A DNA stretch of 64,000 nucleotides from Methylophilaceae bacterium (GTDB taxonomy: Bacteria > Pseudomonadota > Gammaproteobacteria > Burkholderiales > Methylophilaceae). Positions 1 through 64,000 of this stretch are shown here, in pieces. Within the stretch, counting starts at the first letter, position 1; each line of letters opens with the position of its first letter. The notes under the pieces were generated by a model. It did no database searches, had not been told where the DNA came from, and saw only the letters and a list, made by a program, of their open reading frames with translations. The position numbers were made by a program, and so were the translations under genes. The stretch lies in the NCBI GenBank assembly GCA_014378915.1, contig JACMMS010000042.1, positions 1 through 64,000 of the forward strand. The letters are read 5' to 3'.

Positions 1-225
1 ATATAAATTAAAGAAAATTAAGATAAATCAATTCACTTACATAGAATGGTTATGCTTTGGCAAAGTTGATCATCTGAATGATTCTGAGCAGGGCAAGAAA
101 AACACAGTGATATAACTCAAACATGAACTGTAAAATTTACATAGATGTATTTACTAGTGTTTTATTTGCTTAAACAATGAGTATTCTTATAAAATAGTAA
201 GCTTTACAGTAATTGAAACTATAAA

Positions 226-1128
226 ATGCGGTATATCATTCTTTGTATTTATGCGGCTTGTATCTTATTTGTTCATTTTCGTGGCAAAGCTAGATTACCT
301 TTTTTAAGACAAATTTTTGATCATTCCTCATTTGTTTCACCCATTAATATTTTTGTTTATTTATTCTCAAAAGTACCGACTAAGCAGGCTTATTTGCCTA
401 CAAACCAATTTGAGGACTTGAAACTATTACGAGATAACTGGCAAGTTATTCGTGATGAAGCAGTAGCGCTTGGTCAGCTAGAGAAAATTAAAGCAGCAGA
501 AACAAATAATGATGTAGGCTTTAACTCATTCTTTAAAAAAGGTTGGAAACGTTTTTATTTAAAATGGTATGAGGCAAAACACCCTTCAGCTGTTATGTTT
601 TGCCCAAAAACGGTGGCTTTACTTAATCAAACACCTAGCATTAAAGCTGCCATGTTTGCCGAGCTGCCTCCTGGTGCAAAGTTGAATCCTCACCGCGACC
701 CTTATGCTGGTTCACTTCGCTATCACTTAGGCTTAGTAACGCCCAATGATGACCGATGTTTTATTAATGTAAATAATGAGACTTATAGCTGGCGTGATGG
801 TGAAGATGTGCTATTTGACGAAACTTACATTCATTGGGCACTTAATGGTGGTAATGTCACCCGTATTATCTTACTTTGTGACTTAGAACGCCCGATGAAA
901 TACAAATGGGCGCAATCTATTAATCGTTGGTTGGGGCGCGTTGTGATGACAGCTGGCAGCTCACCCAACGAGACTGGCGATCAAACAGGTGGTGTCAATA
1001 AGGTGTTTCATGTTTTTTGGGTATTTGGCAAGTACAAACGCAGACTCAAAAAATTTAGCAAGCCTTTGTACCATGTCATTAAATTTGGTTTAATTATTGG
1101 CATTGCGGCGCTTATATTTCATTCTTAG
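226..1128 (+). CDS. lpxO: LpxO-like lipid A 2-hydroxylase (aspartyl/asparaginyl beta-hydroxylase family)
   Basis: An Fe(II)/2-oxoglutarate-dependent dioxygenase of the aspartyl/asparaginyl beta-hydroxylase family. LpxO members hydroxylate the C2 position of a secondary acyl chain of lipid A at the inner membrane. Seen in the 300-residue product: an N-terminal hydrophobic segment (about 2-17), the metal-ligand motif HRD (H156, D158), a second metal His at H203, R213 in the usual 2-oxoglutarate-binding position, and a C-terminal hydrophobic segment (about 284-299). The membrane anchors favour LpxO over soluble peptide hydroxylases. The gene stands alone, convergent with the HDOD gene, and the ATG lacks a strong ribosome binding site. 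The lipid A substrate is inferred from the family, not shown. Confidence 0.8.
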   Translation: MRYIILCIYAACILFVHFRGKARLPFLRQIFDHSSFVSPINIFVYLFSKVPTKQAYLPTNQFEDLKLLRDNWQVIRDEAVALGQLEKIKAAETNNDVGFNSFFKKGWKRFYLKWYEAKHPSAVMFCPKTVALLNQTPSIKAAMFAELPPGAKLNPHRDPYAGSLRYHLGLVTPNDDRCFINVNNETYSWRDGEDVLFDETYIHWALNGGNVTRIILLCDLERPMKYKWAQSINRWLGRVVMTAGSSPNETGDQTGGVNKVFHVFWVFGKYKRRLKKFSKPLYHVIKFGLIIGIAALIFHS

Positions 1129-1158
1129 ATCAGTCTTTTTTCTTAGCAAGAAATTACA

Positions 1159-2709
1159 TTAACTTTGTTTAATGGCCAATACAACTTGGTTACGTAATGT
1201 CCGCAACATACCTAAACTTTTAGATGCGGCTTCTAAGGAATTAACCGTATCAAAGTCAGCATATAAGCACCCTACTACCTTTTGATTAACCATGACTGGC
1301 AATAATAAAAAGCTTTTAGCTTGTGAGATTAACGTATACCAATTGGGGATTTTAGAGCTAATTGTTTTATCTGTTACATCTTCAATAATAATATCAACAC
1401 CCTTTTCAATCGCTAGATGAAATACATCGGGTGCTGTTTTTAGTGGAAATCTAAATAGCGGCATCACAGCATCAATATCTTCACCAAAACCAGATCTGGC
1501 CCGCATTACATTGGTTCTGGCATCACTCACCAGCATGAATGTTCTGTTAAAACCCATGCCTTTATACATCACTTCTAACACTTTTTTGATGACATCGTCT
1601 ACTTTACAATCGCCTACCAAGGTATTAATGACATCTTGTATTCCTGCTTGCAAAATAGACTCAGTATCTAATTTTTCATTAATATTCAAAATGTCTATAC
1701 CGGCCAACTGATCGATAGACATATTGTCGATATCGTCATTTAACTTACTCGTTACCTCGTATTGAATGACAAACCCTGTGTAAGCTTCTACACGTTTTAA
1801 AAATAGGCTATCTTTGGTAGAGATACTCAAAATACTAGCGCGAACTGCCATTTCCTGCATGCTGATTTCTAAAGTGTGATTAAGTTGCTTTTCATCTAAA
1901 TGTATCGCTGGCTTGTATTTTTTGACTAACTGTTTTATTTGTTCAGTGACTTTTTTATTATCAGCGCGCTCAATCGCTACCAAAGCCGTTAATTCGTTCG
2001 CTAAATTCACCGTAATATTCATTAATTCCAACTCATTTGCTGGATGATCGACTCGGTCAGACGGCAGGCTTTGCATACCTTGTAATAATCGCGTAGGAAA
2101 GTTCCAACTTTTTGCAACACCTGCACCTAAATCGTTATAACTAATGCCTAGAACTTCATATGACGCTTTATTTGGTGGCGTTCCATCAGCAATCAGTTTG
2201 TTTATTTTTTCGCTTTGATCAAAAAAATAAAATATAGAAAGTAATCGACCTAAGTGATTAAAAATACCGCAGATCATGGCCTCTTCATGGTTACGTAAAT
2301 TGAGATCAGCACTCAACTGCCGTGCAATAAGCCCTACAAAAAATGCAGTAATCACTTCATCTGTAAGCTGTATGGCCTGTGATTTGTTTTGTAAAAACTC
2401 AATGAGTATTAATGCCGTAGCAATATCACGCACCATATCAAAGCCCAATATAAAAACAGCCTTTGAAATAGTGGTAATTTTTCCTCCAAATTGCCCGTAA
2501 GAAACCGTATTAACTAATTTGAGTAGTTTTTTAGTCAGAGAAAAATCCTGCAAAATGATTTTCGTCAGGCTATTTAAAGACGAATGATCAGAACTGACGG
2601 TTTTATTAATTTCACTGATGGTTGTGGAAAGCGCAGGAAAATCATCATTAGTGCGCATTCGGCTTAATAATGATTGAAGCACAGCATTCTGTTGGTTATT
2701 TTTAACCAT
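1159..2709 (-). CDS. HDOD domain and GAF domain signalling protein
   Basis: A 516-residue protein with an N-terminal HDOD domain (about 12-215), a linker, and a C-terminal GAF-like domain (about 350-512). HDOD domains resemble HD phosphohydrolases but lack the catalytic His-Asp pair. They usually act as regulatory scaffolds in c-di-GMP, motility or secretion signalling, and GAF domains sense small ligands. The HDOD region here has the typical run of helices (for example LKLVNTVSYG and ISKAVFILG) and no HD motif. It lies 48 bases downstream of the GspE/PilB-like ATPase on the same strand, so the two are probably co-transcribed and may work together. The ligand and partner are unknown. Confidence 0.8.
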   Translation of the reverse strand: MVKNNQQNAVLQSLLSRMRTNDDFPALSTTISEINKTVSSDHSSLNSLTKIILQDFSLTKKLLKLVNTVSYGQFGGKITTISKAVFILGFDMVRDIATALILIEFLQNKSQAIQLTDEVITAFFVGLIARQLSADLNLRNHEEAMICGIFNHLGRLLSIFYFFDQSEKINKLIADGTPPNKASYEVLGISYNDLGAGVAKSWNFPTRLLQGMQSLPSDRVDHPANELELMNITVNLANELTALVAIERADNKKVTEQIKQLVKKYKPAIHLDEKQLNHTLEISMQEMAVRASILSISTKDSLFLKRVEAYTGFVIQYEVTSKLNDDIDNMSIDQLAGIDILNINEKLDTESILQAGIQDVINTLVGDCKVDDVIKKVLEVMYKGMGFNRTFMLVSDARTNVMRARSGFGEDIDAVMPLFRFPLKTAPDVFHLAIEKGVDIIIEDVTDKTISSKIPNWYTLISQAKSFLLLPVMVNQKVVGCLYADFDTVNSLEAASKSLGMLRTLRNQVVLAIKQS

Positions 2710-2757
2710 AATTTGAGTCTTTAATCAACCATTTCAATCGCTTGAAAAAGCTGTTTA

Positions 2758-5202
2758 CTAACTGCATACTGCTCTAATTTGAGATATGTCAGTCAATCCT
2801 TGTAATACTTTATTGATACCATCTTGCTTGAGCGTTAGCATGCCGTTTTCAAAAGCAGCCGGTATCATTTCTGATACAGGTGCCCGAATTTGAATGAGTC
2901 GTTTGACTTCTGGTGATATGGACATCAGTTCGTGTATGCCTAAGCGACCCTTATAGCCAGTTTGAGCACACGCTGGGCAGCCCACTGATTTACACAAGCT
3001 AAACTTACCCTCTTTTGCATAATCAACCTCCCATTTGACCATGGTTTTTGTAGTATCTAGCGCTATACCATCTGCGTACTCTGTTAGCAGCGCATTAATT
3101 TCTTGCTCATCTGGCGTATAAGTTTGTTTACATTGCACACAAAGTGTTTTCGCTAAACGCTGTGCTAATACAGAAAGTAACGCATCTGCAAAATTAAATG
3201 GATCCATCCCTAAATCTAACAACCTAATGACACTTTCTGGCGCAGTGTTAGTATGTAAAGTAGAAAGTACTAAGTGTCCTGTAAGGGATGCTTCCACCCC
3301 TGTTTTAGCAGTCTCTTGATCACGCATTTCTCCCACCATAATCACATCCGGATCAGCACGTAGAAAGCTACGAATAGCATTGGCAAAGGTCCAGCCTATT
3401 TTGCTATTCACTTGCACTTGACGTAGGCCAGGCTGGGTAATTTCGACAGGATCTTCAGCAGTCCAAATTTTCCTGTCAGGGGTATTGATATGCCCTAGCA
3501 GCGAGTGCAGTGTAGTCGTTTTACCAGAGCCTGTAGGCCCACAAACCAGTATCAAGCCATATGGACGCTCCATGGCTTTTTGTAAGGTTTTTAAAATATG
3601 CGGGCTTAAGCCTAACTTGCTCATTGGCACTGGCTTAGCCGCTGCCAGCACGCGCATGACAATATCTTCTAAACCTGTTGTGGTAGGTATAGTCGCAACG
3701 CGTAACTCTACTTTAGCTGGTCCATATTGGGCAAAATCAATTTTGCCATCTTGTGGTTTACGTCGCTCTGAAATATCGAGCTGTGACATGATTTTGATAC
3801 GAGAAATAACCGCATTACGGAAATTAGCAGGAATTTCTAAGTAGTCAACCAGTGTCCCATCCTTGCGAAAACGCACGCGCGTATTAGCTTTACCCGCATA
3901 AGTTTCTATATGGATATCTGATACGCCATCGTTATAAGCTTCTAAAATCATGGTATTGACTAGTTGCACTAGCGTGTTATCAGACTCTGCAACAGCCTCA
4001 AATGCGCTTTCTTCACTTACTGTGTCTTCGGTAAATAGTTGTGAAGCTAAATCACCTGTATTTTTAGATTGCGAAATATCGAATTCAAGCATGCGTTCTG
4101 CTGGTAAATCTATGCCCGATTGGTCTACTTTGATACCATTGCCAGAGTAATGTTTACTAATGGCCATTTTAATGTCTTCACGCGAAGCCATGGCAGGCAC
4201 AATTTTTAATTGAGTAGCAAAACGTAACTCATCTAGCACCTTGATATTGAGTGGATCTTCAAATGCAACCACGAGTGCTTTTTCATGCATACACAGTGGA
4301 ACCAAAACATGCTTCTTAGCAACGGCCGCTTCTATAAGTCTAAATACGTTTAAATCAAAGTTAAATTTGGTCAAACTCACATAGGGAACGCCTAGTTTCT
4401 TAGCTAGCGCACCTTTTAAAGCGCGTTCGTCCAAGGCACCCATTTCTACTAATATTCTTCCTAAGGGCACCGTACGGTTGTCTTTTTGCTTAGCCAAAGC
4501 AATAGTGAGCTGCTCAGCTGTAATGAGCTCTAACTGTTGTAGGGCCTCACCTAAACGCAAAATTGGCTGACCTTCCTGATGGCGAATTGCCTGCTCTAGC
4601 TCCTCGCGCGTTAGCACCTCATTTTCAGATAAATAATCGCCTATACGCTGTTGACGTAAGTCTTGTTGGCGTGACACAGCCGCGACAACTTCATCTTGAC
4701 TAACCAAGTTTTCTTGCATCAGTAACTCGCCGATTTTTAAGCCAATTTGCTGACTGGCTATTATCTTTTTAGGAAAAAAACAGCACAGCACTTTTTCCTC
4801 TTCTACAGGCACATACAGATACAATCCATTACTTTGATTGCAATGCCCAACGGTGTCGCCTTTGATAATTTCTTTATCATTAAACTCAATGGTGTAAGGC
4901 TGTTTTGTAGAGGCTGGAAACACCTCTTGGGCACGCGCTTCCAAAATACTAAATTGTTTTTTTATGCTAATTGCGCGTGCTAAACGGATAATTTTGATTT
5001 GATCGAGTGGTATCACCTCAATCTCTGAACTCAGGGTAGATTTAAATCGGATGCTGGGCTCACCGGCTGAGAAATGTATCAATTCACCTTGTTTTTTATC
5101 ACCGTTACTGCAATATATTAAGCAAATCTCTGGTGATACTACCTCCTTATCTCTGGCAAAATCGAAATATGGTGGCGCAGGCCATTCGGCAATAGTATGC
5201 AT
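2758..5202 (-). CDS. GspE/PilB-type secretion ATPase with four tandem MshEN-like repeats
   Basis: A hexameric ATPase of the type II secretion/type IV pilus assembly family. Numbered from the chosen ATG (814 aa), an unusual N-terminal region (1-150) precedes four copies of a 24-residue MshEN motif. These start at about 156, 186, 216 and 246, exactly 30 residues apart (IGELL, RIGDYL, RLGEAL, PLGRIL). MshEN domains bind c-di-GMP in MshE. The core follows: Walker A GPTGSGKTTT (555-564), Walker B-like DVIMVGEMRD (619-628), a His box (641-652) and zinc-binding CxxC pairs near the C-terminus. I prefer the ATG at 5202, preceded by AAGAAAG, over a TTG at 5229. No pilC/gspF, pilin or secretin genes adjoin it, so it is an orphan here. 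Its machine is unknown. Confidence 0.85.
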   Translation of the reverse strand: MHTIAEWPAPPYFDFARDKEVVSPEICLIYCSNGDKKQGELIHFSAGEPSIRFKSTLSSEIEVIPLDQIKIIRLARAISIKKQFSILEARAQEVFPASTKQPYTIEFNDKEIIKGDTVGHCNQSNGLYLYVPVEEEKVLCCFFPKKIIASQQIGLKIGELLMQENLVSQDEVVAAVSRQQDLRQQRIGDYLSENEVLTREELEQAIRHQEGQPILRLGEALQQLELITAEQLTIALAKQKDNRTVPLGRILVEMGALDERALKGALAKKLGVPYVSLTKFNFDLNVFRLIEAAVAKKHVLVPLCMHEKALVVAFEDPLNIKVLDELRFATQLKIVPAMASREDIKMAISKHYSGNGIKVDQSGIDLPAERMLEFDISQSKNTGDLASQLFTEDTVSEESAFEAVAESDNTLVQLVNTMILEAYNDGVSDIHIETYAGKANTRVRFRKDGTLVDYLEIPANFRNAVISRIKIMSQLDISERRKPQDGKIDFAQYGPAKVELRVATIPTTTGLEDIVMRVLAAAKPVPMSKLGLSPHILKTLQKAMERPYGLILVCGPTGSGKTTTLHSLLGHINTPDRKIWTAEDPVEITQPGLRQVQVNSKIGWTFANAIRSFLRADPDVIMVGEMRDQETAKTGVEASLTGHLVLSTLHTNTAPESVIRLLDLGMDPFNFADALLSVLAQRLAKTLCVQCKQTYTPDEQEINALLTEYADGIALDTTKTMVKWEVDYAKEGKFSLCKSVGCPACAQTGYKGRLGIHELMSISPEVKRLIQIRAPVSEMIPAAFENGMLTLKQDGINKVLQGLTDISQIRAVCS

Positions 5203-5543
5203 TTTTAACTTTCTTAAATCATGCTTCAAAAGTATGGGTAGATATTTTCTAACGTAATACTAGCAAGCTCACCTTGTAAATGAGCGTTTGAATAACACCA
5301 CTTTATTGGCTCAATTTAACGAGTTTAATGACTAACCTTTTCAAGCAATCACAAGTTTGCTTAATTAAAAGTGCTATTTATTAATTTGCAGATGATGCTT
5401 ATGCAAAAAATTCAACTTGGCTTAGTATGTATGCGTGAGATGTACTCTAAACTATATTAAAATACTGCCTTAAACATGGCAGTTATAAAAGAATCCAGAA
5501 AAGTTACCTGTATTGATAAAGCAAGTAAGTGAAGAGATGAATA
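5203..5543. other. Divergent intergenic region between ATPase gene and RND efflux operon
   Basis: About 340 bases that must hold the promoters for the leftward ATPase/HDOD pair and the rightward efflux operon. The only clear structure is a 6-bp inverted repeat, ACTGCC and GGCAGT (5464-5469 and 5478-5483), about 60 bases before the first efflux gene. It could be an operator. No local TetR or MarR regulator gene is present. I see no RNA gene. Confidence 0.4.
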
Positions 5544-7058
5544 ATGCCTAAAAATAAATCAATAAAAATCAATACTTTGATTGTAATAGCTAGCAGCGCA
5601 CTCATTTCAAGTTGCACATTATTAGAATATTTAAAACCAAATGATTTTTTTCAAAAAAAATTGAAAGATACTGCACCAGCGCCTGCTTGGATTGCACCGC
5701 TACCTCATCAAGGTTCATTAAAAGCATTAAATGCGTTTTGGGCACAATATCAAGACCCTCTACTTATCACACTCATTAGCGCAGCAGAAAAAGAATCTGT
5801 AGATTTAGCCACAGCCAAAACGCGTATTATGCAGGCACGTTCTAACCGCGCTATAGCCAATGGAGCTTTGCTGCCAACCTTAGGAGCCACATCAAGTAGT
5901 TCGATTAGTGTAGAACAGCCGACTCCTAAATATAAAAACAAGGGCGGCTTTAATCCTATACAAAGTGGCGGCCCAACTCGCTCAAATCAGATAGGCTTAC
6001 AATCAGCATGGGAGCTAGATTTGTTTGGCGAAAATGCAGCTGAACTAGATGCTAGTAAAGCTAATTTGCTTGTTGCAGAATCTAGCTGGCATGAGGCACG
6101 AGTTGCACTTGCAGCCGAAGTGGCTACTTCATATTTTGATTATCGCTATTGTAATCAGCAACTTGGCATAACTAAAGCGGATGCGGCATCACGCCACGAA
6201 ACAGCACGGCTGACCGATATATCAGCCAAAGCAGGCTTTACAGATGAAGGCTCGGGCTATGTAGCCCAAGCCAGCGATGCAGCTGGTCAACAACAAGTTT
6301 TACAACAGCAGGCTAGTTGCGATTCAACAATCAAAGAATTAGTCGCACTTACCAATATAGTTGAGGCTGATTTAAAGCAAAAAATGCAACAAAATAACGC
6401 GCCAAAATTGGATGAAAAAACCTCAGCAGCGTTATTTTCTATTTCACAGATTCCCGCAGAAGTGATTGCCCAACGCCCCGATGTATATATGGCAGAACAA
6501 GATGTGATGGCAGCAATTGCTGAATTAAAAAGCAGTAAATTAAATCGCTACCCCACCATTTCGCTGAATGGATCAATTGGTTTACTGCATTTATCTACAA
6601 AAAATTACACTTCTAGCGGTGGGGTTTGGTCATTAGGGCCTTTGTCTATCTCATTTCCAATTTTTGATGGTGGCAAAGCTCAAGCAAATATTGAAGCTAA
6701 GTCGGTAAAACTAGATGAAACCTTCACTAGTTATCGTAGCAAAGTAAGAACCGCTGTCAAAGAAGTAGAGCAGGCTTTAGTAACCTTAGATAGTACGGAA
6801 AAACGCACACAAACCGCGCAAGTTGCAGCAACAAGCTATAAAGCTGCATTAGCGAGTACCGAAATTAAATACCAATCTGGCTTTACAAACATCATTGAAT
6901 TAGAAGATATACGCAGAACCAGCTTACAAGCAGACACCAACATTGTGAGCTTAAGTAAAGAGCGCAATAATGCTTGGATTTCGCTATATCGTGCCGCTGG
7001 TGGCGGTTGGACAGAGGCAGAAGCAAGCAAGCCATTGGCCATAAAAACCGATAATTAG
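5544..7058 (+). CDS. RND efflux outer-membrane lipoprotein, NodT/TolC family
   Basis: The outer-membrane channel of a tripartite efflux pump (504 aa). Seen: a signal peptide ending in a lipobox with lipid-modified Cys at about C24 (LISSC), then two OEP domain halves. These show the family's alternating long helices and the YPTISLNGSIGL and GPLSISFPIFDGG segments before the second beta part. The ATG is preceded by GAAGAG at good spacing. It is first in an operon with the membrane fusion protein (gap 68 bases) and the RND pump. This order, with the channel gene first, is less common than fusion protein-pump-channel. Substrate cannot be read from the sequence. Confidence 0.9.
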   Translation: MPKNKSIKINTLIVIASSALISSCTLLEYLKPNDFFQKKLKDTAPAPAWIAPLPHQGSLKALNAFWAQYQDPLLITLISAAEKESVDLATAKTRIMQARSNRAIANGALLPTLGATSSSSISVEQPTPKYKNKGGFNPIQSGGPTRSNQIGLQSAWELDLFGENAAELDASKANLLVAESSWHEARVALAAEVATSYFDYRYCNQQLGITKADAASRHETARLTDISAKAGFTDEGSGYVAQASDAAGQQQVLQQQASCDSTIKELVALTNIVEADLKQKMQQNNAPKLDEKTSAALFSISQIPAEVIAQRPDVYMAEQDVMAAIAELKSSKLNRYPTISLNGSIGLLHLSTKNYTSSGGVWSLGPLSISFPIFDGGKAQANIEAKSVKLDETFTSYRSKVRTAVKEVEQALVTLDSTEKRTQTAQVAATSYKAALASTEIKYQSGFTNIIELEDIRRTSLQADTNIVSLSKERNNAWISLYRAAGGGWTEAEASKPLAIKTDN

Positions 7059-7126
7059 TAGCTTATTAAACAAAACATTAAGCGGCAAAACATTTATTGG
7101 TTAAACAACTACTGAAAGTAAGTAAC

Positions 7127-8287
7127 ATGCAAATTAGAACATCTCGTTTTGGCAATAAAATCTGGTTAATTTTAGTCATCATCATCATTGCCCTATTTTT
7201 AGTTTTTAAGCATTTTTCAAAGCCTGTTACACAAACAACGTCAAACGTTGCCAATAACACTTCATCTAGCCCTGCGCTCACTGTGCAAACATCAAAACTG
7301 ATTAATATTGAGATGGATAACACCATTGAAGCTAATGGCAGCATTCAACCTTGGCAGGAATCGATTATTGGCGCTGAAGTGAGTGGCTTATTACTTAAGG
7401 AAGTATTAGTGAATGTGGGTGACGAAGTTAAAAAAGGTCAAACTATCGCTAAATTTTCAAGCTCAACGATTGAAGCTGAATTAGCACAGTTTACCGCTAC
7501 ACTTGCTGAAGCAAAAGCTAATTATATTGAAGCTAATAGTAATGCAGAACGTGCACGTAGCATTAAAGAAATGGGGGTGCTCAGCCGCCAACAAATCGAT
7601 CAATTTATGAGTACTGAAGCGGTTGCTAAAGCCCGTATAGAATCGGCTGAAGCCAACTTGAATGTGCAAAAAATAAAGCTGAATCAAACTGTCGTTACTG
7701 CCCCTGATGCGGGCATTATTTCAACGCGCACTGCCACTGTTGGCGCTGTCGCCAATCAAGGTCAAGAGCTATTTCGCTTAATTCGCCAAGGTCGTTTAGA
7801 GTGGCGAGCAGAAATAACCTCTAGTGATATTTCGAAAATCAAAACCAATGAGCCAGTCACGCTGACATTACCAAATGGGCAAACAGTCAATGGTAAAGTG
7901 CGCATTGTTTCGCCTTCAATCGACAATCAAACGCGTAATGGTTTAGCGTTTGTAGATTTACCTAAATCAGCCGCAAAAGCAGGTATGTATGCACGCGGCA
8001 GCTTTCATTTAAGTCAAAATAAAGCACTAACATTACCAGCCAATGCGATTGTGCTACGTGAAGGTTTTGCTTATGTGATGCAAGTTAAGGCGGATCACAG
8101 AATTAAACAAATTAAAGTCAAACTAGCCCGAAGAAGTGCAGACCGCATAGAAATTACAAGTTTAAAAGAAGATGACCTTAAAGACTTAAATGCAGACTTT
8201 GTATCTGCAGGTGGCGCGTTTTTGGCTGATGGCGATTTAGTGCGCGTAGTACCTAATACTTTAACAACTAACAGTTCAACCAACTAA
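7127..8287 (+). CDS. RND efflux periplasmic adaptor (membrane fusion protein, HlyD/AcrA family)
   Basis: The periplasmic adaptor linking the RND pump to the outer-membrane channel. From the chosen ATG it is 386 residues with one N-terminal membrane segment (about 12-28). A biotinyl-lipoyl half (VNVGDEVKKGQTIAKF) follows, then a coiled-coil hairpin of about 65 residues, the second lipoyl half and beta-barrel domains. I chose the ATG at 7127, with GAAAG eight bases upstream, over the TTG at 7097. It sits between the channel and pump genes, 18 bases before the pump start. No lipobox is seen, so it is anchored by its membrane helix. Confidence 0.9.
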   Translation: MQIRTSRFGNKIWLILVIIIIALFLVFKHFSKPVTQTTSNVANNTSSSPALTVQTSKLINIEMDNTIEANGSIQPWQESIIGAEVSGLLLKEVLVNVGDEVKKGQTIAKFSSSTIEAELAQFTATLAEAKANYIEANSNAERARSIKEMGVLSRQQIDQFMSTEAVAKARIESAEANLNVQKIKLNQTVVTAPDAGIISTRTATVGAVANQGQELFRLIRQGRLEWRAEITSSDISKIKTNEPVTLTLPNGQTVNGKVRIVSPSIDNQTRNGLAFVDLPKSAAKAGMYARGSFHLSQNKALTLPANAIVLREGFAYVMQVKADHRIKQIKVKLARRSADRIEITSLKEDDLKDLNADFVSAGGAFLADGDLVRVVPNTLTTNSSTN

Positions 8288-8305
8288 GCAGAATAGGGGA
8301 ATTAA

Positions 8306-11300
8306 ATGAACGTTTCTGCTTGGTCGATTAAGAACCCAATTCCCGCCATTATTTTGTTTTTCATGTTGTCGTTTGCTGGCTTTATTAGCTTTAAATCGAT
8401 GAAAATTCAAAATTTCCCAGATTTAGACTTACCTACAGTAACGATTAGTGCCGCTTTACCGGGCGCTTCACCAACACAGTTAGAATCTGAAGTTGCACGG
8501 AAAATTGAAAACTCACTGACTACCCTGCAAGGTCTAAAACACACTTACACGACCATTCAAGATGGTAGCGTGAGTATTACAGCAGAATTTAACCTTGAAA
8601 AACCTACGCAAGAAGCAGTTGATGATGTGCGCTCGGCCATTTCACAAATCCGTGCCGATTTGCCTACCGACTTACGTGACCCTGTTGTGAGCAAGCTCAA
8701 TGTTGCGGGCTCACCCATGTTGGCTTACACCATTCACTCTACACAAATGGATGATGAAGCACTCTCTTGGTTCGTAGATGATGCCTTATCCAAACGCTTG
8801 CTTGGGATTAAAGGTGTAGGCACAGTGAGCCGCGTTGGCGGTGTTAGCCGGCAGATTTGGATTGAGTTAGACACGGCTAAGCTACAATCACTCAACGCAA
8901 CCGCAGGTGACATTTCAAGACAATTACGTAACATACAAATGGAAAGTGCGGGCGGCTCGACCAAACTAGGTGGTAGTGAGCAACCCATTAGAACGATTGC
9001 CACTGTAAAGTCTGCAGATGAATTAAGCCAGGTACAAATTGTATTAAGTAATGGCGAAAAAATTCGCTTAGATCAAGTCGCACATGTGATTGATACAGTA
9101 GCTGAGCCAACTTCATTAGCATTACTCAATGGTGATAGCGTTGTCGGCTTTGAAATTGTTCGCAGCAAAGGCGCCAGTGAGGTTGAGGTAGGCGCTGGCG
9201 TTAGAAAAGCCTTAAACGAATTAATCAAAGAGCGACCAGATATTAAAATCACCGAAGCTTTTGACTTTGTGACACCAGTACAACAAGAGTTTGATGCTTC
9301 TATGACCTTGCTTTATGAAGGTGCAATTTTAGCTGTGCTGGTTGTTTGGCTGTTCTTACGCGATTTACGCGCAACATTTATCTCAGCAGTCGCGATTCCG
9401 CTATCGGTTATTCCAACTTTTATCGGCATGCAGTACTTTGGTTTTACTATTAATGTCGTCACCCTACTCGCTTTATCTTTGGTCATCGGTATTTTGGTGG
9501 ACGATGCGATTGTTGAAGTAGAAAATATCGTACGACATTTGCGCATGGGTAAAGCACCTTACCAAGCGGCGATGGAAGCATCTGATGAAATTGGTTTGGC
9601 TGTCATTGCTACAACCTTCACACTCATTGCTGTATTTTTGCCTACTGCGTTCATGAGTGGTATACCAGGTAAGTTTTTTAAGCAGTTCGGCTGGACAGCA
9701 GCCATTGCAGTATTTGCTTCACTGTTGGTAGCACGTGCACTTACGCCAATGATGGCAGCCTATTTAATGAAACCAATTGTAGATCACACGCATGAAGATG
9801 GTCGTGTTATGCGCTGGTATATGCAAGCCAGTGGCTGGTGCATAAAAAATCGTCTTATAACTTCATTAGCTGCAGGTGCATTTTTTATTGGTTCTTTAAT
9901 GCTAATTCCGTTATTGCCGACAGGATTTATCCCAGCTGATGACAGCTCACAATCTCAAGTACGCTTAGAATTAGCGCCAGGTGCAACGCTTAATCAAACA
10001 AGAGAAACTGCTGAAATAGCGCGACAACTGGTTGCAAAAGTTGCACATGTGAAAAGCATTTATACGACGATTGGGGGCGGTGCAGCGGGGACTGATCCAT
10101 TTTATAGTTCTGGTGCATCAGAAACACGTGAAGCAACGCTCACAATTTTATTAGATGCACGTGGCAGTAGACCAAAAAAACAAATTATCGAAGCTGATAT
10201 CAGAACCGCAGTACAAGACCTGCCTGGCGCGCGCGTCACAGTAGGTTTAGGCGGTTCTGGTGAAAAATATATTTTGGTGCTTGCTGGTGAAGATGCACAA
10301 GCATTACAAACCGCTGCTGCCGCAGTTGAAAAAGACTTACGTACCATAAAAGGCTTAGGTAATATCTCATCCAGCGCTTCGTTAGTACGCTCAGAAGTAG
10401 TCGCAAAACCTGATTTTGCAGCTGCGGCTGACTTGGGCGTAACCACGGCGAATATTGCTGATACCTTGCGTATAGCCACAGTGGGCGATTACGACCAATT
10501 ACTGACTAAGCTCAATTTATCACAACGGCAAATCCCAATTGTTGTCAAAGTGAGCACCAGCGCAAGAAAAGACTTAAGCGAATTAGAGCGATTATCAGTA
10601 CCCGGGTCACGCGGCCCTGTCATGCTGAGCCAAGTTGCCAAACTTGAAATTGCAGGTGGCCCAGCACAGATTGATCGCTATGATCGCTCTAAAAATGTGC
10701 AATTTAATATCGAACTTGCAAAAAGAGCATTAGGCGATGTCACAGCAGAAGTAGCGAAGTTGCCTAGTATTAAAAGCTTGCCTAATGGCGTAACACAAAA
10801 AGAACAAGGTGATGCTGAGGTGATGGGTGAATTATTTGCGAGTTTTGGCTTAGCCATGCTCACAGGTGTACTTTGCATATTTTTTGTTTTAGTGCTGTTA
10901 TTTAAAGATTTTTTACAACCTGTAACCATTTTAGCCGCACTGCCCTTGTCTTTAGGTGGTGCATTTCTGGGATTACTCATTGCCGATAAAAGTCTCTCTA
11001 TGCCATCTATGATTGGTTTAGTTATGCTGATGGGGATTGCGACTAAAAACTCTATTTTACTAGTAGAGTACGCAATTGTTGCAAGGCGCGACCATGGTAT
11101 GAATCGCCTAGAAGCCATTATAGATGCCTGCCACAAACGGGCACGCCCTATCATCATGACAACCATCGCGATGAGTGCTGGCATGCTGCCTATTGCCATG
11201 GCGTGGGGTTCTGGTGATGTTTCATTTAGAAGCCCGATGGCAGCAGCCGTGATTGGCGGTTTACTGACTTCAACGCTATTAAGTTTATTAGTAATTCCCG

Positions 11301-11362
11301 TAGTATTTACTTATGTAGATGATTTTTCACAGTTTTGCGTAAGGCTTTGGCACAAACTTTAA
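8306..11362 (+). CDS. RND multidrug efflux transporter (AcrB/HAE1 family)
   Basis: The inner-membrane, proton-driven pump of the tripartite system (1018 aa, slightly shorter than AcrB). Seen: an N-terminal helix, two large periplasmic loops, and twelve predicted membrane segments. The proton-relay pair D399-D400 lies in the VDDAIVEVENI motif of TM4, and K914 lies in TKNSILLVEYA of TM10, matching the AcrB Asp-Asp-Lys triad. The start has a strong AGGGGA site. The missing tail after TM12 and the N-terminus SIKNPIPAIILFF place it in the shorter HAE1 branch that often sits with a lone adaptor. Substrates could be hydrophobic drugs or solvents; none is shown. Confidence 0.93.
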   Translation: MNVSAWSIKNPIPAIILFFMLSFAGFISFKSMKIQNFPDLDLPTVTISAALPGASPTQLESEVARKIENSLTTLQGLKHTYTTIQDGSVSITAEFNLEKPTQEAVDDVRSAISQIRADLPTDLRDPVVSKLNVAGSPMLAYTIHSTQMDDEALSWFVDDALSKRLLGIKGVGTVSRVGGVSRQIWIELDTAKLQSLNATAGDISRQLRNIQMESAGGSTKLGGSEQPIRTIATVKSADELSQVQIVLSNGEKIRLDQVAHVIDTVAEPTSLALLNGDSVVGFEIVRSKGASEVEVGAGVRKALNELIKERPDIKITEAFDFVTPVQQEFDASMTLLYEGAILAVLVVWLFLRDLRATFISAVAIPLSVIPTFIGMQYFGFTINVVTLLALSLVIGILVDDAIVEVENIVRHLRMGKAPYQAAMEASDEIGLAVIATTFTLIAVFLPTAFMSGIPGKFFKQFGWTAAIAVFASLLVARALTPMMAAYLMKPIVDHTHEDGRVMRWYMQASGWCIKNRLITSLAAGAFFIGSLMLIPLLPTGFIPADDSSQSQVRLELAPGATLNQTRETAEIARQLVAKVAHVKSIYTTIGGGAAGTDPFYSSGASETREATLTILLDARGSRPKKQIIEADIRTAVQDLPGARVTVGLGGSGEKYILVLAGEDAQALQTAAAAVEKDLRTIKGLGNISSSASLVRSEVVAKPDFAAAADLGVTTANIADTLRIATVGDYDQLLTKLNLSQRQIPIVVKVSTSARKDLSELERLSVPGSRGPVMLSQVAKLEIAGGPAQIDRYDRSKNVQFNIELAKRALGDVTAEVAKLPSIKSLPNGVTQKEQGDAEVMGELFASFGLAMLTGVLCIFFVLVLLFKDFLQPVTILAALPLSLGGAFLGLLIADKSLSMPSMIGLVMLMGIATKNSILLVEYAIVARRDHGMNRLEAIIDACHKRARPIIMTTIAMSAGMLPIAMAWGSGDVSFRSPMAAAVIGGLLTSTLLSLLVIPVVFTYVDDFSQFCVRLWHKL

Positions 11363-11695
11363 GCTTCAAAGCCTGCATAAACGGAAATTTCTATTTAATT
11401 TAGCTATGCGACTAAAAGTTGCATGGCTAGATTAATCGTTACTATCAAAATTTTAATTAGCTATCATTTGCTATTAAGTAATACTAAAAACTAGCATAAC
11501 AAGTCTCTGACGTTTGTTTATACTAAATCAACTAAAAAAATCCTTTAATGTCACCCGCGTAGAACCTCACTACTAATGGCTTAGTTGCTAGGCTTTACGG
11601 TAGTTAGCACGTGATTTAAAAAGCACATCATGCTAATATTTGGATTGTTAAAAAAAACCAATATTAAAGAAATGCTAATTAATTATTAAATTCAC
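11363..11695. other. Intergenic region between efflux pump and mqo, with a 13-bp hairpin
   Basis: A 333-base non-coding stretch. At 11401-11429 the sequence TAGCTATGCGACT pairs with AGTTGCATGGCTA around a three-base AAA loop (13 pairs, two of them G-T). No T-tract follows, so it is a weak or non-canonical terminator for the pump operon or an RNA-processing site. The rest is AT-rich and should hold the mqo promoter, which I cannot place. No tRNA or other RNA gene is visible. Confidence 0.4.
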
Positions 11696-13195
11696 ATGGC
11701 TGTTACCACTCAACATACAGATGTTTTACTAGTAGGGGGCGGCATTATGAGCGCCACACTAGGCGTGTTATTGCGTCACTTAGATCCTAGCCTGAATATC
11801 ACTATGGTAGAAATGTTGTCTGATGTGGCCTTAGAAAGCTCGGCAGCGCTAAATAATGCGGGCACTGGTCATGCAGGCTACTGTGAGCTTAATTACACGC
11901 CACAGGCTACTGATGGCAGTATTAGTACGAAACGTGCTTTAGAAATTAATGCAGCTTATGAAACCTCATTACAGTTTTGGACTTTTCTGGTTGAATCTGG
12001 TGCACTGCCCGCTGCTCAAACCTTTATCAATAAAACACCGCATTTAAGTTTAGTTTGGGGCGAAAAAAATGTTGCCTTTTTAAAGCAGCGTCATGCACAA
12101 CTTTCACAGCATCATTTATTTGCAACCATTCAATACTCTGAAGATATTACTCAGCTACAAGCATGGATGCCTTTAATCATGGCAGAAATGAAAACCTCAC
12201 AAGCTATTGCAGCAACTTATGCCGACCAAGGTTCAGACGTCGATTTTGGCGCGTTAACTCGGTACATGGTCTCATATCTTAAATCCCAGCCTAACTTTAC
12301 CTTGCTTAATAATACGCAAGTCAAAAACCTGAGCAAAGTCAAAGATCGCGCCAAAGATAACACTTGGCATGTCAAACTTTTAGATAAAAGCACCCAACAT
12401 ACACACACAGTACGTGCCAAATTTGTATTCTTGGGTGCAGGTGGTGGTGCATTACCTCTATTACAAAAAGCAAACATTGATGAAAGCCAAGGATATGGCG
12501 GGTTTCCAGTCAGTGGGCAATGGCTAATCTGTAATAATCCTGAAGTAGTTAAACAACACCGCACAAAAGTCTATGGTAAAGCAGCTATTGGTGCGCCGCC
12601 GATGTCCGTACCGCATTTAGATAACCGCACGATTAACGGTCAGCCTGCTCTATTGTTTGGTCCTTTCGCCGGCTTTACTACTAGGTTCTTAAAAAAGGGT
12701 TCTAAGTTCGATTTAGCCAAGTCTTTAAAAGTAAATAACCTCAAAGCTATGATAAGTGTTGGGAGACATAATATGGATTTAACCAAATATTTAATTAAAG
12801 AAACCTCTCAAACACACGAACAACGCATGGAAGCATTGCGTGAATTTTTGCCGCAAGCCGTTAGCAGCGATTGGCAACTGCAGAATGCTGGTCAGCGTGT
12901 GCAGATCATTAAAAATGGTGAGAATAAGTGGGGCAAGTTAGAGTTTGGTACAGAAATTGTAGCTGCTAAAGATGGTACGCTTGCCGCTTTATTAGGTGCC
13001 TCACCTGGTGCATCTATCAGCGTACAAGCCATGATAGATGTTATAGAACGGTGTTTTAGTATTAGAGCTAATCAGTTAGATTGGCAACAAAAGTTAAAAG
13101 AAATAATACCGTCCTATGGCGAATCACTCATTGAAAATGCAGACTTGCTTAAGACAATTAGACACCATACCAAGAAAGTGCTAAATCTAAATTAA
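11696..13195 (+). CDS. mqo: Malate:quinone oxidoreductase
   Basis: A membrane-associated FAD enzyme that oxidises L-malate to oxaloacetate and passes electrons to the quinone pool, replacing or supplementing NAD malate dehydrogenase. The 499-residue product starts with the FAD dinucleotide-binding segment DVLLVGGGIMSATLGVLL. It carries family blocks such as SSAALNNAGTGHAGYCELNY (FAD/substrate pocket), FVFLGAGGGALPLLQ and GQWLICNNPEVV. Length matches the family. The ATG has no obvious Shine-Dalgarno, but no better in-frame start keeps the nucleotide-binding fold. It is monocistronic, convergent with serS, with 30 bases between them. Confidence 0.95.
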   Translation: MAVTTQHTDVLLVGGGIMSATLGVLLRHLDPSLNITMVEMLSDVALESSAALNNAGTGHAGYCELNYTPQATDGSISTKRALEINAAYETSLQFWTFLVESGALPAAQTFINKTPHLSLVWGEKNVAFLKQRHAQLSQHHLFATIQYSEDITQLQAWMPLIMAEMKTSQAIAATYADQGSDVDFGALTRYMVSYLKSQPNFTLLNNTQVKNLSKVKDRAKDNTWHVKLLDKSTQHTHTVRAKFVFLGAGGGALPLLQKANIDESQGYGGFPVSGQWLICNNPEVVKQHRTKVYGKAAIGAPPMSVPHLDNRTINGQPALLFGPFAGFTTRFLKKGSKFDLAKSLKVNNLKAMISVGRHNMDLTKYLIKETSQTHEQRMEALREFLPQAVSSDWQLQNAGQRVQIIKNGENKWGKLEFGTEIVAAKDGTLAALLGASPGASISVQAMIDVIERCFSIRANQLDWQQKLKEIIPSYGESLIENADLLKTIRHHTKKVLNLN

Positions 13196-13225
13196 GCACT
13201 TAGATACTAAAACGCTGAATGTTGA

Positions 13226-15905
<2,680 letters not shown>

Positions 15906-15929
15906 ATTTTATTGAAACTTAACATCAAG

Positions 15930-17477
15930 TTAATTAGGAATAAATTTAGGTAATACTGGATATGTAGATTTAATAAAATCAACCAGCATTTGATCCGTAT
16001 TGGGTTCAGATTTATTCACCATCGCACTAAATCTAACAAGCGCACCATCGGTTCTATTAATTTCAATGGCATCATATAACAAGGCAAATTTCATTGAATA
16101 CTCATTAGATAGATCACGCCCTCTTTGCCTAAACCAATAATAAACAACTTGTTTAGCTTCACCTTTGGCAATAATAAATCTTGTGACTTTAAAGTTGGTT
16201 TTAGGATCGATTACAATATTTATTAACTTAGAATCTACGATTTCCCATCCACCGCCCGGAATACATGCTTTAGGAGAGTGCGGCACAAACCCTGCACGCT
16301 GAGAATCAGTATAGCCAATATACACATTGATACTTTTTTTACCTTGTGTGAAATCAGCTAAATAGTAATCAGACAAATGCAACACACTATTTTCACCATT
16401 TTTAAATTCATACGAATAGCCATTCCAACCATTAATCTGTGTCGGGAAACTTGCAAATGGCGTTCTGACAGGTATCTCTTCAGTACGATTTTTTAAAGTC
16501 AACGTACTAAGGGTGGATGCCAGAATAATGATAACAGCCACGATAATGGGTGTTTTATCAATATATCCGTGGCTAAAAACTACTTTATTACTTTTCTCAG
16601 AATCAAAAATATCAAATGATTCCATCACAGATGTTTTGCGTCTTAACAGCAAATTAATTAATTTAACTTCGAGTAATAGTAAAAAGATACACGCTAAAAA
16701 GATAACCCAACCTTCAAAATAGTGCAGAAATCCTTCTGCGGCGCCTTGGCCATAGTAATTAACAAATACCGCAACCATCGCAATTCTAAAACTATTCATC
16801 ACAATAGAAATTGGTATGGTAGAAATGAACATGATAAGACGTAAATAAAGCGGCGCTTTATACATATAAGCCATTAATAAACCAATGGTCATCAACGGAT
16901 ACAAGTAGTTTAAACCGCTACAGGCTTCAACTACTTGCAGTTTATAAATGCCTAGATCGATGACGTTGCCTTCTTGGAAAACTGCCATGCCCATGGCACG
17001 TATAATCGCCACACCGAAATTTGAGGAAACAAGCTGCATTTTGCCTGACAGCATGACATCCAGCATATATGGTAAGGGGATTACCAAAAATATGAGGAAG
17101 AATGGGATGAATATTTTCTTGATCTGATTACCCATCATTGACCAAGTTAAACCAAAACAGAGCAAAACGATCGCGTACTGCACAATCGTCCAAATGGCAC
17201 TTAGCTCACCAACCACTAAAATTAAGCTAGAAAAAAATACTAGTGCAACTCCGCGCCAAGCGCCTATATTGGTATTGGCAATGAGATATCTAGACTTCCA
17301 AATTAGAAAAATAGAAATGAGTAAAACAAGCGGCGCATGACTATATCTCTCCTCAGCATTGACCCGCCCTATTAACTCTGCAATTGCAGCATTAAGAATG
17401 AAATATAAATAAACCGTAATCAATACAAAAACAATGGTTTTAACATTGGATTTTAAAAAGCTTGAGATCATATTCAC
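15930..17477 (-). CDS. xrtA: Exosortase fused to EpsI domain (XrtA-like)
   Basis: A membrane transpeptidase-like protein. Exosortases cut PEP-CTERM-type C-terminal signals, and their genes accompany exopolysaccharide loci. The 515-residue product has about eight membrane helices in residues 12-277. They carry the catalytic Cys C186 (VVEACSGLNYL), Arg R231 (MNSFRIAMV) and a conserved His H252 (FLHYFEGW). A ninth helix (about 310-328) leads into an EpsI domain marked by QRAGFVPHSPKACIPGGGWE. The fused architecture and the neighbouring TIGR03015-like ATPase and PrsT-like protein point to the XrtA type. That subtype is recalled, not tested. The ATG overlaps the upstream glycosyltransferase stop by four bases. 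No PEP-CTERM substrate is in the window. Confidence 0.9.
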   Translation of the reverse strand: MNMISSFLKSNVKTIVFVLITVYLYFILNAAIAELIGRVNAEERYSHAPLVLLISIFLIWKSRYLIANTNIGAWRGVALVFFSSLILVVGELSAIWTIVQYAIVLLCFGLTWSMMGNQIKKIFIPFFLIFLVIPLPYMLDVMLSGKMQLVSSNFGVAIIRAMGMAVFQEGNVIDLGIYKLQVVEACSGLNYLYPLMTIGLLMAYMYKAPLYLRLIMFISTIPISIVMNSFRIAMVAVFVNYYGQGAAEGFLHYFEGWVIFLACIFLLLLEVKLINLLLRRKTSVMESFDIFDSEKSNKVVFSHGYIDKTPIIVAVIIILASTLSTLTLKNRTEEIPVRTPFASFPTQINGWNGYSYEFKNGENSVLHLSDYYLADFTQGKKSINVYIGYTDSQRAGFVPHSPKACIPGGGWEIVDSKLINIVIDPKTNFKVTRFIIAKGEAKQVVYYWFRQRGRDLSNEYSMKFALLYDAIEINRTDGALVRFSAMVNKSEPNTDQMLVDFIKSTYPVLPKFIPN

Positions 17478-18715
17478 GTTTTATCTTTCAATAAAGACTC
17501 ATAAATAGTAGTAACTGCTTCAACTTTTTTTTGCCACAAAAAATGCGTACTTACATGTTTAATGGCAGCCAGACCCATTTGTTGCCTTAGCTGATCATCC
17601 ATTGCAAATAAGTCGATATTTTTTGCAAACGCTTGCACTAAATATTCTCGCGACCTTGGCTCAACTAATATGCCTGTACCTTCAGCCAAATAATCCGCAG
17701 GTCCGCCCCAATTAGTGGCTATTACTGCCAAGCCACGTGACATTGCCTCTAATACAACTGCGCCACCACACTCCCTAATACTAGGCAAAACAAAAATATC
17801 AGCAGTGTCATATATTTCATTTATTTCAGCATGCGACACCGCCCCAGTAAACGTTATTTTCTTATTTAGTGGGGAATTAATAGCGTAGTTTTCTAAGTCG
17901 TGCTTTAGAACGCCATCACCTACAATGACAAGTTCTATATTTTGACTTTTACAAGCATTGAAAGCATCAATTAATATATCAATTTTTTTCCAGTCCACCA
18001 ATCTACCCACGTAAAGCACTTTTAGTGTATGTTTAATTAGCTGTTCTGGTCTTTTCTCAACCACACTAAATATGCCATTTTCCACAAGCTCTATCACTTG
18101 ACCCAGCCTAAATTTTGGCAATGCTTTCTGTGTTCTAATATTTGCAACTAGTACAACATCCGCCAAAAACTTACCAGGTATGAGCAAATTATAGAGTGAG
18201 CTAAAAAAACGGACTAAAGCGTACAGCATATTTTCAAAGCGACTTGCCATTGCTTGAAAAGCTGGTGGAAATGCCATACCGCCATTCATTGGGCCTATGA
18301 CAACAGGAACACCTAACCCAAACATCATAGATGGCTGTGCAGGAGATACGGGGGCAGGTTCATGCACAATATCAATTTTTTTTAACTTAATAACTTTTTT
18401 AGCCAATTTCCATTGATAAATCTGTGTCACAAAATGCATGACGACACCAGTAGTAACAACCGATACTCTATCTGGCAATTTACAGCTGATTTTATATAAA
18501 AATTGATGTAGCCAAGTATCTGGTATATAAAAGATGTGCTCTTGAATGATGTCATTATTATTTTCCAAGTGCGGCTTAACGCGGGAGTGTGTAATTAAAA
18601 ACACATCATGCTGCATTTTTGACAATAACAAAAAGTAATTGAGAGGGAGCATAGCCTCACCGCCAAACTGGCTAGAGGCATGTTCACAGACAATTAAAAT
18701 ATTCAATTTTTTCAA
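17474..18715 (-). CDS. Family 4 glycosyltransferase (exosortase-locus type)
   Basis: A GT-B fold glycosyltransferase, 413 aa, probably transferring an NDP-sugar to a lipid-linked exopolysaccharide intermediate on the cytoplasmic face. Seen: an N-terminal acceptor half starting KKLNILIVCEHASSQFGGEA, and a C-terminal Glycos_transf_1 half (about 220-400) with VLYVGRLVDWKKIDILIDAF. The donor-binding block is FVLPSIRECGGAVVLEAMSR, whose Glu residues correspond to the family's EX7E motif. It overlaps the exosortase by four bases (ATGA), implying translational coupling. The donor sugar cannot be deduced. Confidence 0.88.
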   Translation of the reverse strand: MKKLNILIVCEHASSQFGGEAMLPLNYFLLLSKMQHDVFLITHSRVKPHLENNNDIIQEHIFYIPDTWLHQFLYKISCKLPDRVSVVTTGVVMHFVTQIYQWKLAKKVIKLKKIDIVHEPAPVSPAQPSMMFGLGVPVVIGPMNGGMAFPPAFQAMASRFENMLYALVRFFSSLYNLLIPGKFLADVVLVANIRTQKALPKFRLGQVIELVENGIFSVVEKRPEQLIKHTLKVLYVGRLVDWKKIDILIDAFNACKSQNIELVIVGDGVLKHDLENYAINSPLNKKITFTGAVSHAEINEIYDTADIFVLPSIRECGGAVVLEAMSRGLAVIATNWGGPADYLAEGTGILVEPRSREYLVQAFAKNIDLFAMDDQLRQQMGLAAIKHVSTHFLWQKKVEAVTTIYESLLKDKT

Positions 18716-18757
18716 AGCTAAACTACTTAATATATAGGGCAGATAAAATGCGTTTTA

Positions 18758-19576
18758 TCATGAATTAAATACACCGTATTCATTTTTATCTGCCAGCATT
18801 TCAGCCACTATGGCCTCATCAATAAATAAACTACCTGCTGAAAACCCATAGACGAGTGCTGTATCAGCCAAAATATTAATACTTCTGGGTACGCCTTTTG
18901 CTGCTTCGCCTATTAATTTGATCGCTTCTACAGTAAAAAGAGGCTTTATTCTGCCCGCAATTTCTAGACGATGTTGTATGTATTTTGTGACTTCGAAACC
19001 TGCTAATGGAGGAATAAAGAAATCGACCGCAACACGTTGATTAAACTGTTGCAATTCAGGTTTCTTTAGTAAATCTCTTAACTGTGGTTGCCCAACTAAA
19101 ATAATCTGTAATAATTGATCCTTATCAGCATTAATGTTGGATAACATTCTTAGAGACTCTAAAGCACCTATGGTTAAGTTTTGAGCTTCATCAATAATCA
19201 GAATAGTGCGTTTATCATCAGCATAATTTTTGATTAAAAACTGCTGAAAAGCATCAAACATCCCGATTTGAGATTTACCTTCATAAGGCTGATTAAATGC
19301 CAGCATAATCCAACCGAGCAAATCATCAATATGCTGATGCGTGTTATAAACTATGCCAACAGTGACATTAATATCAAGGTTGTTCAGTAGATGACGAACG
19401 ATAGTCGTTTTGCCACAACCAATCTCACCACAAATTACAGAAAAGCCAGCTCTGTTATAAATACCGTATTCCAACATAGCGTAGGCCATGCTATGACGTT
19501 TGCTAAAAAACAAAAATTCAGGGTCAGGCTGAATAGAAAAAGGTTTTTCTTTTAAATCATAAAAAGATTCATACAT
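18758..19576 (-). CDS. ExeA-like AAA ATPase of exosortase/PEP-CTERM locus
   Basis: A 272-residue AAA ATPase of the ExeA/GspA-like group that recurs in exosortase loci (TIGR03015-type). Seen: the family N-terminus YESFYDLKEKPFSIQPDP, Walker A GEIGCGKTTIVRHLL (about 51-65), Walker B RTILIIDEAQNL (about 124-135), and a winged-helix-like C-terminal part. ExeA itself has a further peptidoglycan-binding domain, absent here, so the protein is cytosolic. It may drive assembly or regulation of the polysaccharide export machine; the precise role is unknown for the family. It lies 45 bases after the TPR lipoprotein gene and 42 before the glycosyltransferase gene. Confidence 0.88.
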   Translation of the reverse strand: MYESFYDLKEKPFSIQPDPEFLFFSKRHSMAYAMLEYGIYNRAGFSVICGEIGCGKTTIVRHLLNNLDINVTVGIVYNTHQHIDDLLGWIMLAFNQPYEGKSQIGMFDAFQQFLIKNYADDKRTILIIDEAQNLTIGALESLRMLSNINADKDQLLQIILVGQPQLRDLLKKPELQQFNQRVAVDFFIPPLAGFEVTKYIQHRLEIAGRIKPLFTVEAIKLIGEAAKGVPRSINILADTALVYGFSAGSLFIDEAIVAEMLADKNEYGVFNS

Positions 19577-19621
19577 AAATTAATTTATACCATTTTTCAT
19601 TTTTATGAATGCTAATAGTCA

Positions 19622-22018
19622 CTAAAGTTGTTTTAGCAGCTGTGCAACTTCATCTTTTTCAGATAATTTCTGCTCATTAGCACCTGCTGCAGCGACTTTT
19701 AGTGCCTCTTTTGCACGTGATTTATCATTTTTTGCAATATACACTTTTGCTAAATGATACTGAAAGATAGCCATTTTTGGCATTTTTTGAGTTGCCTTTT
19801 CAAGTGGGATAACTGCCTCATCATACTTTCCAACTTTATAGCTTACCCAACCTAATGTATCTAAATATTGTGGCAAATCTGATTGTTTTAAGGTCTGTGC
19901 TAATGCATAAGCGCGATTCAAACTCTCTTTATCTGTCCTATGATCTGCAATTAAACTGGCGATATTATTAGCTAATACACTCTCATTAGGAAATTCTTTA
20001 TAAAGCTCATCGTAAGCTTTTAGCGCTTCTTCATATTGCTTTATTTCTTCATAGATACCAGCAACAGTCATTCTTATAATCACGTTTTTAGGTTCTATTG
20101 CCAAACCAGCTTTTAATGTTGCTAAAGCTTGATCAGGCTTCTTGGCACGAGAGTATGCAAATCCAAGTTGTTGATAACCAATGGTTAGTTTTGGATTTTC
20201 TTTAACAAATTGTTCAAACTCGGCAAGTGATTTAGTTTGATCCCCTGACATCATTGAAAGCTGAGCTTTCATCAACTGCGCATCTTTATTATTGGGGTTA
20301 GCGCTCAGCACAGAAGTAATGAACTCATTCGCTTCTGTAGTTTTACCAAACTGTAAATAAGTACCAACAATGGCAGCAATAGGCTGTGCATTATTGGGCG
20401 CGGCCTCATGCGCTCTTTTAAATGCAGCAATACTCGCTGGCATATCTTTTTTACCTGCAAACACTTCACCGAGAATCTGATCTGCCGCGATAACATTAAC
20501 ACCAATTTTTTTTGCCTGCTCTGCTAATGCTTGAGCCCCCGCAAAATCTCCTTTTAACATTTTAGCCTTAGCCACAGCAGCAAATGCCTCATTACTATCA
20601 GGATGCTTCTTCAAAATATCTTCATATATTTTATCCGCACGCTCAGGTTGATTTCTTCTAGTCAAAAATGCGGCATATAAAATACCAACTTGTGGAGAAG
20701 ATTTACTCGCTTGGAAAGCTTTTAAGTATTGTTCATCAGCCAATTCTGGCGCACCAGCAGCCTCATGCGCGGAAGCAAGCATCATTAGAGCGCGCTGTGA
20801 ATTTGGTGTGTCATGCAAAATACTTCTTAAATCAATAATTGCAGTTTCATATTCTTTAGCATCAATTTCTAAACTAGCTTTAATTAATAAGGCTTGTTCA
20901 TTTCTTTTATCTGAATTTAGAATTTCAGTAGCTAGTTTCCGCGCCTCATCTTTCTTATTATTTTGCAGAAAATTAATTGCTATTATACCTTTTGCTTTTA
21001 ATCCATCCTCAGTAGTCCCTGCCTCTTTCACTATATTGTTCAATATCGCATCAGCCGACGCCGCATTTTTCTCAGCTTGATAGACATCCACAAGTGCGAA
21101 CTGAAACTTATACTCTTTTGGATTTTCTTTAATATAATTATCAAGCGTTTTTATACCCTCTTCTCTACCTTTTACTGCAAAAACAAATCGTATGACATCC
21201 AATTTTGGCCCGATTTCTTTAGGGGTGTCATCAGCGATTTTTCTAATTTGTTTTTCAGCTTCTACTTTATTATCACGTGCTACCAGAAACTGCACATAAC
21301 TCTTCCTAATACCCGTATTGGTTGGAAACTCTGCCAGCATTTTTTCATACACTTTTTGTGCATTATCAAGTTGTTTTAGTTTTTCATATGCATTGATTTT
21401 TATAAAATAAATAACAAGATTTTTAGGATTTTTTGATAAACCACTATCTAAATATTGAAGTGCATTTGGGTAGTCTTCCGCTCCCATTCGCTCTGTTGCT
21501 AATACAATATAAGCATCTGTATTATTAGGGTCAGCTTTCAAAGCTTGATTTGCATAATCTACTGCAGCAGATTTATCATCTAGTTTTAGCAAAATTGCAG
21601 CGTGCAAAGTCAAAGCTGCAGGGTCATTTTTATTAAACGTTAATGCCTTGTTACTATCAATCAGTGCTTTATCAACTTTATTACCTGCCAATAATAACTG
21701 TCCACGCTTTACTAGCGCTGGCTCATGTTTTGGATCTTGCTCTAACACATTGTTTAACAAACCAAATGTAGCCTTCAAGTCAGATTGACGCTCTGCTACC
21801 AACACCAGACCATACATCGCATCTGTCATATTTTTTTTATTTTGTAATGCATTTTGAAACTCCAGTTTTGCTTTTTCTGGACTCTCGTCTAATAATGCCA
21901 TGCCTTTTTTGTAAAATGATTGCGCTTTTTCTTCAGGCGATGAACAGCCTACTAAAGCTGCTGATATTAACGTGATTAATAAGGTAGCTTTTAGTATTAA
22001 GCTGATTTTTTTATACAT
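19622..22018 (-). CDS. TPR-repeat lipoprotein, PrsT-like (exosortase system)
   Basis: A 798-residue protein built almost wholly of tetratricopeptide repeats after a signal peptide with lipobox LVGC (lipidated Cys C25). It is therefore a periplasm-facing lipoprotein. At least eighteen helix-turn-helix TPR units can be traced from about residue 30 to 780 (typical cores: ALVKRGQLLLAGNKVDKALI, PASIAAFKRAHEAAPNNAQP). Such lipoproteins (PrsT) are regular partners of XrtA-type exosortases and are thought to scaffold polysaccharide assembly or export. It is shorter than the roughly 900-residue PrsT I recall, so the family assignment is probable, not certain. It lies mid-operon, 46 bases after the WecG-like gene. 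Confidence 0.85.
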   Translation of the reverse strand: MYKKISLILKATLLITLISAALVGCSSPEEKAQSFYKKGMALLDESPEKAKLEFQNALQNKKNMTDAMYGLVLVAERQSDLKATFGLLNNVLEQDPKHEPALVKRGQLLLAGNKVDKALIDSNKALTFNKNDPAALTLHAAILLKLDDKSAAVDYANQALKADPNNTDAYIVLATERMGAEDYPNALQYLDSGLSKNPKNLVIYFIKINAYEKLKQLDNAQKVYEKMLAEFPTNTGIRKSYVQFLVARDNKVEAEKQIRKIADDTPKEIGPKLDVIRFVFAVKGREEGIKTLDNYIKENPKEYKFQFALVDVYQAEKNAASADAILNNIVKEAGTTEDGLKAKGIIAINFLQNNKKDEARKLATEILNSDKRNEQALLIKASLEIDAKEYETAIIDLRSILHDTPNSQRALMMLASAHEAAGAPELADEQYLKAFQASKSSPQVGILYAAFLTRRNQPERADKIYEDILKKHPDSNEAFAAVAKAKMLKGDFAGAQALAEQAKKIGVNVIAADQILGEVFAGKKDMPASIAAFKRAHEAAPNNAQPIAAIVGTYLQFGKTTEANEFITSVLSANPNNKDAQLMKAQLSMMSGDQTKSLAEFEQFVKENPKLTIGYQQLGFAYSRAKKPDQALATLKAGLAIEPKNVIIRMTVAGIYEEIKQYEEALKAYDELYKEFPNESVLANNIASLIADHRTDKESLNRAYALAQTLKQSDLPQYLDTLGWVSYKVGKYDEAVIPLEKATQKMPKMAIFQYHLAKVYIAKNDKSRAKEALKVAAAGANEQKLSEKDEVAQLLKQL

Positions 22019-22064
22019 AGTGATTTCTCATAAGATTTTTTAATTTTTAACAAAGTCAATTAGA

Positions 22065-22862
22065 TTACTTGCAACGTCTTAAATACCATTCTTTAATTAA
22101 TAGCCAAGGAAATACCAATCCGTCAAAAAAATAGCGCGGCGCTAATCTTTTAGGTTCCGACATCATTCTGTAAGCCCATTCTAAGCATAATATCTGCATG
22201 AATACAGGCGCTCGCTTTTTTTCACCCGCAATAAAATCAATCGTTGCACCCACGCATAATGCAACCTTTACTGAAAGACTAGCGGCATAGGCGTTAACCC
22301 ATAGTTCTTGTTTAGGAGCACCTAAGCCAATCACCAACAAATCAGCGCCAGAAGTATTAATTAACTCGCATATATTATTAGACTCTTGCTGATTACTTTC
22401 AAAACCAAAATCAGGACTATATGTACCAATAACCTTTATTAGTGGCCACTGATCATGAATCACTAATTTTGCTTTCTCTGCTACACCGGGACCAGCACCT
22501 AACAAAAATATTTTTAACGGCTGATTATCTTTTTTATATTGATCAAAAATTGCTGGTACAAGATCGCTACCAGGCACTGTTACATCTACTGCTTCACCAA
22601 ATAGCTTGGAAGCCCAAACCAAAGGTTTGCCATCTGCAATTACTAAAGATGCATGTTCGTAAGCCTTTTTAAACAACCGATTATTATTTAATTTAACAAT
22701 GTGATCTACATTCGGCGTGACCACAAATCGGCAATCCCGACTACTTTCGTTCAGCCAAGTTTTAATTAAGGTTACAGCTTCTTCCATCACTAATGCATTG
22801 ATATGAATACCAAAAATAGCAACTTTTTTATTGTTCATTTTTTCCGTTTGGTTAAGTGTCAT
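22065..22862 (-). CDS. WecG/TagA/CpsF family glycosyltransferase
   Basis: A GT26-family transferase (265 aa). Members add N-acetyl-mannosaminuronate or N-acetylmannosamine to lipid-linked GlcNAc, usually the second sugar of a polymer unit. Seen: VVTPNVDHIVKLNNNRLFKK and LVIADGKPLVWASKLFG near the N-terminus, the catalytic-region block TVPGSDLVP, FLLGAGPGVAEKA, and the C-terminal basic membrane-binding tail WAYRMMSEPKRLAPRYF. An in-frame ATG eight codons later (22838), preceded by CGGA, is an alternative start that keeps the fold. It belongs to the exopolysaccharide operon, 9 bases after the preceding transferase gene. Confidence 0.9.
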   Translation of the reverse strand: MTLNQTEKMNNKKVAIFGIHINALVMEEAVTLIKTWLNESSRDCRFVVTPNVDHIVKLNNNRLFKKAYEHASLVIADGKPLVWASKLFGEAVDVTVPGSDLVPAIFDQYKKDNQPLKIFLLGAGPGVAEKAKLVIHDQWPLIKVIGTYSPDFGFESNQQESNNICELINTSGADLLVIGLGAPKQELWVNAYAASLSVKVALCVGATIDFIAGEKKRAPVFMQILCLEWAYRMMSEPKRLAPRYFFDGLVFPWLLIKEWYLRRCK

Positions 22863-22871
22863 TCGTTTTAA

Positions 22872-24098
22872 TTACTTATCTCTTTTTGTTCGCACCCATG
22901 CGACCTGACGATTAAACACAAACTTAATGTATAAAGGTATTTTTTGTATTAAGTATAACGGTAAAAATAACAACTGCTTCAAGCTTAATATGTCTTTACC
23001 AACACTAATCCAAGCCAGAAAAACTGTAATAAACAACACGGTATTACTTATGACAGCTAATAAAAGTGGTACGGCATCAGTACTCATGGTATAAAAAATG
23101 ATAGCTAGCACCATAACCGTTGTATTAAAGATGGTCAATAGTGCTAATGGGGGCACAATTAAATCTAGTGCCAATGCAAAAAGCTTGTAATCAAGTTTTA
23201 ATATGGATTGTAAAAATATATTGGGTGCATCTTGCAAAATAACATGCATATGACCGTGCTCCCAGCGTGAGCGTTGCTCTACAAAACCCTGATTTGCAGA
23301 CGGGAAATAGCTGTAGACCTCGTTTTCATCATAAAAAATAGGATACTGACCTATTTTTGAAAGATCTAAACCCATTTTAAGGTCCTCAACAATATGACCG
23401 CTCGCTAGATTAATTTTATTAATATCAGCCCACAAAAAAGCCATACCAGTACCCATTAACTGGCAAGGTAAACCTAATTTATTAAAACCTAAAGGACGCA
23501 ACCTATTTTTTACTCGCATTGCAAATTCAGCAATTTGAGTTTTTAAATTACTATTTTCTGGGCTACGCATTAAGTATCGCGCCTGAATTGGTTTTTTTTC
23601 TAGCATACACTTCGCAGCTAGAGAAGCTATAGCATTTACATCTGCTAAACAATCTGCGTCAATAATTACAACAACATCTGGTGGTAACTGTTGGCAATGC
23701 TTAATCCCAAAATCTAATGCATAACCTTTACCACGCAAATATTGATCAGTCCTTTCTATTAGCTCAAGTTTTGAGCGCCAATTCTCTACATTATTCTTAA
23801 AAGCACCACGAACGACACTGGCTGTAACGTCTGTACAATTGTCAGCTACAACTAGCAAGTAGTCTTGGCTTGTTAATTGTGGTGCAATAGAGTTGAGTGT
23901 ATTGAGTATGCCAGTTGATTCGTTGTGCGCAGGCACAATAACGGCAATAGTGGGTATGTTTAGATTATTACTTATTAAAAGTGAGGAATCACGTAATTTT
24001 GGTAAAGCAGCCAGTAACACTTGTAAAAACAAAGTCAAAACTGGCACCATAAGAATGACAATCATTGTTAAAAGTAGAAAATTAATTGTATTGATCAT
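22872..24098 (-). CDS. Membrane-integral family 2 glycosyltransferase
   Basis: A processive-type GT2 enzyme of 408 residues. Seen: an N-terminal membrane helix (about 4-30), the GT-A domain with IPTIAVIVPAHNES, the metal-binding DxD in VVIIDADCLA, and a QxxRW-like QRSRWEHGH block. Two to four C-terminal membrane helices follow (about 310-385). The QxxRW block is shared with cellulose and hyaluronan synthases, so it could polymerise or add a beta-linked sugar at the membrane. It is similar in layout to exosortase-associated GT2 proteins. Gaps to neighbours are 14 and 9 bases. Confidence 0.87.
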   Translation of the reverse strand: MINTINFLLLTMIVILMVPVLTLFLQVLLAALPKLRDSSLLISNNLNIPTIAVIVPAHNESTGILNTLNSIAPQLTSQDYLLVVADNCTDVTASVVRGAFKNNVENWRSKLELIERTDQYLRGKGYALDFGIKHCQQLPPDVVVIIDADCLADVNAIASLAAKCMLEKKPIQARYLMRSPENSNLKTQIAEFAMRVKNRLRPLGFNKLGLPCQLMGTGMAFLWADINKINLASGHIVEDLKMGLDLSKIGQYPIFYDENEVYSYFPSANQGFVEQRSRWEHGHMHVILQDAPNIFLQSILKLDYKLFALALDLIVPPLALLTIFNTTVMVLAIIFYTMSTDAVPLLLAVISNTVLFITVFLAWISVGKDILSLKQLLFLPLYLIQKIPLYIKFVFNRQVAWVRTKRDK

Positions 24099-24112
24099 GT
24101 TATATGGGCTGC

Positions 24113-25327
24113 TTATACTGTTTTTATTGCATTGATAAAGTGTTCAACCAATTTTTTAGCCTCAATATCGATATGATGCCTTTTTATAACCCGTGCATAA
24201 GCTTTTTGACCCATTTCAACTTTTTCAATATCAGATAGAGAAAGAAAATGCTGAATTGCATCAACAATGGCATCCACTGAGCCCGCCTCAAACAATATCC
24301 CGTCTACTTGACTCCTCACCAACTCTGGTATCCCTGCAATATAGGTTGTTAATACTGGGCGGTGCAGTGACATTGCCTCCATAATGACAACGGGTAATCC
24401 TTCAGCAAAACTGGGTAAAACTAACGCTTGTGCGGCTTGTATTTCTTGGCGAACTTGATCGCTACTAATCCAGCCGGTAATTCTAATATGCGTTTTTAGA
24501 TGGTATTGATCAATCAGTTCCTCTATTTCTGATCGCATTTCCCCATCTCCAGCTAATACAAGTTCAAACTCAACACCTTTGTCTGTTAAGTGCTTCATCG
24601 CTTGCACTAATAATAACTGTCCTTTTTGCTCACAAAGTCGCCCAACACAGACCAGTCTTTTGACTTGAGGTAAAGCTAACGCCTCACCTGCAAAAAACTC
24701 TGGCTCTAGTCCACAGTGCACCACTTTAACTTTCAGCCAATCTTGATAGGCAATCCAGCGGTAAAGCTGGCTTTTACCAAATGAGCTAATCGCAACCACA
24801 AAACTTGCGCGCGAAACTTTTTCTTTAATGCTGATGAACTGTGGCTTATCAAACTCTTCAGGCCCATGCACGGTAAAGCTATATTGCGGAGCTCCTAAAG
24901 CATGGGCTAGCATTGCAACTTCTGTTGAATTAGTGCCGAAGTGTGCATGAATATGATGTGCGCCACTTTCTTTAAGCCATTGTGTCACTTGGCAAGCTTC
25001 TAAAAAGTAGATCCAATGAAAAGGCAACAAACGGTCAGAATGTAAACCCATTTTTGTCGCGAGCCATAATCCATTAACGAAAAGTTTTGGGTAGTTAATT
25101 AGCAATTTTATCGCGGCAAAAGCTAGTGGAAGAAAACCATGTTGTAAAACGTATTGCGTTTTAGCTAGCTCAATAGCTTCGCTGTCAGCAATCGTTAGAT
25201 CTTCCCACCCTCTCAAAGCAATTCTCTGCACAGCTACACCCTGCTTCTCTAAGGCAAGTATTTCGCGCTTAATGAATGTGTGGCTAACTTTGGGATATTG
25301 ATTAATAAAATAGGCAATTTTGATCAT
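24113..25327 (-). CDS. Family 4 glycosyltransferase (WcaL/colanic-acid type)
   Basis: A GT-B glycosyltransferase resembling colanic acid WcaL-type enzymes. I start it at the ATG at 25327 (404 aa), because MIKIAYFINQYPKVSHTFIK is the family's usual N-terminus. A longer frame from 25396 would overlap the neighbouring acetyltransferase gene. Seen: acceptor-side HIHAHFGTNSTEVAMLAH, donor-side RLVCVGRLCEQKGQLLLVQA, and the EX7E-type block LVLPSFAEGLPVVIMEAMS. It acts on a lipid-linked oligosaccharide in the cytoplasm by family analogy. It sits 19 bases downstream of the acetyltransferase gene and 14 bases upstream of the GT2 gene. Confidence 0.88.
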   Translation of the reverse strand: MIKIAYFINQYPKVSHTFIKREILALEKQGVAVQRIALRGWEDLTIADSEAIELAKTQYVLQHGFLPLAFAAIKLLINYPKLFVNGLWLATKMGLHSDRLLPFHWIYFLEACQVTQWLKESGAHHIHAHFGTNSTEVAMLAHALGAPQYSFTVHGPEEFDKPQFISIKEKVSRASFVVAISSFGKSQLYRWIAYQDWLKVKVVHCGLEPEFFAGEALALPQVKRLVCVGRLCEQKGQLLLVQAMKHLTDKGVEFELVLAGDGEMRSEIEELIDQYHLKTHIRITGWISSDQVRQEIQAAQALVLPSFAEGLPVVIMEAMSLHRPVLTTYIAGIPELVRSQVDGILFEAGSVDAIVDAIQHFLSLSDIEKVEMGQKAYARVIKRHHIDIEAKKLVEHFINAIKTV

Positions 25328-25346
25328 TATTTTTAAGTTAGCGGTT

Positions 25347-25835
25347 CTAAATGATTTTCGCCGGGATGCCGACTGCAGCCTTACCACTCGGTACATTAAT
25401 CAAAACAACGGCATTTGCACCAATTTTTGCATGAGCGCCTATTGTAATATCACCCAGGATTTTTGCACCGGCTCCAATATCTACATGACCCGCAATAATT
25501 GGAGCGTTGTGTCCTTCGCGCGAGCCTACAGTAACTTGCTGAAAAATTAAACAATTTGGACCAATTTTAGCATCAGGATGAATCACGATGCCGTTAGGAT
25601 GAGGTATTAGCAAGCCCCCAGCAATATTACAGTTCAGCGGGATATCAGCACCAGTCACTGCGCTCCAGAAACGATGCCTAATAACAGCTACGACCTTTAT
25701 CAAACAAAACCATGGCAATAATGAAGTGTTGTATCTCTGATAACAGCGAATACTTGCTAATAATGACTTAGCAGGCTGCCACGCAAAGAATGGTTTATGC
25801 TCTCTAGTCCAGTCTGGGATATCAGATGAAATCAT
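25347..25835 (-). CDS. Hexapeptide-repeat O-acetyltransferase (serine acetyltransferase-like)
   Basis: A 162-residue left-handed beta-helix acyltransferase. The C-terminal half shows hexapeptide repeats typical of the CysE branch: GIVIHPDAKIGPNCLIFQQV, then IIAGHVDIGAGAKILGDI, then GAHAKIGANAVVLINVPSGK, and the closing AVGIPAKII. It lacks the long N-terminal helical domain of true CysE. In exopolysaccharide loci such short forms usually acetylate sugars, or an amino-acid substituent, using acetyl-CoA. A second paralogue lies at 27607-28110. Gap to the upstream gene is 12 bases. Confidence 0.85.
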   Translation of the reverse strand: MISSDIPDWTREHKPFFAWQPAKSLLASIRCYQRYNTSLLPWFCLIKVVAVIRHRFWSAVTGADIPLNCNIAGGLLIPHPNGIVIHPDAKIGPNCLIFQQVTVGSREGHNAPIIAGHVDIGAGAKILGDITIGAHAKIGANAVVLINVPSGKAAVGIPAKII

Positions 25836-25847
25836 TGTCTTAATTAA

Positions 25848-26594
25848 TTACTTATTAACGATCAAAGTATTTTTTATTTTTCTGAGCATCATAACGATGT
25901 TTCGTATTAAAGGTGTTGTATCTTTCCAACTTAAGTCATGGATATCAGTACGTGAACTGCGTTGATAACCAAGCTCTGGTGTCGCAAGAACGGTTATTGT
26001 CTCAGCGTTCTCACGTCTAAACCATGAATAAGCCCCATCAACATGCATAGGTCCGCCTAGGGAATCTCCACCTGGGCGATGCATCATTTTATCTAAGTAC
26101 TCACGCACTTTAGTAATACTAGATTTATTAAAAGCAATGAAATGTGCTGTGCCTACGGAATTTTTTGAATCGATCACCTTCAGTGGGTGATCAGTATTTA
26201 AGTAACTTTCTTTATCTGATATTTCATATCCACCATAAAAAATACTCCACTTTAAAGTAGTTAAGATCCGACCGACCTCTTTAAATTTCAGGTTAAAATC
26301 CTTAACAAAATCAATATCATCTTCCAAAATTAATATATTTTCATATCCATTGCGTTCAGCATCTAGAAGCACTTGAAAGTGACTCATAAAACATCCTCGC
26401 GCACCAATGCTTGTCCAATCACCTTTTTCTTTAGGGCGCACTGCTGTAAAAATTTTTACATTGGGATGCGTGAATGATAGACCAATTTTTTGTAACTCAA
26501 CTTGCATTTCATCTCGCCTATCTTGACGACTAGCTAAGTTGATGATGTAAATTTTTTCAAAAAAATCTGCTAATAGGGGCTTATTTATACTCAA
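25848..26594 (-). CDS. Family 25 glycosyltransferase (LPS-type)
   Basis: A 248-residue GT25 enzyme, a family that includes LPS galactosyltransferases such as LgtB/LgtE. Seen: the N-terminal donor-binding segment KIYIINLASRQDRRDEM, the central IGARGCFMSHFQVLLDAERN, and the metal-binding block NILILEDDIDFV. It overlaps the end of the upstream GT2 gene by 14 bases. It probably adds a hexose side group to the exopolysaccharide repeat, but the sugar is not determinable. GT25 genes are unusual in exosortase loci, which makes the polymer likely to be branched or to share sugars with LPS (inference). Confidence 0.88.
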   Translation of the reverse strand: MSINKPLLADFFEKIYIINLASRQDRRDEMQVELQKIGLSFTHPNVKIFTAVRPKEKGDWTSIGARGCFMSHFQVLLDAERNGYENILILEDDIDFVKDFNLKFKEVGRILTTLKWSIFYGGYEISDKESYLNTDHPLKVIDSKNSVGTAHFIAFNKSSITKVREYLDKMMHRPGGDSLGGPMHVDGAYSWFRRENAETITVLATPELGYQRSSRTDIHDLSWKDTTPLIRNIVMMLRKIKNTLIVNK

Positions 26595-27585
26595 TTAATT
26601 CCCCACGTTGATTGAATAGTTTATTAAATAAATACTTCATTAAACCAAACCCCTCAGCAAATTTTGAAAGAACAAGTAGTAATGATAATCCATATTTTTT
26701 ATGCAGATTTTTACATTGATTAGCCAACCTTATCCATTGCAAAGGATAAATTAATACTAACAACACCGCATACCTTGTATTAAATATAGCCAATATTAAA
26801 ATAACAACAGGCAGTAAAATTCCCCAGAAAGCAGATCGCATTGATTCACGCAGCCAGTGTCGCTCTAGAGTTGCCCCATGCAAATTAGTCCCTTCCGCGT
26901 AAGCGTAACCAGTACGCATACTGCGACGCCACCATTGGCTGAATCTCAATATATTGGCATCATGTAGGGTCATTTCAGCGTCTATACGCCAAATCTTCCA
27001 ACCTAAATATCTTAATCGCAGGCACATCTCGGGTTCTTCACCAGCAATTAAACTATCTCGATATCCCTTTACAGCCTTAAAAGCACTCACTCGCACTAAA
27101 CAATCACCACCACATGCTTTTGCTTCACCTACTGGAGTATTCCACTCTAAATCACACTGGTAGTTGTAAATTGAGTTCTTAGGAAATCGCTCTCTGCGTC
27201 GCCCGCAAACTACCGCAACATTTGTGTTCTGTTGCAAAAACTTTAAGGCTTTATTGAGCCAATTTACATCAACAGCACAATCCCCATCCACGAATTGAAT
27301 ATACTGTATAGCAGGATAAAGCTTTAATAAATGCACAGCTCCAACATTACGTGCACGTGCCGCAGTAAAAGGTTGTGTTAAATCTAATGCTAGAACCTCG
27401 ATATTTAAAGCTTTAGTACTAGCAATAGACTCATCAGTAGAGCCAGAGTCTACATAGACAACTTTTTGTGAAAGCTGACTCAAAGATTTTAAACATGCAA
27501 TGAGCCTCGAGCCTTCATTCCGCCCAATAACAATAGCACCAATTAAATAATTATTTGGGTTATTAGGGAAGCCTGCACCTGTCAT
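26581..27585 (-). CDS. Family 2 glycosyltransferase with C-terminal membrane segments
   Basis: A 334-residue GT2 enzyme. Seen: GAIVIGRNEGSRLIACLKSL at the N-terminus, VYVDSGSTDESIASTKAL, the DxD-like VDGDCAVDVNWLNKA, and CGGDCLVRVSAFKAVKGY. A hydrophobic region with two probable membrane helices lies at about 250-285. The layout matches exosortase-associated GT2 proteins that prime or extend lipid-linked sugars at the inner membrane. It overlaps the following GT25 gene by 14 bases and starts 21 bases after the acetyltransferase gene. Confidence 0.87.
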   Translation of the reverse strand: MTGAGFPNNPNNYLIGAIVIGRNEGSRLIACLKSLSQLSQKVVYVDSGSTDESIASTKALNIEVLALDLTQPFTAARARNVGAVHLLKLYPAIQYIQFVDGDCAVDVNWLNKALKFLQQNTNVAVVCGRRRERFPKNSIYNYQCDLEWNTPVGEAKACGGDCLVRVSAFKAVKGYRDSLIAGEEPEMCLRLRYLGWKIWRIDAEMTLHDANILRFSQWWRRSMRTGYAYAEGTNLHGATLERHWLRESMRSAFWGILLPVVILILAIFNTRYAVLLVLIYPLQWIRLANQCKNLHKKYGLSLLLVLSKFAEGFGLMKYLFNKLFNQRGELIEYK

Positions 27586-27606
27586 ATCGTTTTCATTCTT
27601 TATATA

Positions 27607-28110
27607 TTATTTATATTTGGGTTTGATTAGAGCTGGTACACCGACTGCTATAGAATCGTCTGGAACATCACACAACACAACAGCATTAGCGCCGATGCTA
27701 ACACGATTACCAATTTTAATATTCCCTAATACCTTAGCGCCAGCACCAATATCAACATCATCTCCAATCCAAGGCGCAGCAGGGTTGTTAACATCTTTTA
27801 AACCAACGACTACACCATTACGAATTCGGCAGCGGTGGCCAAATTTTGCATAGCCACTGATAACAATGCCGCCAAAATGATCAATGATAAAATCATCACC
27901 AACTTCAACTTCACATGGAAATTCAATACCTGTAATAATTTGTATAACTTTATAAACTACTTTATAAATGAACGAGAAAAACTTACGCAAAATTGTGGGC
28001 TTAATCGTATAACGCCATCTACCAAAACGGTAGACTATCATCACCCAAAAACCTTGTGCAGCCCAGTCGCCTTGATAAGTTTGAAAATCTTTTCTAATAC
28101 TCTCAAACAT
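27607..28110 (-). CDS. Hexapeptide-repeat O-acetyltransferase (serine acetyltransferase-like)
   Basis: A 167-residue beta-helix acetyltransferase, paralogous in design to the one at 25347-25835. Seen: a short helical N-terminus (MFESIRKDFQTYQGDWAAQG), then hexapeptide turns IDHFGGIVISGYAKFGHRCR, WIGDDVDIGAGAKVLGNIKI and NRVSIGANAVVLCDVPDDS, ending VGVPALIKPK. The DHFGG block resembles the CysE active-site region. Two such enzymes in one operon suggest two distinct acetylation sites on the polymer (inference). The start is 5 bases after the upstream glycosyltransferase stop. Confidence 0.85.
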   Translation of the reverse strand: MFESIRKDFQTYQGDWAAQGFWVMIVYRFGRWRYTIKPTILRKFFSFIYKVVYKVIQIITGIEFPCEVEVGDDFIIDHFGGIVISGYAKFGHRCRIRNGVVVGLKDVNNPAAPWIGDDVDIGAGAKVLGNIKIGNRVSIGANAVVLCDVPDDSIAVGVPALIKPKYK

Positions 28111-28115
28111 CTATG

Positions 28116-29063
28116 CTACCTAGTCGCAACTTGACCAAATTTTGTTTTTATGAAAAGTTGCCAAGTAAGCCACGAATGTTGTAAAGGCACTAAGTAGGAA
28201 GACAAAGGTTTAAGTTTAATGAGGTGCTTTGTTAAAGTAATGCTATCTGCAATATTTTGCAAAGACACATGCCCTATCAACGCTAAAAAACCATGATTTT
28301 TTCTAAAATATAGTAGTTCACTTTCAATTTGCAATGATACCAATTGGCGGTTCGGGTTAGATATAGAGCCGTCAGACTTTGCACTTTCTCCTCCAATATG
28401 AAGAACCGTTGCACCTGCATAATAAGTGACCTCCCAACCAGCCTGTTTCGCGGCAAAGCAATGATCAACTTCTTCACAATATAAAAAGTACAATGGGTCA
28501 AATAGTCCTACTTCCTCTATCATTTTCCTATTTATTAAATAGTAGCAACCAGGTACCCAATCACAATTTCTATTTGAGTTGTGATCCCAACTCATATCAT
28601 CAACTAGTTTTACATTTGTAAATACCGAATCTAAATTTGAGCGCTCTATAAATAAATTAACGAGTGTTGGAAAGTAACGGCAACTAGGCTGCAAAGCTGC
28701 ATCTCGACCAATCAATTTAACACCTAAAATACCTGTTTTTGGATGAGTCTCCATAAATGCAACTGTCTGTTGAATGGTATCTACTTCAACAAAAGCATCT
28801 GTATTTAGCAATAGTACAAAATCACCTTTTAGATAGGGCGTAGCCTGATTATTGGCACGCCCAAAACCAACATTGATTTTATTTTCAATTAATTGAACTT
28901 GAGGAAAATCTGTTTTCAACATGGCGACAGACTCATCTTTTGATGCGTTATCGATGACGATAATTTGTAAATCTTTAGCGCAAGATGACTTCAAAAGCGC
29001 TTCAAGCGCTTGTTTTGTAAGATTTTTAGTATTGTAACTAACTAAAATAACTGAAATAATCAA
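28116..29063 (-). CDS. Family 2 glycosyltransferase, rhamnosyltransferase-like
   Basis: A 315-residue GT2 enzyme of the WbbL/RfbN-like group (dTDP-rhamnose:lipid-linked sugar rhamnosyltransferases). Seen: the N-terminal fold ISVILVSYNTKNLTKQALEA, LQIIVIDNASKDESVAML, the DxD-equivalent LLLNTDAFV, and the C-terminal block LYFLYCEEVDHCFAAKQAGW with the catalytic-region acidic residues. It is the first gene of the leftward exopolysaccharide array. Its promoter should lie in 29064-29197, where a perfect palindrome is found. The rhamnose donor is likely from family resemblance but unproven. Confidence 0.85.
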   Translation of the reverse strand: MIISVILVSYNTKNLTKQALEALLKSSCAKDLQIIVIDNASKDESVAMLKTDFPQVQLIENKINVGFGRANNQATPYLKGDFVLLLNTDAFVEVDTIQQTVAFMETHPKTGILGVKLIGRDAALQPSCRYFPTLVNLFIERSNLDSVFTNVKLVDDMSWDHNSNRNCDWVPGCYYLINRKMIEEVGLFDPLYFLYCEEVDHCFAAKQAGWEVTYYAGATVLHIGGESAKSDGSISNPNRQLVSLQIESELLYFRKNHGFLALIGHVSLQNIADSITLTKHLIKLKPLSSYLVPLQHSWLTWQLFIKTKFGQVATR

Positions 29064-29119
29064 TTGAATAGCGCTTTAAAATTAAGTGGTAAGGTTTATT
29101 TGTTAATACTGATTTGATA

Positions 29120-29136
29120 TTAACATGCGATGTTAA
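29120..29136. promoter_or_regulatory. Perfect palindrome upstream of the exopolysaccharide array, possible operator
   Basis: TTAACAT and ATGTTAA flank a GCG centre: a perfect 7+3+7 inverted repeat, 57 bases before the first gene of the array. No T-tract follows on either strand, so it is not a terminator. Size and position fit a dimeric repressor or activator site, and the regulator is unknown. Confidence 0.4.
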
Positions 29137-29197
29137 AGATTGATAATAAAATTGCCAGTGATAAAGTCAGCATAATATTTACTCAGTCAAACGATTA

Positions 29198-29243
29198 ATT
29201 ATTAAGTAAAAAGGATGCCAAGGCACCCTTTTTACTTAATAAT
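29198..29243. terminator. Bidirectional intrinsic terminator downstream of efp
   Basis: A long hairpin just after the efp stop. ATTATTAAGTAAAAAGG (29198-29214) pairs perfectly with 29227-29243. A single mismatch follows, then TGCC/GGCA around a two-base loop. The A-rich and T-rich flanks of the stem give U-tracts in both directions. It should end efp transcription and insulate the exopolysaccharide promoter. Confidence 0.8.
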
Positions 29244-29260
29244 TTAATTTAAAAAAATCA

Positions 29261-29821
29261 TTATTTCATGACACGGTTTTTATATTCACCTGTGCGCGTA
29301 TCAATCTCAACTTTGTCGCCAGTGCTACAGAATAACGGTACCGGGAATTCAAATCCTGTTGCAATTTTAGCTGGCTTCATCACTTTACCTGACGTATCAC
29401 CTTTTACAGCTGGCTCAGTGTAGGTAATTTCACGTACCACTGAGTTTGGCAACTCAACTGAAATAGCTTTATCATTGTAAAAACGCACTTCACATGCCAT
29501 GCCATCTTCTAAGAAATTAAGTGCATCCACCATGAATTCCGCATCTACATCAAACTGATTGTACTCAGCATCCATAAACACATAAGTAGGGTCTGCAAAA
29601 TATGAAAATGTGACATCTTTTTTCTCTAAAACAATCACTTCAAATTTATCGCCAGCGCCATAAATAGCTTCGCTTGGCGCATCAGATAACAAGTTTTTGA
29701 ATTTCATTTTAACCACAGCTGTGCTACGACCTGATTTATTGTATTCGGCTTTTGTTACAACTAGTGGATCTGTGCCTACCATGATGACGTTACCAACGCG
29801 GAGTTCTTGTGCTGTTTTCAT
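29261..29821 (-). CDS. efp: Elongation factor P
   Basis: A translation factor that binds between the P and E sites and relieves ribosome stalling at polyproline (186 aa). Seen: the KOW-like domain I with the loop NKSGRSTAV, whose tip residue is Arg32, then the two OB domains ending NRVMK. Arg32, not Lys, marks the branch activated by arginine rhamnosylation through EarP. The earP gene indeed lies immediately upstream on the same strand. The ATG is preceded by AGGG at seven bases. An intrinsic terminator follows the stop. Confidence 0.97.
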
Positions 29822-29894
29822 TGTATTGCCCTATTTAACTAATTTTTACATTAGCAATGTTGTATTAAATTGGAGATTACTTAAAAGTGGCAAA

Positions 29895-29925
29895 ATTATA
29901 CCGCAAAACACTTTATTGATTGCAA
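29895..29925 (-). promoter_or_regulatory. Candidate sigma70 promoter for efp
   Basis: Read on the minus strand, a perfect TATAAT -10 (29900-29895) lies about 73 bases before the efp start. A TTGCAA -35-like hexamer (29925-29920) precedes it with a rather long 19-base spacer. It sits just at the earP stop, so efp may be transcribed alone as well as with earP. Confidence 0.4.
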
Positions 29926-31100
29926 AAATCAACCAAATTGCTACCTAAACTGGGTTGAAGGGCTAATTTTTGACTATAAACTTGAGTTTGATTTTTAATA
30001 TCAGGCAAAGCTTCAATGTACGTCAACCAAGCATGAGTAAAGCTAGCTTCTTTAGTTAAAGCGTTGGACCAGGTGAGACTTAATAATTTAACCGCTAGGT
30101 TGGCAGCGGTTTTAGCAGGCGAGTTAAATGTAGCACAATAATGATTAAGAAAAGCATCCAGCTTCACTAAGTGAGCAGCATCATCCTGAAAATAAGGTTG
30201 CCAAATCATAGGGTTAGCTGACCATATCGCGCGCAACCAACTATCTTCACCACGTACAAAATTAATATCACAACGCCAAAGAAGACGATCATATTCATCT
30301 TGAGATAAGAACGGTAGCACTTGAATGGTTAAATTATCTTTTTTAAAAGTATTGGCTTTATTTAAAGCATTATTCTCCAACAACAAATACTTAGAAATCG
30401 GCTGTAAGAAAACGCTTTCTGGTACATACAAGTTAATGGGGATAGGACTTTTTGCAAACGTTTGCAAGGCGCTCTGAATAGGTGCATTAGGATAACAAAA
30501 TAGCGAAACGTTTAATGCCGCTTGCTTTGGCATCACTTCTGCAATGCTAGCTGTTGTTTGGCTAATTTTAGTTTTCAGAGACTCTAGAAAACAATCTCTT
30601 TGCACAATTAATGATTTTTCTCGCGATAAACCGCCAGTTGCTTGAGTAAAACCAGGGAAAAAATAGGTTTTAGTTAAACCCGTGATGGGTTGCAAAGATG
30701 GTTTAGCATGAAAGTCATCCACCCATATTTCTGCAGATAAATATTCTAAATTAAGCCATTTTGTGTGCTGATGTGCACTTTGAGCAAGCTGCAGTTGCAT
30801 AGTAGCTATATATTGTGTTGGTAATCCGCATGTGAATGCCTCTATTACCACATCCGCGACATCATCAAACAATGGGTTATCTGGATAATGCAAAATACAC
30901 ACATTAACACCATCTATCATTTGCTGGTTTAATTGTGGGATCAGTACTGGAATTATTTTCTGGGCAGTTTCTGGCAAATCTACAAATAAACGTACGTTCT
31001 GATGATATTCGTTTGCAAGTTGCTTAGCTAATCGCCAGCACACACCTATGTCGCCATAATTATCAACAATTCGACAGAAGATATCCCAATGTTTAGTCAC
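29913..31100 (-). CDS. earP: EF-P arginine rhamnosyltransferase EarP
   Basis: Transfers L-rhamnose from dTDP-rhamnose to Arg32 of EF-P, activating it (GT-B fold, formerly DUF2331). The 395-residue product has the family N-terminus WDIFCRIVDNYGDIGVCWRL, which holds the Asp residues that act in catalysis. The C-terminal nucleotide-sugar block RCDINFVRGEDSWLRAIWS and the PMIWQPYFQDDAAHLVKL segment are also present. It is directly upstream of efp, the usual partner layout. dTDP-rhamnose synthesis genes (rmlABCD) are not in the window and must lie elsewhere. Confidence 0.96.
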   Translation of the reverse strand: MTKHWDIFCRIVDNYGDIGVCWRLAKQLANEYHQNVRLFVDLPETAQKIIPVLIPQLNQQMIDGVNVCILHYPDNPLFDDVADVVIEAFTCGLPTQYIATMQLQLAQSAHQHTKWLNLEYLSAEIWVDDFHAKPSLQPITGLTKTYFFPGFTQATGGLSREKSLIVQRDCFLESLKTKISQTTASIAEVMPKQAALNVSLFCYPNAPIQSALQTFAKSPIPINLYVPESVFLQPISKYLLLENNALNKANTFKKDNLTIQVLPFLSQDEYDRLLWRCDINFVRGEDSWLRAIWSANPMIWQPYFQDDAAHLVKLDAFLNHYCATFNSPAKTAANLAVKLLSLTWSNALTKEASFTHAWLTYIEALPDIKNQTQVYSQKLALQPSLGSNLVDFCNQ

Positions 31101-31143
31101 TAAATTTTAGTCGTTAACATGAGGCATAATGACAGCGCATCAG

Positions 31144-31662
31144 CTACTGATAGCGGATGCCTATGATTTCATATTGCGCTGCTACAGTCACTTCCCCATC
31201 ATCGTTGACCGTATTTTGTAACCCTATCTCATCACCGATACTTTTACCTAGCATCGCTTTTGCTAATGGTGAAACCCAACTAATCCAACCCTGAGCAAGT
31301 TCAATTTCATCCTTGCCAACTATACGGTATTCAACTTCGTCATCGCCTGTTAAAGAATAAAGCGCCACCCATGCACCGAAGTAAACTTTTTCTAGCCCAA
31401 CTTGGCGACTTGAATCAACCACCTCGGCTAAATCCATTCGTTTCATCACATGTTTTAAACGACCATCTATTTGCCTTAATCGGCGCTTACCATAAATATA
31501 ATCGCCATTTTCACTTCGATCGCCATTACTTGCCGCCCACGATACCGTGCGTACGACTTCTGGACGTTCAACTTTATAAAGCTGATAAAACTCTGCCTCT
31601 AGCAAGGCATACCCTTCTGGCGTGATGTAGTTTTTCTCATCAGCTACTGTTAGCTTTACCAT
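31144..31662 (-). CDS. greB: Transcription elongation factor GreB
   Basis: Stimulates transcript cleavage by backtracked RNA polymerase (172 aa). Seen: the N-terminal coiled coil with YITPEGYALLEAEFYQL and the acidic tip region ASNGDRSENGDYIYGKRRLR, whose D and E residues coordinate the catalytic Mg. The FKBP-like C-terminal domain ends YEIIGIRYQ. The YIYGKRRLRQID segment is typical of GreB rather than GreA. It lies 17 bases after the small membrane protein gene and 43 bases before earP. Confidence 0.95.
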   Translation of the reverse strand: MVKLTVADEKNYITPEGYALLEAEFYQLYKVERPEVVRTVSWAASNGDRSENGDYIYGKRRLRQIDGRLKHVMKRMDLAEVVDSSRQVGLEKVYFGAWVALYSLTGDDEVEYRIVGKDEIELAQGWISWVSPLAKAMLGKSIGDEIGLQNTVNDDGEVTVAAQYEIIGIRYQ

Positions 31663-31679
31663 ACTTTTAACTATACTTT

Positions 31680-32051
31680 TTATTGCGCAGCTGCAAGCGG
31701 CAAAATGTCTTTTATGTAATAGTTGGTGTCACCAAAGCAGCTGCTAGGTAAACCAATATGCTCTTCATAAACCAATTTAACGCGTGTGCCAGCTGCATCT
31801 GTAATGCGCTTGGCCAAGTCAGCATTTCGCACCGTAAAGTAAAATTTCTCTGCTTGCGTGCCAGGCATAGATACCATAATTAGCTCGCCTTCCCATGTTT
31901 TACAGATCCAGCCTTTTTGCGATATTTTTTGTACTAATCCAGCGCGCTCGCCAGATGAATAGCTCCAGCTAAGCATCGCCCACGTATATAAGCCCGATAG
32001 AACAGCCGCTAGAATGATTAAAATAATTAAGATTTTTAACGCTTTTTGCAT
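31680..32051 (-). CDS. Small membrane-anchored conserved hypothetical protein
   Basis: A 123-residue protein with one N-terminal membrane helix (about 5-27) and a short extracytoplasmic domain of about 95 residues. Two Cys residues (in GWICKTWEG and SSCFGDTNYY) could form a disulfide. I recognise a proteobacterial family of such proteins but not a function; some database entries carry misleading enzyme names. It is first in a leftward group with greB, divergent from the AddB-like gene. Confidence 0.75.
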   Translation of the reverse strand: MQKALKILIILIILAAVLSGLYTWAMLSWSYSSGERAGLVQKISQKGWICKTWEGELIMVSMPGTQAEKFYFTVRNADLAKRITDAAGTRVKLVYEEHIGLPSSCFGDTNYYIKDILPLAAAQ

Positions 32052-32150
32052 ATTGCCCTCATTTTTTGTATTTATTTATACATTTACTATTATATGAGTG
32101 GCTAACTAAATGTTGCAGATTATTTAATCATCCACCTGCAAAACGCTACA

Positions 32151-34976
32151 ATGCAATCTATGACAACTGCTCATTTAACATTAACCATTTGCGCTACAGC
32201 ACGTTTAAGCCGTGGATTGCAGGATGCGCACGAGAGCGAACAAATTGCTCTTGGATTAACGCAATGGGCTGCCCCTCACATTGTTACGCTAGCTCAATGG
32301 TTAGATGAAATACTTAATGAAGCCTTGTTATTAGGTGAAATTGACTCATTTAGTTTACCAAAATTTGTGTTGAGTAACGCTGCAGAAAATCTATTGTGGG
32401 AAGAGGTCATTCATAGCAGTTTACAAAAACTTGCAGAAAATCAATCTGTTGGTACAACCAGCCTATTTGATATCAAAGGTTTAGCAAAATCAGCTACGGA
32501 AGCAAATAAGCTAATCATTGAATGGCAGATTTATGAAAACCCAATAAAAACCAACGCTCAATCGACTTTCGCTTTTCAATCGAATTTCAATACTGAAGAA
32601 ACACGTCAATTTTTACAATGGCGCCACGCATTTCAACGACTATGCAGTCATCACCATTGCTTAGAGGCCTCAAGGTATTTAGTTCTACAAATTAACAGCT
32701 TATGTAAAAGGTCACCTAACTTAGCAACTGATATAACCTTACCAGCACATATCGTATTTGCGGGGTATGACCGTTTTACGCCACTAGAACAGCAGCTATT
32801 AGATTATTTAATATCCACGGGTATCAGTATTGAGTATTGGCAACCACAGGTTAATGATAATCAGAATATGCAAATTGCATTAGAAGACAGCACTGCAGAG
32901 TGTCGTGCTGCGGTAGCCTGGGCTAAAGCAACACTTGTTAGCAACCCTAGTGCGCAATTAGCCATTATTTCGCCTGTATTAGGTAACTTACGTGATCAAC
33001 TTAATTATTTATTAGATGATACTTTTCATCCGCAAACATTACACCCAAATCATTATGAAGCACCACGCTGCTATGATTTTTCTATTGGTTTGCCACTCAC
33101 ACAGTATTCGATTATTAATAGCGCGTTCAATATACTGAAACATACCTTGCCGCACGCAAAACTTACGCAACCAGTGTGTGCTACTTTGCTAGAAGACACT
33201 TACTTTAGCGACAATAGGGAGCTAGATAACCGTGCAATTCTTGATTTAAAATTAAGGCGCAACCTAGGGCGCACATTTAATCTCGAGCAGTTGATTTATC
33301 AAGCGAATAGTGCCCAAACGCAAGGATTGCAAATTCAACAGCTAATTGCACATTTATCGCAAATGCAATTATTAAGCGATACGTGGACTAAAAAACAAAA
33401 ACCATCTACTTGGTGTATGAACTTTACAGCGCTACTACATGCAGTTGATTGGTCGACTAGCCGCGCATTATCTAGCCATGAATATCAAGCACAGCAAGCA
33501 TTGTTAAAAGTATTTGATGAGTTTGCAGCGTTAGATATTTTATTAGGGCATATTGCTGCAAATGAAGCTGTGCAAAGGCTGATGCAACTCACTCATAGCA
33601 CTATGTTTCAACCTGAGGCTAAAGGTGAAACACATATCCAATTATTAGGCTTGCTCGAAACAGTGGCGGTACAACTCGATGCGATTTGGATAATGGGCAT
33701 GAATGACCAGCATTGGCCACCACCCGCAAAACCCAACCCTCTGCTACCCGCTCAGTTACAACGCAGTCATGGCACACCGAGTGCCTGTGCTGAAGTACAA
33801 GCTAATTTTGCATCCATAGTGCATCAGCGCCTAAGCCAGAGTGCCAAGCTAGTGATATTTTCATACGCATCAAAGGAAGGCGACCGAGAACTTCGCGCTT
33901 CACCTACTTTAGACAAAATACCAAAAGTAACAACCATTGAAAGTGTATGCGATTTAAACTTAAAAACGCTAACTGAAAAGTTATCTCAGGAAGCCTCCTC
34001 CAGCATGCAATATTTAGATGATCATATAGCGCCTGCTGTTGGTCAAGATGAAATAGCTCGAGGTGGAAGCCAGTTATTAAAAACACAGGCAATTTGTCCT
34101 GCATGGGCGTTTTATCAATACCGTTTAGGGGCTAATAGCCTGCAAGAGGCCACTGACGGACTAGATAGCTTAGCGCGTGGCACCTTGGTGCATGCAGCAT
34201 TGCAATGCTTTTGGTTAAATTGTGAAAATTTATCATCGCTTAAAACCATGTCTAATCAAACATTAGCTGCTTTAGTTGCACAGTCTGTAACAGCTGGTAT
34301 TGATCAGTTTTGTGAAAAACAAGGCATGATCATGCCAATGCAAATTATGGCACTAGAACAATATCGGCTTGAACAACTTCTCAGTGCTTGGTTAACGCTG
34401 GAGGCTGAACGTGCTGACTTTAGTGTCCAGGCTTGCGAAAAAGAGCTTACGCTCAATTTATCAGGTATTGCCGTAAAAGTGGTCATAGACCGCATAGACG
34501 TTATAGCTGACGGTAGCTTAGTGATTATTGATTACAAGACTGGTAGCCAAGTTGAAACTAAAAGCTGGGCAGATGACCGCATCAGCGAGCCACAATTACC
34601 AATGTATGCCTCTATAGCATTACATCAAGAACAAATCGTTGCAGTGTGTTTTGGCAAAGTAAAAAAAGATAGCAGCCAGTTTGTTGGCATTGCCGCACAA
34701 GATGAAATATTACCCAATGTGGAAGGCTTGGCAAATGTACGCGCCAACTCTGCATTTAAAAAATTTAATGATTGGGATAGCCTGATTTTGCACTGGGAAA
34801 CCAGCTTAAATCTAATAGCAACAGAAATTAAAAATGGCGAAGCTGGAGTTAAATTCAAAGATGAGAGTGTGCTAGCTTACTGCGAAGTAAAACCTCTGTT
34901 ACGCCTGCCAGAAAGGCTGTTACAGTTTGAACAATTTCAATCAGTCACAACATCACCAAAAAGCATCAATGAATAA
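32151..34976 (+). CDS. AddB-like nuclease (PD-(D/E)XK, probable DNA repair protein)
   Basis: A 941-residue protein of the AddB-like group that pairs with a UvrD-type helicase in betaproteobacteria. Such pairs resect double-strand ends for recombination. Seen: an inactive helicase-like core without Walker A, and a C-terminal RecB-type nuclease domain with GSLVIIDYKTGS (D794, K796) and SEPQLPMYA. In AddB four Cys hold a 4Fe-4S cluster. Here the first is kept (C649), but of the CxxC-x5-C group only C911 remains, with Leu at 908 and 917. A nearby ATG at 32160 is an alternative start. It overlaps the helicase gene by eight bases. Confidence 0.85.
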   Translation: MQSMTTAHLTLTICATARLSRGLQDAHESEQIALGLTQWAAPHIVTLAQWLDEILNEALLLGEIDSFSLPKFVLSNAAENLLWEEVIHSSLQKLAENQSVGTTSLFDIKGLAKSATEANKLIIEWQIYENPIKTNAQSTFAFQSNFNTEETRQFLQWRHAFQRLCSHHHCLEASRYLVLQINSLCKRSPNLATDITLPAHIVFAGYDRFTPLEQQLLDYLISTGISIEYWQPQVNDNQNMQIALEDSTAECRAAVAWAKATLVSNPSAQLAIISPVLGNLRDQLNYLLDDTFHPQTLHPNHYEAPRCYDFSIGLPLTQYSIINSAFNILKHTLPHAKLTQPVCATLLEDTYFSDNRELDNRAILDLKLRRNLGRTFNLEQLIYQANSAQTQGLQIQQLIAHLSQMQLLSDTWTKKQKPSTWCMNFTALLHAVDWSTSRALSSHEYQAQQALLKVFDEFAALDILLGHIAANEAVQRLMQLTHSTMFQPEAKGETHIQLLGLLETVAVQLDAIWIMGMNDQHWPPPAKPNPLLPAQLQRSHGTPSACAEVQANFASIVHQRLSQSAKLVIFSYASKEGDRELRASPTLDKIPKVTTIESVCDLNLKTLTEKLSQEASSSMQYLDDHIAPAVGQDEIARGGSQLLKTQAICPAWAFYQYRLGANSLQEATDGLDSLARGTLVHAALQCFWLNCENLSSLKTMSNQTLAALVAQSVTAGIDQFCEKQGMIMPMQIMALEQYRLEQLLSAWLTLEAERADFSVQACEKELTLNLSGIAVKVVIDRIDVIADGSLVIIDYKTGSQVETKSWADDRISEPQLPMYASIALHQEQIVAVCFGKVKKDSSQFVGIAAQDEILPNVEGLANVRANSAFKKFNDWDSLILHWETSLNLIATEIKNGEAGVKFKDESVLAYCEVKPLLRLPERLLQFEQFQSVTTSPKSINE

Positions 34977-37900
34977 ACCAGACATAAACATGCTAGATTT
35001 ATTAGCTTTAGATAGTCAAAATCGACGAACTGCGCTTAATTTACAATCGTTTATTATAGAAGCTCCCGCTGGTGCAGGGAAAACAGAATTACTCACGCAA
35101 CGCTATTTAAGACTGTTAGCGGTAGTAGATGAGCCAGAAGAAATTGTTGCATTGACCTTTAGCAATAAGGCAACTGCAGAAATGCGCAATCGTATTTTGC
35201 TAAGTTTAGAAAATGCTAAGCAACACACTATAGAAACTGCCCCACATAAATTAGTGACGCGCAAATTAGCCATAGCTGCTCTTAATCGCGGCCAAGAGCG
35301 CAACTGGAACTTAATGACACAACCATCACGCTTAGAAATAATGACGATAGATGCACTGTGCAGCTCGCTTGCCAGAAAAATGCCGTTGTTAAGTCGTTTC
35401 GGCGGCCAGCCTATGGTAAGCGACAGCCCAGAGGCACACTATGATGTAGCTGCTAGGCTTACACTTGCAGATGTATTACAAGAAAGTTTATCCAGCGATA
35501 CTGTCACTACCGCTTTACGCTATATGGATAACGACGCAACTAAGCTAAGTAAATTAATTGCCAACATGTTAGCCAAGCGCGATCAATGGTTACCCCTAGT
35601 TGGAGCACACACAGGACTAAGTAATGATGATATCGCCTTACAGATTGAATATGCTTTACAACATTTAATTGAGCAAGATTTACAACGTGCAGTTGATCCC
35701 TTTACACAAAGCATTCAAATTAAACTCATGCCTTTGGCACGTTTTGCTGCTAGTCATTGTGATGATAGTAATATTATTAAGCAACTTTTAGATTGGGATA
35801 TACCACTGGAGCCAAACATTAAAGACTTACCGAGTTGGCAAGCAATTACCGAGTTGCTGTTAACTCAAAAAGACGAGTTACGTAAAAAACTCGATAAAAA
35901 TGTTGGCTTTCCACCGGGTGAAAACAAAAATGAAAAAATTGACTTTAAACAGAAAAAAGACGATTTTTTTCATTTAATAGCCGAATACCCACAGTTAGAA
36001 GAACTTGCCCTTATTCGCAAGCTACCCGATATTGCAGAAGTAGCCAATAATGCCAATGTTATTCGCGCAATATCCAACATGCTGCGACTTGCTACAGCCC
36101 ATTTGTGGATGGTATTTCAAGCAGCAAACGAAGTTGATTTTGTTGAAATTGCCAATTGCGCCAGATTAGCGCTAGGTGATGCGAATAGCACACAAGGCGT
36201 AACTGATTTAGCGCTTAAGCTAGATTATCAAATTAAACATCTGCTGATTGATGAGTTTCAAGATACCAGCCCGACACAAATGAAGCTGATTGAGCAGCTG
36301 ATTCAAGGCTGGCAATCAGATGATGGTCGTACGCTATTTTGTGTGGGTGATCCTATGCAATCTATTTACCGATTTCGCAAAGCGGATGTTAGTTTGTTCT
36401 TACAAGCCAGTAGAAATGGCATTGGACAATTGCCCCTCACGTCTTTACGACTGTCGCGCAATAATCGCTCACATCCTGTAGTAATTGATTGGATTAATCA
36501 TGCATTTGAATCTGTTTTTCCTCCCGTAGATAATACTGCTGCTGGCGCAATTAGCTATCGACCATTTACCGCCACTAAGCCCGAAGTCAACGATGAATCT
36601 GTCAACATACATCCTATTATCTACAATGAAAATAGCGAAGATTTGAGTGCTAATGTTATAGAAGCTAAGCTTGTAGCCGAATTAATACAGCAAGAAAAAC
36701 AAAAAAATAATGGTCATAAAATTGCGGTATTAGTAAAATCACGCAGCCATTTAAATGAATTGGTCTCTGAAATCAGGCGTAACCATCCATACCTTACTTT
36801 TCAAGCAGTTGAGATTGAGCAGCTCAGTAATCGTCAAACGATACAAGATGCGTTGTCACTCACTTATGCCCTGCTCCACCGCGCTGACCGAGTGCATTGG
36901 CTAAGCATATTGCGTGCGCCATGGTGTGGGTTAACTTTGGCCGATTTACATAAACTATGTGCTGATGACCAAAAATCGACAATTTGGCAATTAATGCAGC
37001 AACAAGCTAGGCTGGAAACATTAAGCGCCGATGGCCAGCAACGTTTACTCCACGTACACAGCGTATTAGCTGAAGCATTAAACAATCAAGGCCGCATGCC
37101 GCTTAGGCGTTGGCTTGAATCTACCTGGTTAAAATTAGGTGGGGCAGCTTGTTTAATAGAGGCTGGCGATATCCGCGATATTCAGGCCTATTTTGATTTG
37201 GTAAAAAAGTTAAGTTCAGCAGGTACGCTAGACTTTTTGCAATTAGAATCTGCCATCCAAAAGCTATATGCCAAGCCTGATGTGAGCGCAGATGACAGCC
37301 TGCAATTTTTAACGATTCACAAATCAAAGGGTTTGGAGTTTGACGTAGTCATCTTACCAGCGCTAAACCGTAAACCACGTGACAATGATCCAGCATTAAT
37401 ATGTTGGGAAGAGTTACAGATACAAGGTGAAACACATTTAATTGCAGCGCCTTTTGTAACAAAAAACAAAGGTGAGGCGCCTAGTGTTTACCATTATTTA
37501 CAAACGTTAGAAAATACCCGCAGCCTAAATGAAGCAGCACGTTTACTTTATGTGGCAGTCACGCGTAGCGTAAAAAAATTGCATTTAATCGCCGTTATAA
37601 AACCCAATCAGAGTGATGCCATTAAACCAACTAAAAGATCATTTTTAGAATTATTATGGCCAGCTATTGGCGGTGAATTTTTACGGGCATTTGAACATCA
37701 AAATAACAAATATCAGTTATTGGTTAATAATGAAAATAGCAACATAACTGAAAAAAAATTAGTACTAGAATTAGCTGATTTTGTTCCAAAACTAATCCGT
37801 ATAAAGCATCCGCAAATTCCAGCATTATTAGTAGCTGGTACTAAGTTATATACAACAGAAATCGCATCATCAAATACTCTAAAGAACTTAGCATTCGCCA

Positions 37901-38469
37901 TTAAAAGCGCTAATGAGCAAGCCGTATTGAGCTTTAAAAATTTAAACATGGATAGTGGAACGCTCGCACATCATTATATGGAGCTCATATCCAAAAGTGA
38001 TCTGGCTAAATGGCCAATCGAACGCTTAAATAAACTAGAGCCAGCCATGATGCAATGGTTAATACAACACGGTCACAGCAGCGAGTTAGCAAAAATAGCG
38101 GCAACTCAAATAAATTCAGCACTAAAAATCACATTACAAAGCGAAGATGGGCAGTGGATACTGAAAACTCCAGAACAAGCATTTAGTGAATTAAGTTTAA
38201 TGCAAAGCCATATCCCAGATGCTGAAAATTTAATACCCTTAAAAATTCAAAATTACCGAATTGATCGTACATTCATAGCAAATGGTATACGCTGGATTAT
38301 TGATTACAAATTAACGCTTACCGATGAAAATATTAACCTGACACAAACAGCTAACAGCCACGCACCTCAACTTGCAAGGTATGCCAATTTATATAAAGAA
38401 GAGAACTTACCAATTCAGCAAGCTGTCTTGTTTTTAAGCTTGGGTGTACTCATAAAAATAAAAACGTAG
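34969..38469 (+). CDS. AddA/RecB-like UvrD-family helicase-nuclease
   Basis: The helicase-nuclease partner of the upstream AddB-like protein (1166 aa from the chosen ATG). Seen: Walker A APAGAGKTELL (residues about 32-42), Walker B/motif II LLIDEFQDTSP, motif III-IV region FCVGDPMQSIYRFRKADV, and motif V-VI FLTIHKSKGLEFDVVILP with LLYVAVTRS. A C-terminal nuclease-like end carries WIIDYKLT and QLARYANLY. I chose the ATG at 34969, whose ATGA-type overlap with the upstream stop implies coupling, over a TTG at 34927. The protein ends about 35 residues after the nuclease motif. A terminator follows directly. Confidence 0.88.
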   Translation: MNKPDINMLDLLALDSQNRRTALNLQSFIIEAPAGAGKTELLTQRYLRLLAVVDEPEEIVALTFSNKATAEMRNRILLSLENAKQHTIETAPHKLVTRKLAIAALNRGQERNWNLMTQPSRLEIMTIDALCSSLARKMPLLSRFGGQPMVSDSPEAHYDVAARLTLADVLQESLSSDTVTTALRYMDNDATKLSKLIANMLAKRDQWLPLVGAHTGLSNDDIALQIEYALQHLIEQDLQRAVDPFTQSIQIKLMPLARFAASHCDDSNIIKQLLDWDIPLEPNIKDLPSWQAITELLLTQKDELRKKLDKNVGFPPGENKNEKIDFKQKKDDFFHLIAEYPQLEELALIRKLPDIAEVANNANVIRAISNMLRLATAHLWMVFQAANEVDFVEIANCARLALGDANSTQGVTDLALKLDYQIKHLLIDEFQDTSPTQMKLIEQLIQGWQSDDGRTLFCVGDPMQSIYRFRKADVSLFLQASRNGIGQLPLTSLRLSRNNRSHPVVIDWINHAFESVFPPVDNTAAGAISYRPFTATKPEVNDESVNIHPIIYNENSEDLSANVIEAKLVAELIQQEKQKNNGHKIAVLVKSRSHLNELVSEIRRNHPYLTFQAVEIEQLSNRQTIQDALSLTYALLHRADRVHWLSILRAPWCGLTLADLHKLCADDQKSTIWQLMQQQARLETLSADGQQRLLHVHSVLAEALNNQGRMPLRRWLESTWLKLGGAACLIEAGDIRDIQAYFDLVKKLSSAGTLDFLQLESAIQKLYAKPDVSADDSLQFLTIHKSKGLEFDVVILPALNRKPRDNDPALICWEELQIQGETHLIAAPFVTKNKGEAPSVYHYLQTLENTRSLNEAARLLYVAVTRSVKKLHLIAVIKPNQSDAIKPTKRSFLELLWPAIGGEFLRAFEHQNNKYQLLVNNENSNITEKKLVLELADFVPKLIRIKHPQIPALLVAGTKLYTTEIASSNTLKNLAFAIKSANEQAVLSFKNLNMDSGTLAHHYMELISKSDLAKWPIERLNKLEPAMMQWLIQHGHSSELAKIAATQINSALKITLQSEDGQWILKTPEQAFSELSLMQSHIPDAENLIPLKIQNYRIDRTFIANGIRWIIDYKLTLTDENINLTQTANSHAPQLARYANLYKEENLPIQQAVLFLSLGVLIKIKT

Positions 38470-38487
38470 CCAATTGGCTGCTTTTTT
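38466..38487. terminator. Intrinsic terminator after the AddA-like gene
   Basis: A six-pair stem GTAGCC/GGCTGC with an AATT loop (38466-38481) is followed by six T residues on the plus strand. It starts at the helicase stop codon and also separates the convergent pgl gene. Confidence 0.7.
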
Positions 38488-38501
38488 AAAATTTATAGAG
38501 G

Positions 38502-39203
38502 TTATGCCAACTTAACACCAAAACAGTATACGTCTACACCACTATCAGGTTTGATCAGCGTTGCTGGAATTGAACGGCCAGAGCGCCATTTGTCTACTGC
38601 CTCTTGTTTGCCCGCACCTGTGACTAAAAACATCACTTCATGCGTATTATTTAAACGCTTAGCACTAATAGTGATGCGGTCTGCAGGCGGCTTTGGTGCA
38701 TTATACACGGGCACAGCATCAGCAGAGTTATCAATCATCTGGTCAGGAAACAAACTAGCCGTATGCCCATCTTCACCCAAACCTAAAACAACTAAATCGA
38801 ACCTACGCAAACCTTTTAAAGTTTCAGCATAAGATTTTGCACCTGCAACGTTACCTAACTCAGCTGGAATATCATGAATTTGGCTTTCAGGAATCGCTAC
38901 TTTGCTTAGCCATGTATCACGTGCCATTTTGCTATTGCGCTCCGCATCATCAAGGGGCAAACATCGATCATCGTTATGGTATACATGCCAATTAGCCCAA
39001 TCTGCCTGCTCTTTAGCTAATAATGCATAAACGCTTTTAGGTGTAGAGCCCCCTGCCAGTACGATTAAAAAGCTGCCATACTTAGCAATAGCTTCTGTCG
39101 CTGCAGCTAAAATGCGCTGAGTTGCAGCTAGACTAATGGCATCTTGTGAGGTGAAACTTTGCCATCTAGTGGCAGAATCGTGTGTTGCTAAGCTGTTCGT
39201 CAT
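38502..39203 (-). CDS. pgl: 6-Phosphogluconolactonase
   Basis: Hydrolyses 6-phosphogluconolactone to 6-phosphogluconate, the second step of the oxidative pentose-phosphate branch (DevB/SOL family, 233 aa). Seen: LIVLAGGSTPKSVYALLA, WHVYHNDDRCLPLDDAERNS with the phosphate-binding Arg, and FDLVVLGLGEDGHTASLFP, the family signature. It is divergent from gnd-zwf, so all three enzymes of the branch sit together. In methylotrophs with the ribulose-monophosphate pathway this branch oxidises formaldehyde to CO2 cyclically. Confidence 0.94.
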   Translation of the reverse strand: MTNSLATHDSATRWQSFTSQDAISLAATQRILAAATEAIAKYGSFLIVLAGGSTPKSVYALLAKEQADWANWHVYHNDDRCLPLDDAERNSKMARDTWLSKVAIPESQIHDIPAELGNVAGAKSYAETLKGLRRFDLVVLGLGEDGHTASLFPDQMIDNSADAVPVYNAPKPPADRITISAKRLNNTHEVMFLVTGAGKQEAVDKWRSGRSIPATLIKPDSGVDVYCFGVKLA

Positions 39204-39350
39204 GCTATTGCCTTAAATATCAGTTACTTTACATATTATGCAATGAAGTAACAAAAGTTAATAATCAAAAAATCAGACGAATTATGCCATAAATACGGCT
39301 TATTTTTAATACTCGTACTAGACACAAAACATAGTAAAAATAAAGCGGTT

Positions 39351-39379
39351 TTGTGCATGTGTGTGGTATTTGATATAAT
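39351..39379 (+). promoter_or_regulatory. Candidate sigma70 promoter for gnd
   Basis: A perfect -10 TATAAT (39374-39379) lies 17 bases after a weak -35 TTGTGC (39351-39356), about 110 bases before gnd. The long 5' leader leaves room for regulation. The pgl-gnd gap (39204-39489) holds nothing else I can assign. Confidence 0.5.
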
Positions 39380-39489
39380 GCATTTATTGTACAAATTTGT
39401 TGTGCAAAATTCGAATTACATACTATCTGAATTTAGTCTAGCCCAAAAGGCTGACGGTTCACAATCCTCTATAAAAGGTTATTAAACAA

Positions 39490-40398
39490 ATGAAATTAGC
39501 AATGATTGGTCTTGGCAAAATGGGCGGCAACATGGCGGCTCGCTTACTCCGCAACAAAATTGAAGTGGTTGGCTTCGATTTTAATGCAACAGTAGTAAAT
39601 GAGATTGCAGCTAAAGAAGGCATGATTCCTGCAACATCAGTTGCAGACGCAGTAAGCAAACTTGAAGGTCAAAAAATCGTTTGGATGATGTTGCCAGCGG
39701 GTGAAATCACTGAGAATCAAATCAAAGACTTAATCCCATTGTTAAGCAAAGGCGACATCATTGTTGATGGCGGTAACTCAAATTATAAACATAGCCAACG
39801 TCGTGGCGCTATGCTAGCTGAGCATGGCATTGGCTTTATGGATTCAGGTACATCTGGCGGCATTTGGGGTTTAGATAACGGTTACTGTTTAATGGTAGGT
39901 GGATCGCCTGAAGTTGGCGCAACCATGACACCAATTTTACAAGCTTTAGCGCCAAATGCTGTGGATGGCTGGGCGCATGTTGGTCCGGTAGGTTCTGGCC
40001 ACTTTACTAAAATGATTCATAACGGCATTGAATACGGCATGATGCAAGCAATGGCTGAAGGCCTTGAGTTGATTAAAGGCAAAGAAGAATTCAATCTTGA
40101 TTTGGCACAAATTACTGAACTTTGGCGCCATGGCTCTGTTGTACGTAGCTGGTTGCTCGACCTGACAGCCGAGGCTTTGAAAGATGATCAGAAACTGGAA
40201 GCCATCGCCCCATATGTTGCTGACTCTGGTGAAGGCCGCTGGACAGTGGTAGAAGCCGTTGAGCAGGGTGTTGCGGCGCCAGTACTCACCGTGGCATTAC
40301 AAGCCCGTTTCAGAAGTCAAGATTCGCAAGGTTACAGCTACAAGTTGTTATCCATGATGCGTAACGCTTTTGGTGGTCACGCAGTCAAGAAGCACTAA
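39490..40398 (+). CDS. gnd: 6-Phosphogluconate dehydrogenase, short (decarboxylating) type
   Basis: Oxidatively decarboxylates 6-phosphogluconate to ribulose 5-phosphate and CO2. At 302 aa it belongs to the short, often NAD-preferring GndA/YqeC-like type, not the 470-residue Gnd. Seen: Rossmann motif MIGLGKMGGNMAARLL, VDGGNSNYKHSQRR, catalytic-region DSGTSGGIWGLDNGYCLMVG, and GHFTKMIHNGIEYGMMQA with the catalytic Lys. D32 in VVGFDFN at the end of beta-2 suggests NAD preference. With zwf downstream and pgl divergent it completes the oxidative branch. RBS: AAAAGG about ten bases upstream. Confidence 0.94.
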   Translation: MKLAMIGLGKMGGNMAARLLRNKIEVVGFDFNATVVNEIAAKEGMIPATSVADAVSKLEGQKIVWMMLPAGEITENQIKDLIPLLSKGDIIVDGGNSNYKHSQRRGAMLAEHGIGFMDSGTSGGIWGLDNGYCLMVGGSPEVGATMTPILQALAPNAVDGWAHVGPVGSGHFTKMIHNGIEYGMMQAMAEGLELIKGKEEFNLDLAQITELWRHGSVVRSWLLDLTAEALKDDQKLEAIAPYVADSGEGRWTVVEAVEQGVAAPVLTVALQARFRSQDSQGYSYKLLSMMRNAFGGHAVKKH

Positions 40399-40423
40399 GT
40401 TATAAGCTAGTTAAGTAACAGGC

Positions 40424-40452
40424 AAAGGCTGCGCCCTACGGGCGTAGCCTTT
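40424..40452 (+). terminator. Strong hairpin between gnd and zwf
   Basis: AAAGGCTGCGCCC (40424-40436) pairs with GGGCGTAGCCTTT (40440-40452): 13 pairs with one G-T and a three-base loop. Only a short T run (three bases, inside the stem) is present, so termination may be partial. It may set the gnd to zwf transcript ratio or act as a processing site. Confidence 0.6.
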
Positions 40453-40572
40453 CGGCTTTATAGCGATAAACTTAAGCTATATTTATATGATTGATATTTA
40501 GTCAATCTTGTAACAAACCATCATACAATTTAGCTAATATCCCATCTAGGGTATTCAATTTAAGGTTAGAAA

Positions 40573-42069
40573 ATGACGAAAACTACTGATCCTAAAAAAA
40601 TAGATCCATGCACCCTCGTTTTGTTTGGTGCAAGTGGCAATCTATCTCGCGTAAAACTCATGCCAAGCTTGTTTCGCTTAGATGCTGCAGGTCGTTTACC
40701 AGAGCAAATGGCAATTTTATCTGTAGGCCGCGGTGAAGTGACCCGTGAAGCATGGCTTGCTGATATCAAAGGCATGCTCGATGCAAAATTCAAAAAAGGC
40801 TACGATCAAACAGTATTTGAACGTTTTATTGCACGTAATCATTACCATGCAAACGCACCAACTGATGCTGATGCTTTTACAAAAATGAAAGCTAATTTGG
40901 CCGATGAAAAAGTATTCCCTCAAAATTTAGCTTACTTCTTATCAGTGCGCCCAGTAGATTTTGCACCAGTTGTAGAGCAGTTATCTGGTGTTGGTTTATT
41001 AGATGAAACCAATCACTGGCGTCGCGTGGTGATTGAAAAACCATTCGGTACTGATTTGGCCTCTGCACAAGCACTACAAGCATCTATCACTAAACACTTA
41101 AAAGAAAGTCAAATCTACCGTATTGACCACTACTTAGGTAAATCTGCATTGCAAAATATTATGTTGCAACGCTTTACCAATACGCTATTAGAGCCAATTT
41201 GGAATAAAGACTTTATCGATCACGTGCAAATTACCAACACTGAGATGTTGGGTGTAGGTGAACGTACTCAATTCTATGATAGCACTGGTGCATTACGTGA
41301 CATGATTCAAAGTCACATTTTGCAAACCATGGCGCTGACTGCTATGGAGTTGCCAAAAGATTTAAGTCCAGATAGCATACGTGCTGAAAAAATTAAAGTA
41401 CTAGAAGCTATTCGCCCTATCCCTGTCGCTGATTTAAAACATAATGCTTTCCGTGCGCAGTATGCTACCGGTGAAGTGCAAGGTGAAAAAGTACCTGGTT
41501 ATTTAGAAGAGTTAGGTGATAAAACTAGCGTAGTTGAAACATACGCAGCGCTTAAACTATTTGTAGATAACCCACGCTGGCAAGGTGTGCCATTCTACAT
41601 CCGCACAGCTAAGCGCTTACACGATGCTGACACACGTATTTCGATCCGCTTTAAAAAATCTGCGTTACAATTAGCGGGTGGTACAGAGCAAAACTGGTTG
41701 ATGTTAGGTATTCAGCCACGTGAATGTATTAAAATGGAAATCCAATCAAAGATTCCTGGCTTAGATATCAAAACACGCACTATTCAAATGGATGCAGCTA
41801 ATCGTCAAGATGGAGATGAATCGATTGATGCTTACGAGGCTTTACTACTTAACTTGATGGAGGGCGATAACTCGCTTTACCTACATATTAGTGAAGTTGA
41901 AGCACAATGGCGCTTAGTAGACCCAGTAGTTAAAGCTTGGGCTGTAGATAAAGCACCCGTATGTCAATATCCAGCAGGTTCAGCAGACCCTGAAACATCA
42001 AAAGTGATTTTTGAACATGAAGATCAATTTTGGCGTTATAGCATTGAGTTGGGTGGCGACAAACACTAA
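40573..42069 (+). CDS. zwf: Glucose-6-phosphate 1-dehydrogenase
   Basis: Oxidises glucose 6-phosphate to 6-phosphogluconolactone with NAD(P) (498 aa, normal length). Seen: nucleotide-binding VLFGASGNLSRVKLMPSLF at the N-terminus, the active-site signature RIDHYLGKSALQNI containing the catalytic His and Lys, and the substrate block WRRVVIEKPFGTD. It lies 174 bases after gnd with a strong hairpin between, and a terminator follows. In ribulose-monophosphate methylotrophs Zwf feeds the dissimilatory cycle. That link is context-based inference. Confidence 0.96.
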   Translation: MTKTTDPKKIDPCTLVLFGASGNLSRVKLMPSLFRLDAAGRLPEQMAILSVGRGEVTREAWLADIKGMLDAKFKKGYDQTVFERFIARNHYHANAPTDADAFTKMKANLADEKVFPQNLAYFLSVRPVDFAPVVEQLSGVGLLDETNHWRRVVIEKPFGTDLASAQALQASITKHLKESQIYRIDHYLGKSALQNIMLQRFTNTLLEPIWNKDFIDHVQITNTEMLGVGERTQFYDSTGALRDMIQSHILQTMALTAMELPKDLSPDSIRAEKIKVLEAIRPIPVADLKHNAFRAQYATGEVQGEKVPGYLEELGDKTSVVETYAALKLFVDNPRWQGVPFYIRTAKRLHDADTRISIRFKKSALQLAGGTEQNWLMLGIQPRECIKMEIQSKIPGLDIKTRTIQMDAANRQDGDESIDAYEALLLNLMEGDNSLYLHISEVEAQWRLVDPVVKAWAVDKAPVCQYPAGSADPETSKVIFEHEDQFWRYSIELGGDKH

Positions 42070-42115
42070 AAAATTGCAAATAAAACGTTAATTGTTGCTA
42101 TTATTTGTGTCCTTG

Positions 42116-42142
42116 AAAAGCGGCGTATATGCTCCGCTTTTT
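42116..42142 (+). terminator. Intrinsic terminator after zwf
   Basis: AAAAGCGG (42116-42123) pairs with CCGCTTTT (42134-42141), eight pairs with a ten-base loop, followed by TTATCTTATT. It ends the gnd-zwf unit before dcd. Confidence 0.7.
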
Positions 42143-42185
42143 ATCTTATTTATTGGGTAAAGTTAAGTACAGTGAGCATTAAACT

Positions 42186-42761
42186 ATGAGTATAAAATCA
42201 GACAAATGGATACGTCAAATGGTGGAGCAACACAACATCATAGAGCCATTTGAGCCGAATCAAGTTAAAATAAACGCCGCTGGGGAGCACATGGTCTCAT
42301 ATGGTACATCTAGCTATGGTTACGATATTCGTTGTAGTTCAGAATTTAAACTGTTTACCAATATTAATAGCACGATTGTTGACCCGAAAAATTTCGATCC
42401 CAACTCATTTGTGGAAGTCAATGCAGATTACTGCATCATCCCGCCTAATTCATTCGCACTGGCTCGTACAGTCGAGTATTTTCGTATTCCACGCAACGTG
42501 CTGACTATTTGTTTAGGTAAATCTACATACGCACGTTGTGGCATCATCGTTAACGTCACTCCTTTCGAACCAGAATGGGAAGGTTACGTCACATTAGAAT
42601 TTAGTAACACCACCCCGCTACCAGCTAAAATTTACGCTAACGAAGGTTGTGCGCAAGTGTTATTCTTTGAAGCTGATGCAGATGATATTTGCGAAACTAG
42701 CTACAAAGATCGCGGTGGCAAATACCAAGGTCAGGTGGGCGTAACGTTACCAAAAATTTAA
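42186..42761 (+). CDS. dcd: dCTP deaminase
   Basis: Deaminates dCTP to dUTP, which dUTPase turns into the dTMP precursor dUMP (homotrimer, 191 aa). Seen: [20 protein letters not shown] near the N-terminus, [20 protein letters not shown] with the catalytic and nucleotide-binding residues, and [19 protein letters not shown]. The length and the separate deaminase signature distinguish it from dUTPase and from the bifunctional form. It appears monocistronic, between the zwf terminator and the inverted-repeat element. Confidence 0.95.
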
Positions 42762-42769
42762 GTGAGCCT

Positions 42770-42798
42770 GTCATTCTGGCGGAGGCCAGAATCCAGAC
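42770..42798. repeat. Left copy of a 29-bp inverted repeat flanking the GIY-YIG pseudogene
   Basis: GTCATTCTGGCG at the start of this copy recurs on the opposite strand at 43091-43119, with 27 of 29 bases matching. Each copy is itself palindromic (ATTCTGGC/GCCAGAAT with a four-base loop), like REP-type elements. It starts 9 bases after the dcd stop and may also act as a hairpin in the dcd transcript. Confidence 0.85.
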
Positions 42799-42807
42799 AA
42801 GTTTAAA

Positions 42808-43134
42808 ATGCAACCATGTGTTTACATCATGATTAACCATCGTAATGGAACGCTTTATATTGGTTTCACTTTAGATTTAATCAAACGTGTTTGGCAACAT
42901 AAAAATAAAGTTGCAGATGGATTTACGAAGAAATATCTATTAAATATTTTAGTTTGGTATGAGCCGCATGCAATGATCGAGTCAGCAATTACTAGAGAAA
43001 AAGCACTTAAATACTGGCATAGAGTGTGAAAAGTTCTCATCATTGAGCAAATGAATTCTGAATGGCAAGATTTATATAGTCAAGTGATTGGTCTAGATTC
43101 TGGCCTACGCCAGAATGACGACAAAGAATTTTAA
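42808..43134 (+). pseudogene. GIY-YIG endonuclease-like gene broken by an in-frame TGA
   Basis: A single-domain GIY-YIG (UPF0213-type) nuclease reading frame. Seen: CVYIMINHRNGTLYIGFT with the Tyr pair (Y6, Y17), the Arg in LIKRVWQHK, WYEPHAMIESAITREKALKY including the metal-binding Glu. The frame hits TGA at 43027-43029 (codon 74). Beyond it the same frame continues through KVLIIEQMNSEWQDLY, which is exactly the family's C-terminal helix, to TAA at 43134. At the TGA the family normally has Trp (WNRAWK), so a single TGG to TGA change explains it. The last codons run through the right-hand repeat. A truncated 73-residue product could still be made. Confidence 0.85.
43091..43119. repeat. Right copy of the 29-bp inverted repeat
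   Basis: Inverted match (27/29) of 42770-42798, overlapping the 3' end of the GIY-YIG frame and lying 28 bases before the decarboxylase start. Together the two copies bound a 350-base unit. Confidence 0.85.
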
Positions 43135-43146
43135 AGAGGTAGTTAA

Positions 43147-45390
43147 ATGAAATTTCGCTTTCCCGTTGTTATTATTGATGAAGATTTCCGCACCGATAAC
43201 TCTTCTGGCCTAGGTATTCGCGTATTAGCAAAAGCTATTGAAGAAGAAGGTGTAGAGGTTTTAGGTGTGACCAGTTATGGCGATCTAACCTCATTTGCAC
43301 AGCAGCAAAGTCGCGCCTCGGCGTTTATTCTTTCAATTGATGATGAAGAGATTGTTGAAGAAAAGCCAGAAGCGATTAATCAATTACGTAGCTTTGTAAA
43401 AGAAATCCGTTATCGCAACGAAGAAATCCCAATTTTTTTACACGGAGAAACACGTACATCACGCCATATTCCGAATGATGTATTACGTGAACTTCACGGC
43501 TTTATTCATATGAATGAAGATACTCCAGAGTTCGTGGCGCGCTTGATTATTCGGGAAGCTAAAGCCTATTTAGATAGCCTTGCCCCACCATTCTTTAAGG
43601 CACTGACGCATTATGCAGCCGATGGCTCATACTCATGGCATTGCCCAGGTCATTCTGGCGGTGTAGCATTTTTGAAATCGCCCGTTGGCCAGATGTTTCA
43701 TCAATTTTTTGGTGAAAATATGTTACGTGCTGACGTTTGTAACGCAGTTGATGAGCTTGGCCAATTACTAGACCATACAGGCCCCATTGCGGCGTCAGAA
43801 CGAAATGCTGCTCGGATTTATAACTGCGATCATTTATATTTTGTAACCAATGGAACCTCTACATCAAACAAAATCGTTTGGAACTCAACAGTCGCACCAG
43901 GTGATATCGTTGTCGTAGACCGTAACTGCCATAAATCAATTTTGCACTCGATTATTATGACGGGCGCCATTCCTGTATTTTTAATGCCAACGCGTAATCA
44001 CTTTGGTATTATTGGCCCCATCCCTAAAAGTGAATTTGCTTGGGAAAATATTCAGAAAAAAATCGCACGCAACCCATTTGCTACCGACAAAAATGCTAAA
44101 CCACGTGTTTTGACGATTACGCAATCTACCTATGATGGCGTGATTTATAACGTGGAAGAAATCAAAGAAATGCTAGATGGCAAGATCGATACCCTGCATT
44201 TTGATGAAGCATGGTTACCGCACGCGACTTTCCATGATTTTTATGGCGATTACCATGCAATTGGTGCAGATCGTCCGCGTTGTAAAGAATCCATGGTTTT
44301 TTCAACGCAATCCACCCATAAACTTCTCGCTGGCTTATCTCAAGCTAGCCAGATTTTAGTACAAAATGCAGAAAGTATAGAATTAGACCGCGATGTGTTT
44401 AATGAAGCCTATCTGATGCACATGTCAACAAGCCCACAATACTCAATTGTAGCGAGCTGTGACGTAGCTGCTGCGATGATGGAAGCGCCAGGTGGGACTG
44501 CATTAGTTGAAGAGTCAATTATGGAAGCACTTGATTTCCGCCGTGCTATGCGCAAAGTCGATGAAGAATGGGGTGCAGACTGGTGGTTTAAAGTATGGGG
44601 TCCAGATGACCTCACAGAAGAAGGAATTGAAGAACGTTCATCTTGGATATTAAAAGCAGATGAAGTTTGGCATGGCTTTGGCAACTTAGCCGAAGGCTTT
44701 AATATGTTAGACCCCATTAAGGCCACCATCATTACTCCTGGTTTAGATATTGATGGTGATTTCTCTGATAAATTTGGTATTCCAGCTGCAATTGTCACTA
44801 AATACCTAGCTGAACACGGTGTTATAGTCGAAAAAACTGGGCTATATTCATTCTTTATCATGTTTACAATCGGCATTACCAAAGGGCGTTGGAACACGAT
44901 GGTAGCTGCCTTACAACAGTTTAAAGATGACTACGACAAAAATCAGCCACTGTGGAAAGTACTGCCAGAATTTGTGCAGCAACAACCGCGCTATGAGCGT
45001 ATGGGTTTACGCGATTTATGCACCCAGATTCATGATGTGTATAAAGCCAATGATGTTGCGCGTTTAACGACAGAAATGTATTTATCTGACATGGTGCCGG
45101 CCATGAAACCAACCGATGCTTTTGCAAAAGTTGCGCATCGGGATATAGATCGTGTGCCTATTGATGAGCTTGAAGGTCGCATTACGGCCATTTTGCTAAC
45201 TCCTTACCCACCAGGTATTCCATTACTCATACCTGGCGAGCAATTTAATAAAATTATCGTTAATTATCTTAAATTTGCGCGTGAATTTAATGAGCGTTTT
45301 CCAGGTTTTGAAACAGATGTACATGGTTTAGTTAAAAAAATGGTGGATGGTAAGGCCATGTATTTTGTAGATTGTGTACAAAGTGGATAA
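43147..45390 (+). CDS. Orn/Lys/Arg decarboxylase, fold-type I (AdiA/LdcC-like)
   Basis: A PLP-dependent basic amino-acid decarboxylase (747 aa). Seen: the N-terminal response-regulator-like wing domain (about 1-130), then the PLP domain with WHCPGHSGGVAFLKSPVGQ, DEAWLPHATFHDFYG and the Schiff-base lysine K392 in STQSTHKLLAGLSQ. The C-terminal domain has LLTPYPPGIPLLIPGE. Substrate (arginine, lysine or ornithine) cannot be decided by eye; the length and N-terminus resemble AdiA-type arginine decarboxylases. No amino acid/amine antiporter (AdiC, CadB, PotE) adjoins it, so a role in polyamine synthesis is more likely than acid resistance (inference). RBS: AGAGG, six to seven bases upstream. Confidence 0.92.
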   Translation: MKFRFPVVIIDEDFRTDNSSGLGIRVLAKAIEEEGVEVLGVTSYGDLTSFAQQQSRASAFILSIDDEEIVEEKPEAINQLRSFVKEIRYRNEEIPIFLHGETRTSRHIPNDVLRELHGFIHMNEDTPEFVARLIIREAKAYLDSLAPPFFKALTHYAADGSYSWHCPGHSGGVAFLKSPVGQMFHQFFGENMLRADVCNAVDELGQLLDHTGPIAASERNAARIYNCDHLYFVTNGTSTSNKIVWNSTVAPGDIVVVDRNCHKSILHSIIMTGAIPVFLMPTRNHFGIIGPIPKSEFAWENIQKKIARNPFATDKNAKPRVLTITQSTYDGVIYNVEEIKEMLDGKIDTLHFDEAWLPHATFHDFYGDYHAIGADRPRCKESMVFSTQSTHKLLAGLSQASQILVQNAESIELDRDVFNEAYLMHMSTSPQYSIVASCDVAAAMMEAPGGTALVEESIMEALDFRRAMRKVDEEWGADWWFKVWGPDDLTEEGIEERSSWILKADEVWHGFGNLAEGFNMLDPIKATIITPGLDIDGDFSDKFGIPAAIVTKYLAEHGVIVEKTGLYSFFIMFTIGITKGRWNTMVAALQQFKDDYDKNQPLWKVLPEFVQQQPRYERMGLRDLCTQIHDVYKANDVARLTTEMYLSDMVPAMKPTDAFAKVAHRDIDRVPIDELEGRITAILLTPYPPGIPLLIPGEQFNKIIVNYLKFAREFNERFPGFETDVHGLVKKMVDGKAMYFVDCVQSG

Positions 45391-45477
45391 TTGTTAAGTG
45401 AATCAAGTTAATACTTGGCATGTTTTTTGCTTGTTGTTTAAGTAACTATTCACATCCTCGATGGTATAAAGGTTATT

Positions 45478-46608
45478 TTGAATAATGACACTAATATGCG
45501 TTTAATTAAAAAAATATTACTAATCAGCTACTTAGGATTAGTTACTTATTTTGTTCAGCCTTCTCAAAGTCATGCAGATGAGCTGAGTCAGCAAACTGAA
45601 GTAGTGGATAATTTTGAAGAATCTGTTCAAAATCTAGCAAAAAGAAAGCTAATTAGTACATCAGCACCTGAAATAATTAAAAATCAGCCTGAAGCAACTG
45701 CGCCAGTAATCGTCAGTAATGGCGCAATTAAAAACCCTTATGAGTTATTAGTTAATTTGGCATTAAAAGGGAAGGATGCTGAAGGGGCTAAAACCTATAG
45801 TGAAGCAGCAACAATTTATTGTAAAGCTGCACGCGATGGCGATGCCAACGCCCAATTTGCCCTAGGGTGGATGTACGCAAACGGCAGAGGTGTTAGCAAA
45901 GACGAAAATTTTGCAGCTTTTTTATTTACTAAAGCTGCAGAACAAGGTCATGTAAATGCCAAAAAAAGCCTAGCGGGAAATGCCAATCAGCCTATGGGCA
46001 ATAATGTACTCGCTATTATGCCCCCTTGCATGTTGTCTTATCCTCTACCTAAAATAGCAAAAAAATTAGATACGTACTCTTCATACACCGAATATGTTGA
46101 AAAAAAAATCGAGCCTCAAGTTGCCTTTTACTCTAAAGGACCAATTTTTAAACTTGTTAATAGATTATCGCCAAAATACCAAATTGAAACAGATTTGGTA
46201 ATGGCATTTATAGCGGTTGAATCTGGTTTTAACACACAAGCAACATCCCCAAAAAATGCACAGGGTCTGATGCAACTTATTCCAGATACGGCCAAGCGCT
46301 TTCGTGTAAAAGATGCTTATAATCCAGAAGATAACATCAAAGGTGGTATGGCCTACTTGCAATGGCTATTAGCTTATTTTAAAGGTGATATTGAATTAGT
46401 AGCTGCCGCTTACAATTCTGGAGAACTAACGGTAGAGAAATATAAAGGCGTGCCGCCTTACCCCGAAACACAAAAATATGTGAAAAGAATTAATTCTCTG
46501 TATAAGAAATCGTTTCATCCTTACAAAGAAAATCTGGTGCAAGCTTCACCGATGCTCATTAAACTACAACAACAAAGTGATACAAAAAGAGCGCGATTAG
46601 GCATGTAA
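45478..46608 (+). CDS. Lytic transglycosylase with Sel1 repeat
   Basis: A secreted peptidoglycan lytic transglycosylase (376 aa). Seen: a signal peptide (about 8-32, ending SQSHA), Sel1-like repeats (about 115-165, AQFALGWMYANGRGV and FTKAAEQGHVNAKKSL), then an SLT/MltE-like catalytic domain (about 230-345). That domain holds the catalytic Glu in VMAFIAVESGF, then SPKNAQGLMQLIPDTAKRF and LVAAAYNSGE. I start it at the TTG at 45478, since AAAGG lies five bases upstream. An ATG at 45496 has no such site but remains possible. Sel1 plus SLT suggests cell-wall remodelling in a complex. Confidence 0.88.
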   Translation: MNNDTNMRLIKKILLISYLGLVTYFVQPSQSHADELSQQTEVVDNFEESVQNLAKRKLISTSAPEIIKNQPEATAPVIVSNGAIKNPYELLVNLALKGKDAEGAKTYSEAATIYCKAARDGDANAQFALGWMYANGRGVSKDENFAAFLFTKAAEQGHVNAKKSLAGNANQPMGNNVLAIMPPCMLSYPLPKIAKKLDTYSSYTEYVEKKIEPQVAFYSKGPIFKLVNRLSPKYQIETDLVMAFIAVESGFNTQATSPKNAQGLMQLIPDTAKRFRVKDAYNPEDNIKGGMAYLQWLLAYFKGDIELVAAAYNSGELTVEKYKGVPPYPETQKYVKRINSLYKKSFHPYKENLVQASPMLIKLQQQSDTKRARLGM

Positions 46609-46721
46609 TCATCAAGTCAATAGTTGCTTTAATTAAGGCATATAAGTTTTTAAAATCTAACATTTAAATTATCAGTACATTCGCGGTAAAATAGGATTTT
46701 TGAAATTACCCATTTTTCAGC

Positions 46722-48296
46722 ATGAGCCTCCACCGTCAACAAATTCAACGTCGCCGTACGTTTGCTATTATTTCTCACCCTGATGCGGGTAAAACCACTC
46801 TCACCGAAAAACTATTGTGGTTTGGTGGTGCAATTCAAGTCGCAGGTGAAGTGCGAGGGCGCAAGGCTTCGCGCCACGCCACATCAGACTGGATGGAACT
46901 TGAGAAGCAACGCGGTATTTCTGTGACATCATCTGTCATGCAATTCCCCTACCGTGAGCATATGGTCAATCTGCTTGATACGCCAGGCCATGATGACTTC
47001 TCTGAAGATACTTATCGCACACTCACGGCAGTAGATTCTGCGGTCATGGTGATTGATGCGGTTAATGGTGTTGAGGCACAAACCATTAAGTTGCTTAATG
47101 TGTGCCGTATGCGCGATACGCCGATTATCACTTTCATCAATAAGCTAGATCGGGAAAGTCGCGAGCCTATTGAGTTATTGGATGAAATTGAAACCACTTT
47201 AGGCATGGAATGCGCACCTATGACATGGCCAATTGGCATGGGCAAAAGCTTTCGCGGCGTTTATAACTTATACACTGATACCATTTCATTTTTTGATCCA
47301 CGAGCAGATAAAGGCACATCCGAGATTATCCAAGGCTTGGATAATCCACGTTTAGATGAGTTACTAGGTCATGTAGCAGGGCAATTAAGAGTTGATATTG
47401 AATTAGTGCGTGGCGCTTCGCATGTATTCGATTCAGCACGCTTTTTAAGTGGTAAACAAACGCCGGTATTTTTTGGTTCTGCGGTCAATAACTTTGGCGT
47501 GCAATCTTTATTAGATGCCGTGGTTGATTTATCGCCAGCACCGCTAGCGCGTCAAGCTGCCAGCCGTGAAGTTTCGCCAACAGAAGATAAATTTTCGGGT
47601 TTTGTGTTCAAGATTCAAGCCAATATGGACCCAAAACACCGTGATCGTATTGCATTTTTACGTGTGTGTTCTGGCAAATTTGAGCGTGGTATGAAAATCA
47701 AGCAAGTCGCTACTGGTAAGCAAATGGCGGTGAATAACGCGATTACCTTTATGGCGCAAGACCGCACTATTATGGATGAAGCTTATTCTGGTGATATTAT
47801 CGGTATCCCTAATCACGGCACCATTAAAGTGGGAGATACTTTTAGTGAAGGTGAAGCGCTCAAATTCACGGGTATTCCTTCGTTTGCTCCTGAGTTTTTC
47901 CGCCGCGCGCGGATTAAAAACCCAATGAAAATGAAGCAACTGCAAATTGGTTTGAAACAATTAGCAGAAGAAGGTGCAGCGCAATTATTTAAGCCCCTAT
48001 TAAGTAATGATCTGATTTTAGGCGCAGTGGGCATGTTGCAGTTTGATGTAGTTGCACACCGCTTAGAGCATGAATACACAGTAGATATGGCGTTTGAACC
48101 TTATGATTGTTTCACCGCACGCTGGTTACGTGGTAGTGACGCCGACTTAAAAGCCATTGCAGATAAATACGGCTTTAACGTGGCATTGGATGGTGCTGAT
48201 GAGTACGTCTATTTAGCGCCTAACCGCGTGAATTTACAAATGGCACAAGAGCGTTATCCAGATATTAAGTTTTTAGAAACACGTGAAATTATCTAG
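46722..48296 (+). CDS. prfC: Peptide chain release factor 3
   Basis: A translational GTPase that removes RF1/RF2 from the ribosome after termination (524 aa). Seen: the G1 motif [15 protein letters not shown], switch I with [13 protein letters not shown]3 [16 protein letters not shown], and G4 INKLDRE, then the RF3-specific C-terminal domain ending [12 protein letters not shown]. The start lacks a clear Shine-Dalgarno. A weak promoter (TTAAAT, 17 bases, TAAAAT ending at 46692) may lie just upstream. Confidence 0.96.
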
Positions 48297-48301
48297 AACT
48301 T

Positions 48302-48718
48302 GTGTTTACAAATAAATTAGCATATTGTCTATGCGAAAGCGGAAAAACATATAGCACTTGCTGTGAGTTTTATCATCTTGGTTTGGCAAAGCATGTATTT
48401 GCGCCTAATGCAGAAAAGCTGATGCGATCACGCTACAGTGCTTTTGTACTATGTTTAGAAGATTATCTGTTACAAACTTGGCATCCTGATACTCGTCCGA
48501 ACCAATTAAATTTAGCCAATGGCCATGATGTAACTAAATGGCTAGGTTTAGCGATGAAACAATATAAGCTTTTAACAAACTCGACTGCAACGGTTGAGTT
48601 TATAGCACATTATAAAATGGCAGAAAACATGAGTGGCAAGGCTGAAAGACATCATGAAATTAGCCAGTTTATAAAAATTGACTATCAATGGCTTTACTTC
48701 GATGGTCAAATTATTTAA
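48302..48718 (+). CDS. YchJ/UPF0225-like SEC-C motif protein
   Basis: A 138-residue YchJ-family protein of unknown function. Seen: the N-terminal zinc-binding SEC-C motif CLCESGKTYSTCCEFYH (family CxCxSGxxYxxCC), and MRSRYSAFVLCLEDYLLQTW, the family's core block. YchJ usually has a second C-terminal SEC-C motif, and none is present here, so this is the shorter form. It starts with GTG six bases after the prfC stop and is probably translated from the same transcript. Confidence 0.85.
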   Translation: MFTNKLAYCLCESGKTYSTCCEFYHLGLAKHVFAPNAEKLMRSRYSAFVLCLEDYLLQTWHPDTRPNQLNLANGHDVTKWLGLAMKQYKLLTNSTATVEFIAHYKMAENMSGKAERHHEISQFIKIDYQWLYFDGQII

Positions 48719-48941
48719 TTTAAAATTATCTTCCTGTAGTTGCATCTATTAAATCATAATTAACGTAATTTAATTGTTATTGGCTTATCATTAGTAGCCA
48801 GTAATATGACTCAGCCTCACCAGCCAATTTCAAGTCACAAGTGTGCAACTTATGGAGCTTTAAACCAGTCTTATTATGAGTAATTAAGCAGTAAAATATT
48901 TTTAATATTTAGTAAAATTAGATGATTTTTTTGGAACATTA

Positions 48942-50000
48942 ATGCCTATTATTAACAAAGCCATTCAACTTGCAGAAAACGGTGTGCTGCCAGATAGTCT
49001 AGTCCGTCGTGGTATTCGCAAACTTTCTGAGCAAAGGTTGCAGGAAATAAGCGCAAGTGACTGTGAAACCAATACTAAACTTTTGCATGATTTCATCAAG
49101 CGCATGGATCAATCTGCCATTGCTTTGGTACCAGAACTAGCCAATGACCAACATTATGAAATTCCTGCGGCATTTTTTGAATATTGCTTAGGTAAACATC
49201 GTAAATACAGTAGCTGCTTTTGGTTAGAGGATAGTAAAACTTTAGATGAGGCTGAAGAAAATGCATTGCGCTTGAGCTGCGAACATGCCGATTTAAAAGA
49301 TGGTCAAGACATTTTAGAGCTAGGTTGTGGCTGGGGCTCACTTACTTTTTGGATGGCATCACACTATCCGAATGCAAAAATCACGGGCGTATCTAACTCT
49401 AACTCACAACGTAATTTTATTATGCAAACCGCTCGCGATAGAGGTTTAACCAATATTAATATTATTACGTGCGACATGAATACTTTTAAACCTGAAAACG
49501 AAGCAGGCAAAGCATTAACCTATGATCGTGTGGTATCCATCGAAATGTTTGAACATATGCGTAACCATCGCAAGCTTTATGCTCAAGTGCATGATTGGCT
49601 AAAACCCAATGGTAAATTTTTTATGCATATTTTTGTGCATCGCTCTACGCCCTATGCTTTTGAAGTACAAGGTGATGATGATTGGATGAGCCAATTCTTT
49701 TTCTCAGGTGGCATGATGCCAAGTGATGATTTGCCTTTGTTTTTTCAGGAAAAACTGAAATTAACTAATCGCTGGCGTTGGAATGGCACCCATTACGAAA
49801 AAACTGCTAATGCTTGGCTGGCTAATATGGATGCCCATGCCAAAGAAATCTTACCTATTTTGCAACAAACATATGGTCAAGTAGATGCAGAAATGTGGCG
49901 CAACCGCTGGCGCATTTTTTACATGGCATGCGCGGAATTATTTGGCTATAAAAATGGCCAAGAATGGTGGGTCAGTCATTACCAATTTACGCGGTCTTGA
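48942..50000 (+). CDS. CFA-synthase-like SAM methyltransferase (coclaurine N-methyltransferase-like branch)
   Basis: A SAM-dependent methyltransferase of the cyclopropane-fatty-acid synthase superfamily, 352 aa. Seen: SAM motif ILELGCGWGSLTFWMA (124-139), the downstream VSNSNSQRNFIM, VVSIEMFEHMRNHRKLYAQV, and the C-terminal WRIFYMACAELFGYKNGQEW. Before motif I it reads KYSSCFWLEDS, where classical CFA synthases have the YSC active-site block, so the key Cys is displaced by one. This pattern recalls the branch that contains plant coclaurine N-methyltransferases. It is first of nine clustered lipid-related genes, and the ATG follows GGAA. The acceptor (unsaturated acyl chain or an amine) is uncertain. 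Confidence 0.85.
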   Translation: MPIINKAIQLAENGVLPDSLVRRGIRKLSEQRLQEISASDCETNTKLLHDFIKRMDQSAIALVPELANDQHYEIPAAFFEYCLGKHRKYSSCFWLEDSKTLDEAEENALRLSCEHADLKDGQDILELGCGWGSLTFWMASHYPNAKITGVSNSNSQRNFIMQTARDRGLTNINIITCDMNTFKPENEAGKALTYDRVVSIEMFEHMRNHRKLYAQVHDWLKPNGKFFMHIFVHRSTPYAFEVQGDDDWMSQFFFSGGMMPSDDLPLFFQEKLKLTNRWRWNGTHYEKTANAWLANMDAHAKEILPILQQTYGQVDAEMWRNRWRIFYMACAELFGYKNGQEWWVSHYQFTRS

Positions 50001-50022
50001 ACTAGAAATTGTAAAAGCTAAT

Positions 50023-50538
50023 ATGCCACAATATTTTGTTATTCTAAACTTTGTACTTTTTCAAATCACTTGGTTTGCTTGCGTATTGGGCTCGGCTAGA
50101 GGCTACCCTTGGTTAAGTATCATCGTAGTTGGGTTGAGTTTAATTTGGCATTTATCACAAGCAAAACCTAAATTTATTGAAGCTAAATGGTGTTTAATTG
50201 CTCTGGCAATTGGCGCTATTTTTGATCAATTTATTTTGAGCTTAGGCATTATCCAATATCACAATAATGGTTGGTCAGAATCAATTGTGCCTATTTGGAT
50301 ACTAGCCTTGTGGCTGGCTTTTGCACTAACATTCAATGTGAGTATGCGATGGTTGCGAGGAAAATATTTGATTGCATTAGTTTTTGGTGCAATTGGCGGA
50401 CCTTTGGCCTACATTGCTGCGCAAAAATTAGGCGCCGTCACATTGGGTGAACATAGCTTGATTATTTTAGGAATTGGTTGGGGGCTTATTACAGTAGCTT
50501 TCAGTCAAATATCAACTAAATTTGATGGCTTTAAATAA
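50023..50538 (+). CDS. DUF2878 family membrane protein
   Basis: A hydrophobic 171-residue protein with about five membrane helices, matching the DUF2878 family (function unknown). Landmarks: ILNFVLFQITWFACVLGSAR at the N-terminus, ALAIGAIFDQFILSLGIIQY, and LWLAFALTFNVSMRWLRGK. I start it at the ATG at 50023, which gives the family N-terminus directly after the methyltransferase stop. A longer frame would overlap that gene by more than 100 bases. DUF2878 genes recur beside CFA-like methyltransferases and DUF1295 proteins, so a part in lipid modification is inferred from company only. Confidence 0.78.
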   Translation: MPQYFVILNFVLFQITWFACVLGSARGYPWLSIIVVGLSLIWHLSQAKPKFIEAKWCLIALAIGAIFDQFILSLGIIQYHNNGWSESIVPIWILALWLAFALTFNVSMRWLRGKYLIALVFGAIGGPLAYIAAQKLGAVTLGEHSLIILGIGWGLITVAFSQISTKFDGFK

Positions 50539-50568
50539 AGTGAGTATCAATCAGAATGTTTAAGTTAT

Positions 50569-51351
50569 ATGTTTAATTGGTCAGCTTACTTACATGGGCT
50601 TTATTGCTTACTAGCATTTGGCTTTATAGGTTGGATAATCAGTGTCTTTCGTAGCAACGTCACCCATGTAGACAGCATGTGGAGCTTATTTTTTCTTATC
50701 AGCTTACTCGCCTATGTGGATGCAGCGCCCATCACAACAACTCGTACAATGTTAGTTTTGGCGCTCATCATTATTTGGGCATTAAGGCTTTGTATATATT
50801 TAACAAAACGTAATTGGTCACCACATGAAGATCACCGCTATGTAGAGATTCGCAAAAACAATCCTCCATTTTGGATTAAGAGTTTATATCTTGTATTTAT
50901 TTTACAAGCGCTCTTAGCTTGGGTTATCTCACTATCATTATTGGGGATAAGCCAATCACTTCTTCCTTTTAAATGGTTGGATTATTGTGGTTTGGCATTA
51001 TGGATTGTGGGCTTTATTTGGGAAGTATTTGGTGATTCACAATTAGCGCGCTTTAAAGCTAACAAAACCAATGCTGGAAAGGTACTTGATACAGGCTTAT
51101 GGCACTATAGTCGACATCCTAATTACTTTGGTGAAGCATGTACTTGGTGGGCTTATTACTTAATGGCGGTTGCTGCTGGCGCATGGTGGAGCTTTCCTGC
51201 ACCAGCACTGATGACTTTGCTATTACTTAAAGTGAGTGGTGTTGCGTTGTTAGAAAAAGATATTGTGGAACGCCGCCCTGCCTACATAGATTACATTAAA
51301 ACCACACCCGCCTTTATACCGTGGTTTCCTAAAAAAAACGCTAAGGAATAA
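50569..51351 (+). CDS. DUF1295 family membrane protein (steroid 5-alpha-reductase-like)
   Basis: A 260-residue integral membrane protein with six or seven helices, of the DUF1295 family, related to steroid 5-alpha reductases and isoprenylcysteine methyltransferases. Seen: HVDSMWSLFFLISLLAYVDA, RNWSPHEDHRYVEIR, and the C-terminal catalytic-like block GLWHYSRHPNYFGEACTWW, the NAD(P)H/SAM-binding type motif of the superfamily. It probably reduces or modifies a lipid double bond (inference). It ends two bases before the next ATG, indicating a shared message. Confidence 0.85.
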   Translation: MFNWSAYLHGLYCLLAFGFIGWIISVFRSNVTHVDSMWSLFFLISLLAYVDAAPITTTRTMLVLALIIIWALRLCIYLTKRNWSPHEDHRYVEIRKNNPPFWIKSLYLVFILQALLAWVISLSLLGISQSLLPFKWLDYCGLALWIVGFIWEVFGDSQLARFKANKTNAGKVLDTGLWHYSRHPNYFGEACTWWAYYLMAVAAGAWWSFPAPALMTLLLLKVSGVALLEKDIVERRPAYIDYIKTTPAFIPWFPKKNAKE

Positions 51352-51353
51352 CC

Positions 51354-52028
51354 ATGTTATTGCGTCAAAAAGCATTGGTTTTATGCTTGGTTTACGGATT
51401 ATTTAGTACAGTTTTTGCACATGCTGCTGCCAAAGAGTGGGCGTTTGACGTGTATTTAGATAAAAACAAAATCGGGCAGCACAGCTTTAAGTTATCTGAT
51501 AGCGGCGACTTATTAAGCGAAGCAGATTTTAAAGTAAAAGTAGTATTTATCACGGCATACAACTATCACCATGAATCTAAAGAACATTGGGTTGATAATT
51601 GCCTCAATAAACTAGAAGCCGATACGGTTGAAAACAAGGTAATTAGCAAAACCACAGGACAAGTCACAAATGGTAAGTTTGAACTAAAAGCTAAAGTGGG
51701 TGAAGATGAAAAAGCGCAGTCATTATCAGCTTGTGTAATGACCTTTGCCTATTGGAACCCAAAAATATTGACGCAAACTAAACTACTCAACCCACAAAAT
51801 GGGGATTACTTAAAAGCTAACTTTAAATTGGTAGCTGAAGAAAAAATTGAAGTGAATGGCGAGCAAAAATCAGCTAAACATTACCATTTATTTGCCAACA
51901 GTGCCGAAGCGAATGTTGATACTAAACCAAAACTTAGTATTGATTTATGGTACGACAATAATAACGATTGGTTAGCACTTAAATCAATCACTCCAGAAGG
52001 TTATACGATTAGTTATAAAAGAAAATAG
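51354..52028 (+). CDS. Periplasmic DUF6134 family protein
   Basis: A 224-residue secreted protein with a Sec signal peptide (about 1-26, cleaved after AHAAA). The rest is beta-rich: AFDVYLDKNKIGQHSFKLSD opens the domain and a conserved-looking pair of Cys (NCLNKLEAD and LSACVMTFAYWNP) may form a disulfide. It fits the DUF6134 family as I recall it; function unknown. The beta-sheet fold could bind or shuttle a lipid between the membranes. It is two bases after the DUF1295 gene. Confidence 0.75.
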   Translation: MLLRQKALVLCLVYGLFSTVFAHAAAKEWAFDVYLDKNKIGQHSFKLSDSGDLLSEADFKVKVVFITAYNYHHESKEHWVDNCLNKLEADTVENKVISKTTGQVTNGKFELKAKVGEDEKAQSLSACVMTFAYWNPKILTQTKLLNPQNGDYLKANFKLVAEEKIEVNGEQKSAKHYHLFANSAEANVDTKPKLSIDLWYDNNNDWLALKSITPEGYTISYKRK

Positions 52029-52069
52029 TTTCTAGAAGCTAAACTCAAAGATAAGTTAAGGCGAAAAAA

Positions 52070-52594
52070 ATGAATGTATTCAGTAAATTATGCGGATTAT
52101 TTGCAGTAGTGTTAACAGGTTGCGCAACGCCATCTCTTCCACCAATAGATACTGTCACAACAGTAGATTTACCTCGTTTTATGGGCGATTGGTACGTGAT
52201 TGCGCACATACCAACTAGTATCGAAAAAGAAGCTTACAACGCCATTGAAAACTATAAGCTAAATGCAGATGGCAGCATAGCGACTACCTTCACTTTTAAT
52301 AAAGGCGCATTAAACGGTGAGTCTAAGAAGTACGAACCTAAAGGCTTTATTGTGCCAAATACTGGCAATGCCTTATGGGGCATGCAATTTATTTGGCCAA
52401 TTAAAGCAGAATATAAAATAGCTTACTTAGACAAAGATTATCAAACGACAGTCATTGCTCGCACAGCTAGAGATTACGTTTGGATAATGGCACGTAAGCC
52501 ACATCTCAATGCCGCTGAGTACAGAAAACTCAATGACTACGTAGCTGGCCTGGGTTATGACATGTCTAAATTACGGGTAGTCCCACAGAAATAA
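52070..52594 (+). CDS. blc: Outer-membrane lipocalin lipoprotein, Blc-like
   Basis: A bacterial lipocalin (174 aa) that binds lipids such as lysophospholipids or fatty acids and is tied to membrane repair. Seen: a signal peptide with lipobox VLTGC (lipid-modified Cys at 18), the lipocalin signature DLPRFMGDWYVIAHIPT with GxW, NYKLNADGSIATTFTFNKG, and the closing block TARDYVWIMARKP. The position within a lipid-modification cluster supports a role in handling damaged or modified acyl chains. Confidence 0.9.
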   Translation: MNVFSKLCGLFAVVLTGCATPSLPPIDTVTTVDLPRFMGDWYVIAHIPTSIEKEAYNAIENYKLNADGSIATTFTFNKGALNGESKKYEPKGFIVPNTGNALWGMQFIWPIKAEYKIAYLDKDYQTTVIARTARDYVWIMARKPHLNAAEYRKLNDYVAGLGYDMSKLRVVPQK

Positions 52595-52633
52595 ATAATG
52601 CAAAGTAAGTGCGTCTTAATCATGGGGAAAATC

Positions 52634-53563
52634 ATGAAAAAAATATTATTTCAACTAACACGCTGGTTTGATAACGAAGCCGTTAATCAAACAGGTGTAA
52701 AAATTACAGATGAATATGCCGTGGATTGGTGGCGTGTTGTGCCATTTATATTGCTACATCTATCCGTTACTAGCTTGTTTTGGGTCGGCACAAGTTGGTT
52801 TGCAATCATTTTCTGTTTACTGCTTTATGGCATAAGAATGTTTGCGATTACCGCTTTTTACCATCGTTATTTTGCACACAAAACCTATCGAACTTCACGT
52901 GTTGTGCAATTTTTATTCGCCTTATTGGGCTCTACTGCAGTGCAACGTGGTCCCCTTTGGTGGGCATCGCACCACCGTCATCATCATGTACATTCTGATG
53001 AAGCGCCTGATGCACACTCTCCAGTGCAGCACGGCTTTTTGTGGAGTCATTTGGGCTGGTTTTTATCACAAGCTAATTTTGCAACTAAGCACGATAGAGT
53101 TAAGGAGCTTTCTGCTTTCCCTGAGTTGAGGTTTTTAGATCGCTTTGACATCATTGTGCCTATATTATTTGCTGTGAGTATTTATGTGGTTGGTAATGAG
53201 TTGGTACTTTATGCACCACACTTAAACACCAGTGGTCCACAGTTATTAATATGGGGATTTGTTATCTCCACCATTCTGTTATACCACGGTACGTTTACTG
53301 TGAACTCCCTTGCGCATGTATGGGGTAAACGTCGCTACGCGACTAAAGACCAAAGCCGCAATAACTGGTTTATTGCTATCATTACTTTAGGCGAAGGCTG
53401 GCATAATAACCATCATCATTTTCCAGGTTCAGCAAGCCAAGGCTTTTACTGGTGGGAAATTGATCTTACTTATTACGGCTTAAAATTAATGGCTGCAACT
53501 GGTTTGATTTGGGATTTACGTAAAGTACCACTTAACATCCGTAACTCTAGAAAAACCGCATAA
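52634..53563 (+). CDS. Acyl desaturase (stearoyl-CoA 9-desaturase-like)
   Basis: A membrane di-iron fatty-acid desaturase (309 aa from the chosen start). Seen: four hydrophobic segments and the three His boxes: HRYFAHK (H77, H82), HHRHHH (113-118) and WHNNHHHFP (about 258-266). This is the acyl-CoA/acyl-lipid delta-9 type. I chose the ATG at 52634, preceded by GGGGA, over ATGs at 52598 and 52622. It would supply unsaturated acyl chains that the neighbouring methyltransferases need as substrates. Confidence 0.9.
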   Translation: MKKILFQLTRWFDNEAVNQTGVKITDEYAVDWWRVVPFILLHLSVTSLFWVGTSWFAIIFCLLLYGIRMFAITAFYHRYFAHKTYRTSRVVQFLFALLGSTAVQRGPLWWASHHRHHHVHSDEAPDAHSPVQHGFLWSHLGWFLSQANFATKHDRVKELSAFPELRFLDRFDIIVPILFAVSIYVVGNELVLYAPHLNTSGPQLLIWGFVISTILLYHGTFTVNSLAHVWGKRRYATKDQSRNNWFIAIITLGEGWHNNHHHFPGSASQGFYWWEIDLTYYGLKLMAATGLIWDLRKVPLNIRNSRKTA

Positions 53564-53615
53564 AGCAGTCAAATAAAAAAGTGGTTTAAGAATAAAACTA
53601 ACAAAAAGATTCTAT

Positions 53616-54896
53616 ATGAAAATAGCTATTATTGGGGGTGGCATAGCAGGGAACACGCTGGCTTATCATTTAAATAAAGAACATAACATCACCCTATTTG
53701 AGGCTGAGAACCATATAGGCGGTCATACACATACTCACTCAGTAGAAATGGCAGGCAGCACTTATAAGGTAGATACGGGGTTTATTGTCTTTAATGACCG
53801 CACTTACCCAAATTTTAACGCGCTATTAGATACGCTGGAAGTCCCTTGGCAAAACAGCGAAATGAGCTTTAGCGTTAAATGTGAAAACACTGGCTTAGAA
53901 TATAACGGCACTACGCTAAACAGCATGTTTGCACAACGCAGTAATTTTTTACGCCCTAAGTTTTACGGCATGATTCGCGACATTATGCGTTTTAACAAAA
54001 ATTCGCTTGAGTTACTAGCTGATGGCGTAGAAGTCACGTTAGGTGATTATTTAGCAAAAAATAATTATGGTGATGACTTCATGAAGTTTTATATTATCCC
54101 TATGGGCGCAGCAATTTGGTCAACTGATGCCACGCAAATGTTAGATTTCCCTGCACGTTTTTTTGTTCGATTTTTTCATCATCATGGCATGCTCACCGTT
54201 AACAATCGTCCACAATGGCGTACCATTGTGAGTGGTTCAGCTCAATATGTGGCCAAGCTAACAGAAAGTTTTAAAGACAAGATTAAACTTAATACGCCAA
54301 TTGAAAGTGTGAGACGCCTTAAAAAAAGTGTGATAGTTAAACCATTATTTTGCGAAGAACAAATATTTGATTGGGTATTTTTTGCGTGCCATAGCGACCA
54401 AGCTTTAAATATGTTGCGAGATGCAAGTGCAAAAGAAAAATCTCTTCTAAGTGCAATACCTTACCAAGAAAATACCGTGTTTTTACACACCGATACTAGT
54501 TTAATGCCAAAACGGAAGCTGGCATGGGCAGCATGGAATTATCATTTAACGCCGCATGTGCAACACCAGGTTGCGGTGACTTACAACATGAATATTTTAC
54601 AAAATATTCCAGCACAAGAAACATTATTAGTCACACTTAATCACACACGCTTTATAAACCCAGCAAAGGTAATTAAACGTCTCAAATATATGCACCCTAT
54701 ATTTACGCTTGAAGGTGCTGCAGCACAGCAACGCCATGCTGAGATTAGTGGCGTAAATCGTACCTGCTATGCTGGTGCCTATTGGCGCAACGGCTTTCAT
54801 GAAGATGGCGTGGCTAGTGCACTGACAGCGCTAGAGCACTTTAAATCCGTACAAAATAACTCAGAAGAATGCCTAAATGAAAGTTATGTTGAATAG
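53616..54896 (+). CDS. FAD-dependent amine-oxidase-like protein of the CFA/DUF1365 cluster
   Basis: A 426-residue flavoprotein. Seen: N-terminal dinucleotide-binding fold KIAIIGGGIAGNTLAYHLN with E36 binding the FAD ribose, GGHTHTHSVEMAG, VDTGFIVFNDRTYPNF, and the C-terminal FAD block GAYWRNGFHEDGVASALTA. It belongs to the amine oxidase/phytoene desaturase-like set often annotated as cyclopropane-fatty-acid-linked. Relatives act as fatty-acid desaturases in furan fatty acid synthesis as I recall; substrate here is inferred. The stop overlaps the DUF1365 start by 20 bases. Confidence 0.87.
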   Translation: MKIAIIGGGIAGNTLAYHLNKEHNITLFEAENHIGGHTHTHSVEMAGSTYKVDTGFIVFNDRTYPNFNALLDTLEVPWQNSEMSFSVKCENTGLEYNGTTLNSMFAQRSNFLRPKFYGMIRDIMRFNKNSLELLADGVEVTLGDYLAKNNYGDDFMKFYIIPMGAAIWSTDATQMLDFPARFFVRFFHHHGMLTVNNRPQWRTIVSGSAQYVAKLTESFKDKIKLNTPIESVRRLKKSVIVKPLFCEEQIFDWVFFACHSDQALNMLRDASAKEKSLLSAIPYQENTVFLHTDTSLMPKRKLAWAAWNYHLTPHVQHQVAVTYNMNILQNIPAQETLLVTLNHTRFINPAKVIKRLKYMHPIFTLEGAAAQQRHAEISGVNRTCYAGAYWRNGFHEDGVASALTALEHFKSVQNNSEECLNESYVE

Positions 54897-55668
54897 TGCT
54901 ATTTACTCTGGCTGGTTAAACCATCAAAGACTTTCGCCAAAGCCGCATGGTTTTTGCTACCAAGTATTTATGATGTATTTGGATTTAGACGAGTTACCCA
55001 ACTTATTCAGTAATATGCGATATTGGTCTTATTCAAAGCGTAATATCGCCAATTTTAAACGTGATGATTATTATGGCGATGCAAGTAAACCGCTTAAAGA
55101 TGAAATTAGTGATTTAGTTAAAACGGCAACTGGACATGCGCCACGTGGTGCAATTAGATTACTCACCAATATGCGTTATTTTGGTCTTTGTTTTAACCCT
55201 GTAAGCTTTTACTATTGCTTTGATGCCAACAATGAGAACTTACAAGCGATTGTGTCGCATATTACCAATACGCCCTGGGGCGAAGATTACGCTTATGTGC
55301 ACGATTTAAATGCAGAGAATCATCAAGAAGAAACTACAAAAAATGGTGTGATTCACGTGTTTAAACTAGATAAAAACTTTCATGTTTCGCCCTTTATGCC
55401 GATGGATATTCAGTACGATTGGGCATTTAAGCTAGAACAGAATCAGCTATTTATTCACATGAAAAATTTTAAAGAACAGGTTGAAATATTTAGCGCAACA
55501 CTTGCATTGCAAAAATCAGTATTGACTGAAAAATCATTGAATTGGCTATTAATTAAATACCCATTCATGACGCTCAAAGTGGTGATAGCCATCTATTGGA
55601 ATGCACTCAAACTCTATTTAAAGAGAGTGCCTTTTTATGCCCATCGTAAACACTTAAACAAAAGCTAA
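54877..55668 (+). CDS. DUF1365 family protein
   Basis: A 263-residue DUF1365 protein, function unknown, nearly always found between the amine-oxidase-like and CFA-synthase genes. Seen: AIYSGWLNHQRLSPKPHGF, MMYLDLDELPNLF, and IRLLTNMRYFGLCFNPVSFY, the family signature. HVSPFMPMDIQYDWAF and a hydrophobic region near the C-terminus are also present. The protein probably sits at the membrane. It starts inside the upstream gene and ends four bases before the CFA synthase ATG, so the three are probably translated together. Confidence 0.88.
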   Translation: MKVMLNSAIYSGWLNHQRLSPKPHGFCYQVFMMYLDLDELPNLFSNMRYWSYSKRNIANFKRDDYYGDASKPLKDEISDLVKTATGHAPRGAIRLLTNMRYFGLCFNPVSFYYCFDANNENLQAIVSHITNTPWGEDYAYVHDLNAENHQEETTKNGVIHVFKLDKNFHVSPFMPMDIQYDWAFKLEQNQLFIHMKNFKEQVEIFSATLALQKSVLTEKSLNWLLIKYPFMTLKVVIAIYWNALKLYLKRVPFYAHRKHLNKS

Positions 55669-55672
55669 CGCC

Positions 55673-56989
55673 ATGACCACACGTACACATCAAAATATAC
55701 CACAGGATAATGTGACCCAAGAAACCCTCACTAATGCATTAAAGCCCAAAAAATATAGTGGTTTTCTGCAGAATTTAGCGCGTAAATTAGTGTTAGCTAA
55801 ACTGCAATCATTGCAATATGGCAAGTTGGAAATCACTGAGGCTTTTAGCACTGATCATATACAGTCTCTGGCAAAACCTCTCGTATTTGGTAATGGTGAT
55901 TTATCTGCAAAAATTACTGTGTTAGATTCTCATTTTTATGGTGAAATCGCTTTCGGTGGCAGTATAGGCGCGGCCGAGGCTTATATGCTGGGTTATTGGA
56001 CAACAGATAATTTAACCCATGTTATCCGCATAATGGCCCGCAGTGTTGCTACAACTGATAACTTAGAGGGCAGCCTTGCAACACTGGCTAAACCAGTGCT
56101 AAAAACGCTGCATTGGCTAAATCGCAACACTGAAGCTGGTAGCCGTAAAAATATTGCCGCACATTATGATTTAGGTAACTCGTTTTTTAAACTCATGCTG
56201 GACCATACCATGATGTATTCATGTGGTATTTTTGATTCAACCACTTCAACTTTGGAGCAAGCTTCAGTTAAAAAACTAGATGTAATATGCAAAAAATTAG
56301 ATTTAAAATCTACTGATCACATCATAGAAATAGGCTCGGGCTGGGGTGGTTTTGCAATTTATGCTGCGCGTAATTATGGCTGTAAAGTCACCACTGCCAC
56401 TATCTCACAAGCGCAATTTGATTTGGCGCAGGCACGTATTAAAGCAGCTAATCTACAGGATAGCATCACCATATTATTAAAAGATTATCGCGTATTGACA
56501 GGTTCGTTTGATAAGCTTGTTTCAATTGAAATGATAGAAGCGGTGGGTTACCAATTTTACGATACTTACTTTGCTAAATGTGCCAGTTTGTTAAAGCCTA
56601 ACGGCATGGCGTTGATACAAGCGATTACCATCGTTGACCAGCGTTTTGAACAAGCAAAAAAATCGGTGGATTTCATACAGCGCTATATCTTCCCTGGTAG
56701 TTGCATACCAAGCAACACCGCAATGCAAAGCAGTATTACACGTGCTAGCGATCTCCGATTGCTAGATTTACAGGATATTGGCCCACATTACGCACCCACT
56801 CTAGCTGCATGGCGCCATAACTTTTTTGAAAAAATCGAGCAAGTGCGCGCCTTAGGCTACTCAGAGGCATTTATCAAAATGTGGGAATTTTACTTATGCT
56901 ATTGCGAAGGTGGCTTTGAAGAGCGCGCTTTGGGTGATGTGCATTTGCTACTCGCGAAACCAGATGCTAGGCGTGCCGCTTTACTCTAA
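55673..56989 (+). CDS. cfa: Cyclopropane-fatty-acyl-phospholipid synthase-like methyltransferase
   Basis: A SAM-dependent enzyme that adds a methylene or methyl group to cis-unsaturated phospholipid acyl chains (438 aa, classical length). Seen: the N-terminal lipid-binding domain, AAHYDLGNSFFKLMLDHTMM, the active-site Cys C184 (MMYSCGIF), SAM motif IIEIGSGWGGFAIYAA (217-232), and LVSIEMIEAVGYQFYDTY. The C-terminal YLCYCEGGFEERALGDVHLL is typical of the CFA family. Being coupled to the amine-oxidase and DUF1365 genes, it may make methylated or furan products and not plain cyclopropane chains (inference). Confidence 0.9.
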   Translation: MTTRTHQNIPQDNVTQETLTNALKPKKYSGFLQNLARKLVLAKLQSLQYGKLEITEAFSTDHIQSLAKPLVFGNGDLSAKITVLDSHFYGEIAFGGSIGAAEAYMLGYWTTDNLTHVIRIMARSVATTDNLEGSLATLAKPVLKTLHWLNRNTEAGSRKNIAAHYDLGNSFFKLMLDHTMMYSCGIFDSTTSTLEQASVKKLDVICKKLDLKSTDHIIEIGSGWGGFAIYAARNYGCKVTTATISQAQFDLAQARIKAANLQDSITILLKDYRVLTGSFDKLVSIEMIEAVGYQFYDTYFAKCASLLKPNGMALIQAITIVDQRFEQAKKSVDFIQRYIFPGSCIPSNTAMQSSITRASDLRLLDLQDIGPHYAPTLAAWRHNFFEKIEQVRALGYSEAFIKMWEFYLCYCEGGFEERALGDVHLLLAKPDARRAALL

Positions 56990-57093
56990 GTTGGCGAAGT
57001 AGTTTAAATACTATAAACAATCGATGATGAACAAAGTGGATTTTTGTAAGTCTTAAAATTTGTTAAGTGTTATTTTTATAAGGGTTAAAAAAA

Positions 57094-57627
57094 GTGAAAA
57101 AATTATTAGGCTTATTTCTAGGACTCACTGTCATGACTAGTATTGCGAACGCCGCATGCCCAGATTTATATAATCACCAAGTGAAAACGTTACAAGGTGA
57201 AGTGGTAAATTTATGTAACTATCAGGATAAACCGATTTTAGTGGTAAATACTGCGAGTAAATGTGGATTTACACCACAATTTGAGCAACTTGAAGGTATA
57301 TATAAGCAATACAAAGATAAAGGTTTACTTGTTATTGGTTTCCCATCTAACGACTTTAAACAAGAACTCACTGATAACAAACAAATTGGTGACTTTTGTA
57401 AACTCACTTACGCAGTTAAATTCCCAATGGCAGCCAAAAGTTCCGTCACTGGTGCCGATGCCAACCCTCTATATAAACAACTGATTGCAGCCACAGGTGA
57501 AGCACCGCAATGGAATTTTTACAAATATGTGATTGAGCCTAAAGGTAAATCAATCCACGCTTATAGCAGCACAGTGTTACCAGATTCAGATGAAATTATG
57601 GGTAAAATTAAACCTTTTTTGAAATAA
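57094..57627 (+). CDS. Secreted glutathione peroxidase family protein (Cys type)
   Basis: A thiol peroxidase reducing hydrogen and lipid peroxides (177 aa). Seen: a signal peptide (about 1-21), the family signature VVNTASKCGFTPQFEQLEGI with the peroxidatic Cys C57 (Cys, not selenocysteine), GFPSNDFKQE, and QWNFYKYVIEPKGK with the catalytic Trp. It starts with GTG after AGGG. A periplasmic location is unusual among bacterial enzymes of this family and fits defence of membrane lipids next to the lipid cluster, 104 bases downstream of cfa. Confidence 0.92.
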   Translation: MKKLLGLFLGLTVMTSIANAACPDLYNHQVKTLQGEVVNLCNYQDKPILVVNTASKCGFTPQFEQLEGIYKQYKDKGLLVIGFPSNDFKQELTDNKQIGDFCKLTYAVKFPMAAKSSVTGADANPLYKQLIAATGEAPQWNFYKYVIEPKGKSIHAYSSTVLPDSDEIMGKIKPFLK

Positions 57628-57660
57628 TTTTCAGTATAGCTACTGACTTAATACCATTAG

Positions 57661-57699
57661 CTAATAATTAAAAAGCCCTCAAGGGCTTTCAATTATTAG
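57661..57699. terminator. Bidirectional terminator between glutathione peroxidase and the convergent gene
   Basis: An inner stem AAAGCCCT/AGGGCTTT with a short CA loop is extended by an outer perfect nine-pair stem CTAATAATT/AATTATTAG, with one mismatch between. It serves both convergent genes. Confidence 0.8.
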
Positions 57700-57724
57700 C
57701 GTTTTTATTTTGACAGCTTGAGTT

Positions 57725-58288
57725 TTAACTCTCAAACGCTTCGCACAGCTGGCTTAACAATTGCCCAAATAAAGGCAGAATTTCTTCCTGATCGTAAGGG
57801 CTATCTTCATCCGTAGCAGCTATAACAAAGGCTACGACGACTTTATCTAAATTCTCACGATAATCTGTCCAGTGCTCAGCTTCTGCATCACCTATCAATT
57901 GAAATTTATTAAAGCCTGATTGAATAATATCGATCAACTCTTCATCAGGCAAGCCTACAAATAGTGTTTTAGCAACAACACCTTGTGCACTTTCTAAATT
58001 GGGTTTGATATCCTCCTGCAAAAGCGGCAAACTCAGAAATGCATAGGTCAGCAAAGTGAATGCTTGATAAACACTCAACATATCAAAGTTTTCAGAGCGT
58101 TCAGCTAACGGTGAGCGCTCTGCCGCTTGAATTGCGTTAAACGTTAAATAGCAACTTAAGTATTCTGCCGAATCTATTGGATCATATTCATCCAAATTAG
58201 TATCAAATTTACGCTCGTCATCACGTAAGTTTTTCGCCAGAAAAAGTGCGTGTAATAAATTTAAACGCTTTGAGTAAGTCATTTCCAT
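57725..58288 (-). CDS. Uncharacterised acidic cytosolic protein
   Basis: A 187-residue protein I do not recognise. It has no signal peptide or membrane segment and is acidic, with D/E-rich ends (DERKFDTNLDEYDP, EDSPYDQEEILPLFGQLLSQ). It is predicted mostly helical. The start offers two Met codons two residues apart. It lies 48 bases after the upstream ABC-F gene on the same strand, so the two are probably co-transcribed. Codon use and length argue for a real gene. Confidence 0.65.
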   Translation of the reverse strand: MEMTYSKRLNLLHALFLAKNLRDDERKFDTNLDEYDPIDSAEYLSCYLTFNAIQAAERSPLAERSENFDMLSVYQAFTLLTYAFLSLPLLQEDIKPNLESAQGVVAKTLFVGLPDEELIDIIQSGFNKFQLIGDAEAEHWTDYRENLDKVVVAFVIAATDEDSPYDQEEILPLFGQLLSQLCEAFES

Positions 58289-58335
58289 ATTGATAGTTCC
58301 AGATTTAATAATTCAGTTCTAAATTAATAGCCTAA

Positions 58336-60240
58336 CTAGCTGATAACAGGCAAGGCCTCTAATAATTCATGTACTTCTATCCAGCGCTCTTCAGCTTGCT
58401 CTATCCTTTGTGCTAACTCAGCTTGTTGTTTAAGTAACTGTTGTAATGAGGTTTTACCTGCAGCCATATACAACTCAGGGGCATTTAAGCTTTCATCACA
58501 TTTAGCTTTGGCTTGTTGCCAAGTTTCCAAATCAGCTTCTAATTTCTCAGACTCTTTCACCAATGGACGACGCTCCAAAATGCGCACTTGGCGCTCGGCT
58601 TTGCTTTGCGCACGCTCATTTTTAATTTGGTTATTGGTATTACTGGCTTTTACTTCAGCTTTTGCTTGGCTACGTTGCAATGTTAACCATGCGCTGTAAT
58701 CATCTAAGTCGCCATCAAACACCTCTGCTTTACCATCAGCGACCAGTACAAACTGGTCGCAGCTGGCACGTAACAGTGCTCTATCATGCGAGACTAGCAC
58801 CACACCACCGGCATAATCTTGCAAAGCTAAGGTGAGCGCATGGCGCATTTCTAAATCCAAATGATTAGTTGGTTCGTCTAATAACAATAAGTTAGGACGA
58901 GTCCAAATCAATAGTGCTAATGCCAGCCGAGATTTTTCTCCGCCAGAAAACGCACCACAAGGGCTACGGACCATATCACCTTTAAAATCAAAGCCACCTA
59001 AGTAATTAAGGTGTTCTTGCTCGCGCGTTTGTGGATCAAGCTTTAACATGTGTTGCAATGGCGATTCATCAGGTCGCAATTGCTCTAATTGATGTTGCGC
59101 AAAATAGCCAATATTAAGGTCTTTTCCTTCTACACGCTTACCATTCAAGCCTTTTAGTTCACGTGATAGCAATTTAATCAGCGTTGATTTACCAGCACCA
59201 TTACGACCCAGCAGACCAATACGCTCACCTGGGCGTATCGCTATTACAATATTTTTAAGTAATGCTACTTCGTTATAGCCAGCTTGCATTTCATCTAATA
59301 CGAGCAGTGGATCTGGCGCGGCGACTGGCGCTCTGAAAGAAAAATTAAATTGAGAATCAATATGCGCAGCAGAAATCATCTCCATACGCTCTAGTGCTTT
59401 AATGCGGCTCTGTGCTTGGCGTGCTTTAGTCGCTTGCACCTTAAACCGATCAATATAGCTATGCAAATGCGCTACTTTGCGCTGCTGCTTTTCAAACAAC
59501 GATTGTTGTAAAGCAAGCTTTTCCGCACGTTGGCGTTCAAAGTCAGAATAAGCGCCACGATACAAGGTCAGTTTTTGCTGCTCAATATGTGCGATGTGAT
59601 TCACAATCGCATCTAAAAAATCTCGATCGTGTGAAATTAATAACAAAGTACCGCGATAGCTTTGCAGCCAGCTTTCCAGCCAAATCACCGCATCTAAATC
59701 TAAATGGTTGGTTGGCTCATCCAGTAATAATAAATCTGAACGACACATCAAAGCACGCGCCAAATTCAAGCGTACTCTCCAGCCGCCAGAGAAAGCTGCT
59801 AGGGGCTTAGTTAAATCTCCATCCGTAAATCCCAAGCCATTGAGCAATTCAGCAGCGCGCGCTTTAGCAGAATAGCCATTAACATCTGTTAAACGTTGAT
59901 GCAGCTCCGCAATATGCTCCCCTAGATGATTGGCTTCGGCATCCGCTAATGCCTTTTCAATCTGGCGCAACTCTTCATCACCATCTAGCACAAACTCAAT
60001 CGCTTCTAAATGCAAAGCGGGAGTTTCTTGCGCAACATGGGCAATTACCCATTGCGGTGGCATATCCAAATTACCAGATTCAACATGCAGTTCACCACGC
60101 AATAAAGCGAATAAGGAAGATTTACCTGTACCATTAGCGCCAGTTAAACCAACTTTATGCCCAGGATGCAACTGAAATGAAGCGCCTTCAACTAGGACTT
60201 TTACACCACGTGTGAGGGTGAGGTTTTTTAATTGAATCAA
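58336..60240 (-). CDS. ABC-F family ATPase (YheS-like)
   Basis: A soluble ABC-F translation factor-type ATPase with two nucleotide-binding domains (634 aa from the chosen start). Seen: Walker A sites GLTGANGTGKSSLFAL and GLLGRNGAGKSTLIKL, signatures FSGGWRVRLNLARAL and FSGGEKSRLALALL, two LLLLDEPTNHLDL Walker B blocks, the P-site tRNA-interaction linker between the domains, and a C-terminal coiled coil (about 540-625). I start at TTG 60240, giving the family N-terminus IQLKNLTLTRG with AGGG five bases upstream. A longer frame from 60291 adds an unrelated hydrophobic stretch. Confidence 0.93.
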   Translation of the reverse strand: MIQLKNLTLTRGVKVLVEGASFQLHPGHKVGLTGANGTGKSSLFALLRGELHVESGNLDMPPQWVIAHVAQETPALHLEAIEFVLDGDEELRQIEKALADAEANHLGEHIAELHQRLTDVNGYSAKARAAELLNGLGFTDGDLTKPLAAFSGGWRVRLNLARALMCRSDLLLLDEPTNHLDLDAVIWLESWLQSYRGTLLLISHDRDFLDAIVNHIAHIEQQKLTLYRGAYSDFERQRAEKLALQQSLFEKQQRKVAHLHSYIDRFKVQATKARQAQSRIKALERMEMISAAHIDSQFNFSFRAPVAAPDPLLVLDEMQAGYNEVALLKNIVIAIRPGERIGLLGRNGAGKSTLIKLLSRELKGLNGKRVEGKDLNIGYFAQHQLEQLRPDESPLQHMLKLDPQTREQEHLNYLGGFDFKGDMVRSPCGAFSGGEKSRLALALLIWTRPNLLLLDEPTNHLDLEMRHALTLALQDYAGGVVLVSHDRALLRASCDQFVLVADGKAEVFDGDLDDYSAWLTLQRSQAKAEVKASNTNNQIKNERAQSKAERQVRILERRPLVKESEKLEADLETWQQAKAKCDESLNAPELYMAAGKTSLQQLLKQQAELAQRIEQAEERWIEVHELLEALPVIS

Positions 60241-60528
60241 GTGAACCCTAAATATTAAATAGCTGGCATAAATTAAGCTAACGATAGCCATTCATCATGC
60301 AAAGGCATTATTCTAAATCATATCGCCCAATAGCATATAGCGCTAAGTATAAGCAGATGCATTTACAAGTTTTTACTTAATTTACTCAGATGGAAACAAT
60401 GGTTGAATGTGCTTAATACAGTAAAATAGAGTGGGTAAAATTAGAATTAATTATCCTACTAAGCTGGTTATTAACCCTTAGCAACCCCATATAAATTTAT
60501 TGAGAAATAAATTAATAAAATTAAAATA

Positions 60529-63500
60529 ATGATCAAAAGTATTGCGTTAAAACTCTTTAAGATTGCTGTTTACTTTGCTTTAATCTGCCTAACTTTTACG
60601 GTGATTGCAGCTGTGTTGTTGCGCTTTATGTTAATGCCTAACATCAATAGTTATAAAGACGATATCGCAAACTTTGCTAGCTCAAAAGTAGGCCCAAAAA
60701 TCACAATTGGCCATATTAATGCAGACTGGGATGGTATTAACCCACATTTTACGCTGACTAATATTGACATATTTGATTCCCAAAATCGTTCGGCTCTGAA
60801 CTTTAAACATACCGAAGTCAATTTATCCTGGCTTAGCATCCCGCTATTAAACGCTAAATTAGCGATGCTAAAAATTAACAGTCCACACTTGACTATTAGA
60901 CGTGCGGCGGATGGCAAGTTATTCGTCGCAGGTTTGGACATGAGTGCAACATCACGTCCTGAATTTCCTAACTGGTTATTAAAACAACGTAATATCGATA
61001 TCAATAATGCTACTGTGATTTGGCAAGATGACTTAAGAAAGGCGCCAGCAATATCGCTTAATCAACTAAATTTCCATCTTGAAAATCCAACCATACAAAG
61101 TTTGATTAGCCAACACCAATTTACAGTGTCTGCTACACCTTCGATTGGCAGCACAACGCCTATCTTGATGACTGGTCATTTTCACGGTAGTGATGTAACA
61201 CAAATTAATACATGGCATGGAAAAATCACAACCGTCATCAAAGGTACAGATTTATCTGTTTGGAAACAATGGGTTGATTACCCTGTCAATCTACAATCTG
61301 GTTTTGGTAATGCATCACTTACTGTAGATTTTGCTAATGCTGAGTTAGAAAAAGTCACTGGAGATTTCGATTTAAGCAACCTCACTGCGCAATTAAGCAG
61401 TGAAGTACAGACATTTAAGGTAAAAACTTTATCGGGTAAGTTAAGCTTTGCCTCAGATATTAAAAATCAAGTATTTAAGGGTGAGAGTCTAAAAATAATC
61501 ACCAATAATGGCTTAAATATACAGCGCGCAGATATAGTAATAGCCCATGCATTACAGGGTAAAAAAACGTATGGGGTCACTCTGAATGTAGATGATTTAG
61601 ACCTTGATGCTGCTAGCAAATTAGCTAAAGAATTATCCTCCTACAAGATTTTACCAACTGAATGGCTTGAAACAATCAATGCTATTGCACCTGCTGGCCA
61701 ATTAACCAATTTAAGTACGTATTGGCTGGTTAGCGCCGAAAAAACTTTGAGATACAACCTTGATGGTCATTTCAATGGCTTAACCATTCAACCATACAAT
61801 AAGATTCCTGGCTTTAACAACTTCAGGGGCAGTATTAAAGCTAATCAAGAAAATGGCAAAGTAACGTTCAATACAAAAAATGCCGTACTTAACCTAAAGC
61901 AAATTTTACGCTTACCCGTGCCTATTGATCATCTGACTGGCGAATTAAGTTGGGAAGTTAAAAGTAAAGTAACACTTTTTACTACTAAAAGCTTGTTTGT
62001 GAGTAACCCGCATATTGCAGGCATTATTAGCGGTCACTATAAAATGAACAGCATTAAAGGCGGCTATTTAGATTTAAATGCCAAATTTAGTAAAGGCAAC
62101 GCTAAATACGCTTATTATTATTACCCCATTTCATTAGGTGCAGATACTCTGCACTGGTTGGATACCTCTATATTAAGTGGTCGAGCAGAGGATGTAAATT
62201 TAGTAGTAAAAGGTAACTTAGCTGACTTTCCTTATGTAGATAAAAATCATCATGCAGATAAGTCATTGGGCATTTTTAAGGTCAAAGCCAAGCTAAGTGA
62301 TATTCAACTAGAGTTTGGTACTGGATGGCCTGAAATCGAAGGCCTAGGATTAGACATGTTGTTTGAAGGTGCGCGAATGGAACTAAAAGCAAATAAAGGC
62401 CATATATTTGGTAATAAAATTGTGACTACACATGTTGAAATTCCCGTATTAGATGCAGATTTCCCTATGTTAAACATAGTCAGTGAAGTTCAAGGGCCTG
62501 TAAGTGACGCCATTATGTTTGTTAATAAAAGTCCTGTTAAAGAGGTAACGCTTGGGTTTACAGATAACCTAAAAACTACAGGCAATGGTAATTTACATTT
62601 GGAACTTAAAATCCCTATGCAAGATATTGTGCATGCAAAATACAAAGGTTCATATCAAATCACAAACGGGTCGATTGGGGCAGATGCTGATTTAGGTCTA
62701 CCCGAGTTAAGTCGTATTTATGGCAAGCTCAACTTTAGTGAGAGCAATTTGCAAGCCACTAATATGATGACATGGGTGTACGGTGGCCCAGCACAATTTA
62801 GCTTAACGACTGATAAAGATAAAATAATTCGTATAAATGCTCGTGGTCGTGTAGTGGACTCTGCAATTAAACAAACACTTGGCCCAGGCATTGCAGACCA
62901 TATTACCGGCACCGCTAACTGGGCGGGTGAAATTACCATTAAAAAACCATTGGTAGACTTTGCATTTCGCACAACCTTGGTAGGTATGGCAATTGAGTTA
63001 CCAGCACCTTTTAATAAAGCCTCTACGGAGCAATCTGTATTACGCATAGATAAAAACCAGTTGAATGCATCAACGAGTAATTTAACCATTGGCTATGCCA
63101 ATTTACTTAATGCAAAAATATTATTAAATCAGCAAAATGGAATAACCACTATAGATCGAGGTGAAATTGGAATCAAAAGCCCAGTCGAATTGCCGCAACA
63201 AAAAGGTTTGTCTATACGCGGTAGCCTAGATTATCTCGATGCAGATGCATGGCGTGATGTATTAAGTGGCGATATAAAGAAAGCCAGCAACGCCGATAAT
63301 ATTGGCTCAATGAATATTAACAAGGCAGAGTTTAATATTAAAGTATTAGATATTTTTGACCGAAGACTCAATAACTTGGTAGTGAGGGTAAAGCCAGCAA
63401 ATGATGGCTGGAAAGGTAGCTTACAAAGTAAGGAAATTAACGGCAACCTACAATGGATTAATTCAGATAATGGCAAAATAATCGCACGACTTAAAGATTT

Positions 63501-64000
63501 CACTGTTCCAGATTCAAGCCCTAGCAATGAAACATCAGCAGCTACTGATACAGTAAAGAATCATGCTAAAAAAGATTATAGGAAACTGGCCCAGCACTAT
63601 CCTGCACTCGATATTATTGTCGATAACATTGAGTTAGCTCAGAAAAATCTTGGTAAGCTAGAGTTAGTTGCTTTTGAGAATGATGAAGATTGGAATATTC
63701 AAAAATTAAAAATTAGTAATGAGGATAGCACCCTTAGCGCAGATGGTGAATGGCATAACTGGACGCGCAACCCCAATACCAAGCTTAATTTCACGTGGGA
63801 CATTAATCATGTTGATAAAACACTACGTCGATTTGGCCAGCCAGATACCGTTAAAGGGGGCATAGCTAATTTGTCAGGTCAGCTATCTTGGCCTGGAAGT
63901 CCTCATGAATTTGAAACCAATGGCCTAAATGGAAACTTCAAGCTCACCTCGGCTAAAGGCCAAATAGTAAAGGTCCAACCTGGTGTAGGTCGTTTATTAG
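60529..64000 (+). CDS. yhdP: YhdP family AsmA-like protein, 3' end beyond window
   Basis: A large AsmA/YhdP-type protein implicated in phospholipid transport to the outer membrane. At least 1157 codons are open to the window edge with no stop (family length about 1270). Seen: an N-terminal inner-membrane helix (about 12-34, IAVYFALICLTFTVIAAVLL), the domain start VGPKITIGHINADWDGINPH, and repeated beta-strand grooves typical of bridge-like lipid-transfer proteins. ISLGADTLHWLDTS lies mid-protein, and VKVQPGVGRLL at the edge matches the AsmA-like C-terminal domain. It is divergent from the ABC-F gene with a 288-base gap that holds nothing I can assign. Confidence 0.9.
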   Translation, partial: MIKSIALKLFKIAVYFALICLTFTVIAAVLLRFMLMPNINSYKDDIANFASSKVGPKITIGHINADWDGINPHFTLTNIDIFDSQNRSALNFKHTEVNLSWLSIPLLNAKLAMLKINSPHLTIRRAADGKLFVAGLDMSATSRPEFPNWLLKQRNIDINNATVIWQDDLRKAPAISLNQLNFHLENPTIQSLISQHQFTVSATPSIGSTTPILMTGHFHGSDVTQINTWHGKITTVIKGTDLSVWKQWVDYPVNLQSGFGNASLTVDFANAELEKVTGDFDLSNLTAQLSSEVQTFKVKTLSGKLSFASDIKNQVFKGESLKIITNNGLNIQRADIVIAHALQGKKTYGVTLNVDDLDLDAASKLAKELSSYKILPTEWLETINAIAPAGQLTNLSTYWLVSAEKTLRYNLDGHFNGLTIQPYNKIPGFNNFRGSIKANQENGKVTFNTKNAVLNLKQILRLPVPIDHLTGELSWEVKSKVTLFTTKSLFVSNPHIAGIISGHYKMNSIKGGYLDLNAKFSKGNAKYAYYYYPISLGADTLHWLDTSILSGRAEDVNLVVKGNLADFPYVDKNHHADKSLGIFKVKAKLSDIQLEFGTGWPEIEGLGLDMLFEGARMELKANKGHIFGNKIVTTHVEIPVLDADFPMLNIVSEVQGPVSDAIMFVNKSPVKEVTLGFTDNLKTTGNGNLHLELKIPMQDIVHAKYKGSYQITNGSIGADADLGLPELSRIYGKLNFSESNLQATNMMTWVYGGPAQFSLTTDKDKIIRINARGRVVDSAIKQTLGPGIADHITGTANWAGEITIKKPLVDFAFRTTLVGMAIELPAPFNKASTEQSVLRIDKNQLNASTSNLTIGYANLLNAKILLNQQNGITTIDRGEIGIKSPVELPQQKGLSIRGSLDYLDADAWRDVLSGDIKKASNADNIGSMNINKAEFNIKVLDIFDRRLNNLVVRVKPANDGWKGSLQSKEINGNLQWINSDNGKIIARLKDFTVPDSSPSNETSAATDTVKNHAKKDYRKLAQHYPALDIIVDNIELAQKNLGKLELVAFENDEDWNIQKLKISNEDSTLSADGEWHNWTRNPNTKLNFTWDINHVDKTLRRFGQPDTVKGGIANLSGQLSWPGSPHEFETNGLNGNFKLTSAKGQIVKVQPGVGRLL

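What the first reader, a model, noticed from the sequence alone, without database searches (positions are those of the whole stretch)
2758..5202. Orphan secretion ATPase with four MshEN-like repeats at exact 30-residue spacing
MshEN domains in MshE use two 24-residue motifs separated by a short spacer to bind c-di-GMP. Here four motif copies start at about residues 156, 186, 216 and 246, which could form two binding modules. A further 150-residue N-terminal domain is unfamiliar. No pilus or type II secretion genes adjoin it, but an HDOD-GAF protein is downstream, suggesting a c-di-GMP-controlled machine with a regulatory partner.
Basis: partly seen in the sequence, partly recalled or inferred. 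Interest (0 to 1): 0.5.

Follow-up and report, generated by a model that had tools for sequence, protein, structure and literature searches.

The report
Orphan pilus-type ATPase with doubled sensor
This gene encodes an ATPase related to the motors that build bacterial pili, but it sits away from any pilus genes and carries an enlarged front end (two small barrels plus two modules of a kind that binds the signal molecule c-di-GMP), so it may be a signal-controlled accessory pilus motor or switch.

Summary
Four 24-residue MshEN motifs start at residues 156, 186, 216 and 246. R3+R4 plus a C-subdomain model as a standard MshEN domain (Z 16.6 to MshE 5htl). R1+R2 look like a second module: in 70 homologues their Gly is kept together in 64 and lost together in 6. 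The ligand Gln is kept in R1-R3 of most, but R4 has Lys in 69 of 70. The N-domain is predicted as two small beta-barrels, Sm/Tudor-like.

The protein recurs patchily in Pseudomonadota. No PilC/GspF homologue was found beside 79 distinct loci. It misses the PilB, GspE and TfpB cut-offs, while its own genome has all three. The HDOD-GAF neighbour is not conserved there. Three homologues, and a milder fourth, have lost catalytic residues.

Best reading: an orphan branch of PilB-type ATPases, probably a c-di-GMP-gated accessory motor on an existing platform. Binding and function are untested.

The parts
2758..5202 (-). orphan PilB/GspE-type ATPase gene, 814 aa (ATG at 5202; alternative TTG at 5229)
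   Evidence: close homologues start at the ATG-aligned residue
4975..5133 (-). first small beta-barrel, Sm/Hfq-like by fold (residues 24-76)
   Evidence: AlphaFold model, block pLDDT 83-97; VIA places Hfq chains on about residues 1-81, Z up to 7.6; Foldseek Hfq 1kq2 rmsd 1.1 over 49 columns, E 0.068
4741..4905 (-). second small beta-barrel (residues 100-154)
   Evidence: strands in both models, block pLDDT 94-97 in the second; tandem match to 53BP1 Tudor domains at E 2.6e-3 but rmsd 12.6
4666..4737 (-). MshEN motif R1 (residues 156-179, KIG...Q)
4576..4647 (-). MshEN motif R2 (residues 186-209, RIG...Q)
   Evidence: Gly lost together with that of R1 in 6 of 70 homologues
4486..4557 (-). MshEN motif R3 (residues 216-239, RLG...Q), the most conserved
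   Evidence: G3, L6, L21, Q24 in 70 of 70; K/R at position 1 in 65 of 70
4396..4467 (-). MshEN motif R4 (residues 246-269, PLG...K)
   Evidence: Lys instead of Gln at position 24 in 69 of 70
4141..4395 (-). MshEN C-subdomain (residues 270-354)
   Evidence: Pfam PF05157 at 270-354; model residues 212-352 align to MshE 5htl, Z 16.6
2776..3987 (-). T2SSE ATPase domain (residues 406-809), with Walker A at 3514-3540, Walker B and catalytic Glu at 3319-3345, and CxxC pairs
   Evidence: PF00437 396.8 bits; active-site residues
1159..2709 (-). downstream HDOD-GAF protein, 48 nt from the ATPase, possibly co-transcribed here; not a conserved neighbour
   Evidence: beside the ATPase in no other locus searched

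Best explanation
It is an orphan assembly ATPase of the PilB/GspE superfamily, from a branch that is neither PilB, GspE nor TfpB by curated cut-offs. From the N-terminus it has two Sm/Tudor-like small beta-barrels, an extra MshEN_N module (R1+R2), a standard MshEN domain (R3+R4+C), then the ATPase. Proposed mechanism: c-di-GMP binds the R1-R2 module (and perhaps R3-R4 in a modified way), shifts the N-terminal crown of a hexamer, and so lets the motor dock on, or leave, a PilC/GspF platform that belongs to one of the host's existing pilus or type II systems, with the barrels as the docking or ring-forming part. It would act as a signal-gated second extension motor, comparable in role to TfpB. 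Shown here: the sequence architecture, its conservation, the orphan location, catalytic residues in nearly all homologues, and genomes with pilus and c-di-GMP genes. Predicted by model: the folds. Inferred: hexamer formation, c-di-GMP binding, platform sharing and the effect on piliation.
For: MshEN and T2SSE over curated cut-offs. R3-R4-C models as MshEN, Z 16.6 to the c-di-GMP-bound MshE structure. R1 and R2 Gly kept or lost together, 64 and 6 of 70; Q24 in R1 61, R2 65, R3 70 of 70. Walker A Lys in 69 of 69 and catalytic Glu in 66 of 69 where covered. No PilC/GspF homologue beside any of 79 distinct loci (the queries find each other). Of 31 genomes with the protein (own included), 30 have PF00482 matches and 27 are listed with PilB over the cut-off (the tally line says 28). 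Own genome: eight PF00482 matches in four proteins, each beside another ATPase; 23 GGDEF and 21 EAL matches, some fragmentary. GGDEF/EAL-like genes are 10 of 144 immediate neighbours, in 8 of 79 loci, plus a REC-HD-GYP gene in L066. Precedent: TfpB, a PilB homologue outside the pilB-pilC cluster, needed for efficient pilus extension (PMC8213720, passages).
Against: No binding or motor activity has been measured. R4 lacks the Gln, and position 1 of R1 and R2 is variable (K/R/L in 25 and 39 of 70). None of the 70 R1 or R2 segments fits the relaxed motif of Wang 2016, mainly because their turn Gly is replaced; R3 fits in 16 and R4 in 32. R1-R2 are degenerate in 6 of 70 homologues and the active site in three, with a milder fourth, so neither sensor nor motor is indispensable to the family. 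71 of 79 loci have no GGDEF/EAL-like immediate neighbour. The protein is patchy: 12 of 59 other family genomes and 17 of 368 other class genomes.
Confidence: 0.5

Rival explanations
1. The repeats are docking elements that no longer bind c-di-GMP, as in XpsE and PilF GSPII-A. The ATPase is regulated by partners through the barrels and the MshEN region, like PilB with PilZ.
For: R4 has Lys for Gln in 69 of 70, and R1 and R2 fail the relaxed motif of Wang 2016 in all 70. PilF GSPII-A, in a truncated construct, needed both Gln and the Arg restored before binding was measurable (PMC12002112, passages). XpsE lost binding through changes at such positions (PMC5013675 section 12). X. citri PilB N1 binds PilZ (PMC11656802, passages).
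Against: R1, R2 and R3 keep Gly and Gln in most homologues, and R3 keeps G, L and Q in all 70. GSPII-C of PilF binds although its motif II begins with Pro (PMC11731258, passages). c-di-GMP genes lie beside some family members.
Confidence: 0.2
2. It is mainly a signalling scaffold, not a motor: a c-di-GMP-reading ring that controls piliation or polysaccharide by binding PilB, its stator or other partners. In some lineages it is a pseudo-ATPase.
For: L080 and L081 lack the catalytic Glu, Asp-box and His-box residues; L082 lacks the Asp-box and His-box residues; L173 has milder Asp-box changes. R1-R3 remain recognisable in all four. PilB acts as a signalling protein for exopolysaccharide in M. 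xanthus (PMC5544727, start of abstract in the search listing). Related long ATPases carry GAF or REC input domains.
Against: The window protein and nearly all homologues keep the full active site. Long branches of L081 and L082 point to relaxed constraint.
Confidence: 0.17
3. It drives a separate secretion or pilus machine with its own, unrecognised platform protein.
For: In a quick tree the family lies apart from the PilB, TfpB, GspE and C123-type rows, apart from two divergent members. Every PilC/GspF found in this genome sits with another ATPase.
Against: No partner gene recurs across the family; shared neighbours are local to sub-clades and the 29 neighbours annotated were diverse. No secretin match lies on this contig.
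Confidence: 0.08

Closest known systems
MshE and MshEN-type PilB ATPases (V. cholerae MshE, M. xanthus PilB, C. perfringens PilB2)
   Same: MshEN then T2SSE; R3-R4-C aligns with MshE (Z 16.6, 140 residues, rmsd 3.7)
   Different: Those are extension ATPases of pilus systems, and no extra MshEN_N module or N-terminal barrels are mentioned for them in the passages read. Here the gene is an orphan, has an extra R1-R2 module and two barrels, and has Lys for the Gln of motif II in the canonical pair.
Thermus PilF (three GSPII domains)
   Same: More than two c-di-GMP motifs in series before one ATPase; motif II of GSPII-C also begins with Pro
   Different: PilF has three successive GSPII domains; here there is one MshEN C-subdomain. 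Homologues L117-L119 appear to have six motifs.
TfpB (Acinetobacter baylyi accessory extension motor)
   Same: PilB homologue outside the pilB-pilC cluster in a genome that also has PilB
   Different: TfpB model score 404.4, under the 850 cut-off; the same genome has a TfpB at C136 with 871.2 bits.
REC-MshEN-T2SSE and GAF-MshEN-T2SSE ATPases in related genomes (L193-L196; L067:149-2530, L198-L200)
   Same: Long ATPases with a signal-input domain before MshEN; the GAF type is nearest outside the family, 54-62% identical in the ATPase domain
   Different: The input domain is GAF or REC instead of two barrels and an extra MshEN_N module.
Hfq / Sm proteins
   Same: First barrel resembles Hfq (Foldseek rmsd 1.1-1.3 over 49-52 columns; VIA Z up to 7.6)
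   Different: No Hfq or LSM Pfam hit in the window protein at E up to 1; 2 and 5 of 29 homologues hit them weakly. The YKH motif of Hfq (recalled) is not seen at the matching turn, by eye. RNA binding is not indicated.

Membership tests
PilB/GspE (T2SSE) assembly ATPases | T2SSE domain with Walker A, catalytic Glu, Asp and His boxes and CxxC pairs | tested here: met
   PF00437 394.5 bits, cut-off 24.9; motifs present in the window protein
PilB (TIGR02538) | score over the equivalog cut-off 675.65 | tested here: not met
   535.9 bits
PilB (TIGR02538) | gene next to pilC | tested here: not met
   no PF00482 match on this contig; none beside 79 distinct homologous loci
GspE (TIGR02533) | score over the equivalog cut-off 630.25 | tested here: not met
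   467 bits
TfpB (NF053534) | score over the equivalog cut-off 850 | tested here: not met
   404.4 bits; another protein of the same genome scores 871.2
MshEN c-di-GMP receptor domain | sequence match to the domain models | tested here: met
   NF053729 66.9 bits (cut-off 38); PF05157 67.7 bits (cut-off 23.1)
MshEN c-di-GMP receptor domain | ligand residues (R/K/L)LG, two Leu and Gln in both motifs of a pair | tested here: inconclusive
   window R1-R2 fit with Ile/Val for some Leu; R3 fits; R4 has Pro at 1 and Lys at 24
MshEN c-di-GMP receptor domain | relaxed 24-residue motif of Wang 2016 in each repeat | tested here: not met
   of 70 homologues R1 0, R2 0, R3 16, R4 32 fit
MshEN c-di-GMP receptor domain | binds c-di-GMP | not testable with these tools
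   needs ITC, DRaCALA or a structure
Thermus PilF type | several complete GSPII domains, each with its C-subdomain | tested here: not met
   one PF05157 stretch and one C-subdomain in the model
Sm/Hfq fold | five-stranded small barrel superposing on Sm proteins | tested here: inconclusive
   Foldseek probability 1.00 but E 0.03-0.07; VIA Z up to 7.6, under the 8 that the tool advises
PATAN (DUF4388, PF14332) | score over the Pfam cut-off of 25 bits | tested here: not met
   22.1 bits for residues 1-403; hits at E up to 1 in 28 of 29 homologues, best E 1.2e-8

The most novel reading that the evidence does not exclude
A distinct class of c-di-GMP-reading rings built on a pilus-motor chassis. Two small barrels per subunit would crown a hexamer and recruit a partner, two MshEN_N modules in series would give a two-step or cooperative response, and the family would act mainly as a switch on other motors (even as pseudo-ATPases in some lineages) rather than as a motor of its own.
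Probability: 0.18. Interest if true: 0.72.

Novelty: new variant of a known kind. Interest (0 to 1): 0.42.

Why it matters
Why bacteria keep several PilB-like ATPases is an open question (a review, PMC11656802, has a section so headed; passages seen). This family gives a testable case: an orphan motor in a genome that already has PilB, GspE and TfpB, with two MshEN_N modules in series and an added tandem barrel. If c-di-GMP binding is confirmed, it would show how one platform could be driven by motors with different signal thresholds. The catalytically degenerate homologues would let sensor and motor functions be separated by nature rather than by mutation.

Tried and rejected
HDOD-GAF as functional partner: rejected as a conserved link. 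A first tblastn over the loci gave nothing; I repeated it with positive controls, and of 108 sources only the window has the gene, while both controls were found. Co-occurrence in the family is 7 of 12 other ATPase-bearing against 7 of 47 other genomes, Fisher p 0.004 by genome but 0.077 by genus. In three of those seven genomes (G016, G034, G046) the two genes lie about 20 kb apart; in the other four they are on different contigs.

Hfq-like RNA binding: put low; fold resemblance only. Foldseek and VIA lists hold Hfq, LSm, tandem Tudor and other barrels. For the model of residues 1-213 no MshEN structure appears among the 50 rows shown in either list, so structure did not confirm R1-R2 as MshEN_N; that rests on sequence and on joint loss.

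R2-R3 as the binding pair: by ligand residues it is the most canonical pair, but the MshEN model of R3-R4-C and the joint loss of R1 and R2 argue for R1-R2 and R3-R4. Some of the six joint losses are in related genomes. L117-L119 seem to have six motifs, so their R1 and R2 columns are approximate.

DUF6982 (15 of 29 homologues, best E 1.8e-7) and DUF4388 gave no lead; a search for papers naming them found none. 'MshEN + Methylotenera' and 'GspE + orphan + ATPase + type IV pilus + Sm-like' found none; 'MshEN + orphan + ATPase' found 11, not read further. Searches listed other papers, none showing this architecture in the listing. These cover one open-access library only, so I do not claim that the family is unpublished.

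The tree is quick and has long branches. Sm-type rows need 3 changes, so a single origin of the N-domain is not shown.

Parts used: Pfam was run on 29 neighbours. The GGDEF/EAL count uses a profile of four proteins, not Pfam; the five neighbours of 421-442 aa were not checked further. Searches use 70 of 79 distinct loci (proteins of 600 aa or more; distinct by the last 200 residues). L067:149-2530, without the barrels, was left out of A1-A3. A4 holds 63 of the 68 refs listed (L117, L118, L119, L183, L184 left out). L063, L145 and L160 were flagged because contig ends or frames cut their ATPase.

Full report
WHAT IS THERE. The gene runs on the minus strand from an ATG at 5202 to a stop at 2758 and encodes 814 residues. 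Four 24-residue MshEN motifs start at residues 156, 186, 216 and 246. A pattern written after seeing them finds 4 in the protein and at most 1 in any of 5000 shuffles. The standard MshEN unit is two 24-residue motifs with a 5-residue spacer (PMC5013675: first part of the text, passages and section 12), so the spacing is normal and the number is the unusual part.

ARCHITECTURE. Pfam gives MshEN at residues 270-354 and T2SSE over the ATPase. NCBIfam's c-di-GMP motif model passes its cut-off. An AlphaFold model of residues 1-403 on 29 sequences (mean pLDDT 75.6, pTM 0.42) shows two groups of strands, eight helices from the four motifs, and an alpha/beta C-subdomain. Residues 212-352 align with c-di-GMP-bound MshE (Z 16.6, rmsd 3.7, 140 residues), so R3+R4+C is the MshEN domain. 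A second model, residues 1-213 on 63 sequences (mean pLDDT 83.7, pTM 0.70), gives VIA matches of Hfq chains to about residues 1-81 with Z up to 7.6 and Foldseek matches to Hfq at rmsd 1.1-1.3 over 49-52 columns with E 0.03-0.07. I claim only a Sm/Tudor-like small barrel.

THE FOUR MOTIFS ARE TWO MODULES. In 70 full-length homologues the Gly of R1 and R2 is present together in 64 and absent together in 6, with no mixed case. Some of the six are related, so they are not six independent events. R3 keeps G3, L6, L21 and Q24 in all 70. R1 and R2 keep the ligand Gln in 61 and 65 of 70; R4 has Lys in 69 and Arg in 1. Position 1 is K/R in 65 of 70 for R3 but mixed elsewhere. Against this, the relaxed motif of Wang 2016 is met by R1 and R2 in 0 of 70, by R3 in 16 and by R4 in 32, largely because the central turn Gly is replaced in R1-R3 (all). 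Lys or Leu at position 1 is compatible with very tight binding in PilF GSPII-B, and Pro begins motif II of GSPII-C, which binds (PMC11731258, passages). In a truncated GSPII-A construct both Gln and the Arg had to be restored for measurable binding (PMC12002112, passages). R1-R2 therefore looks the more competent pair and R3-R4 is doubtful.

DISTRIBUTION. The N-terminal half is found in 12 of 59 other genomes of the family and 17 of 368 other genomes drawn from the class at E 1e-20. The barrel region is found in 6 of 397 other genomes drawn from the phylum at E 1e-4. A named-genome scan gave 73 related loci, a minority without the barrels: Methylotenera, Methylovorus, Novimethylophilus, Methylobacillus, Collimonas, Chromatiales, Pseudomonadales and others. 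The window is most likely Methylophilaceae. I fetched the surroundings of 5 of the 6 phylum-level hits; in each the barrel region lies on an ORF that aligns through the ATPase. The sixth (L112) was too short to show it.

ORPHAN STATUS. BLAST with the four PilC/GspF proteins of this genome found no homologue beside any of 79 distinct loci with the barrel region. The one hit, L191, is a Clostridium locus without it. Flanks were mostly 6-8 kb and shorter at contig ends. Of 31 genomes with the protein, own included, 30 have PF00482 matches, and 27 are listed with PilB over the cut-off, where the tally line says 28. The window's genome has six long ATPases of this superfamily: PilB at C36, GspE at C106, TfpB at C136 (871.2 bits, cut-off 850), two at C123 and C133 that pass none of these three models, and this one. 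Four of the others have a PilC/GspF beside them; the TfpB does not. TfpB in A. baylyi is a second extension motor outside the pilB-pilC cluster and is needed for efficient pilus extension (PMC8213720, passages). It is the closest functional precedent.

CATALYSIS. Walker A Lys is 69 of 69 and the catalytic Glu 66 of 69 where covered. L080 and L081 lack the catalytic Glu, the Asp-box acidic residues and the His; L082 keeps the Glu but lacks the Asp-box residues and the His; L173 has milder Asp-box changes. R1-R3 stay recognisable in all four, with Lys for Gln in R1 of L082.

SURROUNDINGS. An HDOD-GAF gene lies 48 nt downstream on the same strand. It is beside no other family member among 108 sources. 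GGDEF/EAL-like genes are 10 of 144 immediate neighbours, in 8 of 79 distinct loci (L058, L065, L121, L124, L136, L145, L161, L180), against 22 of 1064 ORFs overall, duplicate loci included. Four of these proteins were confirmed by Pfam (L058, L065, L124, L136). L066 has a REC-HD-GYP gene upstream. The genome has 23 GGDEF and 21 EAL matches, some fragmentary. Related long ATPases with REC or GAF input domains exist in some of the same genomes, and the GAF types fall near the Sm type in a quick tree.

VERDICT. A known kind of machine part in an arrangement that I did not find described in the searches made. I put the c-di-GMP-gated accessory motor at 0.5. The membership tests for PilB, GspE and TfpB fail; the MshEN domain test is met by domain models, is mixed at the ligand residues, and is open for binding.

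Noticed in passing
L080:6358-8907, L081:7966-10461, L082:7811-10258, L173:576-3053: Homologues with degenerate (L173: milder) catalytic boxes but recognisable MshEN motifs, possible pseudo-ATPases.
   Followed up: partly
L117, L118, L119 (another class of the phylum): Homologues with motif spacings of about 58 and 59-61, consistent with six motifs in series.
   Followed up: partly
L193-L196; L198-L200 and L067:149-2530: REC-MshEN-T2SSE and GAF-MshEN-T2SSE ATPases in related genomes; in L067 the GAF type lies about 5.6 kb from the Sm type.
   Followed up: partly
L092:14274-16061 (own genome, C136): A TfpB over the NCBIfam cut-off, without a PilC/GspF match on its contig.
   Followed up: partly
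L152, L168, L148 and similar loci: In up to 19 of 79 loci the gene follows same-strand genes whose lengths look like the end of the ribosomal rpsM-to-rplQ run (recognised by length only); in L152 a class V aminotransferase and an EamA transporter lie between.
   Followed up: no
window 5544-11362: Divergent gene trio that reads as outer-membrane factor, membrane fusion protein and RND pump (by eye from the translations).
   Followed up: no
window 226-1128: Aspartyl/asparaginyl beta-hydroxylase family protein (PF05118) on the far side of the HDOD-GAF gene.
   Followed up: no
own genome C119:86382-87564, beyond the window: Fragmented GGDEF and EAL matches with stops, a likely decayed c-di-GMP enzyme gene.
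   Followed up: no
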